A stretch of 64,000 nt of DNA from the NCBI GenBank assembly GCA_004102645.1, contig CP034928.1:1480153-1544152 (forward strand), written 5' to 3'. Below are positions 1 to 64,000 of the stretch, in pieces. This DNA comes from Candidatus Bipolaricaulis sibiricus (GTDB taxonomy: Bacteria; Bipolaricaulota; Bipolaricaulia; Bipolaricaulales; Bipolaricaulaceae). The position numbers and the translations under genes were made by a program. Under the pieces are notes generated by a model that saw nothing but the letters and a program-made list of their open reading frames with translations, ran no database searches and was not told the origin of the DNA. Each line of letters opens with the position of its first letter. Positions within the stretch are counted from its first letter, which is position 1.

Positions 1-852
1 GAACTGCGCCTCCCGCATCACGCGGGCGCGGAGGGCCGACGAGGCCATGAGCATCGCCGCCTCACCGGATCCGAACAGGGCATCCGGCGCGGAGTCGCGG
101 CCGGCGTAGGTGAACGACCCTTCGGCCTGCATGTCCATCAGGGTCTGCACATGACGAACGAACAGCGGATGATCGAGCGCCAGGACCGCGTCCATCCCTT
201 CGAACCCGTTGGACTTCGTGGCGAACGGGAGGTCGTGCAGCGCAGCGAACTGCTCGAACTGGATCCAGGTGAGCCACGATGTGGCCAACCCCATCTTCGC
301 TGCTCCCGCGTCTACGATCGCCTTGGCCGCCGTCCGCACCTCGGCCCAGGTCCGCGGCGGGTTGTCCGGGTCGAGCCCGGCGGCCCGGAACGCGTCCTTG
401 TTGTACCACAGGAGCGCGCTCGAGCTGTTGAACGGCATCGAGATCATCTTCCCGTCGGCCGAGCTGTAGTACCCCTTCACCGGGGCGATGTAGATGTCCG
501 GGTCGAACGGAGTCCCCGTGTCGGCCATCAGCTGGTACACCGGATAGATCGCTCCCGTGGCCGCCATCATCGTTGCCGTGCCCACCTCGAAGACCTGCAC
601 GATGTGCGGCGGCTGGCCGGCGCGGAACGCGGCGATCGCCGCCGACATCGTCTCGGCGTAGGAACCCTTGTACACGGGGTTCACGACGTACGTGTCCTGG
701 GAAGCGTTGAACCCGTTCACCACTTCGGTGAGTGCGGCAGCAAGGGCGCCCGTCGCCGCGTGCCAGAACTCGATCTCCACCTTCTGGCCCATCCCCACAG
801 CCCCAACGGCCAAGGCCAGCACAGCAACCCCGATCAGTTTTCGCAACCGCAT
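1..852 (-). CDS. ugpB: sn-glycerol-3-phosphate ABC transporter binding protein, C-terminus beyond window
   Basis: Periplasmic solute-binding protein that delivers sn-glycerol-3-phosphate or its diesters to a UgpAEC-type ABC importer. The 284 visible residues start at an ATG with an AAAGGAGGA ribosome site. A signal peptide (residues 1-22) is followed by EFWHAATG (about 28-35) and by blocks resembling E. coli UgpB almost without gaps: IAAFRAGQ, EVGTATMMAA, MPFNSSSALLWYNKDAF and SNGFEGMDAVL. The gene runs off the left edge, so its C-terminus and the permease genes are not seen. Homology to UgpB is stronger than to generic maltose-type binding proteins. The exact substrate is inferred from family resemblance. 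Confidence 0.9.
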   Translation of the reverse strand, partial: MRLRKLIGVAVLALAVGAVGMGQKVEIEFWHAATGALAAALTEVVNGFNASQDTYVVNPVYKGSYAETMSAAIAAFRAGQPPHIVQVFEVGTATMMAATGAIYPVYQLMADTGTPFDPDIYIAPVKGYYSSADGKMISMPFNSSSALLWYNKDAFRAAGLDPDNPPRTWAEVRTAAKAIVDAGAAKMGLATSWLTWIQFEQFAALHDLPFATKSNGFEGMDAVLALDHPLFVRHVQTLMDMQAEGSFTYAGRDSAPDALFGSGEAAMLMASSALRARVMREAQF

Positions 853-1133
853 TCTGAATCCTCCTTTCACGAAGACGGTTCCCCGAGATTCGCTTACCAC
901 CAACGACTGCGTACGGGCACGTCACCCCCTGTCCTCGCCAGGGATACCCAGCGAAGCGGGCCGAGTGTACCCCCTGCATCGGCCGTTGTCCGGTGTCCAG
1001 CAGATCCCGCGCGGTTTGACGCTCGCGGCGCGGCAGGCTACCCTCGAGGCGTGCGGAGATCTGCATCGGAACAGAGCATGAAGCCGAAGGCAGCGCCCGA
1101 GGAGCGTCCGACACCGCGCCGGAGAGCGTGGAG

Positions 1134-2210
1134 ATGACCTTCCTCCACGAGGCGTTCGCCTACAACGAGGTATGGGTCTGGTTCGTTGCGTTGGGGATCT
1201 TCATCGGGACCTTCGCCCTCCTCCGGCTCCTCAAGTGGACGGCGCACAGGCGCCTGAAGGCCCTCCGAGACCGAACACAAGGGGACCTGCCTCGCCTCGT
1301 GGTCAACCTGATCCGCAGCACCAGCACGCTGTTCCTTGTCGTCGTCGCCCTGTTCGCGGCTGCCCAAGCCCTGACGCTCCCTCCGGGTGTGGGTGAGGCC
1401 ATCGCCACGCTCGCCCTGATCGCGTTCTTGTTCCAATGCGCGGGGTGGGGCGCGCGGGGAATCACGCACTGGGTGAACCGTACAGTCAAGTACAAGCTCG
1501 AGGAGGAGAAGGACGCCGCTTCCGCCACCAGCCTCAACGCCGTGGCGTTCCTGGGAAAGATCGCCCTGTGGACCGTGGCCCTCCTCCTTGCCCTCGACAA
1601 CCTCGGCATCGACATCACCGCCCTCGTGACCGGGCTTGGAATCGCCGGGATCGCGGTCGCGCTTGCCCTGCAGAACATCCTGAGCGACCTGTTCGCCTCC
1701 ATCTCGATCGTCGTGGACAAGCCGTTCCTCGTTGGCGACTTCATCGTGGTCGGGGAAATGCGAGGCACGGTACAGCGGATCGGACTCAAGACGACGCGGA
1801 TCCGCAGCCTCACAGGAGAACAGGTCGTGGTCGCCAACTCGGAGCTACTCCGCCAGCGGATCCACAACTACAAGCAGATGCAGGAGCGGCGCGCGACGTT
1901 CAGCTTCGGTGTGGTGTACAGCACCCCCCCGGACCAACTGGCTGCCATCCCGGCCCTGGTGCGGGAGGTCGTCGAAGCTCAACCCCACACACGGTTCGAC
2001 CGGGCTCATTTCAAGGAGTACGGGGAGTACGCCCTCGCGTTCGAAGTGGTATACTGGATGCTGCGCCCTGACTACAACCTATACATGGACACGCAACAGG
2101 CGATCAACCTCGAGCTGTACCGGCGGTTTGCCGCGGCGGGGATCCACTTCGCGTACCCCACGCACACCGTGTACATTCACCCCCCCTCGGAGAACGACCA
2201 TGGACGGTGA
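1134..2210 (+). CDS. MscS-family mechanosensitive channel
   Basis: Small-conductance mechanosensitive channel of the inner membrane that releases solutes during osmotic downshock. About 358 residues. Three or more hydrophobic helices precede the pore-lining TM3 region (about residues 160-195), which is rich in Gly and Ala and ends in the MscS beta-domain entry VDKPFLVGDFI. The soluble beta domain follows (GTVQRIGLKTTRIR, VVANSELL). ATG 1134 is preferred because GGAGAG lies 7 nt upstream; an in-frame GTG at 1128 is the alternative. The stop overlaps the start of pckA by 11 nt, so the two are probably translated from one message. No functional link between channel and PEP carboxykinase is obvious. 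Confidence 0.9.
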   Translation: MTFLHEAFAYNEVWVWFVALGIFIGTFALLRLLKWTAHRRLKALRDRTQGDLPRLVVNLIRSTSTLFLVVVALFAAAQALTLPPGVGEAIATLALIAFLFQCAGWGARGITHWVNRTVKYKLEEEKDAASATSLNAVAFLGKIALWTVALLLALDNLGIDITALVTGLGIAGIAVALALQNILSDLFASISIVVDKPFLVGDFIVVGEMRGTVQRIGLKTTRIRSLTGEQVVVANSELLRQRIHNYKQMQERRATFSFGVVYSTPPDQLAAIPALVREVVEAQPHTRFDRAHFKEYGEYALAFEVVYWMLRPDYNLYMDTQQAINLELYRRFAAAGIHFAYPTHTVYIHPPSENDHGR

Positions 2211-3849
2211 GCGGGCAGCCGAGAGTGCTCTGCACTCCCATCCCAACGTTCGAGAAGACCCGGCCCGTCGGGAGTTGATCGCGGAGGCCATCGCTCGGCG
2301 CGAGGCCTGGGTTAGCACATCGGGTGCGCTCGCCACGTGGACGCAGTCCGAATCCACGGGCCGTCGGCCCCAGGACACCTATCTCGTGGACCATCCCCAG
2401 ATCCACGGCGAGATCGACTGGACATCGCCCTATTGCCACCCGATGCCCCCCGCCACGTTTGAACTGCTCCTTGCCGACGCATGGAACGCCCTCCGGGCCA
2501 AGCCCCGTCTGTTCGCGATGCGACGGGCGTTGGGCGCCGATCCTGCGTACGCGCTTCCTGTCCAGGTCATCACCGATCGGGCGCTCACCGCCCTGTTCGC
2601 GGACAACATGTTCCGCCCGGTTCCGAAAGGGGCCGAGAGGTCGGTGTTCGCGGATCGCCCGTTCACACTCCTTGCTCTTCCCCACGACAAACTCGACCCC
2701 GCCAAGTACGCCGGTCACCTACGGCTCGATCCGGAGCGCGGTCAGACCTCGAACCTGGCCGTGGCCATCGACCTGCACCACCGCGTGGGGATCGTGTACG
2801 GGTCAGCGTACCTGGGGTCGGTGAAGAAGCTCATGTTCACGGTGATGAACTTCCTCCTCCCCCCGCTCGGCGTCCTGCCCCTGCACGGGGCGGCCAACGT
2901 AGGCTCAGACGGAACCTCGGCCCTGTTCCTCGGCCTGTCGGGCACGGGGAAGACATCTCTGTCTTCCGACCCAGAGCGAGCCCTGCTTGGCGACGATGAG
3001 CATGGCTGGAACGAACACGGGATCTTCAACTTCGAGTGGGGCTGCTACGCGAAGATGATCGGCCTCGATCCGGACAAGGAGCCGGACATCTACCGGGCGG
3101 TGATGCGTCCCGCGCCGCCGGAGGAGCACGGGGCGATCGTGGAGAACGCGTTCATCACCCCCGACGGACGCTTCGACTTCCACGATCGGCGCCTGACGGA
3201 GAACTCGCGCGCTTCGTACCCTCTGTCGTTCATCCGCAACGCTGATCCCACCGGACGAGCCGGGCACCCCCGGGCGATGATCCTCCTCACCGCTGACGCA
3301 CACGGTGTGCTCCCCCCCGTCGCCCGTCTCGAGCCCGACCAGGCCAAGCTGTGGTTCCTCATGGGGTACACAAGCGTCTTGGCCGGGACCGAGACCGGGG
3401 TCGTCGAGCCGCGGTCCACGTTCTCGCGGTTCTTCGGGGCACCGTTCATGCCCCGTCTACCCCACGCGTACACCGACCTGCTCGGGGTGTACCTCGATCG
3501 GTATCAGACCGAGGTCTGGCTCGTCAACACCGGGTGGTCGGGAGGGGCCTACGGGAGCGGGGCGCGGATCGACATCCGCCTCACCCGGCGCATGGTACGG
3601 GCAGCGCTATCCGGCGAGCTCGATCGGGCCGACTTCAACCTCGACCGTCGGTTCCGGGTATGGGTTCCGACCTCCTGCCCCGGCGTGCCCGCCGAGATCC
3701 TCTGCCCGGAGGAGGCGTGGACCGACAAGGCCGCGTACGCGCGGCGAGCGGACCTTCTCGCCAGCCACTTCGCTCAGGAGTACGAGAAGTCGTTCGCGAA
3801 GCTCGGGATCAGTCCCCGCGTGGCCGCCCAGTGCCCAGGCCGACCGTAA
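2200..3849 (+). CDS. pckA: phosphoenolpyruvate carboxykinase (ATP)
   Basis: Interconverts oxaloacetate plus ATP with phosphoenolpyruvate, CO2 and ADP, linking the TCA cycle to gluconeogenesis. 549 residues, normal for the ATP-dependent family. Visible motifs: the P-loop GLSGTGKTSL at 245-254, the metal-binding LLGDDEHGW with D265/D266, YPLSFI, and LTADAHGVLPP followed by GTETGVVEPRSTFSRFFGAPF. The kinase-2 block reads NFEWGCYAK where E. coli has NFEGGCYAK, a substitution beside an otherwise conserved strand. The start is inside the end of mscS (11-nt overlap). The same frame is open upstream to 1732, but that part only shadows mscS. The 3' end overlaps a convergent small membrane-protein gene by 41 nt. 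Confidence 0.96.
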   Translation: MDGERAAESALHSHPNVREDPARRELIAEAIARREAWVSTSGALATWTQSESTGRRPQDTYLVDHPQIHGEIDWTSPYCHPMPPATFELLLADAWNALRAKPRLFAMRRALGADPAYALPVQVITDRALTALFADNMFRPVPKGAERSVFADRPFTLLALPHDKLDPAKYAGHLRLDPERGQTSNLAVAIDLHHRVGIVYGSAYLGSVKKLMFTVMNFLLPPLGVLPLHGAANVGSDGTSALFLGLSGTGKTSLSSDPERALLGDDEHGWNEHGIFNFEWGCYAKMIGLDPDKEPDIYRAVMRPAPPEEHGAIVENAFITPDGRFDFHDRRLTENSRASYPLSFIRNADPTGRAGHPRAMILLTADAHGVLPPVARLEPDQAKLWFLMGYTSVLAGTETGVVEPRSTFSRFFGAPFMPRLPHAYTDLLGVYLDRYQTEVWLVNTGWSGGAYGSGARIDIRLTRRMVRAALSGELDRADFNLDRRFRVWVPTSCPGVPAEILCPEEAWTDKAAYARRADLLASHFAQEYEKSFAKLGISPRVAAQCPGRP

Positions 3850-4084
3850 CGAGCACCCCGCGCACCTGGTCCACGACCCGCCGCCAGCCTTGAACCGCAG
3901 GCCACGACACGCCCATCGCTGTCAGAGCGAGGATCCAGTGCAGGACGCTCCCCGTGGCCCCAAGGGCGACGGCGCAGACGAAGACGATGATCCCCGCCGC
4001 GAGGGCCAGCGAGACCGCGACGAGCCCCAGTCCGACCGCAGGGATGACGAGCAGCGCGGCCGCAATCGCGAGGAAATAGGGCAT
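3809..4084 (-). CDS. small two-helix membrane protein, unknown
   Basis: 91 residues, not recognised. Two or three hydrophobic helices cover about residues 1-60, rich in Ala, Val and Gly, followed by a short basic tail. The ATG overlaps the stop of the nitroreductase gene by one base (TGATG), which suggests coupled translation and a shared message. The tail overlaps the end of convergent pckA by 41 nt. No signal peptide with a clear cleavage site is seen; it is probably an integral inner-membrane protein. Confidence 0.6.
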   Translation of the reverse strand: MPYFLAIAAALLVIPAVGLGLVAVSLALAAGIIVFVCAVALGATGSVLHWILALTAMGVSWPAVQGWRRVVDQVRGVLVTVGLGTGRPRGD

Positions 4085-4581
4085 CAGATCCTCCGCACCA
4101 GCTCGGACAGAGGGCGCCGGTCCCGCGCCGGCGGCGTCTCCGCTGGGTAGCCGATCGGGATGAGCATCATCAGCTCCTCCCCCTCCCCGGCTCCGAGGAC
4201 CGCCTCGACCTCCGGGTCCCGGGCCCGTCCGATCCAGCACGCGCCCAAGCCCAACGCGTGAACCGCGAGGAGGATGTTCTGGGCGCAGGCTCCGATCCCC
4301 TGCGCGTCCTTGAGCTCGTCGTAGCCCGCCCGGCGGTCGAGGAGAACGGCCACCGTCACCGGGGCCGAGCCGATCATGTTCCTCTGAGGGACAAGTTCCG
4401 CCAGCGCGGCCCGCTTCGCGGCGGACTCCACGACCACGAACCGCCACGGTTGGGTGTTCTTGCCCGACGGCGCCCACCGCGCAGCGTCAAGAATCGCGTC
4501 GAGTTTCTCCCGCTCCACCGGGTCGGGGCGGAACGCCCGCACCGATCGCCGTCCGTGAATCGCGGCCAGGACCTCGTTCAT
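4084..4581 (-). CDS. nitroreductase-family flavoprotein
   Basis: FMN-dependent NAD(P)H oxidoreductase of the nitroreductase superfamily. 165 residues. The N-terminal RRSVRAFRPDPV and WAPSGKNTQPWRFVVV are the usual phosphate- and flavin-binding blocks, and GIGACAQNILLAVHALGLGACWIG is the family's central helix. At 165 residues it belongs to the short, single-domain subgroup. A TATAAT box lies 20 nt upstream of the ATG on the minus strand (4604-4609) and a GGGGGG ribosome site precedes the start. Substrate cannot be told from sequence. It is the first gene of a two-gene unit with the small membrane protein. Confidence 0.88.
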   Translation of the reverse strand: MNEVLAAIHGRRSVRAFRPDPVEREKLDAILDAARWAPSGKNTQPWRFVVVESAAKRAALAELVPQRNMIGSAPVTVAVLLDRRAGYDELKDAQGIGACAQNILLAVHALGLGACWIGRARDPEVEAVLGAGEGEELMMLIPIGYPAETPPARDRRPLSELVRRI

Positions 4582-4820
4582 CGTCCCCCCTTGCCACGGC
4601 CATTATAGCGATCCCCAACCCACGACGCGGCCTGCCCCCCCACGGAATCCGCAGGGCCCAGGTCTTCGGCACGGTAGCCTCGGCACACCGTTCCTCGATC
4701 GGCGGTCCGCGATCCGCCCTTCGTCCCGGCGTGGTCGGTTCCCAGGACACGGGCGCCGCACCACGGATCGCGCTGCGGGGTCCGGCCCTCCCGGGGTCGA
4801 GCGCTCTGCGATGAGGCCCC

Positions 4821-5807
4821 TCAGGGCCCAGCCGCCCACTCCGCAGCGAGGGCGTTGAGCTCGGCCTGGGTGAACACGCGCCCCGTGTACGGGAGCTCCT
4901 GCCCCACGAACGTCGCCGCCCACAGCAGCCGGTCATAGGTCAACCGGCACGGTAGGGACAGGTCCAGCCCATCGGCAGCGAGATCCCAGTGGCAGACCAC
5001 CTCCCGCGGCGACAGACGGGGCGTCACGACCACCGGAACCTGTGCCTCCAGGCCCAGGTCCGGGAACCCCATCCGCACCACGTACTCGCCCACCGCGGCC
5101 GACGGAGGAACGACCACGCGCCAGCAACGAACGGCCACCTCGCCCCTCCGAACCGGCTCGTGGACTCCCTCCAGCGGCATCGCTTCCCATCCCTCGGGCA
5201 GCTCCAGTTCGCCGTAGGCAGAGGGAAGATCCCGGGGGGAGAGGAGATGCACGTACAAGGTCACCGTGTGTCCGGGGACCACAGCACCCGACGACGTGCC
5301 CAGAGAAGCGAGCACGAGCGACACCGTAACCCGTTCCGCCGGGTAGACGAGCACCCGATAGCAGCTCTGCTGACCCGACATGCTCGCCCCCAGCACATGC
5401 TCCCCCGGCGGAACGACGAACCACGCCCACCCCGTCTTCCCCACGAACCCTTCCTGACCTGCCAGAACGAGGGCCGTCCCCGGCAGGGCCCGAACCTCGA
5501 CGATGCCCATAACATCGGGCACGCGAAGAAACGCCTCGCAGGAATGGTCCGTGCAGACCATCCACACTCCGGGCGGCGAGAACGCCGGGAACGCCCCTTC
5601 CCAGCGGGTACGCTCTCCGTCCCACGTCGTGCACCAGTCGAGGGGCACGTCGAGCGGGCCCAGGCTCACCCTCGGGCTGTCCTCCCCGGGAACCGTCCAA
5701 ACAACGAGGGGTTCCGACAGAAAGAGCACGGGGCGGGCCACCTCGAGGCCCACCCCAGGAACCCCCAGGACGATCGCTGCCGCAAGCGCGAGCGCCGAAT
5801 GCTTCAT
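4821..5807 (-). CDS. secreted protein of unknown function, coupled to upstream gene
   Basis: 328 residues beginning with a clear signal peptide (MKHSALALAAAIVLGVPGVG). The remainder looks like beta-rich extracellular domains: PGEHVLGASMSGQQSCYRVLVYP followed by Ig-like strands (VVPGHTVTLYVHLLSPRDLPSAYGELELPEGW). No enzyme motif is recognised. Six or more Cys residues suggest an oxidising compartment. The ATG overlaps the stop of the preceding gene by 4 nt (ATGA), so the pair is probably co-translated and may work as a complex. The in-frame extension to 5867 lies inside the upstream gene and is discarded. Confidence 0.7.
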   Translation of the reverse strand: MKHSALALAAAIVLGVPGVGLEVARPVLFLSEPLVVWTVPGEDSPRVSLGPLDVPLDWCTTWDGERTRWEGAFPAFSPPGVWMVCTDHSCEAFLRVPDVMGIVEVRALPGTALVLAGQEGFVGKTGWAWFVVPPGEHVLGASMSGQQSCYRVLVYPAERVTVSLVLASLGTSSGAVVPGHTVTLYVHLLSPRDLPSAYGELELPEGWEAMPLEGVHEPVRRGEVAVRCWRVVVPPSAAVGEYVVRMGFPDLGLEAQVPVVVTPRLSPREVVCHWDLAADGLDLSLPCRLTYDRLLWAATFVGQELPYTGRVFTQAELNALAAEWAAGP

Positions 5808-7093
5808 CTGAGCTGTAGGACGTCGTACGCGTTGGAGCAGCCCCGTGGATCCACGACTTGGGCCCACAGCGCGTCCCCTCCGCAGAACCCGAGGTCCGCG
5901 GGCCGGAAGGGGATACTGAGGAACGTTCCTCCGCCCACGGCCTCCACCGGCAGCTCACACGGCCGGGGGGCCGGGCCCAGCCGGCCCACGACGATCCCCC
6001 GCAACTCGCCGCGCACGTTCTCGATCTTCACGCGCAGGTACTCCCCGTGCGACCACGGCCCCTCGACCGGTGTGGCCCCATCGGCAGCAACGAACGACAC
6101 CTTCACCGGTGGCACGAACACCACGGTCGCCTCGGCCCGACCCCAGCGAAGCCCCTGCCGCACAAGAACGGCCACCCGCAGGGTCCGCGGCGTGTCCGGA
6201 CACAACGGGAACGTCGTCCCCTGAGCGTGTTGGATGGCCCCATCGACGAACCACCGCACCTCATCGGGCTTCGTGGGCTGGACCACGCGGAGCTCGCCCG
6301 AACAGGGCAGGGGCAGGGTCACCTCCTCCGCAGAGAGCTGGACAGGAAGGAGAGCGACAGGCAGCTGGACCGCGAGATCACCCCGCTGCAGGCGCATCAC
6401 CCCTCCGTCCGTCGCCTGCGTCTCCAGAAGGGCCTTCTTGTCCACATCCGTGACGAGAAGCTTCAGGTCGGACCCGTCCGGCCTCACGCTGACCGCGATC
6501 TCGACGACGAACCGTCCGCTCGTCCCGGCATCCTCCGTCAGCTGCAACGTCGTGGCCGTCTCACCCACCGTGAGTTCAACGGCGGCCCTGTCGGCACCGC
6601 ACGTGGTGTCGAGGGACAGATCGTGTAGCGTGACCCTGAACAGAGCCGGTTCAACCGCTATTGCCCTCTCCCAGACCATCGAATCGTTGTTCAGCCGGTC
6701 CACGGCGAGGACCCGCTGACCGGGGTCGCGCGGGCCCACCCGCGCCATCGCACACCGTCCGCCGCCGGCTTCCGTGGCGATCACGATCGTGTCCCCCAAC
6801 TCAACGACGACCGCGGGGGCCGGGGCGGGGTCACAGGACCGACTCACGTGGATCGGTTCCGACTCGAGACGGTCGCCAACCCGCTTCAGGGAGACCCGGA
6901 CCACAGTCCCTGTGCGCAGAACGACCAGCGTCGCCGTCCCGGTGGTCTCTGTGGCCTCGGCCATCACCACCCGGAACGTGCCGGCCAACGGAACCGTGGG
7001 GGCTGGATCCGCCGAAGCCTCCAGCCGAATCTCCGTCCCCAAAGCGGAGACCGCTACCAACGCCAACAGAACACCCATGATCCCGCGCCTCAT
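5804..7093 (-). CDS. secreted beta-rich protein of unknown function
   Basis: 429 residues. The start at ATG 7093 has GGAGG 6 nt upstream and gives the signal peptide MRRGIMGVLLALVAVSALG; an in-frame ATG 42 nt further out lacks this support. The mature part contains several Ig-like or C2-like beta domains with repeated patterns such as VELTVGETATTLQLTEDAGT (a motif seen in extracellular calcium-binding or surface repeats) and paired Cys residues. No catalytic motif is recognised. Together with the coupled 328-residue gene it forms a two-gene secreted unit divergent from tldD. Confidence 0.7.
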   Translation of the reverse strand: MRRGIMGVLLALVAVSALGTEIRLEASADPAPTVPLAGTFRVVMAEATETTGTATLVVLRTGTVVRVSLKRVGDRLESEPIHVSRSCDPAPAPAVVVELGDTIVIATEAGGGRCAMARVGPRDPGQRVLAVDRLNNDSMVWERAIAVEPALFRVTLHDLSLDTTCGADRAAVELTVGETATTLQLTEDAGTSGRFVVEIAVSVRPDGSDLKLLVTDVDKKALLETQATDGGVMRLQRGDLAVQLPVALLPVQLSAEEVTLPLPCSGELRVVQPTKPDEVRWFVDGAIQHAQGTTFPLCPDTPRTLRVAVLVRQGLRWGRAEATVVFVPPVKVSFVAADGATPVEGPWSHGEYLRVKIENVRGELRGIVVGRLGPAPRPCELPVEAVGGGTFLSIPFRPADLGFCGGDALWAQVVDPRGCSNAYDVLQLR

Positions 7094-7210
7094 CCTTGGC
7101 CTCCTTCGCCTCTCCGATGCGTGGACAGTGTACACACATCACCCTCGCAAGAACGTGATGGAGATTACATTCGCGCCACGGGTTACAATCGGAAGAACAA
7201 AGGGGGTCCG

Positions 7211-8584
7211 ATGGAAGACAGGCTGCGTGAGGCCGTGGCGCGGAGCCACGCCGATTACACCGAGGCGCGTTGGGAACAGGTCACGCGGTCGCGGGTCGCA
7301 TTCCAGCGCGATCAGCTGATGGCGCTCGAGTCGGGCGAGGAGGCAGGGGGGATCGTCCGCTGCCTCGTCAAGGGAGCGTGGGGAACCGCGGTGTTCACCG
7401 ATCCGGCCGATCTCCCACGGAAGGTCGAGGAGGCCACGCACCTGGCGCGCACGGCGTCCGCCCACGTCAAGGATCCGGTGGCCTTGGCGCCCGTCGAGCC
7501 GGTCGAGGCGCGGTGGGAGGGCGCGATGAAACGCGACTTCCGCGGCGTGTCGTTGGACGAGAAGCGCCGGCTGGCCGAGGGCTACAACAAGTTCCTCCTC
7601 GGGTTCGCGCCGGAGATCGCGTCGACGAGCGTTCGCTACACCGATGCGTGGCGCAACGTTATCTACGCCAACTCGGAGGGGACCTACATCGAGCAGGGCA
7701 TCCCCGACGTCACGCTCATGGTCGCGGCCGTGGCCCGCAAGAACGGGGACATCCAACAGGGCTTCGAGTCGCTGGGCTACGCCGCGGGATTCGAGGTCGC
7801 CCAAGGCCGGGAAGAGGACGCGGCGAAGGCCGCGCGACGGGCGGTGGACCTCCTGTCCGCCAAGCCGGTCCAGGGCGGCACGTACACGGTGATCCTCGAC
7901 CCCGACCTGGCCGGGGTGTTCATCCACGAGGCGTTTGGCCACATCTGCGAGGCCGACTTCCTCCTCAAGAACGAGCCGATGCGCAAGGTGATGCAGCTCG
8001 GTACCCCATTCGGAGTCAGGTCCCTCAACGTGGTGGACGACGGCTACCGTCCCGGCGAGCGCGGCAACACCCCCTACGATGACGAGGGCGTCCCCTGGAC
8101 CAAGGCGTACCTCATCAAGAACGGCGTCCTCACCGGGCTCATGCATTCCCGGGTCACGGCGCACAAGATGAAGGCGGTGCCGACCGGCAACGCCCGCGCC
8201 GTGTCGTGGGAGTACGAGCCGATCGTACGCATGCGCAACACGTACATCGAACCCGGGACGGCCACCCTCGACGAGATGCTCCGCGGAATCGAACGCGGGC
8301 TGTATGCCTGCTCCGCGTTCGGTGGCCAGACGATGTTCGAGCAGTTCACGTTCTCCGCCGCCTACGGCCACGAGATCGTGAACGGGAAGATCGGACCGAT
8401 GGTCAAGGACGTCGTCCTCACCGGGAACGTGTTCCAGACCCTCCAGAACATCGAGATGATCGGGAACGACTTCAAGCTCGAGGGAAGCGCAGGCGGGTGC
8501 GGCAAGGGCGGCCAGTGGCCGCTCCCCACCACCACCGGCGCGCCTCACGTGCGCGTGCGGAACGTGACCGTAGGAGGGCGATGA
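7211..8584 (+). CDS. tldD: TldD metalloprotease subunit
   Basis: Catalytic subunit of the TldD/TldE heterodimeric metalloprotease, which trims leader peptides and degrades small peptides in the cytoplasm. 457 residues. The zinc motif HEAFGH is at 239-244, followed by EADFLLKN and, near the C-terminus, the conserved GSAGGCGKGGQ. ATG 7211 is preceded by GGGGG and by a TACAAT box about 27 nt upstream; the long upstream extension in the same frame is antisense to the divergent secreted gene. The stop overlaps tldE by 4 nt, matching the obligate partnership. In E. coli the complex matures microcin B17; no such precursor is seen here. Confidence 0.95.
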   Translation: MEDRLREAVARSHADYTEARWEQVTRSRVAFQRDQLMALESGEEAGGIVRCLVKGAWGTAVFTDPADLPRKVEEATHLARTASAHVKDPVALAPVEPVEARWEGAMKRDFRGVSLDEKRRLAEGYNKFLLGFAPEIASTSVRYTDAWRNVIYANSEGTYIEQGIPDVTLMVAAVARKNGDIQQGFESLGYAAGFEVAQGREEDAAKAARRAVDLLSAKPVQGGTYTVILDPDLAGVFIHEAFGHICEADFLLKNEPMRKVMQLGTPFGVRSLNVVDDGYRPGERGNTPYDDEGVPWTKAYLIKNGVLTGLMHSRVTAHKMKAVPTGNARAVSWEYEPIVRMRNTYIEPGTATLDEMLRGIERGLYACSAFGGQTMFEQFTFSAAYGHEIVNGKIGPMVKDVVLTGNVFQTLQNIEMIGNDFKLEGSAGGCGKGGQWPLPTTTGAPHVRVRNVTVGGR

Positions 8585-9915
8585 TGGACATCCTCAACCG
8601 AGTCGGGAGCAAGGCCGAGGCTGCGGAGCTCTACGAAGAACTGCGCGGGGGGATCGCGGTCAGCTTCAACGGCGGCGAAATCGAGACCGCGGGATCGGAG
8701 ACCGTCCTTGGGCGGGCCCTGCGCGTGATCGCGGGGGGGAAGCTCGGGTTTGCCTCCACCGCCGGCGGGAGCGACGACGCGCTCGTCGCGTCCGCCCTCG
8801 GCGCGGCATCCCATGGCGACCCAGCTCCGTTCCGATTCGCGGCCGGCGACAGGACGCCCGTGGTCCCGGTCCCCGTGCTCGATCCGGCGGTCGAAGCGAT
8901 TGGGGTGGACCAGCTCATCGCGTGGGGCGAGGAGGCGGTCCGGCGGATCAACGGGGAGTTCCCCCATCTGATCGTCAACGCCTCCCTCGGACGGGGAACG
9001 ATCGAGGTCGTGGTGCGCACCTCGACCGGCGCGGAGCGACGCGAGAAGCGGTCGTACCTCTCGATGTCTGTGTCCGCAGAACAGATCAAGAAGGGCGACA
9101 TCTGGTCCGTGTACGGGTCCCAGTTCGTGCGCCGCGCGGCGGACCTCGATCGCGACGCCCTGCTCGACGATGTCCTCCGCCAGCTCCGCTGGGGCAGCGC
9201 CATCGCCGCCCCCCCCACCGGCACCCCACCGGTCCTGTTCATGCCGACCGGGGTTCCCGTCCTCCTCCTCCCGCTGATGACGGGGTTCTCGGGGATGTCG
9301 GTGTTCCTCGGGACCTCGCCGCTCAAGGGCCGGCTTGGGGAAGCGGCGTTCGACGAGCGGTTCTCGCTCACCGACGATGGCGTGATCCCGTTCGGTCCGC
9401 GGTCGCGAACGTTCGACGACGAGGGAGTCCCCGCCGGGCGGCTTCCGTTGGTCGAGAGGGGCGTGATCCGAAGCTTCTACTACGACCTCCGGGCCGCGGC
9501 GCTGGCCCAGGCCACCTCCACCGGCAACGGGATCAAGGGCAGTCCGCTGGGCGGGGGAGGGTTCCGCGTTCCCCCGGGCCCCGCGCCGCGCAACCTCGTC
9601 CTCGCCCCCGGCGCAGGCTCGCTCGACGACCTCATCCGCGAGATGAAGGACGGGCTCGTGGTGGCTGGCGTCCTCGGCCTCGGGCAGGGCAACGTCCACT
9701 CGGGCGCGTTCTCGAACAACGTCGGCGTGGGGTTCGCCGTGAAGGGCGGCAAGGTCGTGGGCCGGGTCAAGAACACGATGATCGCCGGCAACGCCTACAA
9801 CGTGCTCAAAGAGGGCATCCGGGCGATCGGGAGTACCCCCGAGTGGGTGTTCGGCGGGCTCCACCTTCCTCCGCTGCTCGTGGAGCGGGTCAGCGTGGTC
9901 GCCCAGCAGCCTTGA
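8581..9915 (+). CDS. tldE: TldE/PmbA, partner of TldD
   Basis: Non-catalytic partner of the TldD/TldE protease. 444 residues; it lacks the HExxxH motif present in TldD and carries the family's C-terminal block SGAFSNNVGVGFAVKGGKVVGRVKNTMIAGNAYN. Two ATGs lie side by side (8581 and 8584); the first overlaps the tldD stop as ATGA. The gene's TGA stop lies inside the -35 element of the next promoter, so the yhbD unit begins directly at its end. Confidence 0.94.
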   Translation: MMDILNRVGSKAEAAELYEELRGGIAVSFNGGEIETAGSETVLGRALRVIAGGKLGFASTAGGSDDALVASALGAASHGDPAPFRFAAGDRTPVVPVPVLDPAVEAIGVDQLIAWGEEAVRRINGEFPHLIVNASLGRGTIEVVVRTSTGAERREKRSYLSMSVSAEQIKKGDIWSVYGSQFVRRAADLDRDALLDDVLRQLRWGSAIAAPPTGTPPVLFMPTGVPVLLLPLMTGFSGMSVFLGTSPLKGRLGEAAFDERFSLTDDGVIPFGPRSRTFDDEGVPAGRLPLVERGVIRSFYYDLRAAALAQATSTGNGIKGSPLGGGGFRVPPGPAPRNLVLAPGAGSLDDLIREMKDGLVVAGVLGLGQGNVHSGAFSNNVGVGFAVKGGKVVGRVKNTMIAGNAYNVLKEGIRAIGSTPEWVFGGLHLPPLLVERVSVVAQQP

Positions 9916-9940
9916 CATTGTAACAGTGTTCTGTTACACT
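9912..9940 (+). promoter_or_regulatory. sigma70-type promoter of yhbD unit
   Basis: TTGACA (9912-9917), a 17-nt spacer and TACACT (9935-9940): a near-consensus promoter whose -35 overlaps the tldE stop codon. The spacer carries the inverted repeat listed next. Confidence 0.85.
9919..9938 (+). promoter_or_regulatory. perfect inverted-repeat operator in promoter spacer
   Basis: TGTAACAG-N4-CTGTTACA, a perfect 8-bp inverted repeat that fills the promoter spacer and covers the first four bases of the -10 box. A dimeric regulator here would block RNA polymerase directly. The first gene it controls encodes a protein with a MerR-like helix-turn-helix, so autoregulation is likely but unproven. Confidence 0.8.
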
Positions 9941-9982
9941 GCCCTCCGTGGTGCCCGGAGCGCCGCATCCGGAGGGGGAACG

Positions 9983-10621
9983 ATGGACGAGGATCTGATC
10001 GCAAAGAAGGACGTCCTGGAGCAAGCCGGGATCTCGTACGGCCAGCTGTACCGGTGGAAGCGGAAGGGCCTCATCCCCGAGGCGTGGTTCATCCGCAAGG
10101 CCACGGTCACAGGGCAAGAGACGTTCTTTCCCCGCGACAAGATCCTGGCCCGGATCGAGCAGATCCGTTCCCTCAAGGAGGAGCAGTCCCTGGACGAGCT
10201 TGTGCAGATCCTCGCTCCCGAGACGGCACCCGAGTCCGTGAAGCACGACGATCCGACCGCGCTGTCCCCGATCGGAGCCGAGGGCCGCAAGTTGCTGTGG
10301 AAGGACCGGGGGTACACGTTCGGGGAGCTGGTGGCGCTGGCGTGCGGAGTCCACGCCCTGCGGTCCGGGACCCGGCCAGCCGAGGCCAAGCTCCTCGTGG
10401 ACCTCGTGCGTGCGGAGGAGGCCGTCGTCCGCACGCCGACGGGGATGACCGTCGTGCTGGGGGAGAAGTCCCTCGAACAGGAAGGGTTTTCCGTGCGACT
10501 CACGCTGGGGGTGCTCGGGCACGAGCCCCTCAAACTCGACCGGGAGTCGCGCGTCAAGCACCGGGTCGACCTGGAGCAGATCACAGAGCACGTGAAGCTG
10601 GCGTTGAGGGAGGTGGCGTAG
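9983..10621 (+). CDS. yhbD: YhbD-like protein (DUF4004) with MerR-like HTH
   Basis: 212 residues; the N-terminal stretch MDEDLIAKKDVLEQAGISYG and the following RWKRKGLIPEAWFIRKATVT closely match the Bacillus YhbD/DUF4004 family, in which a MerR-type helix-turn-helix (about residues 14-32) precedes a predicted regulatory domain. ATG 9983 has GGAGGGGG 4 nt upstream; the 19-residue upstream extension in the same frame covers the promoter and is rejected. It is directly followed by a bactofilin-like gene and a small membrane protein, the same neighbourhood as Bacillus yhbD-yhbE-yhbF. It is the likely regulator of its own operon. Confidence 0.88.
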   Translation: MDEDLIAKKDVLEQAGISYGQLYRWKRKGLIPEAWFIRKATVTGQETFFPRDKILARIEQIRSLKEEQSLDELVQILAPETAPESVKHDDPTALSPIGAEGRKLLWKDRGYTFGELVALACGVHALRSGTRPAEAKLLVDLVRAEEAVVRTPTGMTVVLGEKSLEQEGFSVRLTLGVLGHEPLKLDRESRVKHRVDLEQITEHVKLALREVA

Positions 10622-11350
10622 ATGGAAGCCCAAAGCATCTCCATCTCCGGGTCCGGACGCGTTTCGGGGGGGGAATACACCCAGGTCCGCATCTCCGGCT
10701 CCGGGCGGGTGGAAGGCGACGTCGTGGCCCAAGAGATCCGCGTGTCCGGGGCAGCCCGGTTCCACGGTGACGTGAAGGCGAAGGAGATCGGCGTCTCCGG
10801 GGCCGGGAAGTTCTCGGGCCGCGTCGAGGCCGACGTGCTCGTCACCTCCGGAAGCTGCGGCATCGAGGGCGACGCCGAGGTCAAGGAACTCCGCTCCTCC
10901 GGTGCCCAACGGATCGGAGGCAGCTTCCGCGGGCACTACGTCCGCGTGAGCGGTGTGCTCCACGTGGCACGCGACCTCGAGACCGACGTGTTCACGTCGT
11001 CCGGCAAGTTCGAGATCGGGGGCCTGTTGAGCGCGGACCGCGTCGAGATCAAGCTCGTCGGGGACAGCCGAGCACAGGAGATCGGCGGGGAGAACATCGA
11101 CATCCGCGCCAGCTCCGGGTTCAGCTTCGGGTTCAGCCTCACCCGCGGGCTCCAGTTCGGGGTCGGCATTGGCACCCTCGTCGTGAAGCAGATCGAGGGC
11201 GACAACGTCCACCTCGAGGCCACCACCGCCGAGGTCGTGCGCGGCAAAGTCGTCCGCATCGGCCCCGCGTGCCGAATCGGCCGCGTGGAGTACACCGAGT
11301 CCCTCGAGGTGCACCCCGAGGCGGCGGTTGGCGAGAGGATCAAGCGATGA
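10622..11350 (+). CDS. bactofilin-like (YhbE/YhbF-type) polymer-forming protein
   Basis: 242 residues. The N-terminal half is a run of short beta-helix repeats of the type ISGSGRVEGDV, IRVSGAARFHGDV, IGVSGAGKFSGRV and LVTSGSCGIEGDA, characteristic of bactofilins (DUF583), cytoskeletal proteins that polymerise at the membrane without nucleotide. The C-terminal part continues with irregular repeats (VVKQIEGDNVHLEATTAEVVRGK). The ATG follows the yhbD stop without a gap, and its own stop overlaps the next gene as ATGA. The YhbE/F-like grouping rests on repeat pattern and gene order. Confidence 0.85.
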   Translation: MEAQSISISGSGRVSGGEYTQVRISGSGRVEGDVVAQEIRVSGAARFHGDVKAKEIGVSGAGKFSGRVEADVLVTSGSCGIEGDAEVKELRSSGAQRIGGSFRGHYVRVSGVLHVARDLETDVFTSSGKFEIGGLLSADRVEIKLVGDSRAQEIGGENIDIRASSGFSFGFSLTRGLQFGVGIGTLVVKQIEGDNVHLEATTAEVVRGKVVRIGPACRIGRVEYTESLEVHPEAAVGERIKR

Positions 11351-11595
11351 TCATCGGGGCGATCCTACGGCTCATCGGCGGCGTGATCGGCCTTGTGGGG
11401 GGGCTCATCGGAGCGGTGTTCGGCGCCGGGGGAGCCCTGCTCGCCGCCGTCGTGCTCGTGCCGTTGCTCGTGTTGGGCATCCTCCTCGTGGTGGGGTTGC
11501 TCCTGATCCCCGTGCTGCTCCCGATCGTCCTCGTCGCGGTCGGGATCTGGGTCGTGTGGCGGATCGTCACTCCCGGCCGAGCACGCGTGCGGTAG
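11347..11595 (+). CDS. small hydrophobic membrane protein of bactofilin operon
   Basis: 82 residues, almost entirely hydrophobic: two or three long Gly/Val/Leu helices (VIGLVGGLIGAVFGAGGALL, LVPLLVLGILLVVGLLLIPV) and a basic tail RIVTPGRARVR that would face the cytoplasm. The ATG overlaps the bactofilin stop by 4 nt. It could anchor the bactofilin polymer to the membrane, an inference from gene order only. Confidence 0.75.
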   Translation: MIIGAILRLIGGVIGLVGGLIGAVFGAGGALLAAVVLVPLLVLGILLVVGLLLIPVLLPIVLVAVGIWVVWRIVTPGRARVR

Positions 11596-11979
11596 ATCCC
11601 TAGCGCAGACCAGCCACGTCCCGCCGGCCGTGAGCCGCGATCCGCGGGCCCCGTCCCCCAGCTCTGCTCTCCCTGTGCACGACGGCCGCCGCCGGGGGGC
11701 CTGTGACCTCGGACCCCGCAACCGCGTGCCGGGCCCGTCGGGGGTGAACCCCTGCCCGACCGAACGTCCGATCCCCTCCGCCGGCGTGAGGCCAGGCGTC
11801 CCTCGGCCCGCGAGGAGCGCACCGCGACCTGAACGGGTATAGTCGGAACATGATCCCAGCCTGCTGTGGGGATGCAGAGCGCAGCGGCCCCGGGTCGGCG
11901 ACGCGCCAGACCCGGGTTCCACGGAGCGGTCCCGCGCCCTTCACCCCCCGCGGTGACGTAGCCCAACAAGGAGAGCCCG
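11596..11979. other. intergenic stretch, no gene
   Basis: 384 bp between the bactofilin unit and the DUF885 gene. Open frames here are short and lack ribosome sites. A TATAGT hexamer at 11838-11843 could be the -10 of the DUF885 promoter, but no good -35 is seen. No repeat of the window's families is present. Confidence 0.5.
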
Positions 11980-13629
11980 ATGCCCAAGCCCACTGAAGCC
12001 GAGTTCTACGCCGCCGTAGAGCGCTTCTTCGGTCAGATGCTCGAGGAAGTCCCCGTGGCCGCGACCCAGTTCGGCGACCACCGGTTCGACCACCGGCTTG
12101 GCGACCACAGCGCTGCCGCCCGAGCCCGGCAGGAGAAGCTCCTCCGGGAAGCGCTCGCCCAGCTCACCGAGCTCGACGTCGCCGGGTGGTCCCTCGACGC
12201 CCGCATCGACCGAACCCTCATGCTGCACCTCGTGAAGTCGTTCCTGCGCGGCTTCGAGAAGCTGCGGGGCCACGAGCGGAGCCCGGGGATGTACATCAAT
12301 GAGTGCCTTGGCGGGGTGTTCCTCCTGTTGGTGCGCAGCTTCGCCCCGTTCCGCGTGCGGATGAGGAGCGTCCTCGGCCGGCTCCGGGAGGTCCCCCGGG
12401 TGCTCGCCCAGGGCAAGGAGAACATCGTTCCAGAAAAGGTCCCTGCCGTATGGGCCGAGGTCGCCCTCGAGGGGGCCCGGCGGGGACTGGTGTTGTTCAA
12501 CGTTGTCATCCCCCTGTTGAGCCTGCGCACCCCGCTCCTGTTCCCGAAGGTCCTCGTGGCGAGCCGGAGGGCGGCCAAGGCGCTCCGCGACTACTGCCGA
12601 TTCCTGGAGCGCGACGTCCTTCCCAAGGCGCGGGGCGAGTTCGCGGTCGGCAAGGAGCTGTTCGAGGAAATCCTCCGCGAGGACCACATGCTCGACTACA
12701 CGGCCGATGGGTTGCTCGAGCAAGGCTGGAAGCTGTTCAACGACACCCTGGCCCAGATGGAGACCGTCGCCGCGAAGGCCGCGCCGGGGAAGACGGCCCG
12801 CGAGATCCTCGACGAAGCGAAGAAGAACCACCCCCAGAGGGGCGAGCTCCTGTCCGTCTACCGCCGCGAGGTGGCACGCGTCCGCCAGTTCGTCATCGAT
12901 CGCGCGATCGTCACCATCCCCGAAGGGGAGAAGCTGCAGATCCGGGCCACCCCGCCCTCGATGCGGCCCGTCATTCCCTACGCGGCGTACATGATGCCGG
13001 GCCCCCTAGAGAAGAAGCAGGAAGGGATTTTCCTCGTGACGCCCGTCGATCGGTGGATGCCCCGCAAGGCCCAGGAAGAGAAGCTTCAGGGCCACAACTA
13101 CGCGAAGATCCCCGTGACCGCCCTCCACGAGGCGTACCCCGGCCATCACCTCCAGCTCGTGTACGCCAACCGCCACACGAAGACCCTTCCCCGCAAGCTC
13201 GGGTCGGCCCTGTCCTCGCTGTTCGTCGAGGGGTGGGCGTTCTACTGCGAGGAGCTGATGGAGGAGCTGGGGTACATCCGCGAGCCCGTGCAGAAGCTGG
13301 CGCGACTGAAGGACCAGCTGTGGCGCGCGGCGCGGATCATCCTCGACGTGTCCCTCCACACGGGGGCGATGACCCCCGACCAAGCGATCGACTTCCTGGT
13401 CGAGAAGGTAGGTCTGGAGCGAACGAATGCCCGGGCGGAGGTTCTCCGGTACACGTCAAGCCCCACCCAGCCCATGAGCTACCTCATCGGCAAGCTGGAG
13501 ATCCTCAAGGTGATCGAGGAGTACAAGCGGCGGAACCCCAAGGCCACGATGCGCGAGACCCACGACTCCATCCTCGCCTGCGGGTCGCTGCCCCCGAAGC
13601 TCCTCGCCGAGCGGCTGCTCGGGGGGTAG
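11980..13629 (+). CDS. DUF885 family putative metallopeptidase
   Basis: 549 residues of the DUF885 family, a predicted gluzincin-like zinc peptidase group. The motif HEAYPGHHLQ (about residues 383-392) supplies the HExxPGHH signature, and WAFYCEELMEELGY further on gives the likely third ligand region. The N-terminal helical part (TQFGDHRFDHRLGDHS) is also typical. AAGGAGAG lies just upstream of ATG 11980. No signal peptide is seen, so a cytoplasmic location is likely. Substrates are unknown; the family is annotated as carboxypeptidase-like from distant homology. Confidence 0.88.
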   Translation: MPKPTEAEFYAAVERFFGQMLEEVPVAATQFGDHRFDHRLGDHSAAARARQEKLLREALAQLTELDVAGWSLDARIDRTLMLHLVKSFLRGFEKLRGHERSPGMYINECLGGVFLLLVRSFAPFRVRMRSVLGRLREVPRVLAQGKENIVPEKVPAVWAEVALEGARRGLVLFNVVIPLLSLRTPLLFPKVLVASRRAAKALRDYCRFLERDVLPKARGEFAVGKELFEEILREDHMLDYTADGLLEQGWKLFNDTLAQMETVAAKAAPGKTAREILDEAKKNHPQRGELLSVYRREVARVRQFVIDRAIVTIPEGEKLQIRATPPSMRPVIPYAAYMMPGPLEKKQEGIFLVTPVDRWMPRKAQEEKLQGHNYAKIPVTALHEAYPGHHLQLVYANRHTKTLPRKLGSALSSLFVEGWAFYCEELMEELGYIREPVQKLARLKDQLWRAARIILDVSLHTGAMTPDQAIDFLVEKVGLERTNARAEVLRYTSSPTQPMSYLIGKLEILKVIEEYKRRNPKATMRETHDSILACGSLPPKLLAERLLGG

Positions 13630-13905
13630 GAACGTCAGCGGGAGGGCGCGCCCGGAAGAGGCACCCGGGGGCGGTGGGCGCTCCTCGCGCGGGCGGTGCT
13701 GCGGGTCCGACGCCCGTCCGCGGCGCGCTCGGCCTGCCGCGGGGCCCGATCCTCCGCCCTTGGCTCATGGAGCGGGACGTCATCGCTCACCCCTCCCGCG
13801 GCGGGAGGACGGCCAAGGCGACCCAGACCGAGAACCTGCAACCGTCGGCCCGTGCCCCCCGCGCCCCGGGCCGCTCCACCCGCAGGGGGTCCTCCGGCTC
13901 GCCCG

Positions 13906-15300
13906 TCAGCCGCTGTGGAGCGGGCGGCCGAGGAGGGCGAGCGCTGCCTCCCACAGCCCTTCCGGAAACGTGGGGTGGGCGTGGACCGTCTCCGCGAGCG
14001 CGTCCGCCGTCAGACCCGCCTGAATCGCCAGCGTTGCCTCGGCGACGAGATCCGAGGCGTGGGCCCCGACGAACTCCGCCCCGATCACCTTCCCGGCAGG
14101 ATCGGCCACGACCTGCACGTGCCCCTCGGGCTCTCCCTCCGCCCATGCCCGGCCGAGCGCCGCCAGCGGAAACCGGCCCACGCGCAGCCCCTGCGCCGCC
14201 GCCTCGTCGACCGGAACCCCCACCAGCGCCACCTCGGGCTGGGTGAAGATCGCCTGGGGCACGGCCCACTCGACCCGTTCCTCCTGCCCACAGGCGACGT
14301 GCGAGGACGCTCCTCGCGCGGCCAGTTCCTCGGCGACGAGAAGGCCCTCGTGCGATGCCTTGTGGGCAAGCATCCACCCGCCGCGCAGATCCCCGATCGC
14401 GTACACGCCCGGTGCCGCCGCGAACCTCTCGTCCGTAACGGCGAAGCCCCTTTCCATGCGGACGCCGACTGCATCCAGCCCGGCGCTGTCCGTTGCCGCC
14501 CTCCGTCCCACCGCCACCAGCACCGCATCGGCCGGGATCTCCTCCTCGCCGGCCCCCGACCGCACGACGATCCCGTGGGGCGTGAGCCGCTCGGCGCGCA
14601 CCCCCAACCGCACTCCGATCCCCTGCGCGGCGAGCGCACGGCGCAGGACCGACTCCCCACGGCGGGACAGGCCCACGCCAGGCAGCAGGCGATCCAACAG
14701 CTCCACCACCGTCACCTCGCTCCCGAGGCGGCGGTACACCGTGCCCAGCTCCAGCCCGATCACCCCGCCCCCGATCACGACCAACCGCTCCGGGACGCGC
14801 GTCAGTCGCAACGCATCCGACGAAGACCACACGCGCTCTCCGTCGAACGGGAACCCCGGCAGCTCCACCGGGCGCGACCCCGTCGCGAGAACGATCGTCT
14901 GGGCCCCCACCTCCCGTTCCCCATCTCCCGATCGAATGCGAACGCGGCCCGGGCCGGCGATCGTGGCCTCGCCCACCACCACCTCCACCTTCGCCCCGGC
15001 AAGGAGCTTCGCCACGCCACCTCGCAGTCCGTCCACCACCTCCCCGACCCACGATCGCAGGCGGTCGAGGTCCACCGCCGCGTCGAGCGCGATCCCCATC
15101 CGGGCGAACGTGGCCCGATGGCCCAGCGGCGCCGTGGCCGCGTACAGCGCCTTGGTGGGGATGCACCCCTCGTTCAGGCACGTCCCGCCGAGGTGCCGCT
15201 TCTCGACGAGGACCGTCTCCACCCCGAGCTGCCCCAGCCGACGAGCAGCGACGTACCCCGCGGGCCCACCGCCCACTACCACGACCTGCGCCCGTTCCAT
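13906..15300 (-). CDS. lpdA: dihydrolipoyl dehydrogenase-type disulfide reductase
   Basis: FAD-dependent pyridine nucleotide-disulfide oxidoreductase; it reoxidises dihydrolipoyl groups of 2-oxoacid dehydrogenases or the glycine cleavage system. 464 residues. Visible: the FAD-binding VVVVGGGPAGYVAARRLG (6-23), the redox pair in GGTCLNEGCIPTK (C41 and C46), the NAD-binding VVIGGGVIGLELG, the FAD site GVYAIGDLRGGWMLAHKA, and the catalytic HPTFPE (H442, E447). No E1/E2 genes lie nearby, so the partner complex is elsewhere. There is no ribosome site; TACACT ends 6 nt before the ATG, suggesting a leaderless message. The in-frame extension to 15693 is rejected. Confidence 0.93.
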   Translation of the reverse strand: MERAQVVVVGGGPAGYVAARRLGQLGVETVLVEKRHLGGTCLNEGCIPTKALYAATAPLGHRATFARMGIALDAAVDLDRLRSWVGEVVDGLRGGVAKLLAGAKVEVVVGEATIAGPGRVRIRSGDGEREVGAQTIVLATGSRPVELPGFPFDGERVWSSSDALRLTRVPERLVVIGGGVIGLELGTVYRRLGSEVTVVELLDRLLPGVGLSRRGESVLRRALAAQGIGVRLGVRAERLTPHGIVVRSGAGEEEIPADAVLVAVGRRAATDSAGLDAVGVRMERGFAVTDERFAAAPGVYAIGDLRGGWMLAHKASHEGLLVAEELAARGASSHVACGQEERVEWAVPQAIFTQPEVALVGVPVDEAAAQGLRVGRFPLAALGRAWAEGEPEGHVQVVADPAGKVIGAEFVGAHASDLVAEATLAIQAGLTADALAETVHAHPTFPEGLWEAALALLGRPLHSG

Positions 15301-15306
15301 GGCCCC

Positions 15307-15312
15307 AGTGTA
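15307..15312 (-). promoter_or_regulatory. -10 box directly upstream of lpdA start
   Basis: TACACT on the minus strand, 6 nt before the ATG, with no Shine-Dalgarno sequence between them. No convincing -35 is seen. Confidence 0.55.
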
Positions 15313-15520
15313 CCCGACCGCTCGCGCGGGCAGGCCGGAGCGGGGGGCACGGGGCGGCGGGAAGGACACCGTGGTCCGGGGACCGTGGTCCGTCGCCCCG
15401 ATCCCTGCTCCATCCCCTCCCCCGAGCCCGACTCCCGCCCCTGGCCCACCCCTACCGGGGTGGGGGTGGACCGATGGCAGCACCCCCGCCGTGGGGTAAA
15501 CTGGCGGGGTGGAGGTTCCG

Positions 15521-16141
15521 ATGAAACGACTCTCGCTCTTCGCGTGTGTGATCGGTGGTTCCCTCGTACTGGGGGGGTGTCTGGGTCCTGTCGCCCCGGC
15601 GTTGCAGGCGGTGATCGCGACCGTTCCCCACCCCGCCCAGGGGGAGTACCCGCTTGCCGTGACCTTCGACGGCAGCCGCTCCGGCGGGGACATCGTCGAC
15701 TACCTGTGGACGTTCGGCGACGGAACGAGCTCGTCCGGTGTCGTCACGTCGCACACCTACCTCGATCAGGGCACCTACTCGGTGTTCCTGACCGTGGTCG
15801 CCCGCGACGGAGCCACCGACCAGGCCTCGACGGTGGTCACCGTCCACTCGAAGCGGCCCATCGCCCAGTTCGCGATCTACCCATCCGCCGACGTCCGAGC
15901 CGGCGAGGAGGTCACGTTCAACGCCGCCGCCTCCTACGACCCCGACGGAACGATCGCCGAGTACCAGTGGGACTTCGGCGACGGCACCTGGCGCTCGACG
16001 AGCCTCTCCACGATCACCCACACGTTCCGCGATGCCGGTCAGTACACCGTGACGCTCGTCGTGAAGGACGCCGAGGGGGTCCTGTCCCTCCCCGCGATCC
16101 GGACCCTGCCGGTGAGCCGCGGCGGGTGCTGTGGGAACTGA
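15521..16141 (+). CDS. PKD-domain lipoprotein
   Basis: 206 residues. The lipobox LVLGGC within a short signal peptide (MKRLSLFACVIGGSLVLGGC) marks it for lipidation and membrane anchoring. Two PKD domains follow, each ending with the typical WTFGDGT / WDFGDGT and HTY or HTF motif (about residues 30-115 and 120-200). PKD modules mediate protein or carbohydrate contacts at the cell surface. GGAGG sits 5 nt before ATG 15521; a GTG at 15509 is a weaker alternative. The stop overlaps the endonuclease V fusion gene by 11 nt, although no functional link is evident. Confidence 0.88.
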   Translation: MKRLSLFACVIGGSLVLGGCLGPVAPALQAVIATVPHPAQGEYPLAVTFDGSRSGGDIVDYLWTFGDGTSSSGVVTSHTYLDQGTYSVFLTVVARDGATDQASTVVTVHSKRPIAQFAIYPSADVRAGEEVTFNAAASYDPDGTIAEYQWDFGDGTWRSTSLSTITHTFRDAGQYTVTLVVKDAEGVLSLPAIRTLPVSRGGCCGN

Positions 16142-17099
16142 GATCGAGGTCCCAGACATCCAGCGCACCCTGGGGGAGTTGGTTCGTTCCGTCCCGCCGG
16201 GCCGCGTCACCACCTACCGCGCCCTCGCCGAGGCCCTCGGCGACCCGGGCTCCGCAGCGTTCGTGGCCCATTGGATCGCGTCGGCAGAGGCCGAAGGGCT
16301 TCCCGTCCACCGCGTCGTCCATTCCTCTGGCGCGGTGGGCCGCGTGGGGGGGGGAACCCAAGATCAGGCCGCGGCCTCCCTGGCCGCGGAAGGAGTACGG
16401 GTCGTTGGATCGCGGGTCGATCCGCTGGCCCGGTACTTCGTGTGGGAGTTCCCGACCGACCGCCCGCTGGCCCGTCTGCAACAGGAGCAGGCGGCGATCG
16501 CCCAGCGGGTCGTCCTCGCCCCCCTGCCCGAGGTCCACACGATCGGGGCCCTCGACGTGGCCTACACGGGTCGGGACGCCGTGGCCGCGTTCGTGCTCGC
16601 CAGCGCCGACGGAGAAGTCCTCGAACAGGTCACCGTGCGGACCCCGGCACCCTTTCCCTACATCTCGACCTACCTCGCGTACCGCGAGCTCCCCGCCCTT
16701 CTTGCTGCGGTGGAGGCCGCCGATCAGGCCGGCTGGAACGCCGACGTGCTTCTCGTCGACGGCAACGGCATCCTTCACCCCCGCCGCGCCGGGATCGCGA
16801 CCCACCTCGGCGTCCTTCTCGACCGCCCCACCGTTGGGGTGGCCAAGGGGCACCTCTGCGGCCACGCGAACACCGAGGGGATGACCGTGGGCGAGTGGCG
16901 GCCGGTGGTACTGGACGAGGAGACCGTGGGCGCGGCGATCCGCACCGACCGGAACCAGACCCTATTCGTGTCCCCGGGCCACAAGGCCGACCTCACGTCG
17001 GCGATCCTCCTCGTGCAGGACCTCACCGCGCGGACCGCCCTCCCGGCGCCCCTGCAATGGGCCCACGAGCTGGCGACAGAGACCGCCCAGTCCGCGTAG
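16131..17099 (+). CDS. alkyltransferase-like / endonuclease V fusion DNA-repair protein
   Basis: 322 residues with two repair modules. Residues 1-95 match the DNA-binding domain of O6-alkylguanine transferases (VPPGRVTTYRALAEALGD, LPVHRVVHSSGAVG), but the active PCHR motif reads PVHR, with Val59 in place of Cys, so it cannot accept alkyl groups and resembles alkyltransferase-like sensor proteins. Residues 115-320 are endonuclease V, which cuts near deaminated bases such as inosine: D142 in ALDVAY, the PYIS wedge (177-180), E186, D210 in VDGNG, H216 in LHPRR and H284. The GTG start overlaps the PKD gene by 11 nt. The C-terminus abuts the first REP array. Confidence 0.9.
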   Translation: MGTEIEVPDIQRTLGELVRSVPPGRVTTYRALAEALGDPGSAAFVAHWIASAEAEGLPVHRVVHSSGAVGRVGGGTQDQAAASLAAEGVRVVGSRVDPLARYFVWEFPTDRPLARLQQEQAAIAQRVVLAPLPEVHTIGALDVAYTGRDAVAAFVLASADGEVLEQVTVRTPAPFPYISTYLAYRELPALLAAVEAADQAGWNADVLLVDGNGILHPRRAGIATHLGVLLDRPTVGVAKGHLCGHANTEGMTVGEWRPVVLDEETVGAAIRTDRNQTLFVSPGHKADLTSAILLVQDLTARTALPAPLQWAHELATETAQSA

Positions 17100-17106
17100 C
17101 GTTCCG

Positions 17107-17485
17107 GTAGCGGCGCACCCCGTAGCGTCGCAGCTTGTCTGCGACGGCCTTGCGCGACCCCTGGCCGACGAACCGGCGTCGGGGATAAACCCCGACGCTA
17201 CGCAACCCAACGGCAACGGCGCGGGTTCCGTAGCGTCGCAGCTTGTCTGCGACGGCCTTACCCGACCGTCGCCGACGAACCGGCGTCGGGGATAAACCCC
17301 GACGCTACGAACCCCAACCCCAACGGCGCGGGTTCCGTAGCGTCGGACCCCGTGTCCGACGGCCTTACCGGTAGTAGCGTCGGACCCTGTGTCCGACGGC
17401 CTTGGCGGCCCCGCCCGAACGAACCCCAACGGCCAAACCCGAACGGCGAACCCCAACGGCCGTCGGGCATGAAGCCCGACGCTAC
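17107..17485. repeat. REP-like hairpin array 1
   Basis: About seven units. Each is a GTAG head, an 8-bp stem, a 5-nt loop and the inverse stem, then GGCC. The first clean pair is a CAG-stem unit at 17122-17149 on the plus strand and a GGG-stem unit at 17174-17201 on the minus strand. Later units have GAC stems and one GGC stem. The array ends with its CTAC touching the stop codon of the RAYT transposase gene. Short linkers of the type CGAACCCCAACGGC separate units. Confidence 0.9.
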
Positions 17486-17973
17486 TACAGCTCCTCGAGC
17501 GGAAACACGAGGGATCCCCCTCCTACGTAGTGGCGAAGATCCTCCACCAACCCGCGACGCACGGGGTTGGCAAGGATGTACCGGGCCAGTCCGCGCACAT
17601 CCTCTTCCGCACGCACGATGTGATCGTAGAACCCTCGCTGCCAGAGCCCGCCCGTCCCTCCGTGCCGCCAGAAGACACGCGTAGAACAGCCCTTGAACCG
17701 TTGCACGAAGCGCGACAGTTCCACGCCTCCGGGCAACGAGACGAGAAGGTGCGCGTGGTCCGGCATGAAGCAGTACGCGTACACCGTCGTACTCATGACT
17801 GTGGCAACCCGTGCCAGCTCGTCAGCGAGCGCACCGCGGAGCGAAGCGTCACACAGAAGGGGCTGGCGATTGAAGGTTCCGAAGACGACGTGGTAGGGTC
17901 CGGGAAGGCGGTAGTCGAAGTCCTTCAGCCGTAGCGAGCGGCGTCTTCCGAAAGTCTTCGGGCGCTCGTCCAT
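17485..17973 (-). CDS. REP-associated tyrosine transposase (RAYT, Y1 family)
   Basis: 162 residues of the IS200/TnpA-REP group, single-strand endonucleases thought to spread REP palindromes. The nuclease HUH pair is H73-A-H75 in FMPDHAHLLVSL; the catalytic Tyr is Y116 in WQRGFYDHIV, followed by RYILANPVRRGL as in other RAYTs. The N-terminus FDYRLPGPYHVVFGTFNRQPLL is typical. It lies between REP arrays 1 and 2 and its stop codon abuts a REP unit. No terminal repeats of a normal insertion sequence are seen. A TACAAT box lies 14 nt before the ATG. The longer open frame to 18303 only reads through REP sequence and is rejected. Confidence 0.92.
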   Translation of the reverse strand: MDERPKTFGRRRSLRLKDFDYRLPGPYHVVFGTFNRQPLLCDASLRGALADELARVATVMSTTVYAYCFMPDHAHLLVSLPGGVELSRFVQRFKGCSTRVFWRHGGTGGLWQRGFYDHIVRAEEDVRGLARYILANPVRRGLVEDLRHYVGGGSLVFPLEEL

Positions 17974-18010
17974 GGCAGATCCCCGCGATTGTAGCCGACG
18001 ATGATCGGAA

Positions 18011-18479
18011 GGCCGTCGGGGATGAACCCCGGCCCCGCGAAACCCAACGGCCGTCGGGGATGAACCCCGACGCAAACCCGAAAGGCCGTCGGGGATGAAC
18101 CCCGACGCTACGACGGCGTGGTTCCGTAGCGTCGCACCCTGCGTGCGACGAACGCCGCGTGGTTCCGTAGCGTCGCAGCTTGTCTGCGACGGCCTTACCC
18201 GACCGTCGCCGACGAACGGCCGTCGGGGATAAACCCCGGCCCCGCGAAACCCAACGGCTACGAAACCGGAAGGCCAAACCCGAACCGCAAACCCGAACGG
18301 CAAACCGAACGGACGTCGGGGATGAACCCCGACGCAAACCCGAAAGGCCGTCGGGGATGAACCCCGACGCTACCAAACCCAACGGCGACGGCGGGGTTCC
18401 GTAGCGTCGCAGCTTGTCTGCGACGGCCTTGCCCGATCGTCGCCGACGAACCGGCGTCGGGGATGAACCCCGACGCTAC
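18011..18479. repeat. REP-like hairpin array 2
   Basis: About ten units directly upstream of the RAYT gene, mostly GGG-stem units on the minus strand with CAG-stem units and one CAC-stem unit on the plus strand. Two units have lost their right half (CCCCGGCCCC in place of CCCCGACG). Confidence 0.9.
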
Positions 18480-18492
18480 GACGCTCGGTCAC

Positions 18493-18720
18493 TCATCCGA
18501 CGAGATCCCGAAACTCGTCCAGGGTCAGCCCGGCTTGACGAATCACCGCCCGCAGGGTGCCTTTGGCGATCTCCTTGTGGTCGGGCACGGTGAGCCGCCG
18601 ATAGGGGTACGCAGCCTGCCGGAGGACGATGTGGCTCCCTGTCTGATGGTCGGTCTCGTACCCCAGCTGGCGCAGTACCTGGACAACTTCGCGCCCAGAG
18701 AGGGCCGGGAGCCTAGTCAA
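18493..18720 (-). CDS. hicA: HicA-family toxin (mRNA interferase)
   Basis: 75 residues of the HicA/YcfA family, small dsRBD-fold RNases that cut mRNA when released from HicB. Typical blocks: SGREVVQVLRQLGYETDHQTGSH with the presumed catalytic His30, then LTVPDHKEIAKGTLRAVIRQAGLTLDEF. It starts with TTG, overlapping the stop of hicB by 4 nt (TTGA). The order hicB then hicA is the reverse of the E. coli arrangement. The pair sits between REP arrays 2 and 3. Confidence 0.9.
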   Translation of the reverse strand: MTRLPALSGREVVQVLRQLGYETDHQTGSHIVLRQAAYPYRRLTVPDHKEIAKGTLRAVIRQAGLTLDEFRDLVG

Positions 18721-18929
18721 GCCCCGACCTCTACGATCTCCTCTTCAATCGGTGGGGGAACGGCCTCGCCGCGCTTCGTCAGGCTCGCCAAGTAGCCGGC
18801 GATCGCGTCCCGAATGTTGGCACGCGCCTCGTCCCGGGTACGCCCTTGAGAGACGCAGCCGGGAAGCGACGGGCATTGCACGACGTACACCCCGTCCTCG
18901 TCCTGCTCGATGATCACGCGGTACTTCAT
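18717..18929 (-). CDS. hicB: HicB-family antitoxin, short form
   Basis: 70 residues of the HicB partial RNase-H fold (MKYRVIIEQDEDGVYVVQCP, SLPGCVSQGRTRDEARANIR). It lacks the C-terminal DNA-binding domain found in longer HicB proteins, so transcriptional autoregulation is not expected. GGAGGAGGG lies about 3 nt before the ATG. It is translated ahead of hicA and coupled to it by a 4-nt overlap, which would keep antitoxin in excess. Confidence 0.9.
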   Translation of the reverse strand: MKYRVIIEQDEDGVYVVQCPSLPGCVSQGRTRDEARANIRDAIAGYLASLTKRGEAVPPPIEEEIVEVGA

Positions 18930-19042
18930 CCCTCCTCCTTCCGAATCTCGGGCGGCGGATGGGCCCTCCACCCAGGGGAGCCTGATGACTAGCCTACTCT
19001 TGGGCCGATGTCCGGTCAACGAGCGGCCAACCCACAGGTTCC

Positions 19043-19516
19043 GTAGCGCGAACCCCGTAGCGTCGCAGCTTGTGTGCGACGGCCTTGCCCGACCCTCGCC
19101 GACGAACCGGCGTCGGGGGTAAACCCCGACGCTACAGACCCCAACGGCCAAACCCCAACGGCCGTCGGGGATGAACCCCGACGCTACGAAACCGGAAGGC
19201 CAAACCCGAACCGCAAACCCGGACGGCCAAACCCGAACGGCCGTCGGGGATGAACCCCGACGCTACCCAACCCAACGGCAACGGCGCGGGTTCTGTAGCG
19301 TCGCAGCTTGTCTGCGACGGCCTTACCGGTAGCGTCGGACCCCGTGTCCGACGCCAGATCGCCGCGTCCGGAAGGCCGTCGGGGATGAACCCCGACGCTA
19401 CGAACCCCAACGGCGAACCCGGACGGCCAAACCCAACGGCCGTCGGGGATGAACCCCGACGCTACAGACCCCAACGGCCAAACCCAACGGCCGTCGGGGA
19501 TAGACCCCGACGCTAC
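19043..19516. repeat. REP-like hairpin array 3
   Basis: About nine units between hicB and the PorV-like gene. CAG- and GAC-stem units read on the plus strand, GGG-stem units on the minus strand. Linkers are A- and C-rich dodecamers such as CAAACCCGAACGGC. Confidence 0.9.
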
Positions 19517-19535
19517 AAACCCGAACGGCATGCGA

Positions 19536-19561
19536 GAGGGGCCGGGTCGCCCCGGCCCCTC
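19536..19561 (-). terminator. terminator-like hairpin after the PorV-like gene
   Basis: An 11-bp perfect stem (GAGGGGCCGGG paired with CCCGGCCCCTC, 4-nt loop) 27 nt beyond the stop at 19588. No U-tract follows directly, so termination may be Rho-dependent or the hairpin may protect the 3' end. Confidence 0.55.
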
Positions 19562-19587
19562 CCCGCGGTTGGCGTTACTATCGGTGA

Positions 19588-20469
19588 CTACCTCGTTGGC
19601 CCAGGCTCCGGGGTCGTCGGGGCAAACAGCTCCCCGAACGCGAACGTCGCCGACAACACCAACGTCTCGCCCGGCTCGCTCTTGAGCACGTACGCGGCGT
19701 CGATCGTCAACCCGGCGATCGCAAACCCAGCGCCCACGCTGAAGTAGTAGTCGGCAAACTGGATCTTGGGTACCGCAACCCCAGCTCGCACTGCGAGGTT
19801 CTCGATCAGCACGAACTCAAGCCCAGCCCCCAAGTTCAACGGCTGGAACGCCCCGTCGAGGGCCACGTCCGCCGCCAACACCAGCGCCCCGTCCAGTAGC
19901 TTCAGCCCCATCCCGGCCCCGTACACCGAGGTCACGGTCTGGTTCGCGATCGTCGTCCCGCCAACGTCCTTGGCAACAACCCCGATCGCGATCTCCGGCG
20001 TCAACGGCACGAGCAGCCCGAGGTCGAACCCGAATCCGCTCGCGGTCGATCCCGCGATCGTCTCCTGGTAGTACTTCACGTTCGCCCCGACCGTGCCGAA
20101 GTCGCCGATCTTCACTCCGACCGTTCCCAAGTACAGGTTCGCCCCGTACTGGGTCCCAGCCGTCGCGTTGCTCCAGGCGAGGCCGACCGCGTAGTCGCCG
20201 AACTTGTACCCGCCGGCGATGTACTGGTACCCCACCATCCCGAACAGGTTCGACGTCGCCCCGCCCAGCCAGATGTCATGGCCCATCAATGCGATCCCGG
20301 CTGGGTTCCACAGCGCCGCCGTCCCGTCGTTCGCCAGGGCGCAGAACGCGCCCGCCATCCCCAGTGCCTTCGCTCCGTGACCACCCTGGAACACGATCGA
20401 ACCCTCGTACCCCAACCCGATCATGCCCAGTACGCTCACGAGCATCACTGCTACTGCTAGTTTCCTCAT
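19588..20469 (-). CDS. PorV-like outer-membrane beta-barrel protein
   Basis: 293 residues. The signal peptide MRKLAVAVMLVSVLGMIGLG is followed by GAKALGMAGAFCALANDGTAALWNPAGIAL, the N-terminal plug signature of FadL/PorV/UPF0164-type barrels. The remainder alternates in amphipathic beta strands with frequent Gly and aromatic turn residues (YQYIAGGYKFGDYAVGLAWS). It ends in a Pro-rich tail rather than a C-terminal Phe. It lies 74 nt downstream of a 980-residue secreted protein with a FlgD/type-IX-like C-terminal domain and is probably in its operon. PorV in Bacteroidota binds such C-terminal domains; whether it does so here is inference. Confidence 0.75.
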   Translation of the reverse strand: MRKLAVAVMLVSVLGMIGLGYEGSIVFQGGHGAKALGMAGAFCALANDGTAALWNPAGIALMGHDIWLGGATSNLFGMVGYQYIAGGYKFGDYAVGLAWSNATAGTQYGANLYLGTVGVKIGDFGTVGANVKYYQETIAGSTASGFGFDLGLLVPLTPEIAIGVVAKDVGGTTIANQTVTSVYGAGMGLKLLDGALVLAADVALDGAFQPLNLGAGLEFVLIENLAVRAGVAVPKIQFADYYFSVGAGFAIAGLTIDAAYVLKSEPGETLVLSATFAFGELFAPTTPEPGPTR

Positions 20470-20499
20470 CGTTGTCTCCTACCCCCTTGGTATCCCAAG

Positions 20500-20534
20500 G
20501 CGGGGGGCCGGGGGCTTCCCGCCCCCGACCCCGC
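20500..20534 (-). promoter_or_regulatory. intercistronic stem-loop between surface protein and PorV-like gene
   Basis: A two-tier stem: GCGGGG pairs with CCCCGC on the outside and CGGGGGC with GCCCCCG inside a 5-nt loop. It is placed after the large surface-protein gene and before the next ribosome site, a position suited to partial termination or mRNA processing. Confidence 0.5.
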
Positions 20535-20543
20535 TGCCCTTCT

Positions 20544-23489
20544 CTACCGCTTGATGTACACGTAGCCCTTGAACGTCCACACCTGGCCAGCGCCCACGGC
20601 CTCGGCCACGTAGATGTACGCACCGTTCCGCAGTGTTCCGCCGTTCCAGGTCACTTCGTTCGACCGGGCCGTGCCCGTGAGCGTCGCTACCTGCTTGCCC
20701 GTCAGGTCGTACACCGTGACCTTCAGGCTGTCTACCACCGCACCCGCCGGCTCCACGAACGCCGTGAACGCCGTCGAGCTCGAGAACACCTCAGGCACCG
20801 GCTTTACCGCGGTCACCCGCGACAACACCGGCGCCGCTACCGTCGCCTGCGCTGAAGCGCTCCGGGTTGCGACCATCGGGTCCACGTAGAACGCCGTGAT
20901 CGTCCCCGTCACGTCCGCCGGCAACTGGTACGTCACCCGGAACTTCCCGGGCTGCCCAGGTACCGCCGGAATCGTCGTCCAGGTCATCAGGGTCGTCCCG
21001 TCGGCCTTCTTGAGCTCGAGCGGGTTCGTCCCTGAGATCTGCGTCGCGCCGGCGTACTGGTCGTCGGTCACGGTGATCGTCACCGTGTCGCCGGTGCTGT
21101 AGTTCGCCTTGTCGAACGCTACCGACAGGGCCACCGTCGGCGGGGTCACCCCGCCCGCCCCGCCCTCGCTCACCTTGATCGAGATGATCGAGATGTCGGA
21201 GTGGTTCGACGGGTCCTGGTAGAAGGCCATGATCGTGTCGCCCGGCTTCGCGGCCAGGTTGCCCTGACCCGGGAACCGAGCGTCGGCCACGAGCACGCAG
21301 GTCGTCGAGCGGAAGATCCCGGACCCGACCGCGGTCTCCCGCAGGTCCATCCGCTCCCAGGTCCCGCGCTGCGCGTTGAACATGAACACCTTCACCGACT
21401 CGTTGATCCCCGTAATCGACTGAGGTGCAAGCAGCCCCAGCTGGTTGACGAGGCCCGGCCGGTCGTCCGTGCCGCGATCGGTTCCCCAGAGCGGCATTGT
21501 ATCCTCTGCGAAGTTCACATGCGTGTCGTCAGCAGCGGCGTCCTTGTTCCAGCCGCCGAAGATGAGCTCGCGCATGCCCGGGTGCTCGTTCTGGTCGAGG
21601 TCCGTGACCTCGAGGTAGAGCGAGCCGGACACCGGGATCGAGGTCACCGGCCGGTACTGGCCGTCGAGGAACCGCATGTGGTGCGTCGTCCCGTCGAACA
21701 CCTGGGTATCGTAGACCTTCACCTTGGCAAACGAGACGTCCCAGTACTGGTTCCGCGCCGCCTCCTCGTTGATCCTGGGCGGGAACGGGAAGTCCTCATC
21801 GTTATCGTTATCGTTCGGGTCCCCGTCGCCGAGGGCGTTCAGCGACTCCCGGTCGTAGTCCACCGAGTTGTAGCGGACGAAGATCGTGTCCTCGTTGAAC
21901 GCCTGGACCTTCCAGTCGTCGAACACGAGCTGGTAGCCCGACACCGCGTCCCACACCGGGAGGAGCGGAATGCCGCTCTGGCTGAAGAAGATCCCCGAGT
22001 CGTTCGAGATCTCGTCGATCACGTAGTACTCGCTGTCGTCCTCGTTGTGCGGGTCGCAGATGTGCACCACGACCTTGTCCTGACAGCACGCCTCGACGTT
22101 GGCGTCCGCATCGTACACGCGGACGTAGAGGCCGCCCCAGCCCGCGCCGATCCGGACCTCGCTCACCGGGATGCCGTTGGCATCCGTGATGAAGGTCTGG
22201 GAGTGCGGCCGGTTGCCGACCTGCACCGTGGCGAGGTCCATGTCGTCGAAGTCGTTCGGGTCGATGTAGTAGAACGCGATCGTCGTTCCCGGCGGGAGCC
22301 GGTCGTTCCGCTCGAGCCCCAGAGCGACCTGGAAGTCCTCCAGGTTCCCGAAGTTGAACTCGAACACGCCCGAGTCCACCGACGTCTCAGGAGCGAAGAA
22401 CACCGCAAGGAGCCTGTCCGCACCGTAGGTCCACCACGGGGCGTTGCTGTAGTCAATCCACCGCTCCGGCTCGTAGATGTTGTACCACCGGATCGGCTCC
22501 AAGAACAGGTCTTCGTCGACACCGTCCTGGAACCCGCCGAGCATCATCAGGTTGCAGAAGTTGTTGACCCCCGGCGTCTGCGCGGGGTTCCAGCTCCCGG
22601 GATTGATGATGACGAAGAACGGGACGTACTCGATCTCGTTGCAGTTGAGGTTTTCGTCCTTGTCCTCGATCGTGACGATGATGTTCGAGCACGCCGGGCC
22701 GCACCCGTAGTCGAGTTGGGACGGCACCACGGTCAGCTTCCCCACCGTGTCGTGGATCTTGATCTGGTCTTGATCGATGTTCCGCTCGTCGGTGGTGTCC
22801 CGAGCGATGAGGATCAGGGTGTCGTTGTTCTCGAACCGTCCGCCGATCGTCTCTTCAACATCAACATCCCACTCGTACACCGTCGAGGTGAACGGGAAGT
22901 TCCCGAAGTCCACCCGAGCCACCCGCCGCTCGAAGGGCAGAAGGCCGTCAAACGTGACGGGATCACCGTAGACGTCGACGAGGAGCGCCTCGTCCACGTA
23001 CTCCCAGGCCCCAGCGAACCACGCACGACCGGGGCTGATCGTCCCGAGAACATGGGTGTTCCCGAAGCACCCCGGGGTGATCGTGGCATCGATGAAGCAA
23101 TCCCGCGACCCAACCTGCACCGACACCTTCACGTTCGAGTTCTGCGCGTTGACCCAGAAGTAGAGGCCGCTGCCGATCCCGCCAAGTTCGCGGAACCACG
23201 CGCCCTCTTCTCCGTACCAGGCACCCGTCTTCGCGTCGAAGATCATCAGATCGACCTGGAACTGGTCAATGCCGCACGCCCCCTTCTCGGGGTCCTTGAT
23301 CGCGATGTAGATCTGCTGCCCCTCCCACACGAACCCGAGCTTCTGCCCGGTCGAAGTGGCGAAGAAGGGCTCGTATGCCCACGCCGTACTCGCCAGCACG
23401 GCTACCAATAGCCCAATCAGTACACCTTTCCTTGCCAACGTAGTACCTCCTTCTCTTTCACCGATAGATGAAGCGCGCACAGCCTTCAT
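20544..23489 (-). CDS. large secreted surface protein with FlgD/type-IX-like C-terminal domain
   Basis: 981 residues if translated from ATG 23489 (AAGGGAGG upstream), or 964 from an in-frame TTG at 23438 with a perfect AAGGAGGT. Both yield the signal peptide VLIGLLVAVLASTAWA. The body is acidic and Cys-containing, with repeated beta domains (VIVTIEDKDENLNCNE-like, IQIKIHDTVGKLTVV-like) that could bind calcium. The last 85 residues (VTVYDLTGKQVATLTG, EVTWNGGTLRNGAYIYVAEA, ending KGYVYIKR) match the FlgD Ig-like or type IX sorting domain layout. It is probably exported and displayed on the surface. A strong promoter precedes it. A 736-residue open frame on the other strand is its shadow. Confidence 0.85.
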   Translation of the reverse strand: MKAVRASSIGEREGGTTLARKGVLIGLLVAVLASTAWAYEPFFATSTGQKLGFVWEGQQIYIAIKDPEKGACGIDQFQVDLMIFDAKTGAWYGEEGAWFRELGGIGSGLYFWVNAQNSNVKVSVQVGSRDCFIDATITPGCFGNTHVLGTISPGRAWFAGAWEYVDEALLVDVYGDPVTFDGLLPFERRVARVDFGNFPFTSTVYEWDVDVEETIGGRFENNDTLILIARDTTDERNIDQDQIKIHDTVGKLTVVPSQLDYGCGPACSNIIVTIEDKDENLNCNEIEYVPFFVIINPGSWNPAQTPGVNNFCNLMMLGGFQDGVDEDLFLEPIRWYNIYEPERWIDYSNAPWWTYGADRLLAVFFAPETSVDSGVFEFNFGNLEDFQVALGLERNDRLPPGTTIAFYYIDPNDFDDMDLATVQVGNRPHSQTFITDANGIPVSEVRIGAGWGGLYVRVYDADANVEACCQDKVVVHICDPHNEDDSEYYVIDEISNDSGIFFSQSGIPLLPVWDAVSGYQLVFDDWKVQAFNEDTIFVRYNSVDYDRESLNALGDGDPNDNDNDEDFPFPPRINEEAARNQYWDVSFAKVKVYDTQVFDGTTHHMRFLDGQYRPVTSIPVSGSLYLEVTDLDQNEHPGMRELIFGGWNKDAAADDTHVNFAEDTMPLWGTDRGTDDRPGLVNQLGLLAPQSITGINESVKVFMFNAQRGTWERMDLRETAVGSGIFRSTTCVLVADARFPGQGNLAAKPGDTIMAFYQDPSNHSDISIISIKVSEGGAGGVTPPTVALSVAFDKANYSTGDTVTITVTDDQYAGATQISGTNPLELKKADGTTLMTWTTIPAVPGQPGKFRVTYQLPADVTGTITAFYVDPMVATRSASAQATVAAPVLSRVTAVKPVPEVFSSSTAFTAFVEPAGAVVDSLKVTVYDLTGKQVATLTGTARSNEVTWNGGTLRNGAYIYVAEAVGAGQVWTFKGYVYIKR

Positions 23490-23576
23490 GATGCCTCCCT
23501 TGTGAGTGTTGCCAACCGCTCACCACCTCCCCGATAGAACGCCAACGTTCGTGCGCATAGAGCACAACTTGACCGA

Positions 23577-23605
23577 ATCGTACAGCTCCCGTCTTGCGCA
23601 GTCAA
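23577..23605 (-). promoter_or_regulatory. promoter of surface-protein operon
   Basis: On the minus strand TTGACT (23600-23605), a 17-nt spacer and TACGAT (23577-23582). A leader of about 80 nt follows; it contains GAACG-N4-CGTTC and two ribosome sites (AAGGGAGG and AAGGAGGT). Confidence 0.75.
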
Positions 23606-23689
23606 GCACGTATCGCTCTCCGCTCGCACGACAACGGCCCGTATGGTAGCCCTCCTCCGCTCCCCGGTCAAATCGGGGCACCAGTTCCG

Positions 23690-23983
23690 CGGTCTGTGGA
23701 CCGTTCTCCGCGGTCCGGCGACCGTTGTCCGCGATCTGGGTCCGTGATCCGGGGACAGCAACGTCGCACCCGGTGTGCGATGGCCCTTCCCGCGGCGTCG
23801 CCACCGATCGGCAACGCCCGCGGCCCGCTGCGACCCGATGTCCCATCTTCGGCCTCACCGTACCCCTGCCCGTCCCCCCCGCTGAAGCCGCGTCGTCCAG
23901 ACGGGGCCGGACGTGTGTCCGTAATCCGTGGTCCGTTGGACAGGGTTCGCGGCCCGTCGTCCGCGGTCCGTGGCCCGGGTGCC
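23690..23983. repeat. heptanucleotide-period degenerate tandem repeats
   Basis: Two blocks (about 23690-23757 and 23918-23983) read as successive 7-mers close to GTCCGTG: for example GTCTGTG, GACCGTT, CTCCGCG, GTCCGGC, GACCGTT, GTCCGCG. The sequence between them is unremarkable. Related blocks occur at 15365-15397 and 53917-54030. Confidence 0.65.
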
Positions 23984-24473
23984 GTAGCGTCGGACCCTGT
24001 GTCCGACGGCCTTGCCGGCCCCGCGAAACCCAACGGCCGTCGGGGATGAACCCCGACGCAAACCCGAAAGGCCGTCGGGGATGAACCCCGACGCTACGAA
24101 CCCGGAAGGCCGTCGGGGATAAACCCCGACGCTACGAAGGCAGGGTTCCGTAGCGTCGGACCCTGTGTGCGACGGCCTTGCCGGCCCCGCCCGCACGAAA
24201 CCCAAACGGCCGTCGGGGATAAACCCCGGCCCCGCGAAACCCAACGGCCGTCGGGGATAAACCCCGACGCTACGAAGGCAGGGTTCCGTAGCGCCGCACC
24301 CTGCGTGCGACGAACGCCGCGTGGTTCCGTAGCGTCGCAGCTTGTCTGCGACGGCCTTGCCCGATCGCCGCGTTCGAACGGCGGGCGGGGATGAACCCCG
24401 ACGCTACGAAACCGAACGGCAAACCCAACGGCGACGAACCCGAAAGGCCGTCGGGGATGAACCCCGACGCTAC
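23984..24473. repeat. REP-like hairpin array 4
   Basis: About eleven units. It opens with a GAC-stem unit on the plus strand and continues with GGG-stem units on the minus strand. One unit is a hybrid (GAC left stem, GTG right stem), leaving a mismatch, and one has a GCG substitution in the outer stem. Confidence 0.88.
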
Positions 24474-24558
24474 GACGAACCCGGACGGCCGGAAGGCCGA
24501 CCCACCCCACGCTGACCCGTCGGAATCGCAACCCGTCGCGAACACGCACAGTAGCCGC

Positions 24559-25314
24559 TTACCGCACCCCGCGTAGGATCATCTCGACCGCGCTGTAGGT
24601 GAGCACGACCGCGAACAGCCGCCGCAGCCAGACGGCGGGAAGCCGGGTGGCCACAAGCGGCCCCAGCTGGGACCCGACGAGTGCCCCAGCCATGAGGGGA
24701 AGCGCAAGATCCCAGTGGGTGTTCCCGGCCAGGGTGTGGCGCAGGGTGGCCACGGCGGCGGTGGGAATCATCACGAACAGGCTCGTCGCCACGGCGGGCA
24801 CGATGTCGAGCCCAAGCAGGGTCAGCGCCGGAACCATGATCACCCCCCCGCCGATTCCGAACAGCCCGGACGCGGTGCCGGCCACCAGGCCGATCGCGCC
24901 CCCGGCCAGAATGCCAATCCCCATCCGGCCCCGGCCCCGGAACAGCTCCTTCGGCTGCTTGCCGAGGAGCAGCACCCCCGCCGGGTAGAGGAGGAACACC
25001 CCGAACACGAGCGCCAACGTGCCCGAGGCGATCCGGCCGGAGATCCACGGCCCCAGCCACCCTCCGCCCACCGCACCGGGGACCAATGCCAGCCCCACCC
25101 GCCAGTTCGTGGCCCCGCTCCGCCGGTAGGCGAGCGTGCTCGACAGACCAGTGATCGCCACCGCGGCGATGCTCGTTCCCACCGCCTCCTGCGAGGTGGA
25201 CACCAACCGGGCGAGCAGCAACAGCGGGACCATGAAGATGCCCCCGCCGATCCCGAGCATCGAACCCATCGCTCCCACTGCGACTCCGGCCAGCGCGAGA
25301 AGAAAGTACGTCAT
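24559..25314 (-). CDS. TauE/SafE-family anion exporter
   Basis: 251-residue integral membrane protein of the TauE/SafE (DUF81) family, which exports sulfite, sulfoacetate or related anions. Two repeated halves each open with the Gly signature: VGAMGSMLGIGGGIFMVPLL and AGTASGLFGIGGGVIMVPAL. About eight helices are predicted. No sulfur-metabolism genes are adjacent, so the substrate is open. There is no ribosome site: TACACT ends 8 nt before the ATG. The longer frame to 25551 lacks a usable start and is rejected. Confidence 0.9.
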   Translation of the reverse strand: MTYFLLALAGVAVGAMGSMLGIGGGIFMVPLLLLARLVSTSQEAVGTSIAAVAITGLSSTLAYRRSGATNWRVGLALVPGAVGGGWLGPWISGRIASGTLALVFGVFLLYPAGVLLLGKQPKELFRGRGRMGIGILAGGAIGLVAGTASGLFGIGGGVIMVPALTLLGLDIVPAVATSLFVMIPTAAVATLRHTLAGNTHWDLALPLMAGALVGSQLGPLVATRLPAVWLRRLFAVVLTYSAVEMILRGVR

Positions 25315-25322
25315 GGCCCCGG

Positions 25323-25328
25323 AGTGTA
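25323..25328 (-). promoter_or_regulatory. -10 box directly upstream of TauE-family gene
   Basis: TACACT on the minus strand, 8 nt before the ATG; only CCGGGGCC lies between, which is unlikely to serve as a ribosome site at zero spacing. Confidence 0.5.
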
Positions 25329-25636
25329 ACCGGGCCCGGTCGAGCCGACGCACGCCCACACGGCAGCGCACGGCCTCGCCCGATCGGACATCGGCGGCCC
25401 GGAGGCCCTGGGTGGGACGAGCGGCCCCGCCGGGACCGCCGGTGGGCCACCGCCCACGGCCGGCAGACGGACGGAGGCGGCCGCCAGCCGCTCCGGCCAC
25501 CGCGCGGGCCAACCCGGAGACCACGGCCAAGGCCACCACGAAGAACCACACCGGTCACGCGGGCCCGAGGTGCGAAACACCGATCCGATCTGCCCTCGGG
25601 CAGAAGGACGCCGACCGCCGACACATCCCCCAAAGG
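25329..25636. other. intergenic stretch, no gene
   Basis: About 300 bp of G+C-rich sequence between the TauE-family gene and the first mini-gene cassette. Open frames lack ribosome sites and recognisable products, and no REP unit is present. Confidence 0.5.
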
Positions 25637-25652
25637 CGGGACAGATGTCCCG
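25637..25652 (+). promoter_or_regulatory. palindrome upstream of mini-gene 1 promoter
   Basis: CGGGAC-AGAT-GTCCCG, a perfect 6-bp inverted repeat. Its core ACAGATGTCCC begins 22 nt before the -35; the second cassette has ACAAATGTCCC at the same distance (25954-25964). A shared activator or repressor site is the likely reading. Confidence 0.6.
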
Positions 25653-25662
25653 ACATCACGAT

Positions 25663-25691
25663 TTGACTTCTGTTGCGAGCAGTCCTATCCT
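25663..25691 (+). promoter_or_regulatory. promoter of mini-gene 1
   Basis: TTGACT (25663-25668), a 17-nt spacer and TATCCT (25686-25691). The leader after it has the hairpin CTGCTCC-N4-GGGGCAG and then GAGGAGGTG. Confidence 0.85.
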
Positions 25692-25741
25692 CCGCTCAAC
25701 TGCTCCCTCTGGGGCAGCCACGAGGAGGTGCGGTGCTGACC

Positions 25742-25783
25742 ATGAAGAAGGACAAGCCGAAGCCGGGCACGCCGAAGAAGTAG
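25742..25783 (+). CDS. mini-gene 1: 13-residue Lys/Pro-rich peptide
   Basis: ATG to TAG encodes MKKDKPKPGTPKK (six Lys, three Pro, one Asp; net charge about +5). GAGGAGG lies about 13 nt upstream of the ATG, closer to a GTG at 25732, so the spacing is long. A second copy at 26055-26096 is identical at every base, as are the seven or so bases before each ATG, while sequences outside have diverged. Each copy has its own promoter, leader hairpin and terminator and no larger gene follows. Not recognised; it could be a secreted or intracellular basic peptide, a leader peptide, or the body of a small RNA. Confidence 0.6.
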   Translation: MKKDKPKPGTPKK

Positions 25784-25790
25784 TTCGGGC

Positions 25791-25824
25791 CAGCGTTCTC
25801 TGCATGACCGATGCGGGAACGCTG
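25791..25824 (+). other. structured 3' region of mini-gene 1 transcript
   Basis: CAGCGTTC pairs with GAACGCTG around an inner GCAT/ATGC stem, beginning 8 nt after the mini-gene stop. Cassette 2 has a different hairpin in this place, so the fold rather than the sequence seems common. Confidence 0.5.
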
Positions 25825-25851
25825 ACGAGATGCAGCACGAAGTGTAATCGC

Positions 25852-25874
25852 GGGGACGGGAGCGGCCCGTCCCC
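25852..25874 (+). terminator. terminator of mini-gene 1
   Basis: GGGGACGGG-N5-CCCGTCCCC, a 9-bp perfect stem followed by GTCCTTGTATTGTT. The transcript would be about 180 nt long. Confidence 0.75.
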
Positions 25875-25975
25875 GTCCTTGTATTGTTCCACTGAGCACG
25901 AAAACTGTGCGCCTGCATGCTGCAGCCGAGGCGCGAGCGTGCCGGTGAGTGTAACAAATGTCCCTTCAGCTGCTG

Positions 25976-26004
25976 TTGACTTCCGCGGAGCGCCGTCCTA
26001 TGCT
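25976..26004 (+). promoter_or_regulatory. promoter of mini-gene 2
   Basis: TTGACT (25976-25981), a 17-nt spacer and TATGCT (25999-26004), aligning base for base in layout with the first cassette. The leader hairpin is ACTGCCC-N6-GGGCGGT, followed by GAGGAGGTG. Confidence 0.85.
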
Positions 26005-26054
26005 GCGCTCAACTGCCCCTAGTAGGGCGGTACCGAGGAGGTGTGGTGCTGACC

Positions 26055-26096
26055 ATGAAGAAGGACAAGCCGAAGCCGGGCACGCCGAAGAAGTAG
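26055..26096 (+). CDS. mini-gene 2: second copy of the 13-residue peptide
   Basis: Encodes exactly the same MKKDKPKPGTPKK with identical codons. The promoter spacer, leader stem and whole 3' region differ from copy 1, so the duplication is not new, yet the coding bases have not drifted. That pattern argues for strong constraint or repeated gene conversion. Open frames on the opposite strand across both copies are shadows. No homologous larger protein is recognised. Confidence 0.6.
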   Translation: MKKDKPKPGTPKK

Positions 26097-26167
26097 GATT
26101 GTTCATACGATGTGAGTGAACCCATGGTGCCCGGCCGGTACGGTCGGGCGCGGAACGAGCTGAAGAC

Positions 26168-26190
26168 GGGGGGCGGGAATCCCGCCCCCC
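26168..26190 (+). terminator. terminator of mini-gene 2
   Basis: GGGGGGCGGG-AAT-CCCGCCCCCC, a 10-bp perfect stem followed by TTGTTTGG. Confidence 0.75.
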
Positions 26191-26224
26191 TTGTTTGGGG
26201 CTGCCCCCGGAGAGCCCCCTCTCC

Positions 26225-26555
26225 CGTCGGGGATGAACCCCGACGCCACCCCGAACGGCCGTCGGGGATAAACCCCGACGCTACGACGGCGCGGTTCCGT
26301 AGCGTCGCACCCTGTGTGCGACGAACGCCGCGCGGTTCCGTAGCGTCGCACCCTGTGTGCGACGGCCTTACCGGTAGCGGCGGACCCCGTGTCCGACGCC
26401 GGATCGTCGCGTTCGAAAGGCCGTCGGGGATAAACCCCGACGCCACCCCCAAAAGCCGTCGGGGATAAACCCCGACGCTACGACGGCGCGGTTCCGTAGC
26501 GTCGCACCCTGTGTGCGACGAACGCCGCGTGGTTCCGTAGCGTCGCACCCTGCGT
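26225..26555. repeat. REP-like hairpin array 5
   Basis: About nine units. CAC-stem units read on the plus strand and GGG-stem units on the minus strand; one unit has CGGCGGAC against GTCCGACG. The last unit is truncated after CGTCGCACCCTGCGTCC, 26 nt before the -10 box of the patatin gene. Confidence 0.88.
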
Positions 26556-26580
26556 CCTCGGGTCGGCAGCCTCTCCCGGC

Positions 26581-26586
26581 TAGAAT
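26581..26586 (+). promoter_or_regulatory. -10 box directly upstream of patatin start
   Basis: TAGAAT ends 7 nt before the ATG. No ribosome site fits into CGCACAC, so a leaderless transcript is likely. Confidence 0.6.
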
Positions 26587-26593
26587 CGCACAC

Positions 26594-27436
26594 ATGAAGC
26601 GGGTGACGCGGCTGGGCGTCGCACTGGGCGGCGGCGGGGCGCGGGGGCTGGCCCACCTCGGCGTCCTGATCCAGCTCGCGGAGGCCGGCGTGCGCCCCGA
26701 GTTCGTGGCCGGCACGAGCATGGGGGCGATCGTTGGAGCAGCGTACAGCGTGGGCCAGGACCTTCCCAAGCTCGTTCGGGTGCTCGAACACCTCGACCTG
26801 GCGAGGATCTTCGGGGTTCCCGAGAGCTACGACCGCGTGCTGGGGCAGACGCTCGCCGAGTCGCTGTGGGAGAGGCTCCGCCAGAAGGCATGGTGGGAGG
26901 AGGGCTCGCCCCGGCTATCCCGGCTCCTGGAGTTCCTCAAGTTGTTCACGAAGGGCATGTGGTTCGAAGACCTCGAAGTGCCGTTCACAGCCGTGGCCGC
27001 GGACCTGGCGACGGGCGAGGAGGTTCGCATCAGCGAAGGTGCCGTCCATCACGGCGTTGCAGCGAGTGCGGCGCTCCCTGGCGTGTTCGGGCCGGTGCAG
27101 TGGCGGAAGCGGTACCTCGTGGACGGCGGACTCGTGAACAACCTGCCGGTGGACGTCGTGGCCGCCATGGGTGCGCGAACGGTCCTTGCGGTGAACGTGG
27201 GGGCCGCCCTCGGTCCGGTTCCGAAGACGCTCGTGGGGGTCGCGCTGCGGGCCCAGGAGATCACGGGCCGCGAGCTCGTGCGGGTGAAGCTCGAGGTCGC
27301 CCGCGCCCAGCTCGGCCCCCGGTTGGTGGTCATCCACCCCGACGTCGACGCGATCGGTCTCCTCGAGTTCGACCGGATCGAGGACGCCGTGGTCGCCGGT
27401 CGCGTCGCGGCCCGATCGGCGTTGTCGTTCCTGTGA
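26594..27436 (+). CDS. patatin-like phospholipase (RssA type)
   Basis: 280-residue serine lipid acyl hydrolase of the bacterial patatin group. The oxyanion loop LGGGGARGLAHLG (11-23), the nucleophile S42 in AGTSMGAIVGA and the catalytic Asp D177 in LVDGGLVNNLPVD form the Ser-Asp dyad. No signal peptide or helix anchor is visible, so it probably acts on the cytoplasmic membrane face. The upstream frame to 26513 reads REP sequence and is rejected. It stands alone between REP arrays 5 and 6, which have opposite polarity. Confidence 0.92.
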   Translation: MKRVTRLGVALGGGGARGLAHLGVLIQLAEAGVRPEFVAGTSMGAIVGAAYSVGQDLPKLVRVLEHLDLARIFGVPESYDRVLGQTLAESLWERLRQKAWWEEGSPRLSRLLEFLKLFTKGMWFEDLEVPFTAVAADLATGEEVRISEGAVHHGVAASAALPGVFGPVQWRKRYLVDGGLVNNLPVDVVAAMGARTVLAVNVGAALGPVPKTLVGVALRAQEITGRELVRVKLEVARAQLGPRLVVIHPDVDAIGLLEFDRIEDAVVAGRVAARSALSFL

Positions 27437-27466
27437 CGTTGTGCGGAGGCAACGTCGGGGTTCGGA

Positions 27467-28173
27467 GGCCGTCGCAGACAAGCTGCGACGCTACGGAACC
27501 CTGCCTTCGTAGCGTCGGGGTTTATCCCCGACGGCCGTTGGGTTTTCGTAGCGTCGGGGTTCATCCCCGACGGCCTTTCGAACGCGACGGTCGGGTAAGG
27601 CCGTCGCAGACAAGCTGCGACGCTACAGGGTCCGACGCTACTACGGAACCCTGCCGTTGTAGCGTCGGGCTTCATGCCCGACGGCCTTTCGGGTTCGTGG
27701 GGGCGGGGTTCATCCCCGACGGCCGTTCGATCGCGACGGTCGGGCAAGGCCGTCGCAGACAAGCTGCGACGCTACGGAACCCCGCCGTCGTAGCGTCGGG
27801 GTTCATCCCCGACGGCCTTCCGGGTTTGCGTCGGGGTTCATCCCCGACGCCGGTTCGGCGCCGACGGTCGGGTAAGGCCGTCGCAGACAAGCTGCGACGC
27901 TACAGGGTCCGACGCTACGGAACCCTGCCGTCGTAGCGTCGGGGTTCATCCCCGACGGCCTTTCGGGTTTGCGTCGGGGTTTATCCCCGACGCCGGTTCG
28001 TCGGCGACGATCGGGCAAGGCCGTCGCAGACAAGCTGCGACGCTACAGGGTGCGACGCTACGGAACCACGCCGTCGTAGCGTCGGGGTTTATCCCCGACG
28101 GCCTTCCGGGTTTGCGTCGGGGGTTATCCCCGACGGCCTTTCGGGTTCGTGGGGGCGGGGTTCATCCCCGACA
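27467..28173. repeat. REP-like hairpin array 6 (inverted polarity)
   Basis: About sixteen units plus several half units. Here GGG-stem units read on the plus strand and CAG-stem units on the minus strand, the reverse of arrays 1-5. One unit carries a GGC stem (loop TTCAT). Half units ending in AGGGTCCGACGCTAC lie next to complete ones and look like recombination scars. Confidence 0.9.
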
Positions 28174-28179
28174 GCCCTC

Positions 28180-28213
28180 AAAACGAACGGGGCGGACCGA
28201 AGCCCGCCCCGTT
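28180..28213 (-). terminator. terminator of fibronectin-III lipoprotein gene
   Basis: On the minus strand AACGGGGCGG pairs with CCGCCCCGTT around an 8-nt loop and is followed by CGTTTT. It lies 26 nt beyond the stop at 28240. Confidence 0.75.
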
Positions 28214-28239
28214 GCTGTACCAATCATAGAGACTGAGTG

Positions 28240-30126
28240 CTAGGGAACCTTGTCCGACCCGGTTGCGGTGGACAAGCCGCCGCACCCGCAATCCACGCAC
28301 GTCTTCACCTTGTAGTAGTACGTGCCAGCCGCTAGACCCGTGTCAGTGTAGGTGAGGTCGGCGATGGGACCGTGGACCTTGACGTAGGCACCCGTAGCGG
28401 ATGTGGCGCGGTACACCTCATATCCGGTGGCGCCGGTCACCTCACTCCAGTCAACCTTGATGCTCGTCCCCGATTGCTTTGCGGCAGTGACTGTTGTAGG
28501 GGCCGTGGGGTTGCAGGCGATGGTCGCGGTGACCTCGCCCGAGAACGGTCCCGGCACGATGCAGACGCCGCACTCGGGACACTGGGTGCCGGGCGGGATG
28601 ATGAGGTGGGCATAGCTGGGACTCACGGCACGGATCTTGTAGTAGCACGTCGTCCCCAGGGGCCGGCCTTGATCGGTCCACGTAAGGGTGCCAGCATCGG
28701 TGGTCGTGTGGACGAGCGTTGAGGCGCCTGGCGGCACACGTCGCCAGATCTCGTAGCGAACGTCGAACAGGGTTGCATCCTTCACCGCCTCCCACTCTAA
28801 CTTCACGTCCGCCGTGGTTGCCGTGGCCGGGATCACCGTGACCTTGATCTTGCTCGTGTTCACCTGCTCGAGGGTCCCCCCGCGGTACCCGCTGTCGGCT
28901 ACGGAATCCGGCCCCCATCCTGCGTCGTTCCCCGCCCGCACGCGGTACCAGTACCGTTGACACATCGTGGGCGCCGTATCGTTGAAGCTCGTAGCAGTGG
29001 TCTCTCCGTAACGGGTGAACTCGTTGTCGTTTCCCGTGGTCGATCGCCACACCTCGTACCGCTTGGCCCCGGAGACGCTCGACCAGGTGACGACGATCTT
29101 CTCCTTGTCTGTCCCGTCGCTGGCCTTCACGTTCTGAGGCTGCGCGGGGAGCTGCCCCGTGCCACCGCCGCCGCCTCCGCCGCCGCCACCGCCGCCTGTG
29201 GAAGCGAAACCGGCGTCGGGGACCGAGAACGCGCTGCACCCGGCAGTGTTGCAGGCCCGAACCCGGTACCAGTAGGTCGTACCGACGGTGACACCCGTGT
29301 CGTCGTAGCTCGTGCCAGTGGTTGTCCCACGCAAGGCGTACGTTCCACCCTCGGTGTCGGAGCGGTGGACCTCGTAGGTGGCCGTTCCGACCGAGGCAGT
29401 CCACGTGATCCGTACCCGGTCGTTGTACGTGCCGTCGGAAGCGGCGACGTTCGTCACCGGGTCCGGGGCGGTGGGAAACGTGAACCCAGAGTCGGCGGCC
29501 GAGAACGCACTGCACCCAGAGGGATTGCACGCCTTCACCTTGTACCAGTAGACCACGCCCGGCGCGGCGTCCATGTCGTCGTAGGTGGTCCCCGTCACCG
29601 TGCCGCGCAGGGTGTACGGTCCGCCTTGGGCCACGTCGCGCCACACCTCATACTGCGTGGCTCCCGCGCTGGCGTTCCACGTCACGCGCACACGGTCGGT
29701 GTACGTGCCGTCGGTGGCCGAGACACCGGTCGGTACCTGGGCCACACCTTCGCCTGCCGCGTAGCCGGAATCGGCTGCCGACAGGTCGCTGCATCCTCCA
29801 CGGTTGCACGCCTTGACCTTGTACCAGTAGGTCGTGTTCGGCGTGACCGTGCCATCCGAGTAGGTGGCGGCCGAGCTTTCACCGACCAGGCTGTACGTGC
29901 CGTCCTCGCTTGTGGCCCGCCACACCTCGTAGCGGACGGCGCGCGCGACGCTCTGCCAGACCACCACAATGCGATCGAGGTAGTCCCCATCGGACGCATC
30001 GACCCCGGTAGGGATGCCGGGAGCGGTGAGCCAAAGGAGCTCGCAGCCGCCCAGGACGAACCCCACCACCAGGAGCCCGAGTGCGGCCGCGAGTCGCGCC
30101 TTGTATCTCCTGCTTCGTACCGTCAT
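28240..30126 (-). CDS. fibronectin type III repeat lipoprotein
   Basis: 628 residues. The signal peptide ends in the lipobox VLGGC, so the protein is lipid-anchored. Six fibronectin-III domains of about 90 residues follow, each with the pattern VSATDGTYTDRVRVTW...YEVWR...YWYKVKACN; domains 1-3 are close to each other and recently duplicated, 4-6 are more divergent. An 11-residue Gly run separates domains 3 and 4. No catalytic domain is present, so an adhesive or structural role at the surface is likely. GGAGGAG precedes the ATG at 30126; the upstream frame to 30285 is not supported. Confidence 0.9.
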   Translation of the reverse strand: MTVRSRRYKARLAAALGLLVVGFVLGGCELLWLTAPGIPTGVDASDGDYLDRIVVVWQSVARAVRYEVWRATSEDGTYSLVGESSAATYSDGTVTPNTTYWYKVKACNRGGCSDLSAADSGYAAGEGVAQVPTGVSATDGTYTDRVRVTWNASAGATQYEVWRDVAQGGPYTLRGTVTGTTYDDMDAAPGVVYWYKVKACNPSGCSAFSAADSGFTFPTAPDPVTNVAASDGTYNDRVRITWTASVGTATYEVHRSDTEGGTYALRGTTTGTSYDDTGVTVGTTYWYRVRACNTAGCSAFSVPDAGFASTGGGGGGGGGGGGTGQLPAQPQNVKASDGTDKEKIVVTWSSVSGAKRYEVWRSTTGNDNEFTRYGETTATSFNDTAPTMCQRYWYRVRAGNDAGWGPDSVADSGYRGGTLEQVNTSKIKVTVIPATATTADVKLEWEAVKDATLFDVRYEIWRRVPPGASTLVHTTTDAGTLTWTDQGRPLGTTCYYKIRAVSPSYAHLIIPPGTQCPECGVCIVPGPFSGEVTATIACNPTAPTTVTAAKQSGTSIKVDWSEVTGATGYEVYRATSATGAYVKVHGPIADLTYTDTGLAAGTYYYKVKTCVDCGCGGLSTATGSDKVP

Positions 30127-30364
30127 CGTCTCCTCCCCAGGAACATCGCCTGATCCATCATACGGATGTTGGCCGGAGAGGACAAAGCCCGCGTGGGCCG
30201 ACGGGCAAGGCCGTGTGGCCGAGGTGCTGCGCGAGGCGGCCTCCGGTGCACATGGGCCCGGATCGCAGGCAGCGGTCAGGCCCAACGCAGGTTCTCATGG
30301 AGACAACGTCCGCTGGCCCGGGGTCACGGACGCCCGACCGAGGTTCACGGGGAGCGCTGCGACG

Positions 30365-30712
30365 TCAGCTCGCCCGCAGGGCGTCGAGCACGATGCGCAC
30401 CAGAAGAAGCACCCACCCCACGATCACGACGATCCAGATCACCTTGCGCGCAGCCTCGATGATCCCGAACAGGAGTAGCAGAATCGTGATCAACCCCAGG
30501 TAGCCGAGTGGCTGCACGAGATCGGGGCCGACCGCCCGGTCTGCGGGCAGCACGAGGTTGATCAACCACACGACCCCCCGCCCCACCAGTTCCGCGGTGG
30601 ACTGGATGAAGGTGAGAAGCTGGTCGCCGATGTTCCTGGCGTCCACGTCCTGGGCCACCGCGCCCGCCCCGAGCATTGCCAATGCCATCCCCAGTACGAT
30701 CCACCGTCTCAT
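30365..30712 (-). CDS. small exported or membrane protein, unknown
   Basis: 115 residues. A signal-like helix (MRRWIVLGMALAMLGAGAVA) precedes a short soluble segment and two hydrophobic stretches (VVWLINLVLPAD region; LGLITILLLLFGIIEAARKVIWIVVIVGWVLLLV). AAGGAGGGG precedes the ATG. Not recognised. The next gene upstream on the same strand encodes a 51-residue coiled-coil protein. Confidence 0.65.
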   Translation of the reverse strand: MRRWIVLGMALAMLGAGAVAQDVDARNIGDQLLTFIQSTAELVGRGVVWLINLVLPADRAVGPDLVQPLGYLGLITILLLLFGIIEAARKVIWIVVIVGWVLLLVRIVLDALRAS

Positions 30713-30943
30713 GGTCCCCTCCTTCGCCCTCGCGGGCAGAGTCTCATCGTACAGCAGGGCGTTGGGGAAGAACAATCGCCCCGGATCCCGCCGGGGAGTC
30801 GGCCGGTGGGCGGAGGGCCTGCTCCGGCCGGCCCCCGGCGGAGCGCAATGACGGGGGAAGCCAGGAGTGGTTCCCTCGGATCGCCCTCCTCCCCGCCTCC
30901 CCCCACGCTCGCCCGGGAATGGCCGGGGCGAGCCGCGCGGACC

Positions 30944-31099
30944 CTACTCGTCCTCGGCCTCGTCCACTGCGTCTTGGACCTTGTCCACGAGGTCCTCAAG
31001 CCGTTCCAGGGCCGACTCCAGCTCCTCGTGGAGCTGACCGAGCTCGGTGAGGAGCGGCTTGAGCTTGTCCACAAGGTCCTTCTTCGTCACGTACGCCAT
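30944..31099 (-). CDS. 51-residue acidic coiled-coil protein
   Basis: MAYVTKKDLVDKLKPLLTEL and then QLHEELESALERLEDLVDKV, ending QDAVDEAEDE. The heptad spacing of Leu and Val and the dense Glu/Asp/Lys pattern predict one long amphipathic helix, probably dimerising. AAAGGAGGTGG lies 4 nt before the ATG, one of the best ribosome sites in the window. It is too short for common length cut-offs. Function unknown. Confidence 0.75.
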   Translation of the reverse strand: MAYVTKKDLVDKLKPLLTELGQLHEELESALERLEDLVDKVQDAVDEAEDE

Positions 31100-31170
31100 C
31101 GGCCACCTCCTTTCGGGCCGATTCTACGGCCTAGCAGGCGCTTTCCGCCACCAAACCTGCGGCGCACGTT

Positions 31171-31716
31171 CGTCGCACACGGGGTGCGACGCTACGGGTA
31201 AGGCCGTCGCAGACAAGCTGCGACGCTACGGAACCGCGCGGCGTTCGTCGCACACAGGGTGCGACGCTACGGAACCACGCCGTTGTAGCGTCGGGGTTTA
31301 TCCCCGACGGCCGTTGGGTTTTCGTAGCGTCGGGGTTCATCCCCGACGGCCTTTCCGTCGTCGGCGATCGTGCGGCGGACACAGGTTCCGCCGCTACGGG
31401 TAAGGCCGTCGCACACAGGGTGCGACGCTACGGAACCCTGCCGTTGTAGCGGCGGGGTTTATCCCCGACGGCCGTTGGGTTTTCGTAGCGTCGGGGTTCA
31501 TCCCCGACGCCCGTTCGGCGCCGTTCGGGGTAGCGTCGGGGTTTATCCCCGACGGCCGTTGGGTTTTCGTAGCGTCGGGGTTTATCCCCGACGGCCTTTC
31601 CGTCGTCGGCGATCGTGCGGCGGACACAGGTTCCGCCGCTACGGGTAAGGCCGTCGCACACAGGGTGCGACGCTACGGAACCGCGCGGCGTTCGTCGCAC
31701 ACAGGGTGCGACGCCA
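31171..31716. repeat. REP-like hairpin array 7 (inverted polarity)
   Basis: About fifteen units with GGG-stem units on the plus strand and CAC- or CAG-stem units on the minus strand. A further stem type appears twice: CGGCGGA against TTCCGCCG with loop region ACACAGG, in which even the outer stem has changed on both sides (CGG/CCG for CGT/ACG). Confidence 0.9.
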
Positions 31717-31750
31717 CGGAACCCGGACTACGGACAACGGACTCCTCGTT

Positions 31751-33055
31751 CTACCGGACCTGGCCGAGGATGAGGCGCTTCTGCCGAACCCGCTGGGGGC
31801 CGATGGCGTAGGCGTTCGCGACGAGCTCCTGTGCTTCGGTAACGCGGTCGGGACGGCCCACGTGCAACCGGGCGAGGGGCTGCCCCTCCTCCACCTCGTC
31901 GCCCACTTTGGCCAACAGCTCGACCCCCGCCCCGGGGTCCACGGCCTGCCCCTTCACTTCGCGTCCGGCACCGAGGAGCCCGCACGCGACGCCGACCGGG
32001 TGCGCGCGCAGGGCCCCGACGTACCCCGACGCTGGCGACGGGACTTCGACGACCTGGTTCGCTTTGGGCAACCGCTCCGGCTCCTCGACCGCCCGCACGT
32101 CGCCCCCCTGGGCGGCGACGAGGTCGCGGAACTTCGCCCAGGCCTTCCCGGAGGAGATGAGCTCCACCAGCTGAGCCTTCCCTGCGGCGGGGTCGAGCGC
32201 CTCGCCGGCCAGGACGAGAAGCTCGGCACCCAAGGCCAGGGTCACTTCCCGCAGATCGGCCGGGCCCGTCCCGTGGAGCACGTCGATCGCCTGGCGCACT
32301 TCGAGGGCGTTCCCGGCCATCGTCCCCAACGGCTCGTCCATCGCGGTGATGAGGGCGGAGAACCGCTTCCCAAGTCTGTTCCCCACCCGAACGAGGGTCT
32401 CGGCGAGCGCCCGGGCATCGCTCTCGGTGCGCATGAACGCGCCGTCCCCGCACTTCACGTCGAGGACGATCGCGTCCGCTCCCCCGGCGAGCTTCTTCGA
32501 CAGCACAGACCCCGCGATGAGGGGGAGCGACGGCACGGTGGCCGTCACGTCGCGCAGCTCGTAGAGAAGTCGATCGGCGGGGACGACGTCGGCGGTGTGG
32601 TCGGCAACCACGGCCCCAATCCGCTCCGCCTGACGCCGGATCTGGTCCAGCGTGAGCTCGGTCCTGAGCCCGGGGATCGCCTCGAGCTTGTCGATCGTCC
32701 CCCCGGTGTGCCCGAGCGACCGCCCGGAAAGCTTGGCCACGACCAGGCCCGCGGCGGCCATGAGGGGGACGAGAACAAGGGTCACCGTGTCGCCGACGCC
32801 GCCGGTGGAATGCTTGTCCACCTTGATCCCCGGAATCGAGGACAGATCGATCTGGTCGCCGCTGTCGGCCATGGCCTGGGTGAGGGCAACGGTCTCCCCT
32901 TCGCTCATCCCCCGGAAGTAGACGGCCATGAGGAACGCCGCCATCTGGTAGTCGGGCACACGCCCGGCCACGTACTCCCCGACGAGCCACCGGATCTCGC
33001 CCGCGGCGAGCTCGTTCCCATCACGCTTCTTCTCGATCAGATCAACAGCGCGCAT
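31751..33055 (-). CDS. deoA: thymidine/pyrimidine-nucleoside phosphorylase
   Basis: Splits thymidine or uridine with phosphate into base and (deoxy)ribose-1-phosphate for salvage or carbon use. 434 residues, the usual length. Motifs: KVDKHSTGGVGDT (about 78-90), the family signature SGRSLGHTGGTIDKLEAIPG, and the phosphate-site region DVKCGDGAFM. The C-terminal domain (VGDEVEEGQPLARLHV) is also present. It follows an AAA ATPase gene by 12 nt; TAAGAT ends 9 nt before its ATG, so it may also have its own leaderless start. It complements the nucleoside importer at 41.5-46.4 kb. Confidence 0.93.
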   Translation of the reverse strand: MRAVDLIEKKRDGNELAAGEIRWLVGEYVAGRVPDYQMAAFLMAVYFRGMSEGETVALTQAMADSGDQIDLSSIPGIKVDKHSTGGVGDTVTLVLVPLMAAAGLVVAKLSGRSLGHTGGTIDKLEAIPGLRTELTLDQIRRQAERIGAVVADHTADVVPADRLLYELRDVTATVPSLPLIAGSVLSKKLAGGADAIVLDVKCGDGAFMRTESDARALAETLVRVGNRLGKRFSALITAMDEPLGTMAGNALEVRQAIDVLHGTGPADLREVTLALGAELLVLAGEALDPAAGKAQLVELISSGKAWAKFRDLVAAQGGDVRAVEEPERLPKANQVVEVPSPASGYVGALRAHPVGVACGLLGAGREVKGQAVDPGAGVELLAKVGDEVEEGQPLARLHVGRPDRVTEAQELVANAYAIGPQRVRQKRLILGQVR

Positions 33056-33064
33056 CGCGGTGGG

Positions 33065-33070
33065 ATCTTA
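33065..33070 (-). promoter_or_regulatory. possible -10 box upstream of deoA
   Basis: TAAGAT on the minus strand, overlapping the TAA stop of the ATPase gene and ending 9 nt before the deoA ATG. It is the weakest of the eight close -10 boxes, because the stop codon itself contributes TAA. Confidence 0.35.
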
Positions 33071-34225
33071 CCCCCGCTCCGCGCGACCCGACACCAACCC
33101 TGCAGCCCGCGCCCAGTGGGGGAACAGGGGATCCGCCAGGCCGTACTCCCCGTTCCGGCGGTGGACCAAACCCTCTCGCTGGAGGGCCTCCAGCGCGCGC
33201 TGGACGTGAGACGCGCTCTTCAGTTCGAACCGCGCTACCGTGGCCGCGGCGAACAGGGACGCCCCCGCGCCGAGCTCGGCCAGGGCGAGGAGACACCGCC
33301 GCTGGTAGAGGGACAGCCGCTCCCACAGGCGGCGGTAGTAGGCGTCGTGCCACCCAACGACGGACGTCAGGGCATGCGTCAGGTCGCCCGCGGCGACGGA
33401 CGGACGCCGCGCCCGGGCCTGATCCCACAGCTCGTGGGCGAGGGTCTGGACGAAGTACGGGTGGTCGTCCACGAGGCGGCACAGCTCGCCGGCGAGATCG
33501 GCTGAAAGGTCCATCCCTCCCCTTCGGAAGCCGCCGACGAGAAACGGGACAAACGCGTCCCGGGGGATCTTGTCGAGCCGCAACGGGCGCCCCATGCGGA
33601 AGAACGGGGACCGCTCTGCGGCGAAGAGCTGTTCCATCATCGCGGTCTGGCTCCCCGCGAACACGTAGCTCACCTGGCGGTGCATCTGGAACGCGGCCCG
33701 CATCGCCCGCACCAGCCCGTCTCCTCCCAGCTCGGCCACGATCGGGAACTCGTCGAGCGCCACCGCCAACCGCACGCCGAGGTCCTCGGCCACGCGCTGG
33801 GGAAGATCGAGGGCTTCGGCCAGCGTCGCCGGCTCGGCCAGCCGCGGGCCGAAGCCGAGCTCGACCTGCACACGTCCCGCGCTGTCGAGCACGAGCCGGG
33901 GCTGGAGACGCGACAGGAACGTGCGCGCCCACCGCCGAGCCCGGTCCGCAGACGACTCGGTCCCGTCGAGAACCGCGGAGATGAAGAGCTCCACGAAGCT
34001 CTGCAGGGACAGGGCGCGGGAGAGATCGACGAAGGCCCACGGTTCCCCCGCCGGGAGACGCCGGAACGCCTCGTGGAGGAGCGAGGTCTTGCCGTACCGG
34101 CGCGGGGAGTAGAGGAACACGTGCTCGCCGGCGCGGAACGCGCGGTGGAGCGCGGCGATCTCGTCCTCGCGATCCACGAACAGGTCGCCCGTCACCACCC
34201 CGCTGTACCGGAACGGGTTGTCCAC
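33068..34225 (-). CDS. archaeal-type AAA ATPase with C-terminal winged helix
   Basis: 385 residues of the COG1672 ATPase group common in archaea and thermophiles. FVDREDEIAALHRAF precedes the Walker A LYSPRRYGKTSLL (39-50); Walker B is in VALDEFPIVAELGG, with the sensor FAGSQTAMMEQLF. The C-terminal third (LSLYQRRCLLALAEL, ASHVQRALEALQREGLVHRR) looks like a winged-helix domain. The GTG start at 34225 is chosen because a TATAAT box ends 6 nt before it and an operator-like palindrome overlaps the box. No transposase or partner gene is visible; the family often sits in accessory DNA. Confidence 0.85.
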   Translation of the reverse strand: MDNPFRYSGVVTGDLFVDREDEIAALHRAFRAGEHVFLYSPRRYGKTSLLHEAFRRLPAGEPWAFVDLSRALSLQSFVELFISAVLDGTESSADRARRWARTFLSRLQPRLVLDSAGRVQVELGFGPRLAEPATLAEALDLPQRVAEDLGVRLAVALDEFPIVAELGGDGLVRAMRAAFQMHRQVSYVFAGSQTAMMEQLFAAERSPFFRMGRPLRLDKIPRDAFVPFLVGGFRRGGMDLSADLAGELCRLVDDHPYFVQTLAHELWDQARARRPSVAAGDLTHALTSVVGWHDAYYRRLWERLSLYQRRCLLALAELGAGASLFAAATVARFELKSASHVQRALEALQREGLVHRRNGEYGLADPLFPHWARAAGLVSGRAERG

Positions 34226-34231
34226 CGGGCC

Positions 34232-34265
34232 ATTATACAGGGGTGTATAACACACGGATGTATAA
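34232..34265 (-). promoter_or_regulatory. promoter with TTATACA palindrome upstream of AAA ATPase
   Basis: TTATACA-GGGG-TGTATAA (34233-34250) is a perfect 7-bp inverted repeat containing the TATAAT -10 (34232-34237, minus strand). A third TGTATAA lies at 34259-34265. A repressor bound here would cover the start of transcription. Confidence 0.7.
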
Positions 34266-34474
34266 CGCTGCCCGAGCGTCGGGGACGAGCTTTGCCCCCC
34301 TCTCCCTGCCCTCTCGGCCTGTCGGGGGAAGAGGGGTGAGACACGGGATGCGGGGGACGAGGGCGGAGCGGGAGGGGGAGCAGGAAGAGAGGGAGACGCT
34401 CCCCGCAACAAGCCGCTGGGCAGTTACTCTCGGGTTGGGACCTGGGCTCCGGACTCGAGGCTTCCGGCTGTCCT

Positions 34475-35728
34475 CTAGGCGAGCTTGGCCCGCAGCCGGG
34501 CGGACAGGTAGTCGATCGCCCACACGAGGATCACGATGAGGATCATCACCGTCCCCGCCTGACGGTACTGCACGCCCCAGATGTAGTTGATCAGCCGCTG
34601 GCCGATCCCTCCGCCGCCCACAAGCCCGACCACCGTCGCCATGCGGATGTTGATGTCCCACCGGTAGAGGGTGAACGAGATGTACGGGTTCACGATCTGG
34701 GGAACGATTGCGTAGCGTAGGACCGAGAGTGGCCCCGCACCGGTGGCGGTGATCGCCTCCACCGGACCCTGGTCGATCGCCTCGAGCCGCTCGGCGTACA
34801 GCTTCACGAGGTCCGCAATCGAGTGGACCCACAGGGCGAGAATCCCCGCGAACGGCGACCGGAGGGCCGTCACCCAGACGAGGAAGATGATCGCCCACAC
34901 GATGGGCTCGATGGAACGGGCGATGCTCATTGCCCCGCGGATGACGGTGTAGATGGGCCGCCCAATCGGGCCCCGCATCAGGTTCCGCGCAGCGAGGAAG
35001 CTGAGGGGGACGGCCACCAGCACCGCAAACAGGGTTGCCAGAACTGCCATGAACACGGTGACGATCATGTCCCGAACAGCATCGAGCAGAATCGTGGTGT
35101 CGGGCCGGACCAGCGCCCTCCAGAACTCGACGGTCTGCCCAGCCTGGGTGAACAGGCGCCGCAGGGCCGCCCAGCTGAGGGTCACCCCGAGCCCGGCAGC
35201 CAAGGTGACGAGGAGCAACAAGGCCACAAACAACCCCGCCGAGGTCCTGTACCAGGGTGTCGGAGCCTCGGCCGTGGGTCGTTCACGACGCAGACCATAG
35301 CCGGAAAGGCGTTCATGAAGCGGCGGGGCGAACACAAACGAGACCCCCGTGAGGCCGAGGAGATGCCACAGCACCACATGGAGTACCCGGCCGAGCCAGG
35401 TCGCCTCTCCCCGTGTGGGAACGAGCTCCCGGCCCAGGACCCTCTGCCCCCACGACCGGCCGAATGTCTCCCACAGCACTGCGCCTTCCACGACCCCCAG
35501 CGCGAACACCCACCACGGAACGAGGACGTACGCAACGGTACCGAGCACGTACCACGCGTAGGTGTACGTGACGAGCAGCCACAGCACGGCAAGCCCGCCT
35601 GCATCGAGGGCGAACACCGCGATGTGCTTGCCCCACACCTCAACCCGACGGGCCACCGCGTCGCGGAGCCCCCGGGCCGTGGTCCAGGCCGGCCGGTCCG
35701 ACGTGAACGTCTCGGGGTAGCCGGTCAT
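34475..35728 (-). CDS. phnE: phosphonate-type ABC permease with N-terminal RDD domain (2)
   Basis: 417 residues. The C-terminal 260 residues form a PhnE permease: AVPLSFLAARNLMRGPIG, SIARSIEPIVWAIIFLVWV and the coupling-helix region GPVEAITATGAGPLSVLRYAIVPQ, ending ILVWAIDYLSARLR. Ahead of it, residues 20-130 form an RDD-like domain (GRSWGQRVLGRELVP) that PhnE normally lacks. The ATG overlaps the first permease's stop by 4 nt. The two permeases would form a heterodimer with PhnC. Confidence 0.88.
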   Translation of the reverse strand: MTGYPETFTSDRPAWTTARGLRDAVARRVEVWGKHIAVFALDAGGLAVLWLLVTYTYAWYVLGTVAYVLVPWWVFALGVVEGAVLWETFGRSWGQRVLGRELVPTRGEATWLGRVLHVVLWHLLGLTGVSFVFAPPLHERLSGYGLRRERPTAEAPTPWYRTSAGLFVALLLLVTLAAGLGVTLSWAALRRLFTQAGQTVEFWRALVRPDTTILLDAVRDMIVTVFMAVLATLFAVLVAVPLSFLAARNLMRGPIGRPIYTVIRGAMSIARSIEPIVWAIIFLVWVTALRSPFAGILALWVHSIADLVKLYAERLEAIDQGPVEAITATGAGPLSVLRYAIVPQIVNPYISFTLYRWDINIRMATVVGLVGGGGIGQRLINYIWGVQYRQAGTVMILIVILVWAIDYLSARLRAKLA

Positions 35729-37002
35729 GCGATCCTTTCCCGAAGCCGTCCGGAGATGTAGTCCATCGCCCACACGATGGCGACGATCACGATCACCACC
35801 GCTCCCACCTTCGGCCAGTCGCCCTGGTTCTTGTAGTAGAAGAGCATGTCGCCGATGCCCCCGCCACCGACAAGGGCGATCACGGTGGACATGCGGACGT
35901 TGATGTCCCACCGGTAGAGGGTGAACGCCCAGAAGCTCGGCAGAACCTGGGGAATCACCGCGTAACGCACGACCTGGACGCGACTCCCCCCCGCCGCCCA
36001 CACCGCCTCGAGCGGGCCCGGAGACACCCCCTCCACCTGTTCGGAGAACAGTTTCCCCAAGGCGGCGATCGTGTGGATGGTGAGGGCAAGGATCCCGGCA
36101 AGGACGGTGCCGTACCCGACCCAGATCGCGAAGATGGAGGCCCAGATGATGGTCTCGATCGAACGGAAGATGTTGAAGAAGCCCCGGATCAGTCCGTACG
36201 TCGCCCACCCGGCTGGGCTGAATCCCATCACGTTCCGCGCGCCGAGGAACGAGAGGGGGAACGCGAACACCCCGCCGAGAATCGTCGCCACGAGGGCCAT
36301 GAACACGGTCACGACGCTCAGATCGAGAATCGAGTACCGCAGTGCCCGAAGCTCGAACACCGGATCGGGGGTGGTGAAGTAGCGAAAGTCTGGGCGGAGC
36401 ATCTCGCCCCAGATCCGGCCCGCCTGGGGGGCCCGGCGGACGAGCACCTGAAGGTTGATCCCGATGATGAGCCACCCCACCCACATCGTGAGGGCACCGA
36501 GGAACACGGCGAAGAGCCCCCACTGGGTGAGGAGCACGGGGCGTCCCGGCCGCTCCGGATCGTGAACCTCCGGCCGCATCGCAACGCCCGTGACCCGGTC
36601 GTGGAGCAGTTCTTCGTCGCGCAGGATCCACACGAGGGCTAGCGGGACCGACACGTGCCACGCCAGCCCGCGAAGGAGTCTCCGTCGAAGATCGACGGGT
36701 GTCCCGTCCTCCGAACGGAGGGCAACCCTGATTGCCCGCTGACCCAGGCTGCGCCCCAGCGAGCGACACCACACCGTCAGTTCGAGCGTCGCAACAACGA
36801 CCACGGCCCACCCCCACGACGGGAGCGTGAGGGTTCCCCACCAGTCCACGTGCACGGTGTACCAGTAGTGGTTGAGGAGGTACATCACGCAGTAGGCAAC
36901 GTACCCCCAGGCCATCCAGTCAAGGAAGAACGAGCCCGCGCGGCGCGACAGCGCCCTGAGCCGTGTCTGCGGAGCACCCGTGCTGCGCGGCGGAGGGGTC
37001 AC
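35725..37002 (-). CDS. phnE: phosphonate-type ABC permease with N-terminal RDD domain (1)
   Basis: 425 residues. The N-terminal 140 residues are an RDD domain (GSFFLDWMAWGYVAYCVMYL, GRSLGQRAIRVALRSEDGTP, LLHDRVTGVAM), three helices with the conserved R, D and D positions. The rest is a PhnE permease with FPLSFLGARNVMGF, IFRSIETIIWASIFAIWVGYG and GPLEAVWAAGGSRVQVVRYAVIPQ. GTG 37002 overlaps the phnC stop by 4 nt (GTGA); the open frame further upstream is antisense or out-of-frame phnC and is rejected. RDD domains occur in membrane proteins of unclear, possibly ion-transport, role. Confidence 0.88.
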   Translation of the reverse strand: MTPPPRSTGAPQTRLRALSRRAGSFFLDWMAWGYVAYCVMYLLNHYWYTVHVDWWGTLTLPSWGWAVVVVATLELTVWCRSLGRSLGQRAIRVALRSEDGTPVDLRRRLLRGLAWHVSVPLALVWILRDEELLHDRVTGVAMRPEVHDPERPGRPVLLTQWGLFAVFLGALTMWVGWLIIGINLQVLVRRAPQAGRIWGEMLRPDFRYFTTPDPVFELRALRYSILDLSVVTVFMALVATILGGVFAFPLSFLGARNVMGFSPAGWATYGLIRGFFNIFRSIETIIWASIFAIWVGYGTVLAGILALTIHTIAALGKLFSEQVEGVSPGPLEAVWAAGGSRVQVVRYAVIPQVLPSFWAFTLYRWDINVRMSTVIALVGGGGIGDMLFYYKNQGDWPKVGAVVIVIVAIVWAMDYISGRLRERIA

Positions 37003-37772
37003 CTTACCTCGACTTCTTCGGCATCCTCGCCGTAGATTTCCTTGAACTTCGCGTTGTCGATCATCTTCGGCGGGCCGTCGAACACGAGCTGGCCATCCTT
37101 GAGGGCGACGATCCGCGTCCCGTACCGCCGAGCGAGCGACAGAAAGTGGAGGCTGGCGATCACGGTCACGCCGTCCTGGCGGTTCATCTGCTCCAGGTAC
37201 TGCATGATGGAGTGGGAAGTGGCTGGATCGAGCGCGGACACCGGTTCGTCGGCAAGAAGGATCTCCGGCTTCTGCATCAGAGCACGGGCGATCCCCACCC
37301 GTTGCCGCTGCCCACCGGAGAGCTCGTCCACCCGCGCGTACGCCTTGTCGCGCAGGCCGACCCGAGCCAAGTTGGCCAACGCGGCCTGGCGATCCTCGGC
37401 GGAGAACAGGCCAAGGAGCGACCTCCACCCCGGCATGTACCCCAGTCGTCCCGTGAGGACGTTCCGAAGCGTCGTCGCCCGATCCACGAGGTTGAACTGC
37501 TGGAAGATCATCCCGATCCGACGCCGCACCCGTCGCATCCGCTTCGCAGACAGGCGGGTGAGGTCCGTGCCATCGAGCCAGATCTTCCCGCTCGTGGGCT
37601 CGATGAGCCGGTTGATGCAGCGGAGCAGGGTCGACTTCCCCGAGCCCGAGAGCCCGATCACGACGAGGAACTCCCCCTTCTCCACCGCGAACGAGAGATC
37701 GCGCAGGGCATGGACCTGCCCGCGCTCGTACACCTTGGTCAGGTGCTCAAACACCAAGTAGGGTTTGGCCAT
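36999..37772 (-). CDS. phnC: phosphonate/phosphite-type ABC transporter ATPase
   Basis: 257-residue ATPase. Walker A IGLSGSGKST (39-48), Q-loop FQQFNLVDRATTLRNVLTGRL (the extended spacing typical of PhnC), signature LSGGQRQRVGIARAL, Walker [14 protein letters not shown], and switch His in ASLHF. GGFs of other ABC classes do not have the NVLTGRLG block. It lies after an intercistronic hairpin that separates it from phnD and is coupled to the first permease by a 4-nt overlap. Confidence 0.93.
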   Translation of the reverse strand: MAKPYLVFEHLTKVYERGQVHALRDLSFAVEKGEFLVVIGLSGSGKSTLLRCINRLIEPTSGKIWLDGTDLTRLSAKRMRRVRRRIGMIFQQFNLVDRATTLRNVLTGRLGYMPGWRSLLGLFSAEDRQAALANLARVGLRDKAYARVDELSGGQRQRVGIARALMQKPEILLADEPVSALDPATSHSIMQYLEQMNRQDGVTVIASLHFLSLARRYGTRIVALKDGQLVFDGPPKMIDNAKFKEIYGEDAEEVEVR

Positions 37773-37783
37773 AGGGGATCAAA

Positions 37784-37812
37784 CCGTGGGGGAGGTATCC
37801 CCTCCCCCACGG
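37784..37812 (-). promoter_or_regulatory. stem-loop between phnD and phnC
   Basis: CCGTGGGGGAGG pairs perfectly with CCTCCCCCACGG around 5 nt, 27 nt after the phnD stop and just before the phnC ribosome site. It probably stops part of transcription or protects the phnD message, so binding protein is made in excess of the membrane complex. Confidence 0.65.
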
Positions 37813-37838
37813 CTGTTCACCATGCTCTCAACCCAGCC

Positions 37839-38852
37839 CTACCGCTGCGGGTTGGGAAGCCCAATCATCGTCCGATACGTGTCGTAGTACGAATCGTCGA
37901 TGAGCTCGACGTCCGTCCACTCGTAGAAGTTGGGGTTGCTCCACAGCTTGTTCCCCTCTGGGGAGCGGATGTGGGCGATGATTGCAGCAACGATCGCGTT
38001 CTCGACCCGGATCGGGAACCCAGCGGAGAAGGCGATGCAGTCGTTCGGCAGCGGGCCGATCGTATCGAGGACGGCGATCTTCTCGATGATCTCCTCGAGC
38101 GTGCCCATCCCCTCGACGCGCGACGCGGCAAGGCGCAGGTCCACGCAGGTCCCGCGCAGCTCCGGCGGATAGAGGGCGTTGTTCTCCCGGTCCCAAATCC
38201 ACATCTCGGGGTCCCTCCCGTAGTCCCACTTCGGACCTTCGTAACCAGCCGGGGGCTCCGGGGGCGAGCCGTAGCTCGTGCAGAAGTCTCCCTGACCCTT
38301 GAGGAGCGCGATCATCGAGTTCGTGTGACCGCCCGACTTCACGACGCCGCTGAAGACCAGCCCGGCCTCGTCGAACACCCGCTTCGGGAACACGTAGCCC
38401 GACGTGGAGCCTTCGTCGTTGTAGATCCAGATCTTGCCGTTGAGGTCCTTGATCGAGGTGTAGCCCTTGTCGCGGGGGACGTAGATGCTCGAGAAGTAGA
38501 ACGAGTAGCCACGGCGGACCGCGGCGAGACGGGCGTGGGCCCCGAAGTTCGTCTCCACCGAGATTCGGGCGTACTGATCCGTCGTCGGCGTGCCCATCAC
38601 GTTCCCTTCGGCGGCCTTGAACGCCTCCACCAAAGCTGCGTAGTCCGGCATCACCCTCGGAATGATGAACAGGCCGGTTGCCTTGCCGATCGCCTCGGCG
38701 ATCTGCTTCGCCGTCGACTCGATCACCTCAGCCCGCGTGGACGGGGGGAACACCCAGATGATCGGGTTGTCCCGCGTGCCGAGCGCCTGGGCGAGGCCCG
38801 TCGCCCCAAGCGCCAACGTTGCCACCAACACTGCCAGCAGAGTCCGCTTCAC
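37839..38852 (-). CDS. phnD: phosphonate-type ABC transporter binding protein
   Basis: 337 residues. Signal peptide MKRTLLAVLVATLALGATGLAQ, then a PhnD/PhoD-like periplasmic binding fold: IIWVFPPSTRAEVIESTAKQ, GLFIIPRVMPDYAALVEAFKA, GTPTTDQYARISVETN and SIKDLNGKIWIYNDEGSTSG. The GTG start has AGGAGGTGG upstream and TATAAT about 24 nt before it. Ligand could be phosphonate, phosphite or another oxyanion; no C-P lyase or phosphite dehydrogenase genes are in the window. Confidence 0.88.
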   Translation of the reverse strand: MKRTLLAVLVATLALGATGLAQALGTRDNPIIWVFPPSTRAEVIESTAKQIAEAIGKATGLFIIPRVMPDYAALVEAFKAAEGNVMGTPTTDQYARISVETNFGAHARLAAVRRGYSFYFSSIYVPRDKGYTSIKDLNGKIWIYNDEGSTSGYVFPKRVFDEAGLVFSGVVKSGGHTNSMIALLKGQGDFCTSYGSPPEPPAGYEGPKWDYGRDPEMWIWDRENNALYPPELRGTCVDLRLAASRVEGMGTLEEIIEKIAVLDTIGPLPNDCIAFSAGFPIRVENAIVAAIIAHIRSPEGNKLWSNPNFYEWTDVELIDDSYYDTYRTMIGLPNPQR

Positions 38853-38876
38853 AGCACCACCTCCTAGGTGTGGTTC

Positions 38877-38882
38877 ATTATA
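38877..38882 (-). promoter_or_regulatory. -10 box of phn operon
   Basis: TATAAT on the minus strand, 24 nt before the phnD GTG and followed by the ribosome site AGGAGGTGG. No -35 consensus is seen at 16-18 nt. It gives the phn genes a start separate from the nucleoside operon upstream. Confidence 0.6.
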
Positions 38883-38906
38883 CCCGACCGCCGGGGCCGC
38901 CCTCGG

Positions 38907-39692
38907 CTATCCCAGGAGACGATCCCGAGCTTTCACCAAGGCGCGCACCCGCGGCGGGTCCACCGGGTTTCCGACCCTCCCGTCTACCTTGAGGGCCGTC
39001 CCGACGATGAACCCATCAGCGTGAGGATACAGACCGATCCGATCGGCCCCAACCCCGCTTCCCACGAACACGGGGAGCCCGGAGGCGTCCTTCGCCACCC
39101 GGATGTCCGCGGGGACCGCGGGATCGCCGGTCGCCCCACCGGTGACGATCAGCGCATCGGGTCCGTTCCGCGCTGCGTCGCGCGCGGCCTGGGCCAACGT
39201 CTCGAAGTGTACGGCGTGCTTCACGTGCACGTCGGCGAGAACCGCCACGTCGCCGCCCAGCGCCCGCCGAAGCTCGAGGATCTCCCGGGCCTCGCCCTCG
39301 ATGATCCCCTGGTCGGTGAACGCGGTCCCCGCGAACACGTTGACGCGGATGAACGACGCCCCGGCGAGGGATGCGATCGCCATCGCGGCGACGCCGTCGG
39401 AGCGGAGGACGTTCACCCCCAGGGGAATCCGCGCCCGGCGAACGAGATCGCGGACGACGATCGCCAGCGCCGCAACCGTGGCCGGGTCGGCCTTCTTCCG
39501 GAACGGCGCGTCACCGAAGTTCTCCACGATCGCCCCGTCTGCCCCACCGGCCTCGAGGGCGCCGAGGTCAGCCTGAGACCTTGCCAGGACGGGATCCAGG
39601 CCCTCCAGTGACCCGCGGGGAGTGCCCGGCAGGGGAGGAAGGTGGATGACCCCGATCAACGGCCGAGAGGAGGGATGCCACGGCAGGCCCAT
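38907..39692 (-). CDS. BtpA/SgcQ-family TIM-barrel protein (2)
   Basis: 261 residues of the BtpA family (Pfam BtpA). Characteristic blocks: LIGVIHLPPLPGTPRG (12-27), GADGAIVENFGDAPF (50-64), IPLGVNVLRSDGVAAMAIA, ADVHVKHAVHF, DALIVTGGATGDP and VFVGSGVGADRIGLYPHADGFIVGTALKVDG. The fold is a TIM barrel with a phosphate-binding-like C-terminal loop (GSGV, VGTALK). Biochemical function is unsettled; the founding member affects photosystem I in cyanobacteria, which is irrelevant here. It starts 2 nt after its paralogue, last in the nucleoside-uptake operon. Confidence 0.88.
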   Translation of the reverse strand: MGLPWHPSSRPLIGVIHLPPLPGTPRGSLEGLDPVLARSQADLGALEAGGADGAIVENFGDAPFRKKADPATVAALAIVVRDLVRRARIPLGVNVLRSDGVAAMAIASLAGASFIRVNVFAGTAFTDQGIIEGEAREILELRRALGGDVAVLADVHVKHAVHFETLAQAARDAARNGPDALIVTGGATGDPAVPADIRVAKDASGLPVFVGSGVGADRIGLYPHADGFIVGTALKVDGRVGNPVDPPRVRALVKARDRLLG

Positions 39693-39694
39693 CG

Positions 39695-40546
39695 CTACCT
39701 CCGGGCGGACCGGGCCGCCTCGACGAACCGCTTCACGCGCTCCTCATCCACCGGGTTCGTCGGATCGCCGTCTCGCTTGAGGCTCGAACCGACGATCACC
39801 CCGTCTGCCCAGCGGAGGAACGCTCCGATGTTCTCTTCCGTCGCCCCCGACCCGACGAGGACCGGACGGTGGGCGAGCTCCTTCGCCACACGGACCTTGT
39901 CCACATCGGGGGCGTCTCCGGTCATCCGGCCCGACACGATGAGGGCATCTGCGCCGTAGAACTCCGTCCATTCGATGTGGGTGGCGAGGCCGATCCCCGG
40001 GAACCGCACCGCGTGCTTCTTGTCCACATCGCAGAGGAGCTTGACCTGCTCGGCATGGAGTTCCTTCCGCTTGCGCAGGAGCTCCGCGGCACAGCCGTGA
40101 TCGAACTCGCCCGTGTCCCAGACCTGGGCCCCGGTGAGAAGGCACACCCGGATGAACCGCGCGCCCGCGGCCACGGCGATCGCCAGGGCCACCACGCCCC
40201 CGTTGTGAACGACGTTGATCCCCACCGGAACAGGGACCTCCTCGACCACCGCCCGGGCGGCGACGGCCTGGCACGCGCTCTCCTCCGGGGGGACGGCAGT
40301 CCCGACGTAGAACGGGAGGTCCCACATGTTCTCCACGATCAGGCCGTCCACCCCACCCCGCACGAGGGCGCGCGCGTCGGCGAGCGCGGCCTCGATCAGC
40401 GCGTCCATCCCGTATCCTGTGTACCCCGGCGCCCCAGGAAGGGGCCACAGGTGGACCATCCCGATCACCGGCGCCTCGACCCCGAACAGATCCCGGAGCG
40501 AGGCCAGCCTCAGCTCATCCCACCGCCTCTTCCACTCTGCGCTCAT
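39695..40546 (-). CDS. BtpA/SgcQ-family TIM-barrel protein (1)
   Basis: 283 residues, paralogous to the next gene: APVIGMVHLWPLPGAPGYTG, GVDGLIVENMWDLPFYVG, VPVGINVVHNGGVVALAIA, CDVDKKHAVRFPG, DALIVSGRMTGDAPD and VLVGSGATEENIGAFLRWADGVIVGSSLKRDG. The conserved His, Asp and Lys of DVxxKHA and the terminal GSxxKRDG are intact in both copies. The ATG overlaps the kinase gene's stop by 4 nt. Two different barrels in one operon suggests two successive or alternative reactions on a phosphorylated sugar or nucleoside derivative. Confidence 0.88.
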   Translation of the reverse strand: MSAEWKRRWDELRLASLRDLFGVEAPVIGMVHLWPLPGAPGYTGYGMDALIEAALADARALVRGGVDGLIVENMWDLPFYVGTAVPPEESACQAVAARAVVEEVPVPVGINVVHNGGVVALAIAVAAGARFIRVCLLTGAQVWDTGEFDHGCAAELLRKRKELHAEQVKLLCDVDKKHAVRFPGIGLATHIEWTEFYGADALIVSGRMTGDAPDVDKVRVAKELAHRPVLVGSGATEENIGAFLRWADGVIVGSSLKRDGDPTNPVDEERVKRFVEAARSARR

Positions 40547-41523
40547 CGCTCCCCCTTCCGCCATCGCTCCCCCAACCACGCTCCAAGGGTACTCTGTCCG
40601 GGGACGCGATCGAGGAGAGAGAGCAGCTCGTCGAGGGAGGGAAGGGGTCCCGCTGCTCCGCGCTGCGCGGCAGCCCCACCGAGGAGGTTCGCCAGGGCAC
40701 CGAGGCGCTCGGCGGGCCACCCCAGCACGACACCCACGATCGCCCCCGCGTTGAACGCGTCCCCTGCTCCGGTCGCGTTCGTCGCCACCACGGGGAACGG
40801 GGGGACAGCGACCTCTCCCTCTGGACCGGCCACGAGACACCCCTCGGCATCGAGCTTCACCGCCACCCACTCCACGCCGTGCCCGCGGAGGTGCATGACC
40901 CCCCGCGGGACCTCTGCCTCCCCCGTCAGGTCCCGAATCTCTCGCCGATTGGGCAGTGCGAGCGTGATCCCGGCCAGAAGGTCCCGCTCCGGACGAAGGG
41001 CCGGAGCGACGGCTCCCGGGTCGAGGCTGACGGGGATCCCCCGCCCACGGGCGTAGGCCACCGCGCGCTCCGCCGCCCCGCGCTCGGCCGCTCCCATCCA
41101 GGCGTACCCCGAGACGTGCAGTCCGTCGACTCCCTCGAGCCAGGACACAGGGATCTGCTCCCACCGCAGCTCGCGGGCCGCGCCCGGCGACGCGAGTAGG
41201 GTCCGCTCCCCGCCGCGTTGAACGAGCGACAGGCACACTCCGGTGGACAGGTGGGGAACCCGCTGAATCCATCGCGTGGGGACCCCGGCGCGGGTCAGGG
41301 CGGACCACAGCCAGTCCCCAAACGGATCTTCCCCGATCGCCGCCGCCAGCCGGACCTCGCACCCCAGTGCCGCGAGCCACCGCGCGGTGAGGGCCGCCGA
41401 TCCCCCCCAGGCCGGCGCGGTGACGGCGTGAGCCTCTCCCCCCGGAGGGGGCATCGTCTCGACCTGGACGAGCACATCCAGGTTGAGGTCGCCGAGGACG
41501 GCGACCACCGGGCGGTTGCTCAC
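40543..41523 (-). CDS. PfkB-family sugar or nucleoside kinase
   Basis: 326 residues of the ribokinase/PfkB family. N-terminal VVAVLGDLNLDVLVQVETMPPPGGEAHA holds the substrate-binding GD and Asp; GGSAALTARWLAALG replaces the usual GGxxxN block; the C-terminal anion hole is VVATNATGAGDAFNAGAIVG with the catalytic Asp in GAGD. The GTG start overlaps the upstream permease stop by 4 nt. Placed between a nucleoside importer and two BtpA barrels, it probably phosphorylates the imported nucleoside or its sugar. Specificity cannot be read from sequence. Confidence 0.87.
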   Translation of the reverse strand: MSNRPVVAVLGDLNLDVLVQVETMPPPGGEAHAVTAPAWGGSAALTARWLAALGCEVRLAAAIGEDPFGDWLWSALTRAGVPTRWIQRVPHLSTGVCLSLVQRGGERTLLASPGAARELRWEQIPVSWLEGVDGLHVSGYAWMGAAERGAAERAVAYARGRGIPVSLDPGAVAPALRPERDLLAGITLALPNRREIRDLTGEAEVPRGVMHLRGHGVEWVAVKLDAEGCLVAGPEGEVAVPPFPVVATNATGAGDAFNAGAIVGVVLGWPAERLGALANLLGGAAAQRGAAGPLPSLDELLSLLDRVPGQSTLGAWLGERWRKGER

Positions 41524-42413
41524 TCCCGCTTGTACGGCACGCCGAGCGCCTTCGGGAACCGCACGCGCCCGACAACCCCCGACACCACGAGCAGGGTCAC
41601 GATGTAGGGGAGCATGTCCACGAACTGCCACGGGATCGTCTTCACCGGGAGCGTCTTGATCCACGTGGCGAGGCTCTGGAAGAACCCGAAGATGAACCCG
41701 CCCACTAGCGCGAGAAGGGGATTCAGGCCGCTGAACACGACGGTGGCCAGGGCGATGAACCCCCGGCCAGCGGAGATCTCCTTCGTCACCGAACCGAACC
41801 ACGCGACGGACATGAACGCCCCGGCGAGGCCGGCCAGCGCTCCGCCGAACGTCGTCGCCAGGAGCCGGGTCAGGTTGACGTTGATCCCCGCGACGTCGGC
41901 GGCCTCGGGGTTCTCGCCAACCGCCTTGAGGATCAGGCCGGCGCGGGTCCGCTTGAGAAACCAGTACGCAACGAACGGCAGGGCGATGGCGAGGAAGATG
42001 AGCGGTGACAGCGCCCCCATCGGCGTCCGCAGCTTGAGGAGCTGGGCCTCGGCGGGGACGGCATGGAACCCTGGGGCGCCGAGCTTGATGAGGCCGAACG
42101 CCACGAACCCGAGGGCGAACAGGTTGATCCCGATCCCGGCGATCATCTGGGTCCCCTTCCAGTAGGCGCAGATGATGGAGAACACAAGCCCGATCGCCAT
42201 CCCCACGCCCATGCCCACGAGCAGACCGACGATCGGACCGCCCGCCTTCGCGCCCAAGGCCCCGACGAACGCGCTGATGAGGAGGATCCCTTCGAGCCCG
42301 ATGTTGAACAGGCCCGCCGTCTCGCCGATGATCTCCCCCACCGCGGTGAGGGTGATCGGCACCATCGCGTGGAGAGAGATCCGTAGCAGATCGAGAACGT
42401 AACTCCAGTTCAT
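41520..42413 (-). CDS. nucleoside ABC transporter permease (NupQ-like)
   Basis: 297-residue inner-membrane permease of the BPD-transp-2 family. The EIIGETAGLFNIGLEGILLISAF block near the N-terminus and GENPEAADVAGINVNLTRLLATTFGGALAGLAGA coupling region are typical of the purine-nucleoside group that works with BmpA-type binding proteins. Eight or so helices. It is coupled by 4-nt overlaps to the permease before it and the kinase after it. Confidence 0.9.
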   Translation of the reverse strand: MNWSYVLDLLRISLHAMVPITLTAVGEIIGETAGLFNIGLEGILLISAFVGALGAKAGGPIVGLLVGMGVGMAIGLVFSIICAYWKGTQMIAGIGINLFALGFVAFGLIKLGAPGFHAVPAEAQLLKLRTPMGALSPLIFLAIALPFVAYWFLKRTRAGLILKAVGENPEAADVAGINVNLTRLLATTFGGALAGLAGAFMSVAWFGSVTKEISAGRGFIALATVVFSGLNPLLALVGGFIFGFFQSLATWIKTLPVKTIPWQFVDMLPYIVTLLVVSGVVGRVRFPKALGVPYKRE

Positions 42414-43558
42414 GCTCCCTCCTCCGTGGCCGACCGCCGCCGGGAGACGGTCTGGACGAGCTCCCGTCCCACCTTGGCCATGGCGGGGAACAGCCGCACC
42501 AGCTCAGGAATCGCCATCGCCAAGACGATCGCGCCCATCACCACCCGCACCATCTCCAGCGGGACAGGGTTCGAGCCGTAGAACTGCATCACCCGGCCAC
42601 CCGCGTTGAGCCCGCCGAAGAACAACGCCGCGAACAGGATCCCGATCGGGTGGTTCCGCCCTACCATCGCCACTGCCATCCCGTCGAAGCCGAGGTTCAT
42701 CAGCTCGGGCAGTCCGCTGATGATGGCGTAGGTGGGGGGAAGTCCCATCGTCGTTGCCGCGCCGGCCAATCCGGCCGCCACCCCACCCAGGGCGAAGCTC
42801 AAGAACATCGTTCGCTTGATCGAGATTCCCCCGTACCGGGCCGCGGTGGGGGTGAGGCCGGCCGCCCGCACTTCGTACCCCACGGCGGTGTGCCAGAGGA
42901 GGACGTACACCAGCAACGCGAACGCCACCGCCAAGTACACCGCGGCCGAGAGGTCGGTGCCCGGGACGAGCACCGGGAATCGTGCCGAAACGGGGATCCG
43001 CACGGTGCGCTGTGCCTGCCGGGGATCCACAAGAACGAACGCCACGAGGTAGAACACGAGAAACCGGCTGATCCAGTTGAACATGATCGTGGAGATGACC
43101 TCGCTCACCCCACGGGTGAGCTTGAGGAGCGCGGGCCCCAGGCTCCACAGGGCGCCGGCCACCGCCGCCGCCAGGATCCCCACGATGAGGTGCCACGGAT
43201 GGGGGGCAGAGAAGTACGCCACGCAGATCGAGGCCGCCGCCCCGACGTACATCTGGCCCTCCGCCCCGATGTTGAACATCCCCGCCCGGAGGCAGATCGA
43301 GAACGTGAGTGCGGTGAGGATGAGCGGCACTCCACGGGCAATCGAGCTCGCGATCTCGTAGTCGCCTCCGTAGGCTCCCCGGAGGAGCGCCCAGTACGCT
43401 CGCCACGGGTCGTAGCCCCAGATGTACATCAGCACCGCTCCCACGAGGAGCCCAAGCAGTGCGGCAAGCACGGATTCAAGCGCGGGGTGGAGCCCCGTCA
43501 ACGTCCGGTGCACTCCCCGGAGAAGCTTCCCTCCGGGACGACCTTCTGGTGTGGTCAT
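42410..43558 (-). CDS. nucleoside ABC transporter permease (NupP-like)
   Basis: 382 residues, the longer of the paired permeases. FSICLRAGMFNIGAEGQMYVGAA is the family's N-terminal signature and EVRAAGLTPTAARYGGISIKRTMFLSFALGG the coupling loop contacting the ATPase. A cytoplasmic N-terminal extension of about 30 residues precedes the first helix. ATGA overlaps on both sides tie its translation to the ATPase and the second permease. Confidence 0.9.
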   Translation of the reverse strand: MTTPEGRPGGKLLRGVHRTLTGLHPALESVLAALLGLLVGAVLMYIWGYDPWRAYWALLRGAYGGDYEIASSIARGVPLILTALTFSICLRAGMFNIGAEGQMYVGAAASICVAYFSAPHPWHLIVGILAAAVAGALWSLGPALLKLTRGVSEVISTIMFNWISRFLVFYLVAFVLVDPRQAQRTVRIPVSARFPVLVPGTDLSAAVYLAVAFALLVYVLLWHTAVGYEVRAAGLTPTAARYGGISIKRTMFLSFALGGVAAGLAGAATTMGLPPTYAIISGLPELMNLGFDGMAVAMVGRNHPIGILFAALFFGGLNAGGRVMQFYGSNPVPLEMVRVVMGAIVLAMAIPELVRLFPAMAKVGRELVQTVSRRRSATEEGA

Positions 43559-45156
43559 GCCTTCACCCCCACGCCGCCCATCAGCATCCCCACCTTCTCC
43601 CGGTCCAACTCGTCGGGCCGGGCCACGGCCATGAACCTCCCCTCGTACATGATCGCCACCCGATCGGACAGGGCGAGCACCTCGTCCAGATCAGCGGACA
43701 CAAGGAGAATGGCCCGTCCCCGGTCCCGCATCTCGACCAAGGTGTCCCGGATGTACTGAGCGGCACCGACGTCCAACCCACGCGTGGGCTGGGAGGCGAT
43801 CACGATCGCCGGATCCTTGGCGAGCTCCCGCCCCACGATGAGCTTCTGCTGGTTCCCGCCCGACAGGCTCTTCGCCGGGGCACCCGGCCCGGTGGCCTGG
43901 ATCTCGAACCGCTCCATGAGCGCCCGGACATGGGCGTTGATGCGCCCCCAGCGGAGGATCGACAGCGGACCCCGGAACTGATCCCAGCGGTGGACCCCGA
44001 GGATCGCGTTCTCGGCAAGGGTGAACGGAAGGACAAGCCCCAGCACCCAGCGGTCTTCGGGAATGTGGGCCACCCCAAGCTGGTAGATCTGCCGGGGGTC
44101 GAGGCCGAGGATGTTCCGCCCGTTGATCGTGGCCACGCCCTTCAGGGCGGGGCGGAGTCCGGTCAGCGCTTCCACGAGCTCGGTCTGACCGTTGCCCTCC
44201 ACGCCGGCGATCCCGAAGATCTCTCCGCCGTACACATCGAACGTGAGGTCGTGCACCGCGATCGGTTTCGTGGTCCCCGCGACAGACAGGCCCTCGACGT
44301 GGAGCACCCCGGGGCCGCGCTCGCGGTCCCCGTGGGGCCCGTGGACGGGGATCTCGTCGGTGGACAGCTCCACGGCCCGCTCCGCACGGGTGCCGACGGC
44401 TCGGCCCACCATGAGCTGAGCCAACTCCTCCCGCGTGACGTCGGCCGTGCGGACGTCCCCGACCACCGTCCCCTTACGCAATACGATCACGCGATCCGTG
44501 ATCGACCCCACTTCCTTCAGCTTGTGGGTGATGAGCACGATCGCCTTTCCCTCGTCCCGCAGCCGGCGCAGGAGCTTGAACAGATCGTCCACCTCGAGCG
44601 GGGTGAGAACGCTCGTCGGCTCGTCGAGGATGAGGAGGTCCACGTCCTGGGAGAGAACCTTGAGGATCTCCACCCGTTGCTGCTCGCCCACCGCGAGCTT
44701 CTCTACTGGAACGTCAAGCGGGACCCTAAGCCCGCTCTCGGCCATCAGCGCCTCGAGCTTGGCCCGCGTCGCACCGAGCTGAAGGGATGTAAACGGGCGC
44801 TCGTGGGACAGCGCCACGTTCTCCACCGCCGTGAACGTGCCCACAAGGGCAAAGTGCTGGTGGACCATCCCGATCCCGAAGTCGAGGGCCTCGCGCGGGC
44901 TGGAGAACCGCACCCGGCCCCGGGGGGACACCACCCGACCGCGGGTCGGGGGGAGAAGCCCCGACAGGATCTTGGTGAGCGTGGTTTTGCCGGCCCCATT
45001 CTCACCCAGCAGCCCGACGATCTCGCCAGGACGGAGCTCTACCGTCGCATCGCGAAGCGCCACCGTACCGTCGGAGTAGGTCTTGCTGATCCGCTCCGCC
45101 CGAAGGAAGTACCCGTCGCTCTTCTTCGTGCCGCTACGTTGTTTGGTCTGGCTCAT
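43555..45156 (-). CDS. nucleoside/sugar ABC transporter ATPase, two domains (NupO-like)
   Basis: 533 residues with two ABC domains in tandem. Domain 1: Walker A LLGENGAGKTTL, a signature reading LAVGEQQRVEILK, Walker B LLILDEPTSVLTP. Domain 2: a degenerate Walker A GIAGVEGNGQTELVEAL and signature LSGGNQQKLIVGREL with ASQPTRGLDVGA. This split pattern is standard for the RbsA/NupO class, with one catalytic pair. GGAGGGACGTGG precedes the ATG. It lies just after an intercistronic hairpin behind bmpA. Confidence 0.92.
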   Translation of the reverse strand: MSQTKQRSGTKKSDGYFLRAERISKTYSDGTVALRDATVELRPGEIVGLLGENGAGKTTLTKILSGLLPPTRGRVVSPRGRVRFSSPREALDFGIGMVHQHFALVGTFTAVENVALSHERPFTSLQLGATRAKLEALMAESGLRVPLDVPVEKLAVGEQQRVEILKVLSQDVDLLILDEPTSVLTPLEVDDLFKLLRRLRDEGKAIVLITHKLKEVGSITDRVIVLRKGTVVGDVRTADVTREELAQLMVGRAVGTRAERAVELSTDEIPVHGPHGDRERGPGVLHVEGLSVAGTTKPIAVHDLTFDVYGGEIFGIAGVEGNGQTELVEALTGLRPALKGVATINGRNILGLDPRQIYQLGVAHIPEDRWVLGLVLPFTLAENAILGVHRWDQFRGPLSILRWGRINAHVRALMERFEIQATGPGAPAKSLSGGNQQKLIVGRELAKDPAIVIASQPTRGLDVGAAQYIRDTLVEMRDRGRAILLVSADLDEVLALSDRVAIMYEGRFMAVARPDELDREKVGMLMGGVGVKA

Positions 45157-45190
45157 CCACGTCCCTCCGGACGCTGACCAGGAAGAACAA

Positions 45191-45223
45191 GGGGAGAGGG
45201 TGCGCAGCGCGCCCCCCCTCCCC
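45191..45223 (-). promoter_or_regulatory. stem-loop between bmpA and the ATPase gene
   Basis: GGGGAG and GGG on one side pair with CCC and CTCCCC on the other, with a G+C-rich interior. Position and shape match the hairpin between phnD and phnC. Confidence 0.55.
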
Positions 45224-45247
45224 TGGTCGTCTCACACGGAACTGGGC

Positions 45248-46408
45248 CTACGGCGCGCCCAACGTGTACAGGGCGCGAATGGCCTGCATCTCGGCAGCCG
45301 TGTCCGCGGTCGGCACGACGATCGTCCCGTCAAGGATCCCGGCCTCGAGCTCGTCGACAGCCTGCCAGATCCACGCCGGCACCGTCGCCCGGTTGGCCAG
45401 CCAGTTGCTGATCGTTTCGTCGCGGTCCTCCGGCTTGAGCGCGCCAGCGGAGATGCCGAACTCGATGAACTCGATCAGGTCTGGATACTTGCTGATCCCA
45501 ACGCCACCCTCCGCCAGACCGAGGCTGGTGATGCCGCCCTTGAACGTCCCCTTGACCACGGCCTCCACGGCCTTGTAGCACCCGATGTCCACACGCTTCA
45601 TCCCGCTCGCCAGGCCGTGCATCCCCTTGCCCATCCAGTCCTGGTTCGCGTCCACGCCGAAGTAGTACGGCGGTCCGGAGCGCGTCCCGCGGTTGCGGTG
45701 GAACTCGGTGATCGCCTCGAGGTCTCCGATCCCGAGCGGGCCAGCCACGTTGTACACCCCGACTGCACCCTGGGCGAGCATGGCCTCGGTGGCCGCTTTC
45801 CCCAACGCGATGTCGGAGAACGAACCGGTGTACGTGTACAGAAGCCCGGTCGGTTTCGCGGTTCCGGTCACCTGGGCGTACTTCTGGTTCCCCCAGTCGA
45901 TGCCAAACCGGTACCCCGCCTCAAAGTGGTACAGAACCGGGATCTCAATCCCCAGCACCACGCCCACGTTCGGGTACCCGTAGTGGGCAGCGACCATCGC
46001 CCCGAGGGCGCCGACGAGCGCCGACATCTCGTTCTCGCGGAACACGATGCTCATCACGTTCGGCGCGTCGACAACCGAGTCGATGATCGCGAACTTCTGC
46101 TGCGGGAACTCCTCCGCCGCCTGGGCCAGCGCGTCCCCCAGCAGGAACCCGACGCAGATGATGAGGTCGTACTGCCGCGTGCGGGCAAGGTTCCGCAGGT
46201 TCGGCAGGTAGTCCGCGGCGGTCGCGCTCTGGACCTCGACCATCTCGAGGCCGAAGTCTTCGGCTGCCTGATCCGTCCCCTTGAATCCCATGTCGTTGAA
46301 CGAGAGGTCGCCCCGCCCACCGACGTCGAGAACAACCGCCACTTTGCCTGCAAACACGGGCGCCGTCGCCAACACAAGCACCAACGCCAAACCCAGCCAC
46401 TTTCGCAC
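45248..46408 (-). CDS. bmpA: BmpA-family nucleoside-binding protein
   Basis: 386 residues. Signal peptide MRKWLGLALVLVLATAPVFA without a lipobox Cys, so unlike the usual lipoprotein BmpA this one appears free in the periplasm. VVLDVGGRGDLSFNDMGFKG (the GGxxDxSFN nucleoside-binding motif), LIICVGFLLGDALAQAAEEFPQQKFAIID, PNVMSIVFRENEMSALVGALG and GIGDLEAITEF follow. The GTG start has AAGGGGGG upstream. First gene of the seven-gene operon. The nucleoside assignment follows from the BmpA/Nup family; exact ligand unknown. Confidence 0.9.
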   Translation of the reverse strand: MRKWLGLALVLVLATAPVFAGKVAVVLDVGGRGDLSFNDMGFKGTDQAAEDFGLEMVEVQSATAADYLPNLRNLARTRQYDLIICVGFLLGDALAQAAEEFPQQKFAIIDSVVDAPNVMSIVFRENEMSALVGALGAMVAAHYGYPNVGVVLGIEIPVLYHFEAGYRFGIDWGNQKYAQVTGTAKPTGLLYTYTGSFSDIALGKAATEAMLAQGAVGVYNVAGPLGIGDLEAITEFHRNRGTRSGPPYYFGVDANQDWMGKGMHGLASGMKRVDIGCYKAVEAVVKGTFKGGITSLGLAEGGVGISKYPDLIEFIEFGISAGALKPEDRDETISNWLANRATVPAWIWQAVDELEAGILDGTIVVPTADTAAEMQAIRALYTLGAP

Positions 46409-46459
46409 CGCGTATCCCCCCTTGTTAGGATGTTCCGAGCACGGTGGCCCGGCAGGCGG

Positions 46460-46488
46460 ATTCTACCCTCGCCCCGAGGACGGGACAA
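46460..46488 (-). promoter_or_regulatory. promoter of nucleoside-uptake operon
   Basis: On the minus strand TTGTCC (46483-46488), a 17-nt spacer and TAGAAT (46460-46465), about 50 nt before the bmpA start. Confidence 0.65.
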
Positions 46489-46759
46489 CGCGTCAGAATG
46501 AGAATCCTGTCGCTCGTCCCTGATCCGGCCTCGCCTGCAGGGGGCCGACAGCGGTGGTCCAAAGAGAGGGGGAGGGACCGGGGGGTCCCTCCCCGAGGCG
46601 AGGAACAGGAGGCCAGGAAGCGGCTCTCGACCGCGTGCCGCACCGATTCGAACGGTGGCCTGGGGGGTCTGGGCCCCCGCTCGGCCGGCACCGTGCCTGG
46701 GCATCGTGGCCGTGGCCCGTGATCTAGGTTACGTTCCTCGGGGGAGGGACAAAGGACAA
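46489..46759. other. intergenic stretch with hairpins, no gene
   Basis: Within the 400 bp between bmpA and the response-regulator gene no coding frame has support. It holds an 11-bp perfect stem, GGGGAGGGACC-N4-GGTCCCTCCCC (46569-46594), followed on the minus strand by CTCTCTTTGG; this could be a second terminator for the operon to its right. Confidence 0.5.
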
Positions 46760-46788
46760 GGCGCACCACGTGACGCCACGTGTGCGCC
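46760..46788 (-). terminator. terminator of crp-kinase-regulator operon
   Basis: GGCGCA and CACGTG pair with CACGTG and TGCGCC around ACGC, with one bulged base; on the minus strand TTGTCCTTTGTCCC follows. It lies 20 nt beyond the stop at 46809. Confidence 0.65.
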
Positions 46789-46808
46789 CGACCGTGCACA
46801 CCTCTGGG

Positions 46809-47249
46809 TCAGTCCGGGACTCGGACGATGCGCCAGTAATCCCAGACCGTGTTCAGAAGCCGATCGAAGTCGTCGCGGCTCGCCGGCTTGTTGAGGAAGC
46901 CCGCCGCCCCGGAGTCGTACGCACGAGCCATCTCCTCTTCAGAGTCGGACACCGTGAGCACCACCACCGGGATCTTGCGCAGCTTCTCGTCCTCCTTGAT
47001 CTTGTCGAGGATGGCCTGGCCCTTCACCTTGGGCAAGTTCAGGTCCAGCAGAACCAAGTTGGGCCGCGGGGCGTCCTTGTGCTTCCCCTTGCGGAACAGG
47101 AAGTCCAACGCCTCCGCTCCGTCCTGTACCCAATGGAGGTCGTAGCGTGTCCCGGCCTTCTCCAGACCGCGGACAGACCTCTCGATCAGTTCGTAGTGCG
47201 ACTCGTCGTCTTCCACCACGAGGACGATCATTCGCCGTTCAACGGGCAT
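46809..47249 (-). CDS. single-domain response regulator (Rcp1-like)
   Basis: 146 residues, a receiver domain without output domain. Acidic pocket VVEDDESHYE (D14/D15), phospho-acceptor D69 in NLVLLDLNLPKVKG, T99 in VVVLTVSDS and K121 in GFLNKP. The extended helix after the first strand (ERSVRGLEKAGTRYDLHWVQ) is typical of the Rcp1 group that pairs with phytochrome-like kinases. Its start overlaps the kinase gene by 11 nt, so the kinase is the natural partner. Without an output domain it may pass phosphate on or bind a target directly. An internal ATG at 47231 is an alternative start. Confidence 0.9.
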   Translation of the reverse strand: MPVERRMIVLVVEDDESHYELIERSVRGLEKAGTRYDLHWVQDGAEALDFLFRKGKHKDAPRPNLVLLDLNLPKVKGQAILDKIKEDEKLRKIPVVVLTVSDSEEEMARAYDSGAAGFLNKPASRDDFDRLLNTVWDYWRIVRVPD

Positions 47250-49110
47250 CGCTCTCCACCCCTTTGTTCGCCGGCACCCGGGGGATCGTGAAGTTGAACG
47301 TGGTTCCGACGCCGACCTCCGACTCCGCCCATATCCGCCCGTCGTGCTCTTCCACGATCCGACGGCATATCGCCAAGCCGGCCCCGGTGCCTTCGGTTTT
47401 CGTATCCAGCTTCTCGAAGATCTTGAAGATGATGTCCAGGTAGTCGGCCTCGATGCCAGGACCGTTGTCCCGCACGTAGAAGAGGTATGAGTCGCCGCGA
47501 TAGGGCTTCCATCCCACTTCGACCACGGGCAACGCCTTGTCGTTGAACTTCGCGGCGTTGCAGATGAGGTTCTGGAACACATCTCTCAGCAGCGAAGGCA
47601 CGGCCCACACCCGGGGTAGGTCGGGAGCGATCGTCACGCTCACCGACTTGATCCGATCGCCCAGATCCTCGCACACCTCTTGGACCAGCTTTCCCACGTC
47701 CACCTGTTCGAACCGCGACGGGTCGATGCGCATCTGGGAGAACTTCGTGAGGTCCACGATGAGCTGGTCCATCCGCTGCAACCGAGCCTGGGCCTTCTCG
47801 AGGTCGGCCCGGACCTCTGCCGGGAGCTCGCCGTTGCTGTGACGGTCGAGGATCGACGTGAGATACCCCAGGGCCGTGCGCGTCGGGTTGCGCAGGTCGT
47901 GCGACACCACGTCGCTGAAGTTCTTCAGGCTCTGGTTCACCTCGTCGAGGTGCGCCTTCTCTTGACGCAACTCCTCCTCCAACCGTTTGAGCTCGGTGAT
48001 GTCGGCGTAGTAGTCGATTCGTCCACCCCGGTAGCGAGCGGTCTCGATCGGGATCGAGCGATACTGGATAACCCGTTCGGCTACGCCGACCCCAGACCGG
48101 ATGCGCGTCACGAAGTGGTCGATCCCGGCGCCGGAGCGGTATGCGTCCTTGACCAACGCGGCGTACTCCTCCCCGTTGTCGAGCACGTTCGCAATCCGAT
48201 CGCGCACCCGCTCCGCGGGCATCCCCGCCAGCCCGTCGCGGTCGATCCCGAACAGCTCCTCCACGGCCTGGTTCGCCCACAGGACGCGCTTCCCTTCGTC
48301 CCAAAGGATGACCCCCAGATCAAGCGTGTCGATCCCGTCTTCGATCAGGAACCGGTACCGCGCCTCTTGCTCGCGCAACTTGTGTTCGAGGGCCTGAACC
48401 TCCGACCGATCCTGGGCTTCGATCACGGCAACCGTGCCGGTGACTCGACGGCCCTGGATGTCCACGGTGATCGCCCGGCCCCCCTCGGACCGGAACCGCA
48501 GCCGCTCCTGCCGCAGTTCGCCCCGCTCGAACAGCGTCTTGAGGAGGTCCTTGAAGTGATCCGTGTCCTCGGGGTGGACGTAGGCCGAGATCTGCAGCGA
48601 CTGCCGATCTGGCCAGCCCAGTAGTTCCCGCGACCGTCGGTTGCGCCGGCTCACGTTTCCGCGGTTGTTCACGACGTGAACGATGTTGAGCGAGTTCTCG
48701 AAAAACTCGCGCCCGTAGCAGTCCTCGACCCGCTGGCGGGTCTCCCGATACTGGGTCCGCTGGCCCCACAGAAAACCCGCACCTCGTCCCAACAACGCGA
48801 TCCCCGCGAACAAGAGCGGAATCGCCACCCCCAACCACGGCTGGACGAACACGAACCCCAGCGGCACGAGCACCGGGACGGTCAGCACCCCCGCTGCGAG
48901 CCACGCAACCGCCGTCCCCACCCAGCTGAGGACAAACGACGCGATGAACAGAGCGATCCCCAGGGTCGCCAACAGAACGGCCAGATCGGCTCCCACCGCT
49001 CCCTCCCAACCCCATGGAAGGGCAGTACCCCACAGCGCAGCCGCCGCTACCAGGAACAGACCCGTGACCATCCACACCCGTCTGCGGTGGGTCATCTTCT
49101 CTCGTGACAT
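47239..49110 (-). CDS. membrane histidine kinase with PAS domains
   Basis: 623 residues. Four helices in the first 110 residues anchor it; two PAS domains follow (about 125-245, NSLNIVHVVNNRGNVSRRNR; about 255-380, LDLGVILWDEGKRVLWANQA, ending YYADITELKRLEEE), then a coiled coil and the HisKA box VVSHDLRNPTRTALGYL with H404. The HATPase domain shows N box NLICNAAKFND, G1 VRDNGPGIEADY, F IFKIFEKLD and G2 GTGAGLAICRRIVEEHDG. It has no large periplasmic loop, so the signal is probably in the membrane or cytoplasm. ATG 49095 with GAGAGAAG upstream is an alternative start. Confidence 0.92.
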   Translation of the reverse strand: MSREKMTHRRRVWMVTGLFLVAAAALWGTALPWGWEGAVGADLAVLLATLGIALFIASFVLSWVGTAVAWLAAGVLTVPVLVPLGFVFVQPWLGVAIPLLFAGIALLGRGAGFLWGQRTQYRETRQRVEDCYGREFFENSLNIVHVVNNRGNVSRRNRRSRELLGWPDRQSLQISAYVHPEDTDHFKDLLKTLFERGELRQERLRFRSEGGRAITVDIQGRRVTGTVAVIEAQDRSEVQALEHKLREQEARYRFLIEDGIDTLDLGVILWDEGKRVLWANQAVEELFGIDRDGLAGMPAERVRDRIANVLDNGEEYAALVKDAYRSGAGIDHFVTRIRSGVGVAERVIQYRSIPIETARYRGGRIDYYADITELKRLEEELRQEKAHLDEVNQSLKNFSDVVSHDLRNPTRTALGYLTSILDRHSNGELPAEVRADLEKAQARLQRMDQLIVDLTKFSQMRIDPSRFEQVDVGKLVQEVCEDLGDRIKSVSVTIAPDLPRVWAVPSLLRDVFQNLICNAAKFNDKALPVVEVGWKPYRGDSYLFYVRDNGPGIEADYLDIIFKIFEKLDTKTEGTGAGLAICRRIVEEHDGRIWAESEVGVGTTFNFTIPRVPANKGVESDAR

Positions 49111-49170
49111 CGCTCGACTATCCGCGATCCTGGGCTGCCGGCCAAGGACACGGGTCCCCCGTTCGCCAAC

Positions 49171-49845
49171 TCAGATGATGACCGCTTCGTCGCTCTGCAC
49201 GGAGAACGGCTCGATGAGACGCTTCAGGTAGTCTTCCTTGAGAACCGAGATGCGTCGATTGTCGATCGCCACAATCCCGCGCGACTCGAGCTCGCCCAGG
49301 GTGCGGATCGCGGTCTTCGAGGACACGCCCGCCATCTCGGCCAGCTCGGCCCTGGATAGCTCGAGACCGAGCCGATCGAGGGCCAGGATGAGGCGCGACA
49401 GCCGCTCCTTCGATGAAGCGTAGGACCGCTCGGCCAGCTTGTTCTGAAAGGCCTTCAACTCCTGCGAGACGTGCTCGAAAAACCGGAACACCGTCTTCGG
49501 GTAGTGCTCGAGAAAATAAAAGAAGTCGCCGCGCTCGATGAACCCGATCTTCGACGGAATGAGGGTCTTCGCGTAGGCGTTGTGCAACCCCTTGTCGAAG
49601 AGGGTCGTCTCCCCGGCGAGCCCTCCCGGGCCGACGATCTTCAGGATCTGGGACTTGCCCTTCGAGCTGCGCTTCACGAGCTTCACCGCGCCGGAGAAGA
49701 CCAGATAGAAGCCAAAAGCCGGTGCACCTTCCATGAACAGCAGCTCTTCGGCCCCGTAGTCAATCGTCCGCACCAACCCGCCCAGTTTCTTCAGGTCGTC
49801 CGTCTTCAGATCAGCGAACACGCGGAAGTCTTTCAGCTCGGCCAT
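49171..49845 (-). CDS. Crp/Fnr-family transcription regulator
   Basis: 224 residues. The cyclic-nucleotide-binding fold (DYGAEELLFMEGAPAFGFYLVFSGAVKLVKRSSKGKSQILKIVGPGGLAGETTLF region, residues 25-95) is followed by the dimer helix and a Crp-type helix-turn-helix (LSRAELAEMAGVSSKTAIRTLGELESRGIV). It has no Fnr-type Cys cluster and lacks the full cAMP-binding RSSA motif, so its ligand is unknown. ATG 49845 is preferred over GTG 49857 because GAGGGA lies 5 nt upstream. TAGACT sits 21 nt before the start. It leads a probable operon with the kinase 60 nt downstream. Confidence 0.9.
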   Translation of the reverse strand: MAELKDFRVFADLKTDDLKKLGGLVRTIDYGAEELLFMEGAPAFGFYLVFSGAVKLVKRSSKGKSQILKIVGPGGLAGETTLFDKGLHNAYAKTLIPSKIGFIERGDFFYFLEHYPKTVFRFFEHVSQELKAFQNKLAERSYASSKERLSRLILALDRLGLELSRAELAEMAGVSSKTAIRTLGELESRGIVAIDNRRISVLKEDYLKRLIEPFSVQSDEAVII

Positions 49846-49936
49846 GTCGTCCCTCACCCGGACGACAGTCTACGGATCTCAGGGAGCGGCGTCAAATCTT
49901 GTGCCCCCGTTCCCCTCCCCATAGAATGGGGGTCGA

Positions 49937-50024
49937 GCCGGGGTGGCGGAATTGGCAGACGCGCTGGACTCAGGATCCAGTGGGGTATCCACTCCCTGTG
50001 TGGGTTCAAGTCCCACCCCCGGCA
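49937..50024 (+). tRNA. tRNA-Leu (CAG)
   Basis: 88 nt with acceptor GCCGGGG pairing CCCCGGC, a D arm with GGCAGAC, anticodon stem CTGGA/TCCAG around CAG (49971-49973), a long variable arm as in class II tRNAs, and T loop GGTTCAAGTCC. CCA is not encoded. TAGAAT at 49922-49927 with TTGTGC 17 nt upstream is the likely promoter. The DUF1848 reading frame runs through its 3' end. Confidence 0.95.
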
Positions 50025-50875
50025 CTGAGGCTCGCCCAGCGGTCGTCTCTGCCTCGCGTCGCACGGACCTTCCCCGGTGGTACCTCCCGTGGCTGAAGAC
50101 CGCGCTCCGCAACAAGGAGGCCACGGTTCGCCTCCCCTACGGGGGACAGAGGGTCGTGCCCTTGGAGCCCGAACGGGTCCATACCCTCATCCTGTGGTCG
50201 AAGGACTTCTCCCACCTGCTGGCGGACCGCCCGCTGCGCGCCCTTCTCGGACGGTACGACCAACTCGTGACCCACTTCACGGTGACTGGCCTGGGGGGGA
50301 CCCGCATCGAGCCTGGCGTTCCCCCGTGGAACGACGCGATCGCCCAGCTTCCTGAGCTCATCGCGCTCTGCAGGGATCCGGAGCGGGTCGTGGTGCGGTT
50401 TGACCCCATCGTGTTCTGGCACGAGGGCCGCCGCATCCACAGCAACCTCGGCTATGCCGGTCCTGTGTTCCAGGCCTGCGCCCACACTGGGGTCCGGAGC
50501 GTTCGCGTGAGCACAGCCACCCTCTACGGGAAGGTTCTCCGCCGCGGTGTGCAGTGGCACGACCCTTCGCCAGATCAGAAGGAGGCCATTGCAGCTCAGC
50601 TGCAGGATCTCGCGTGCCGTCACCGGCTCAAGCTCGGAGCGTGCAGCGATCCCGCCCTCGAACGGGCGGGAATCCCTCGCGTCCCGTGCATCGACGGAGC
50701 CCGCCTCACCGAGCTTCACCCCCGCCGGGAACCGGCCTCGCCGCGGCGGGACCGGGGCCAGCGGCCAAGCTGCCTGTGCACGGAAAGCGTGGACATCGGC
50801 TCCTACACGATGCGCTGCCCAGGGGGTTGTCTCTACTGCTACGCCCATCCGCAGCTTCCCCGCCGCCCGTCCTGA
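50000..50875 (+). CDS. DUF1848 protein, start inside tRNA-Leu
   Basis: Member of DUF1848: SASRRTDLPRWYLPWL at the N-terminus, LEPERVHTLILWSKDFSHLL, RFDPIVFW, and a C-terminal Cys cluster (CLCTESVDIGSYTMRCPGGCLYCYAHP) that resembles a metal- or iron-sulfur-binding site, as in radical-SAM-like or repair photolyase-like proteins. The family homology begins about 18 nt after the tRNA, but no ATG, GTG or TTG exists in that gap. The only in-frame start nearby is GTG 50000 within the T arm, giving 291 residues. Either that is used, or a rare start, or the gene lost its own start on insertion at the tRNA. Confidence 0.75.
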   Translation: MGSSPTPGTEARPAVVSASRRTDLPRWYLPWLKTALRNKEATVRLPYGGQRVVPLEPERVHTLILWSKDFSHLLADRPLRALLGRYDQLVTHFTVTGLGGTRIEPGVPPWNDAIAQLPELIALCRDPERVVVRFDPIVFWHEGRRIHSNLGYAGPVFQACAHTGVRSVRVSTATLYGKVLRRGVQWHDPSPDQKEAIAAQLQDLACRHRLKLGACSDPALERAGIPRVPCIDGARLTELHPRREPASPRRDRGQRPSCLCTESVDIGSYTMRCPGGCLYCYAHPQLPRRPS

Positions 50876-51068
50876 CCCCAGGCACGCCGGGGAGGCGAAG
50901 CAGCGCTGTCCACAGCACGACCCCGCCGGTCGGCGCCTCCCGCATCGGACGCCGCCCAGATGGAAGAGGAGACCTGTCCAGGCGTTGTCCGGTCTGGTCG
51001 GCGAAAGCGATGCCCCTAGCGGCGGACCGCTGGTCGCGTGGATCCAATGACGTCGGCGTAGCAGAGGG

Positions 51069-52070
51069 CTACCCGAACGTGCCGGCGAGCACGCCGAGCA
51101 GAGCGAACCCTCCTCCAAGCAGCCACAGTCGCACCACGACCTTCGGCTCCGGCCAGCAGGGGCTGCGCAGGCGGTGAGGCCACGTCACCGCTCCGGCCTC
51201 GAGGTGGTGGTGAAACGGAGCCATTTTGAACAGGCGCACGCCGGTCAGCCTGTAGCTCACCACCTGGAGGATGACCGACAGAGCCATCAGCACGAACACC
51301 CCACCTGCCACCGGCAGAACGAACACGCCCCCCCCGGCGAACGCCAACCCGAACAGAAAACCGCCGAGACCCATCGACCCAACGTTGCCCATGAACACAC
51401 GGGCCGGAAACGCGTTCGCCCACAGGAACCCGATGCCGGCGCCCAGTGCTACGACGCTGATTCCGCGCAGCTCCGGTCCACCGACGATGCCCAGGAAGGC
51501 GAGCGTGGCCGCGACCCACAACCCCGTGGCCAGGCCGTCCAGTCCGTCGGCAAGGTTCACCGCGTTGACTGTGCCCACGAACCCCATGACCACGAGCGGA
51601 ACCCAGCCCCAAATGGGAACAGCGGTCAGCGGGAGTCGCAGCGAGGAGAAGGGCACCACGATCTCTACTGCACCCATGCTCGGGACCAGAGAGCACAGAA
51701 CGCCCGCGCCCAGCGTCTGGGCCAGCAGCGTCTGGTGGGGGACCAAGCCCACCGAGGATCCTCCCCGCTGCGAGCGCAGGTCGTCGGCCAATCCGATCGC
51801 CCCCCCGACCACGGTGGACAGGAGCACGAACCCCCCCGCAAGCGACGGACCCGGACCCCACGCCCACAACAACGCCGTCCCCACGACGATCAGGCCGAGG
51901 GGAACGATCCCTCCCATCGTCGGTGTCCCCGCCTTCCCCTGGTGATCGGCCGGCCCCTCGGGGCGGATCCGTTGGCCCGCGCGCACCCACCGGGCGAACC
52001 GTGGACTGGCCCACGCGGCAAGGGGAAAAACCCCCAAGGCCAGAACCAGCCCCAGCGTCAGCCCTTCCAC
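51069..52070 (-). CDS. mraY: MraY-like phosphoglycosyl transferase with altered catalytic residue
   Basis: 333 residues, ten or so helices. It matches MraY, which transfers phospho-MurNAc-pentapeptide to undecaprenyl phosphate: AGTPTMGG, the DD pair D96/D97 in GLADDLRSQ, NAVNLADGLDGLA and PFHHHLE with H287-H289. The third essential Asp, in the family's FMGDVGS, is Asn229 here (FMGNVGS), and NLTDG reads NLADG. It is outside any mur/dcw cluster and follows a gene of unknown function by a 13-nt overlap. It may be a paralogue with another substrate, an inactive copy, or the cell's only MraY with changed chemistry. GTG 52070 has GGGGAG upstream. Confidence 0.85.
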   Translation of the reverse strand: MEGLTLGLVLALGVFPLAAWASPRFARWVRAGQRIRPEGPADHQGKAGTPTMGGIVPLGLIVVGTALLWAWGPGPSLAGGFVLLSTVVGGAIGLADDLRSQRGGSSVGLVPHQTLLAQTLGAGVLCSLVPSMGAVEIVVPFSSLRLPLTAVPIWGWVPLVVMGFVGTVNAVNLADGLDGLATGLWVAATLAFLGIVGGPELRGISVVALGAGIGFLWANAFPARVFMGNVGSMGLGGFLFGLAFAGGGVFVLPVAGGVFVLMALSVILQVVSYRLTGVRLFKMAPFHHHLEAGAVTWPHRLRSPCWPEPKVVVRLWLLGGGFALLGVLAGTFG

Positions 52071-53380
52071 CGCCACTCCCCGTCCGCCGACAGCAAGCTC
52101 GTGCGGACGTCGGCCGCAGCGCCCCCCCCCAGCACATGGCCCACCGCCCGAAACAAGTCGTGGGCCGACGTGAGCCGGAGGCCATGGTCTCGGCACCCGC
52201 GGCGCACGGACTCGGCCCACTGCGGTCCCCGCCGGCGGGGGTCGAGCCGCGGCTCGGCCAAACAGACGAGCATCCCCCGCACGTCTGCGTTCTGCTCGGC
52301 CCGCAGCCGATCGAGGCCCAGAAGGAGAGCCCGGTGCTCCTCCGGTCCTACGGGACCAAACACCGACAGCGCCACCCGCACGAGGAGGTCGCCCTCGGCC
52401 GAGGCAGCGAGAGCCATCGCCGAACCGTCACCGAGGGGAGACACGGTGAACCCCAGCCGATCCAGTGCAGCCCAGACTGCCTGCGCCAGCCCGAGGAGAC
52501 CCCGGGGGGCGAGGAGCGCCCGCAGGAGGTCGAAGCCCCGGCGCATTTCGCCCAACTCCTGTTCCCTCCGGCGAATCTTCTCCCGATCGCGGGCCACCGC
52601 CTCCGCGGCCCGACGGAGTTCGTCCTCGCCCGGAAGCTCGTACCCCCCGATCCACTCCGGAAGCTCGACCGGCAAGGGCTCATCGAGAATCGCCGCCACC
52701 GTGGGCAGCAGGCGCTCGCCCGCCTCGGATGGCGATGCGCCGGGAAAGGATGGAACGAACAGAATCCGCCCTGAGCCGATCGGGAGATCCCACGCCAGGG
52801 CGTCGCCGACGCGGTTCGTGGCCAGCACCTTCCCGAACGAGCCCAGCGGGGCACCGAGGGTCGTCACGAGCACCGCCTCGTAGCCAAGCGTGGTGAACGC
52901 CTCCAGGTACGACGCTGCGGGGTGGGGCTCCTCGACGAGGGTCACGTCGTGCCCCCGCCGGGGGACGACCCGCAACCCCTGCGGCAGGCCCAGGTGGTGG
53001 GGACCGGACACGAGGGACGTGCGGGGCAGAAACGCGTACCGGTCCAGACGGTGAGGAAGAGGTCCGGCAATCTCGACCCCCTCCCCGGGGGCGCGCACCC
53101 GAACCACGACCACGCCCCCGCCCCGAAACAGGAGGTCCTCGATCTCCGTTCGCCGCGTGGTCACGAGATTGTCCAAGGCGCGGGACAGGCCAAGATCCCG
53201 TCCCGGGTGGAGGCGCCACACCCCATCGGGCTCGAGCACGGCGTGGGACAGCCAGAGCGAGGGCAACGACTCCGGATCGATGAGGACCGCATCGTAGCTC
53301 GCCAGCGAATCCGCGGAAGGGAACTCCGCCCGGATCACGCCCGGCCCATCCACATCCCACCCCAGCGCGAGAACCCGCAT
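52058..53380 (-). CDS. unknown protein with central coiled coil
   Basis: 440 residues, not recognised. Residues 1-230 look like an alpha/beta domain (MRVLALGWDVDGPGVIRAEF, DAVLIDPESLP, GGVVVVRVRAP, GRILFVPSFPG), reminiscent of GldG-like or glutamine-amidotransferase-like folds but without catalytic triad motifs. A charged coiled coil (about 270-305, RREQELGEMRRGFDLLRALL) and a mixed C-terminal domain follow. There is no ribosome site: TACAAT ends 7 nt before the ATG. It is divergent from ogt and overlaps the mraY-like gene. Confidence 0.7.
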   Translation of the reverse strand: MRVLALGWDVDGPGVIRAEFPSADSLASYDAVLIDPESLPSLWLSHAVLEPDGVWRLHPGRDLGLSRALDNLVTTRRTEIEDLLFRGGGVVVVRVRAPGEGVEIAGPLPHRLDRYAFLPRTSLVSGPHHLGLPQGLRVVPRRGHDVTLVEEPHPAASYLEAFTTLGYEAVLVTTLGAPLGSFGKVLATNRVGDALAWDLPIGSGRILFVPSFPGASPSEAGERLLPTVAAILDEPLPVELPEWIGGYELPGEDELRRAAEAVARDREKIRRREQELGEMRRGFDLLRALLAPRGLLGLAQAVWAALDRLGFTVSPLGDGSAMALAASAEGDLLVRVALSVFGPVGPEEHRALLLGLDRLRAEQNADVRGMLVCLAEPRLDPRRRGPQWAESVRRGCRDHGLRLTSAHDLFRAVGHVLGGGAAADVRTSLLSADGEWRWKG

Positions 53381-53387
53381 CGGGGCC

Positions 53388-53393
53388 ATTGTA
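53388..53393 (-). promoter_or_regulatory. -10 box directly upstream of the 440-residue gene
   Basis: TACAAT on the minus strand, 7 nt before the ATG. The divergent ogt gene 78 bp away has the same arrangement on the other strand. Confidence 0.6.
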
Positions 53394-53446
53394 CGAACGG
53401 GTACGCGGACGGCCAATGGCGGGTTGCCGTGCGAAGCGGAGGTCGC

Positions 53447-53452
53447 TACGCT
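53447..53452 (+). promoter_or_regulatory. -10 box directly upstream of ogt
   Basis: TACGCT, 6 nt before the ATG, with no ribosome site in CGCCCC. Confidence 0.45.
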
Positions 53453-53458
53453 CGCCCC

Positions 53459-53917
53459 ATGGGTTGGACGGTGATTCCCACCGCGTGGGGGGAGTTCCGG
53501 GCGGACCTCGACGGAGGTCACCTCGTCGAGCTGCGGTTCCCCGGTTCTTCGGTCGGAGAGCCCGCCGCCCCGTCTCCCCTCCAGGAGCGGCTTTCGGATC
53601 AGCTCGCGGCGTACCTGGCCGGCGCGGGCACGGCGTTCGACCTTCCCCTTCGCCTTCGCGGAACGGCGTTCCAGAAGTCCGTGTGGCGCGAACTGCTGCG
53701 AGTCCCCTACGGGACCACGATCACCTACGGAGAGCTGGCAGCGCGGATCGGACGTCCTCATGCCGCCCGGGCGGTTGGACAGGCCGTTGGAGCGAACCCT
53801 GTGCCGATCGTGGTCCCCTGCCACCGGGTCCTGCCCGCGGGCGGAGGGCTCGGCGGTTTCGGACCCGGGCTGGAGTGGAAGGAGCGGCTCCTCGCGCTCG
53901 AGGGCGCTGGTTCGTGA
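53459..53917 (+). CDS. ogt: methylated-DNA--protein-cysteine methyltransferase
   Basis: 152-residue suicide repair enzyme that takes the alkyl group from O6-alkylguanine in DNA. The short N-terminal domain is followed by FQKSVWRELLRVPYGTTITYGELAARIG and the reactive C121 in VPIVVPCHRVLPAGGGLGGFG. All key residues are present, in contrast to the Cys-less module fused to endonuclease V at 16.1 kb. A leaderless message is likely. A heptad-repeat tract begins at its stop codon. Confidence 0.94.
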   Translation: MGWTVIPTAWGEFRADLDGGHLVELRFPGSSVGEPAAPSPLQERLSDQLAAYLAGAGTAFDLPLRLRGTAFQKSVWRELLRVPYGTTITYGELAARIGRPHAARAVGQAVGANPVPIVVPCHRVLPAGGGLGGFGPGLEWKERLLALEGAGS

Positions 53918-54030
53918 CCCGTCGTCCGTGGTCCGCTGTCCGGTGCCCGTGATCCGCTAACCGTGATCCCGTCGTCGGTGATCCGTTCGCCGTCAGCCGT
54001 GGTCCGTGGGGCATCGTCCGGGGTCCGCAC
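53917..54030. repeat. heptanucleotide-period tandem repeat after ogt
   Basis: About fifteen consecutive 7-mers near GTCCGTG, such as GTCCGTG, GTCCGCT, GTCCGGT, GCCCGTG, ATCCGCT, AACCGTG. The period holds for over 100 bp with substitutions but few length changes. Confidence 0.7.
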
Positions 54031-54103
54031 GGGGCCTCGTCTCCAACCCGGTGTCGGGGTGACCGACGAACCGTCCACCGCCGACCGCAGGACCCCCCTT
54101 TCG

Positions 54104-54820
54104 CTACAGCGAGAAATCGTCGCCGAGGTACGCCAGACGCGCTTGAGCATCCGCAACGATCTCGTCGGGCGTCCCCGCGCAGAGGAGCCTTCCCTGATGG
54201 ATCAGGTACGCCCAATCCGTGATCCGCAGGGTGTCGCGGACGTTGTGATCGCAGATCGCGATGCCGATTCCGGAGCCGGCCAGCCGGCGCAGCAACGCGG
54301 CCAGCTCCGCCACCGTGAGCGGATCGACCCCTGAGAACGGCTCGTCGAGAAGCAGGAACGCCGGGCGGGCTACGAGGGCCCGGGCGATCTCGACCTTGCG
54401 CCGCTCACCCGCCGACAGCTTCCCCACGGAACGGCTGAGCAGGCCGGCGAGCCCCAGCTCCGCCACCACTGCGTCAACCTGCCCGTTCCACGGGAGCCCC
54501 AGCCCCTCCAGTGCCAGTCGCAGGTTTCCTCGCACCGACGTGCGCAGAAAGACCGACGGCTCCTGGGGAAGGTAGTGGATCCCCGCCCGCGCCCGGCGGA
54601 AGAACGGGAACCGAGTGATCTCGCGCCCATCGAGCCGCACCGCCCCCCCCGTCGGACGGAGGAACCCCACGAGCAGGTAGAGGGTCGTCGTCTTGCCCGC
54701 ACCGTTGGGGCCGAGAAGCCCCGTGACCTTCCCTGTTCTGAACTCGACGGTGATCCCATCCACCGCGCGGCGGCGGCCGAACGCCCGGACGAGGCCGACG
54801 CCCTCAAGGAGCTCGGCCAA
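54104..54820 (-). CDS. lptB: lipopolysaccharide-export ABC ATPase
   Basis: 238-residue ATPase that powers LptFG extraction of lipopolysaccharide or a similar lipid from the inner membrane. Walker A LLGPNGAGKTTT (35-46), the LptB hallmark RRARAGIHYLPQEPSVF at the Q-loop, signature LSAGERRKVEIARAL, Walker B FLLLDEPFSGVDP and switch His in CDHNVRDTL. The TTG start lies 17 nt inside the preceding gene. LptFG, LptA and LptD are not in the window. Confidence 0.92.
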   Translation of the reverse strand: MAELLEGVGLVRAFGRRRAVDGITVEFRTGKVTGLLGPNGAGKTTTLYLLVGFLRPTGGAVRLDGREITRFPFFRRARAGIHYLPQEPSVFLRTSVRGNLRLALEGLGLPWNGQVDAVVAELGLAGLLSRSVGKLSAGERRKVEIARALVARPAFLLLDEPFSGVDPLTVAELAALLRRLAGSGIGIAICDHNVRDTLRITDWAYLIHQGRLLCAGTPDEIVADAQARLAYLGDDFSL

Positions 54821-55574
54821 CGCGTGCCTCCGTCACGTGCAGCGTGCCCGCCCGAGGCCACGCCACGAGCGCTGTTCCCGCCACCGTCATCCCGTGGCCG
54901 GTCACGGTCACCCCTCCGGTGACCAGCCGGTCTCTATCAAGTTCATAGGTCCCCGATTCGAACTCGAGTCGCCACCCCGCGAATTCCACCGCGGCCTGGG
55001 AAAGCTGCACAGCGCGTCCGATCTGCCACCGGGCCTCGGCTGCCGTCAGCGCCACCCCGCGCCCCTCGGCGGCAAGGCCGACGAGCACGAGCCCGCCCGA
55101 CCAGCGCGCCTCACGGCACTCGAACGAGAACCCCTCGCCCTCCCCAACGATCGGTTCGACACCCCGTTCGACGGGAGAAGGTTCGTCGGTGAACAGGGTC
55201 CACTCTCGGCCGTATCGATCGGCCCGGATCCGCGGGGCGCGGAGGACGAGGTGCGGGGTACCCTGATCGTAGAGCTGGACCTGAACCCGCTCACCTTCCC
55301 ACCCGCTGTCGGTCCGGACGAGCACGTCCATCCGCACCTCCCACTTCGTGCGCCCGGCCTCGTCGTACACGGTCAGCCATGGGGCCTCCGCCTGCACCGA
55401 CTGCCCCACAGAGAAAGGCGTGAACAGGACGGTGAGCGCTACCACGAGCGCTCCAACGGGTCCGCCCCGCTGCCGACAACGCGAACGGAAGACCCCCGGA
55501 GGCACAGTGGTCCCGCGTGCGGGCGGGGCCCGTCTGCCCCGCAGAGCATCACGCGCTGTGGCCGTCGCGCTCAT
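54804..55574 (-). CDS. LptC/LptA-like lipid-export protein
   Basis: 256 residues. A basic N-terminus and one hydrophobic helix (GALVVALTVLFTPFSVGQ) lead to a beta-rich domain of the LptC/OstA type (WLTVYDEAGRTKWEVRMDVL, GTPHLVLRAPRIRADRYGREWTLF, FECREARWSGGLVLVGLAAEGRGVALTAAEARWQIG). It overlaps lptB by 17 nt, the usual lptC/A-lptB partnership. GGGAGG precedes ATG 55574; the longer frame to 56048 runs over pyrG and is rejected. The C-terminal strand VTGGVTVTGHGMTVAGTALV suggests the LptA-like jelly-roll repeat. Confidence 0.75.
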   Translation of the reverse strand: MSATATARDALRGRRAPPARGTTVPPGVFRSRCRQRGGPVGALVVALTVLFTPFSVGQSVQAEAPWLTVYDEAGRTKWEVRMDVLVRTDSGWEGERVQVQLYDQGTPHLVLRAPRIRADRYGREWTLFTDEPSPVERGVEPIVGEGEGFSFECREARWSGGLVLVGLAAEGRGVALTAAEARWQIGRAVQLSQAAVEFAGWRLEFESGTYELDRDRLVTGGVTVTGHGMTVAGTALVAWPRAGTLHVTEARVGRAP

Positions 55575-55698
55575 CTTCGTCCTCCCGACCCGAGCGGACC
55601 ACGACCGAAGCCAGGCTCCGCTGCGCGGGCGGGGTGCTGGGGCGTCGCCGCCAGGCCTCGCGCCGCAAGGCCCCGTGGGGGGCCGTTCCCGCAGGACG

Positions 55699-57361
<1,663 letters not shown>

Positions 57362-57382
57362 GCGAGCCTGGAGGGTGATGGG

Positions 57383-57613
57383 ATGGCAGCATTCAGAACG
57401 GTGCTTCAGATCGTGTTCCTCGTGGACGCCCTTGCCCTGATCGGCCTTGTCCTCCTGCAGATGTCGGAGCATGCCTCGATGGGTGGCGCGTTTGGGTCCG
57501 GGATGTCGGGCACCGTGTTCGGGCGCGACGTGACCAAGGACCCCAAGAAGCTCGCCACGGGCGTGCTCGGCGGGGTGTTCCTCGTCCTCGGCCTGCTCCT
57601 CGCCATCCTGTAG
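57383..57613 (+). CDS. secG: preprotein translocase subunit SecG
   Basis: 76 residues with the SecG layout: helix 1 ([23 protein letters not shown]), a Gly-rich loop ([15 protein letters not shown]) and helix 2 ([20 protein letters not shown]). It assists SecYEG protein export. GGAGGG lies about 8 nt before the ATG. The next gene, oppD, begins 10 nt after its stop. Confidence 0.93.
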
Positions 57614-57623
57614 AGAGGACTTC

Positions 57624-58613
57624 GTGCCCCTCGTCGAGCTCCGCGACCTCCACACCTACTTCTACACCGAAGACGGCGTCGTCAAAGCCGTGGACGGTGT
57701 GTCGTTCGCCATCGAACCCGAGCGCACCCTGGGTGTGGTCGGCGAGTCGGGGTGCGGCAAGAGCGTCACCGCCCTGTCGATCATGGGCCTTGTCCCGATG
57801 CCGCCAGGGAAGATCACCGCGGGAGAGATCCTGTTCCACCGGAACGGTCGCCCGATCCGTCTCACCTCGCTCAACCCCAAGGGCCGCGAGTACCGCTCGA
57901 TCCGGGGTAAGGAGATCGCGATGATCTTCCAGGAGCCGATGACCTCGCTGAACCCGGTGTTCACGATCGGCTACCAGATCATGGAGGCGATCCGGCTCCA
58001 TCAGAAGGCAAGCAAGAAGGAGGCCCGCACTCGGGCCATCGAGGTTCTGCGTCAGGTGGGAATCCCTCTTCCCGAGCAGCGGGTAGACGAGTACCCGCAC
58101 CAGCTATCGGGTGGGATGCGTCAACGAGCGATGATCGCGATGGCCTTGTCCTGCAACCCGTCCCTCCTCATCGCCGATGAGCCGACCACCGCGCTCGATG
58201 TGACGATCCAGGCCCAGGTTCTGGACCTGATGCGGGACATCCAGCAGAAGTTCCGCACGTCGATCATGTTCATCACCCACAACCTCGGGGTGGTGGCCGA
58301 GATGTGCCAGGACGTGGTGGTCATGTACCTGGGGAAGGTCGTCGAGCAGGCGCCCGTCGGCCCCCTGTTCCACACCCCGAAGCACCCCTACACCCAAGGG
58401 CTCCTCCACTCCATCCCGTCGCTGGCCACCAAGAAGCAGCGGCTGGAGCCGATCACCGGCGTCGTCCCCGACCCGCTGGACGCTCCTCCAGGCTGTCCGT
58501 TCAACCCCCGCTGCCCGCACGTGATGGAGGTCTGCACGAAGGAGATGCCCCCGCTGATCTCGGTGGGCCCCGAACATAAGGCCGCGTGTTGGCTGTACAA
58601 GGAGACGGCATGA
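57624..58613 (+). CDS. oppD: oligopeptide/dipeptide ABC transporter ATPase
   Basis: 329 residues. Walker [12 protein letters not shown] (37-47), [16 protein letters not shown], signature [15 protein letters not shown], Walker [14 protein letters not shown], switch HNLGVVAEM, and the C-terminal oligo-HPY domain ([31 protein letters not shown]) whose Cys residues suit the iron-sulfur or structural site seen in this class. GTG start after AGAGAGGAC. Permease and binding-protein genes are not adjacent and must be elsewhere. Coupled to oppF by ATGA. Confidence 0.93.
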
Positions 58614-59647
58614 CCGGTGAGATGAGCCCCAACGACGGCGTCCTGCTACGCGTCACCGGCCTCAAGAAGTACTTCCCCGTCAAGAAGGGCGTCTTCCGTC
58701 GTACGGTGGGCTGGGTCAAGGCCGTGGACGACGTGGACATGTTCATTCCCCAAGGGGAGACGCTCGGTCTGGTCGGTGAGTCGGGCTGCGGCAAGACCAC
58801 CTGCAGCCGAACCATTCTGCGCCTGATCGAGCCGTCCGCCGGCGAAGTTTGGTTCCGGTCCAAGACCCTGGGCGAGATGGTCAACGTGACCACCCTCCCC
58901 CGACGCCAGATGAAACTCCTGCGGCGGGAGATGCAGATCATCTTCCAGGACCCGTACTCATCGCTGAACCCCCGGATGACGGTCGGATCGATCATCGGGG
59001 AACCCCTCCTCGTTCACCGAGTGGCACGAGGCGCAGCGATGCGCAAGCGCGTGGCCGAGCTACTGGACGCGGTGGGCCTCAAGCCGGAGCACATGCGACG
59101 CTACCCCCACGAGTTCTCCGGCGGTCAACGGCAGCGAATCGGGATCGCCCGGGCCCTCGCCCTCGACCCACAGCTTGTGGTGTGCGACGAGCCCGTGTCG
59201 GCGTTGGACGTCTCGATCCAAGCCCAAGTCCTGAACCTGCTCGAGGACCTTCAGGCGAACTTCGGGCTCACCTACCTGTTCGTGGCCCACGACCTGTCCG
59301 TGGTGAAGCACATCTCCGACCGCGTGGCGGTGATGTACCTCGGGGTGATCGTCGAGCTGGCGCCGACCGAGACCCTGTTCACCCACCCTCTCCATCCGTA
59401 CACCGAGGCCCTGCTCTCCGCCGTTCCCGTGCCCGACCCCGACTACGAGTCGGATCGGATCCTCCTGCAGGGGGACGTGCCGAGCCCGGTCAACCCGCCG
59501 TCGGGGTGCCGGTTCCACCCGCGTTGCTCCTACGCCAAGGAGATCTGTTCCCAGAAGATCCCCGACTGGGTGGACTACGGGGACAAGCACTTCGCCGCCT
59601 GCCACTTCGCGACCTCGCTCTCCCTGCGCGGGGTCAAGGTGGCATGA
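58610..59647 (+). CDS. oppF: oligopeptide/dipeptide ABC transporter ATPase
   Basis: 345 residues, partner of OppD. N-terminal [22 protein letters not shown] is the typical OppF opening; Walker [30 protein letters not shown], signature [15 protein letters not shown], Walker [14 protein letters not shown], and the [12 protein letters not shown] and [16 protein letters not shown]-terminal blocks. The ATG shares 4 nt with the oppD stop. The upstream in-frame codons to 58586 lie within oppD. Confidence 0.93.
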
Positions 59648-59750
59648 GGACCCGCCCTCCGGATTCACCGCACCGTCTGCCCAGAACGCCGAGCCCCGCC
59701 AAGCCGAACCCCGTGGGGACTGCTTTCCGTTGGGGGCACCGAGGCCCAGG

Positions 59751-60371
59751 ATGAACGTTCTGATCGGCACGAAAAACGTCGGGAAGATACGGGAAGTTCT
59801 CGCCATCATGGGGCAAATCCCGGGCGTTGAATGGCTCACCCCGGCTGAGGTTCCGGTTCCCGACGTCCCCGAGACGGGAACCACGTTTCTCGACAACGCC
59901 CTGCTCAAGGTGCGGGCAATCGCCGCCGCCACCGGACGGGCGACCCTTGCCGAGGACTCCGGGCTCGAGGTCGACGCGCTCGGCGGAGCGCCGGGAGTGC
60001 GCTCGGCACGGTATGCGGGCGACCCCCCCGACTACGATGCAAACAACCGGAAGCTCCTCGCCGCCCTCGCCGGGGTCACCGACCGCCGGGCCCGGTTCCG
60101 AACCGTGGCCGCCCTCGCTCTCCCCGACGGCCGGTGCTGGACGGCCGAAGGGGTCTTGGAGGGAACGATCGCCGACGCCCCGCGGGGCACGGGCGGGTTC
60201 GGGTACGACCCCCTGTTCGTCCCCAGGGGCGAGACGCGGACCCTGGCCGAGCTAGCACCTGAGGAGAAGAACGCCCTCTCCCACCGCCGGCGAGCCCTCG
60301 AGGGACTTCGCCCCCTCCTCGCCCAGCTTGCCGCGCAGTCCTCGCCCTCGGGGTCAGATCTTTGTTCTTAG
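59751..60371 (+). CDS. rdgB: RdgB/HAM1-family non-canonical purine NTP pyrophosphatase
   Basis: 206 residues. Removes ITP, dITP and XTP from the nucleotide pool. N-terminal MNVLIGTKNVGKIREVLAIM, LAEDSGLEVDALGGAPGVRSARYAG, GTGGFGYDPLFVPRGETRTLAELAPEEKNALSHRRRALEGL carry the family's substrate- and Mg-binding residues. The last seven residues and the stop codon come from a repeat element (17-bp inverted repeat at 60347-60427) inserted at the 3' end, so the natural C-terminus has been replaced. Confidence 0.93.
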   Translation: MNVLIGTKNVGKIREVLAIMGQIPGVEWLTPAEVPVPDVPETGTTFLDNALLKVRAIAAATGRATLAEDSGLEVDALGGAPGVRSARYAGDPPDYDANNRKLLAALAGVTDRRARFRTVAALALPDGRCWTAEGVLEGTIADAPRGTGGFGYDPLFVPRGETRTLAELAPEEKNALSHRRRALEGLRPLLAQLAAQSSPSGSDLCS

Positions 60372-60427
60372 GGTAGCGGTGATGGGAGCGCGGCGGGCGA
60401 CCCCAAGAGTAAAGATCTGACCCCGAG
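60347..60427. repeat. second repeat family: 17-bp inverted repeat element
   Basis: CTCGGGGTCAGATCTTT (60347-60363) and its exact complement (60411-60427) enclose 47 bp. A single related half, CCGGGGTCAGGTCTTCATTC, lies at 62183-62202. The arrangement resembles paired REP-type elements, with a sequence unrelated to the GTAG-headed family. Confidence 0.8.
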
Positions 60428-60453
60428 CTTGGGTCAACCACCCCGCCGACCCT

Positions 60454-62120
60454 CTACCGCGGCCGCACCCCCGCCCGACCCAGACCTTCGAGGAGGAGCG
60501 TAGGGTGAACGTTCCCGATCTGGCGCCACGCTTCGAACCCGTCGGCGCGGAGGACGACCGTGAGTGGCACCCCACTGACCCGATACGCGGTCCGCAGCGC
60601 CGCCTCCGCCGGCTCGTTCCAGTGCGTGAGGTCGACGCGCAGCCGGACCGCCCCGGAAGCAGCCGCCACGACCTCGGCGTCGTGGAGCACCTCGTCCTCG
60701 AACGCCACGCACGGCCGGCACCACTCAGCAGTGAAGTAGAGGAGGACCGGCTTCCCCTCCGCCCGCGCCTCGGCCAGCCTCTCTGCCGAGAACGGCTCCC
60801 AGGCGACACCTTCGGGGGCCCGCGGCCGCGGCTCGCCCGGCAGGAGTGGCCCCGGGGGCCTCAGACCTACAACGGGAATCCCCTCCGGGATTTCGGTCTT
60901 CTCCGCGGGGATCTGCGGGTCGGGCACGAACTCCTCGACGCGGACGGTCCGGATCCTGTCCCCCACAGTGCCGTAGGGAGAGGTGCTCTCCGGACGCTCG
61001 TGCTGGAGGACCTCGTAGGTCTCTCGGTCCACCCACCAGGTCAGGGTGCGGATCTCGGCGAGGGAGGTCGAGGGCTCACCCGTGATCCGCCACACCGGCC
61101 GGTCGCCCAGGACGTCTTCCTCGACCCCGGTGTACCGAGCCCCGGGGTCGAGGCCGAGCGCCACGGCCAGCACCACGACCAGCCGAAGCTCGACGGGAAG
61201 GGGAACAGAGCCGTTCCCCGCCACCGGCCGTCGGCGACGGTGTACATCGCCCCCTGGTCGAGATCCCACACCGTGACCGACCGGGCGGGGATCGACCAGG
61301 CGTCCGTGCTCTCGATCCGAAGGACAGGATCCTGGTACCATACCTCAGACACGCTGTCGCGGCCGTGGGCGCGCCCCACCGTGCGAAGGTAGAACGAGGT
61401 CCACTCCCTGTACCTCCTCCCGACTTCGTCCATGATCCGTTCCGCCTCAGGAGAGCGGGGGGCGCGCACGACCACGTCTGCTCCAGGGGGGAGGAGGAAG
61501 ACCTCGTCCGGGATCTTTACGCCTGCGCGGAACTCGCGGAGGACGTGCGCCATGATCACACCCGGGGACTCGATCTCCGTCTTCACGACCCGAAACGACT
61601 CCTGGTCCACCCACACCCGGACCGGGACCGCCCACCCGACGGCCTCGCTTCGCCCCTCCAGCACCCAGGCCGGCGTTCCGTCGAGGTCGTCCTCCCCAGC
61701 CGAGGTGAAGACGACCGCACCCGAGGCGTACGGAAGCAAGAGGCTCAGTTCGGCCCAGGAAAGGTCCGTCTCCTCCTCAACCCACAGCCCCGTGGGAAGC
61801 TGTGTCACCTGGCGCCCCGCAGCGGCATCCGCGAGCAGAACGCTCATCGAGAGTGCAGGCCCCTCGACCGCGGTCACAGCCACGGAATCGAACTCGGACC
61901 GGATGCGCGGATAGGACGCCCAGATCCGGAACGGGACCCGGGTGGTGTAGAAACCGAAGTACTCGAAGGTGAAGTCGCCGACCGCCTCGTAGGAGAGAAG
62001 CCCGGCGTACGCCTCCTCGATCTGGGTCAGGAGTTCGTCGAGGTCGGGCGTGGGCCCGCTGTAGACCACCAGCGCCGCGGCAGCGAGAAGGGCGGCTCCC
62101 GTTCCGATGCGCCTCGTCAT
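60454..62120 (-). pseudogene. LolA-like/thioredoxin fusion gene interrupted by a frameshift
   Basis: Read from ATG 62120 (AGAGGTGG upstream), the protein opens with a signal helix (TGAALLAAAALVVYSG), a LolA-like lipoprotein-carrier domain (YEAVGDFTFEYFGFYTTRVP, GTPAWVLEGRSEAVGWAVPV) and the start of a second one (VWYQDPVLRIESTDA). Near 61200, around GGGAAGGGGAA, sense continues one base back in the next frame (GARYTGVEEDVLGDRPVWRI, TLTWWVDRETYEVLQHE) and ends with a thioredoxin domain (PVLLYFTAEWCRPCVAFEDEV). Together about 555 residues. A one-base loss, a sequencing error in the G run or programmed -1 slippage could explain it. Without correction the first part ends at 61041 in nonsense. Confidence 0.75.
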
Positions 62121-62559
62121 GCGGTGCCACCTCTCGCCGTTAAGAGACCACCGCACGACCGCCGGGTCAACTCCTCGACACTCCGGGGTCAGGTCTTCAT
62201 TCTTGGTGTCAACCTCGGACCCCCGTTCACGGCAAGACGCAGGAGGCGCAGAGAAGAGCGATAGGATCGACCGCAAGAGGCGCAACGGACACCACGGGCA
62301 CGAAGGAGAGAACGGAACAGAGCCCCGTGTGTGTGAGACCCAAGATCTGCTGCCGTTCTTGGCGGCCTTCGGGACCTCAGTGGTCAGCCGGTTCCGGGTT
62401 CATCTGCGTTCTCCGCGGTGAGAATCACGTTCCTGCCCGTCCTCATCTCCCTAACCCTCCCCCATCCAGGGGGAGGGGACAGAGAAACGTGGGAGAGGTC
62501 GGCCCGCCTGCCGCCGGTCTGCGTGCACCGCACAGGCCGGGATGAGGGGGCCGCGGAGA
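62121..62559. other. intergenic stretch with repeat fragments, no gene
   Basis: Contains a half element of the second repeat family (62183-62202), a purine-rich stretch with recurring GCAGAG/GCAAGAGGCGC-like words (62229-62330) and a possible stem CCTCCCCC-N8-GGGGGAGG (62457-62478) about 80 nt past the dnaJ stop on its strand. No supported coding frame. Confidence 0.5.
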
Positions 62560-63669
62560 CTACCTGGACGGCAGCTCGGTAGGGGGGAGCGAGCTCGTCA
62601 GCTCCTCGAGGAGCCTCTTCTGCTGACGGGAGAGCTTCTTGGGAACCACAACCTTCAACCGTACGAGAAGATCGCCCCGCCGCCGGCCACGGGGCAGACC
62701 CTGGCCGGGCACGGTCAGCACGGCATCGGGATCGGTTCCGGCCGGGATCTTGAGGTCGGCCTGGCCGTCGAGGGTCGGCACCTTCACCGTTCCTCCCAGG
62801 GCGAGCGTGCCGTAGTGGACGGGGAGGTCCACCTCCAGGTCCTGACCGCGGCGCCGGAACACGGGGTGGGGCTGGATCTCCACCGTGACGTACAGGTCCC
62901 CGGGCGGCCCCCCGGCCACCCCCGCGTTCCCCTGGCCCGCGAGGCGCAGCCGGGCCCCGTCCTCGACCCCCCCGGGCACCTCGATCGTGATCTCCGCCTT
63001 CTCCCGCACCCGCCCGTGGCCGCCGCAGCTCGGGCAGGGGGACTCGGCGAGCTCGCCTGCCCCCCCGCACTCGGGACAGGCCCGGACGTTCACGAACATC
63101 CCAAACATCGAGCTCTGGCGGTACTCGATCTGGCCGCGCCCCTTGCAGGTCGGGCACGTCACAAGCTTCGTTCCCGGGGCGAGGCCAGACCCGCGGCACC
63201 GTTCGCAAGAGGCGTAGCGGGCCGCGGTCGCCCGCAGCTTGGCCCCGAACGCCGCATCCTCGAGCGACAGCCGCACCCGGTACTCGAGGTCCTCACCCCG
63301 CTGGGCGCGGCCCGTCCGCTCCCGGGTCCGCATCCCCTCCCCGAAGAACATGCTGAACAGGTCCTCGAACCCCCGGCCGCCGAAGAACTCGCCGAACGCC
63401 TCCCGGGTCCGGCGGAAGTCGCCGGGCCCGAAGTCGAACCCTTGGTCCGGACCCGCGTGCCCGAATCGGTCGTACTGGGCCCGCTTCTGGGGGTCGGAGA
63501 GCACCTCGTACGCCTCGGCGATCTTGCGGAACTTCCGCTCCGCCTCCTTCTTGTCGCCCTGGCAGGCGTCGGGGTGGCACTCCTTGGCCAGGCGGCGGAA
63601 GGCACGCTTGATCTCGTCGGGCGAGGCCCCGCGGTCCACGCCGAGAACCTGGTAGTAGTCCTGGGGCAC
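62560..63669 (-). CDS. dnaJ: chaperone DnaJ
   Basis: 369 residues. J domain with H32-P33-D34 in AKECHPDAC, a short Gly/Phe region ([21 protein letters not shown]), four zinc-binding CxxCxGxG-type repeats ([32 protein letters not shown]) and two C-terminal substrate-binding domains ending [15 protein letters not shown]. It stimulates DnaK ATPase and presents unfolded clients. GTG start 3 nt after the dnaK stop, the usual dnaK-dnaJ order. Confidence 0.96.
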
Positions 63670-63672
63670 CGG

Positions 63673-64000
63673 CTACTCCTTATCCTCCTTGTCGTAGGGA
63701 ATGTAGTCACCCGTGCCGGGCTGCCCGGTGTCGGTGCGGGTGGTCTGCCCGGCCGCCTGGTACGCCGCCGTAGCCACTTCGCCGGCCAGACGCTTCAGCT
63801 CCTCCATCCCCGCCCGAATCGCCCCCACGTCGGCGCGGCTGTCGAGCTTCTCCCGAAGGGACCGGATCGCCGCCTCGATCTCGCCGCGTTTCGCCGCGGG
63901 CACCTTGTCCCCGAGCTCGCCCACGGTCTTCTCCACCGTGTGGACGAGGGCGTCGGCCTGGTTCCGGGTCTCCACCTCCTCGACCCGTCTCCGGTCCTCT
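63673..64000 (-). CDS. dnaK: chaperone DnaK, C-terminal 108 residues
   Basis: The visible part is the helical lid and tail: EDRRRVEEVETRNQADALVH, VEKTVGELGDKVPAAKRGEI, IRSLREKLDSRADVGAIRAG and a disordered end TDTGQPGTGDYIPYDKEDKE. The end is less acidic than the EEVD-like E. coli tail but ends in Lys/Asp/Glu. The nucleotide-binding domain lies beyond the right edge. Confidence 0.92.
   Translation of the reverse strand, partial: EDRRRVEEVETRNQADALVHTVEKTVGELGDKVPAAKRGEIEAAIRSLREKLDSRADVGAIRAGMEELKRLAGEVATAAYQAAGQTTRTDTGQPGTGDYIPYDKEDKE

Follow-up and report, generated by a model that had tools for sequence, protein, structure and literature searches.

A candidate family of lysine- and proline-rich microprotein genes in the Bipolaricaulaceae

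We find that two tandem cassettes in the genome of Candidatus Bipolaricaulis sibiricus, a single contig of 1.70 Mb, belong to what appears to be a real and apparently undescribed microprotein gene family. This conclusion is well supported by comparison among relatives: when the matches were read one by one, intact Lys/Pro-rich frames were present in 28 of 40 Bipolaricaulaceae genomes and in 8 of 13 genera. The family, the selection on its peptide, its RNA structures, its promoter layout, and its synteny all rest on sequence. As to function, we lean, at a little under even confidence, towards free-standing genes for very short, strongly cationic, highly expressed microproteins that would act on polyanions.

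Cassette layout in the window

Positions refer to the window, the whole stretch of 64,000 nucleotides that was analysed. The two cassettes form a 143-nt direct repeat with a spacing of 313 and an identity of 81%, and sit between the genes for a TauE/SafE family exporter and a patatin-like phospholipase. Each begins with an upstream element, followed by TTGACT-N17-TATNCT and a 5′ hairpin; a strong Shine-Dalgarno sequence then precedes the frame MKKDKPKPGTPKK, after which come a 3′ hairpin and a terminator-like stem. Every part listed by the initial annotation, which had described two tandem cassettes for one 13-residue peptide, is present. The frame is 42 nt long, is identical in copies 1 and 2, and encodes a fully hydrophilic peptide of 46% Lys and 23% Pro.

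24559-25311, minus strand: TauE/SafE family exporter gene, divergent neighbour, conserved at the tauE-side locus
25638-25651, plus strand: copy 1 upstream palindrome GGGACAGATGTCCC, 14 bp, ending 11 nt before the -35
25663-25691, plus strand: copy 1 promoter TTGACT-N17-TATCCT (promoter scan)
25700-25717, plus strand: copy 1 5′ hairpin CTGCTCC/GGGGCAG, starting about 8 nt past the -10, covarying across genera
25722-25730, plus strand: copy 1 Shine-Dalgarno GAGGAGGTG (sequence reading)
25733-25838, plus strand: possible long-range helix of GTGCTG (25733-25738) with CAGCAC (25833-25838), frame inside (pairing)
25742-25783, plus strand: copy 1 frame MKKDKPKPGTPKK (conservation, synonymous bias)
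25791-25824, plus strand: copy 1 3′ hairpin CAGCGTTC...GAACGCTG (two-sided changes among first copies)
25850-25876, plus strand: copy 1 terminator-like stem (same scan as promoters)
25951-25964, plus strand: copy 2 upstream element GTAACAAATGTCCC, one side of the palindrome degraded
25976-26004, plus strand: copy 2 promoter TTGACT-N17-TATGCT (promoter scan)
26012-26031, plus strand: copy 2 5′ hairpin ACTGCCC/GGGCGGT (fold, covariation)
26035-26043, plus strand: copy 2 Shine-Dalgarno GAGGAGGTG (sequence reading)
26055-26096, plus strand: copy 2 frame MKKDKPKPGTPKK (conservation)
26127-26151, plus strand: copy 2 3′ hairpin GTGCCCGGCCG/CGGTCGGGCGC (fold)
26168-26190, plus strand: copy 2 terminator-like stem (same scan as promoters)
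26594-27436, plus strand: patatin-like phospholipase gene, downstream neighbour, on a varying side in relatives

A scan of 3 kb found two sigma70-like promoters, one per cassette, and no others, against 0.1 expected by chance. In 36 of 38 cassettes (relatives included) we could locate the promoter hexamers, the leader hairpin, and the ribosome site; relatives thus keep the promoter and ribosome-binding site of their own that mark a microprotein gene. The stems at the cassette ends are strong; to call them perfect terminators, as had been done, overstates them because their T tracts are interrupted.

The upstream element had been given as ACARATGTCCC. It is present in both cassettes, but is more correctly a 14-bp palindrome in copy 1 that has become one-sided in copy 2. 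It reads GGGAC-N4-GTCCC in genus g5 and a number of first copies and is one-sided in later ones; its 5-4-5 symmetry recalls CRP/FNR-type sites. The element with a -35 at 8-14 nt occurs at exactly two sites in the window's own genome, both at the window cassettes. A regulator shared by both cassettes is therefore possible given the element's fixed distance and its two sites, and GGGACANATGTCCC is a putative regulator-binding sequence. In relatives (L188, L207, L194, L055), promoters of other genes, among them a possible S-layer-domain gene and one that is rhodanese-like, also have GGGACNNATGTCCC or a near variant of this palindrome in front of them, which may hint at a wider regulon.

Two further observations concern the surrounding DNA. 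Just 5′ of copy 1, at 25589-25606, a CTGCCCTCGGGCAG hairpin may be the relic of a lost third cassette. Dispersed palindromic repeats of the GTCGGGGATAAACCCCGAC and GTAGCGTCGCACCCTGTGTGCGACG types fill the intergenic stretches 23600-24560, 26224-26560, 27480-28033, and 31050-31700, and create spurious long frames (RPSGINPDAT).

From Shine-Dalgarno to stop codon the two window copies are identical at 61 of 62 nt, whereas the match falls to about 33-70% in the element region, the spacer of the promoter, the leader hairpin, and the 3′ part. This pattern is best read as a gene-conversion tract; in sister species the peptide encoded by the first copy differs from that of the second. The identity of the coding bases had been offered as a sign of a selected peptide. 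The identity itself is observed, but since gene conversion probably explains it better, it is no evidence of selection, and the case for a selected peptide stands on other evidence.

Conservation and selection across the family

A first covariance model was built from seven cassettes, which match it by construction, all other matches being independent. In most genomes of the same genus it detected tandem cassettes next to tauE, two or three in number and far above background, and it gave weaker matches in other genera. A second, family-wide model matched in 33 of the 40 family genomes before the matches were read; weak matches in g13, G018, and some others were dropped for having no peptide frame or for lying inside other genes. 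The search of related genomes proposed by the initial annotation thus finds a cassette family conserved across genera and not unique to the window. An exact DNA pattern with strict spacing gave no match across the genome contigs because start spacing and codons vary. Additionally, the second-locus peptide pattern gave no match when 60 genomes from the phylum's other families were searched, and some Bipolaricaulaceae genera have no detectable copies.

Cassettes are found at two main loci. The first (T) adjoins tauE in 16 of the loci examined and is tandem in the window genus; in several species the patatin gene lies on the opposite side of tauE, the cassette still being next to tauE. The second (S) lies 3′ of malQ or malQ-glyS and 5′ of a lipoprotein gene. 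In the window's own genome this cassette follows glyS at 745331-745485 (L075:4332-4486) and encodes MKEKKAEKPKQPKKPCGCC, and the corresponding peptide in g12 is MLLKEKKPESPKQPKKPCGK. A second-locus form with a Cys near the C-terminus (KPKQPKKPCG) was read in 20 genomes. A further form (MGPKKPKDPKKPKGK, MGGPKKPKAPNKPKAK, and relatives) was found in four genomes of g4, g6, and g11, at loci without tauE in the flank examined. Family frames are mostly 13-23 residues long, with an additional H1-like form of 37-48 residues. The latter is a histone-H1-tail-like chain (MAAKAKTVKPKATAKAPAKAKAAAKPKTTAK...) and fills a paralogous slot under the same leader as the first member of three-member tandem arrays in G001, G002, and G010 (first cassettes at L024:9368, L023:9398-9543, and L026:6815).

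Between species, closely related frames show 17 synonymous and 6 replacement changes, where about 20% synonymous would be expected, and the MDKKDKPKPQPGKPK group shows 4 and 0. The binomial p for the synonymous excess is 4e-8 at an expectation of 20% and 2e-4 at 35%, values that are indicative since the counts are minimal events over small, hand-chosen groups. The peptides stay Lys/Pro-rich despite changes in sequence and in-frame length (MKKDKPKPAQPKK, MDKKDKPKPGKPKK, MDKKDKPKPQPGKPK, MLLKEKKPKQPGQPGKPSK, MGPKKPKDPKKPKGK, MKEKKAEKPKQPKKPCGCC), with 31-54% Lys/Arg, a net charge of +4 to +7, and no hydrophobic stretch. Length changes keep the frame, at 13 versus 15 residues in G004a and G007a and from 37 to 48 in the H1-like form. 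The substitutions, which the initial annotation had suggested checking, thus favor synonymous sites, and the peptide is under purifying selection. Together, conservation across genera, mostly synonymous change, and in-frame length changes bear out its proposal of an undescribed small gene. A broken frame with a kept fold, which the initial annotation would have counted against the peptide, was seen in only a single decayed extra copy (G011, L025:10180-10261), which has lost both start and stop, as might be expected of a redundant copy.

RNA structures and the LysW-like neighbour

The RNA structures of the cassettes are constrained too. Each whole transcript has a more stable fold than its dinucleotide shuffles (z of -4.0 for copy 1 and -2.6 for copy 2). 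Across 42 cassettes the 5′ hairpin is paired in 94% of cells, 6 of its 7 pairs show two-sided changes, and its covariation score lies above that of all 500 shuffles; the alignment was fitted to the tested structure, and slid versions score lower. When the two window copies alone are compared, the changes in this hairpin that the initial annotation read as compensating (T-A to T-G, T-G to C-G) each alter a single side of the pair; two-sided changes appear only when relatives are included. The 3′ hairpin of first copies has two-sided changes in 8 of 14 pairs. Since the 5′ and 3′ hairpins both covary, the structured-RNA part of the earlier dual-function suggestion is supported. The GTGCTG/CAGCAC helix around the frame is paired in 97% of cells, but it is almost invariant and thus weak evidence, so that this possible long-range pairing is only a lead. 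In an Rfam search of the window only a tRNA passed the gathering score, and the cassettes match no Rfam family.

These structures could mean that the RNA itself is the product, with a structured transcript of about 185 nt acting in a dual-function or mainly regulatory way, translation of the frame accompanying or modulating it, and the start-to-3′ helix possibly switching translation. The covariation of the 5′ hairpin across genera and of the 3′ hairpin in first copies, where the GTGCTG/CAGCAC pairing is also kept, fits such a role. We nevertheless consider it unlikely: substitutions in the frame are mostly synonymous, the helix that would act as the switch is almost invariant, Rfam holds no counterpart, and the frame survives in second copies, at the second locus, and in genera without a terminator after the frame, where the 3′ structures differ completely.

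The initial annotation had also stated that no larger gene follows the frame. This is true in the window, where terminator-like stems end both copies and no gene comes directly after, but not in three other genera, where a LysW-like zinc ribbon gene follows the peptide: g5 (G015, G025), g12 (G030, G032, G036), and g8 (G026), at L065:1993-2166 and in L063, L067, L076, L048, and L248. The encoded protein passes PF21344 (45 bits, cut-off 27) and stays under the cut-off of TIGR01206, the NCBIfam LysW model (37.6 bits against 53.2). It resembles the LysW amino-group carrier protein but lies outside a lysine operon and lacks the C-terminal EDWGE, ending instead in DQRDDLY, DEDEY, and similar sequences; in the G026 homologue an EDWGS is internal, not terminal, and a true LysW with EDWGE is encoded elsewhere in that genome. 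No LysW-like gene was found in the 12 genomes of the window genus, and the second-locus peptides have no such neighbour.

In g12, a few to about 20 nt separate the peptide stop from the next start (about 10 nt in G036). No terminator or antiterminator lies between the two genes in g12, and the g5 hairpin there has no T tract. Because the LysW-like gene follows without an attenuator, lysine attenuation is unlikely, and the pair more probably forms a small operon. In some genera a LysW-like gene lies close to this very short, Lys-rich frame, as would suit an attenuator leader peptide that once sensed lysyl-tRNA and is now stranded in the window. We judge this extremely unlikely, given the missing attenuator structures, a downstream protein that lacks the tail of the true LysW present elsewhere in g8, and selection that keeps Pro, Gly, and Asp besides Lys. 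Furthermore, the peptide gene is free-standing in most genera, that of the window included.

The same gene order could instead reflect a partnership: the peptide would be encoded first in an operon of two genes and would bind the acidic LysW-like protein or modulate it, and the window genus would have kept the peptide after losing the partner. The direct succession in g5, g8, and g12 and the tight spacing in G036 speak for this. It is rather improbable, since all 12 same-genus genomes lack the partner and yet have multiplied the peptide, and no partner accompanies the second-locus peptides.

Proposed role and comparison with known systems

Our preferred reading remains a polycation that acts on polyanions. 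The promoter of each cassette is near-consensus, its ribosome-binding site is strong, and a terminator-like stem closes it; this points to abundant expression, which we infer also from the hairpin at the presumed 5′ end, the compact message, and the multiple copies. The hairpin should protect the mRNA, as 5′ stem-loops stabilise bacterial mRNAs (review PMC7509114), and tandem copies would add dosage. The peptide would be translated, is expected to be disordered, and would act in trans by binding ribosomal or other RNA, DNA, or polyphosphate. Polyanion binding is the likeliest role because the peptides are cationic and non-hydrophobic and an H1-tail-like member stands under the same leader; this chain is the best hint of such binding. 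Composition by itself is no proof of a binding target, the C-terminal Cys of the second-locus form is not accounted for by a simple polycation role, and the 5′ and 3′ structures may be conserved beyond what plain mRNA protection needs.

A broader version of this reading is possible but doubtful: a new class of polycationic microproteins, in which structured, often tandem minigenes at two loci would supply large amounts of 13-23-residue Lys/Pro peptides as general counter-ions for RNA, DNA, or polyphosphate, the H1-like form being a derivative. If this is true, few known protein genes that are both free-standing and conserved would be shorter.

Other roles for a short peptide fit less well. A secreted or intercellular peptide, either signal or antimicrobial, could be expected to be short, cationic, and proline-rich and to have its own promoter. 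This is very unlikely here, as the peptides have no signal sequence or hydrophobic face and are conserved across genera instead of diversifying; of dedicated exporter or immunity genes, only that for the TauE-family exporter is kept with them, and the second locus lacks it. A type I toxin of a toxin-antitoxin pair is hardly credible. The small frame, the tandem copies, and the structured mRNA with possible 5′-3′ pairing are reminiscent of one, but the fully hydrophilic peptide is no membrane peptide, and a consensus scan of both strands of 24500-27500, a weak kind of scan, found no antisense promoter.

Genes of 13 codons escape standard gene finders and family models and are normally overlooked, and few are known with demonstrated conservation, a free-standing layout, and selection on the peptide. 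With two loci, 8 genera, tandem copies, and one H1-like derivative, this family offers a clean comparative case for the minimum length of a selected protein gene and for how its mRNA is built. The candidate phylum Bipolaricaulota gains a gene family for which a biochemical prediction can be put to the test.

Several known systems resemble these genes in part. The small basic ribosomal peptide bTHX of Thermus is likewise a short, Lys-rich basic peptide, but it is longer and different in sequence. The GMSC small-protein catalogue takes frames of 30 nt or more (PMC11364881), and catalogues of this type in principle cover frames of this size; a prior unannotated listing is possible. Searches of Pfam and NCBIfam models gave no match for the members of 20-23 residues. 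Similar in length to the window peptide is peTrpL of Sinorhizobium meliloti, a 14-residue leader peptide documented to act in trans in ribonucleoprotein complexes (PMC7298713); it derives from an attenuator, whereas the window cassettes are free-standing, and the sequences are unrelated. In contrast to the histone-H1-like proteins AlgP and Hc2, our peptides are mostly of 13-23 residues, have no folded domain, and match no family model, and the 48-residue H1-like form has no sequence match in Pfam, NCBIfam, or PDB. Both groups are nonetheless Lys/Pro/Ala-rich disordered polycations, and the 37-48-residue paralogue of the arrays resembles the KPAA/KAAKP tails of AlgP and Hc2; AlgP, which carries an H1-like tail of KPAA repeats, is a DNA-binding protein that is associated with granules of polyphosphate (PMC9239181).
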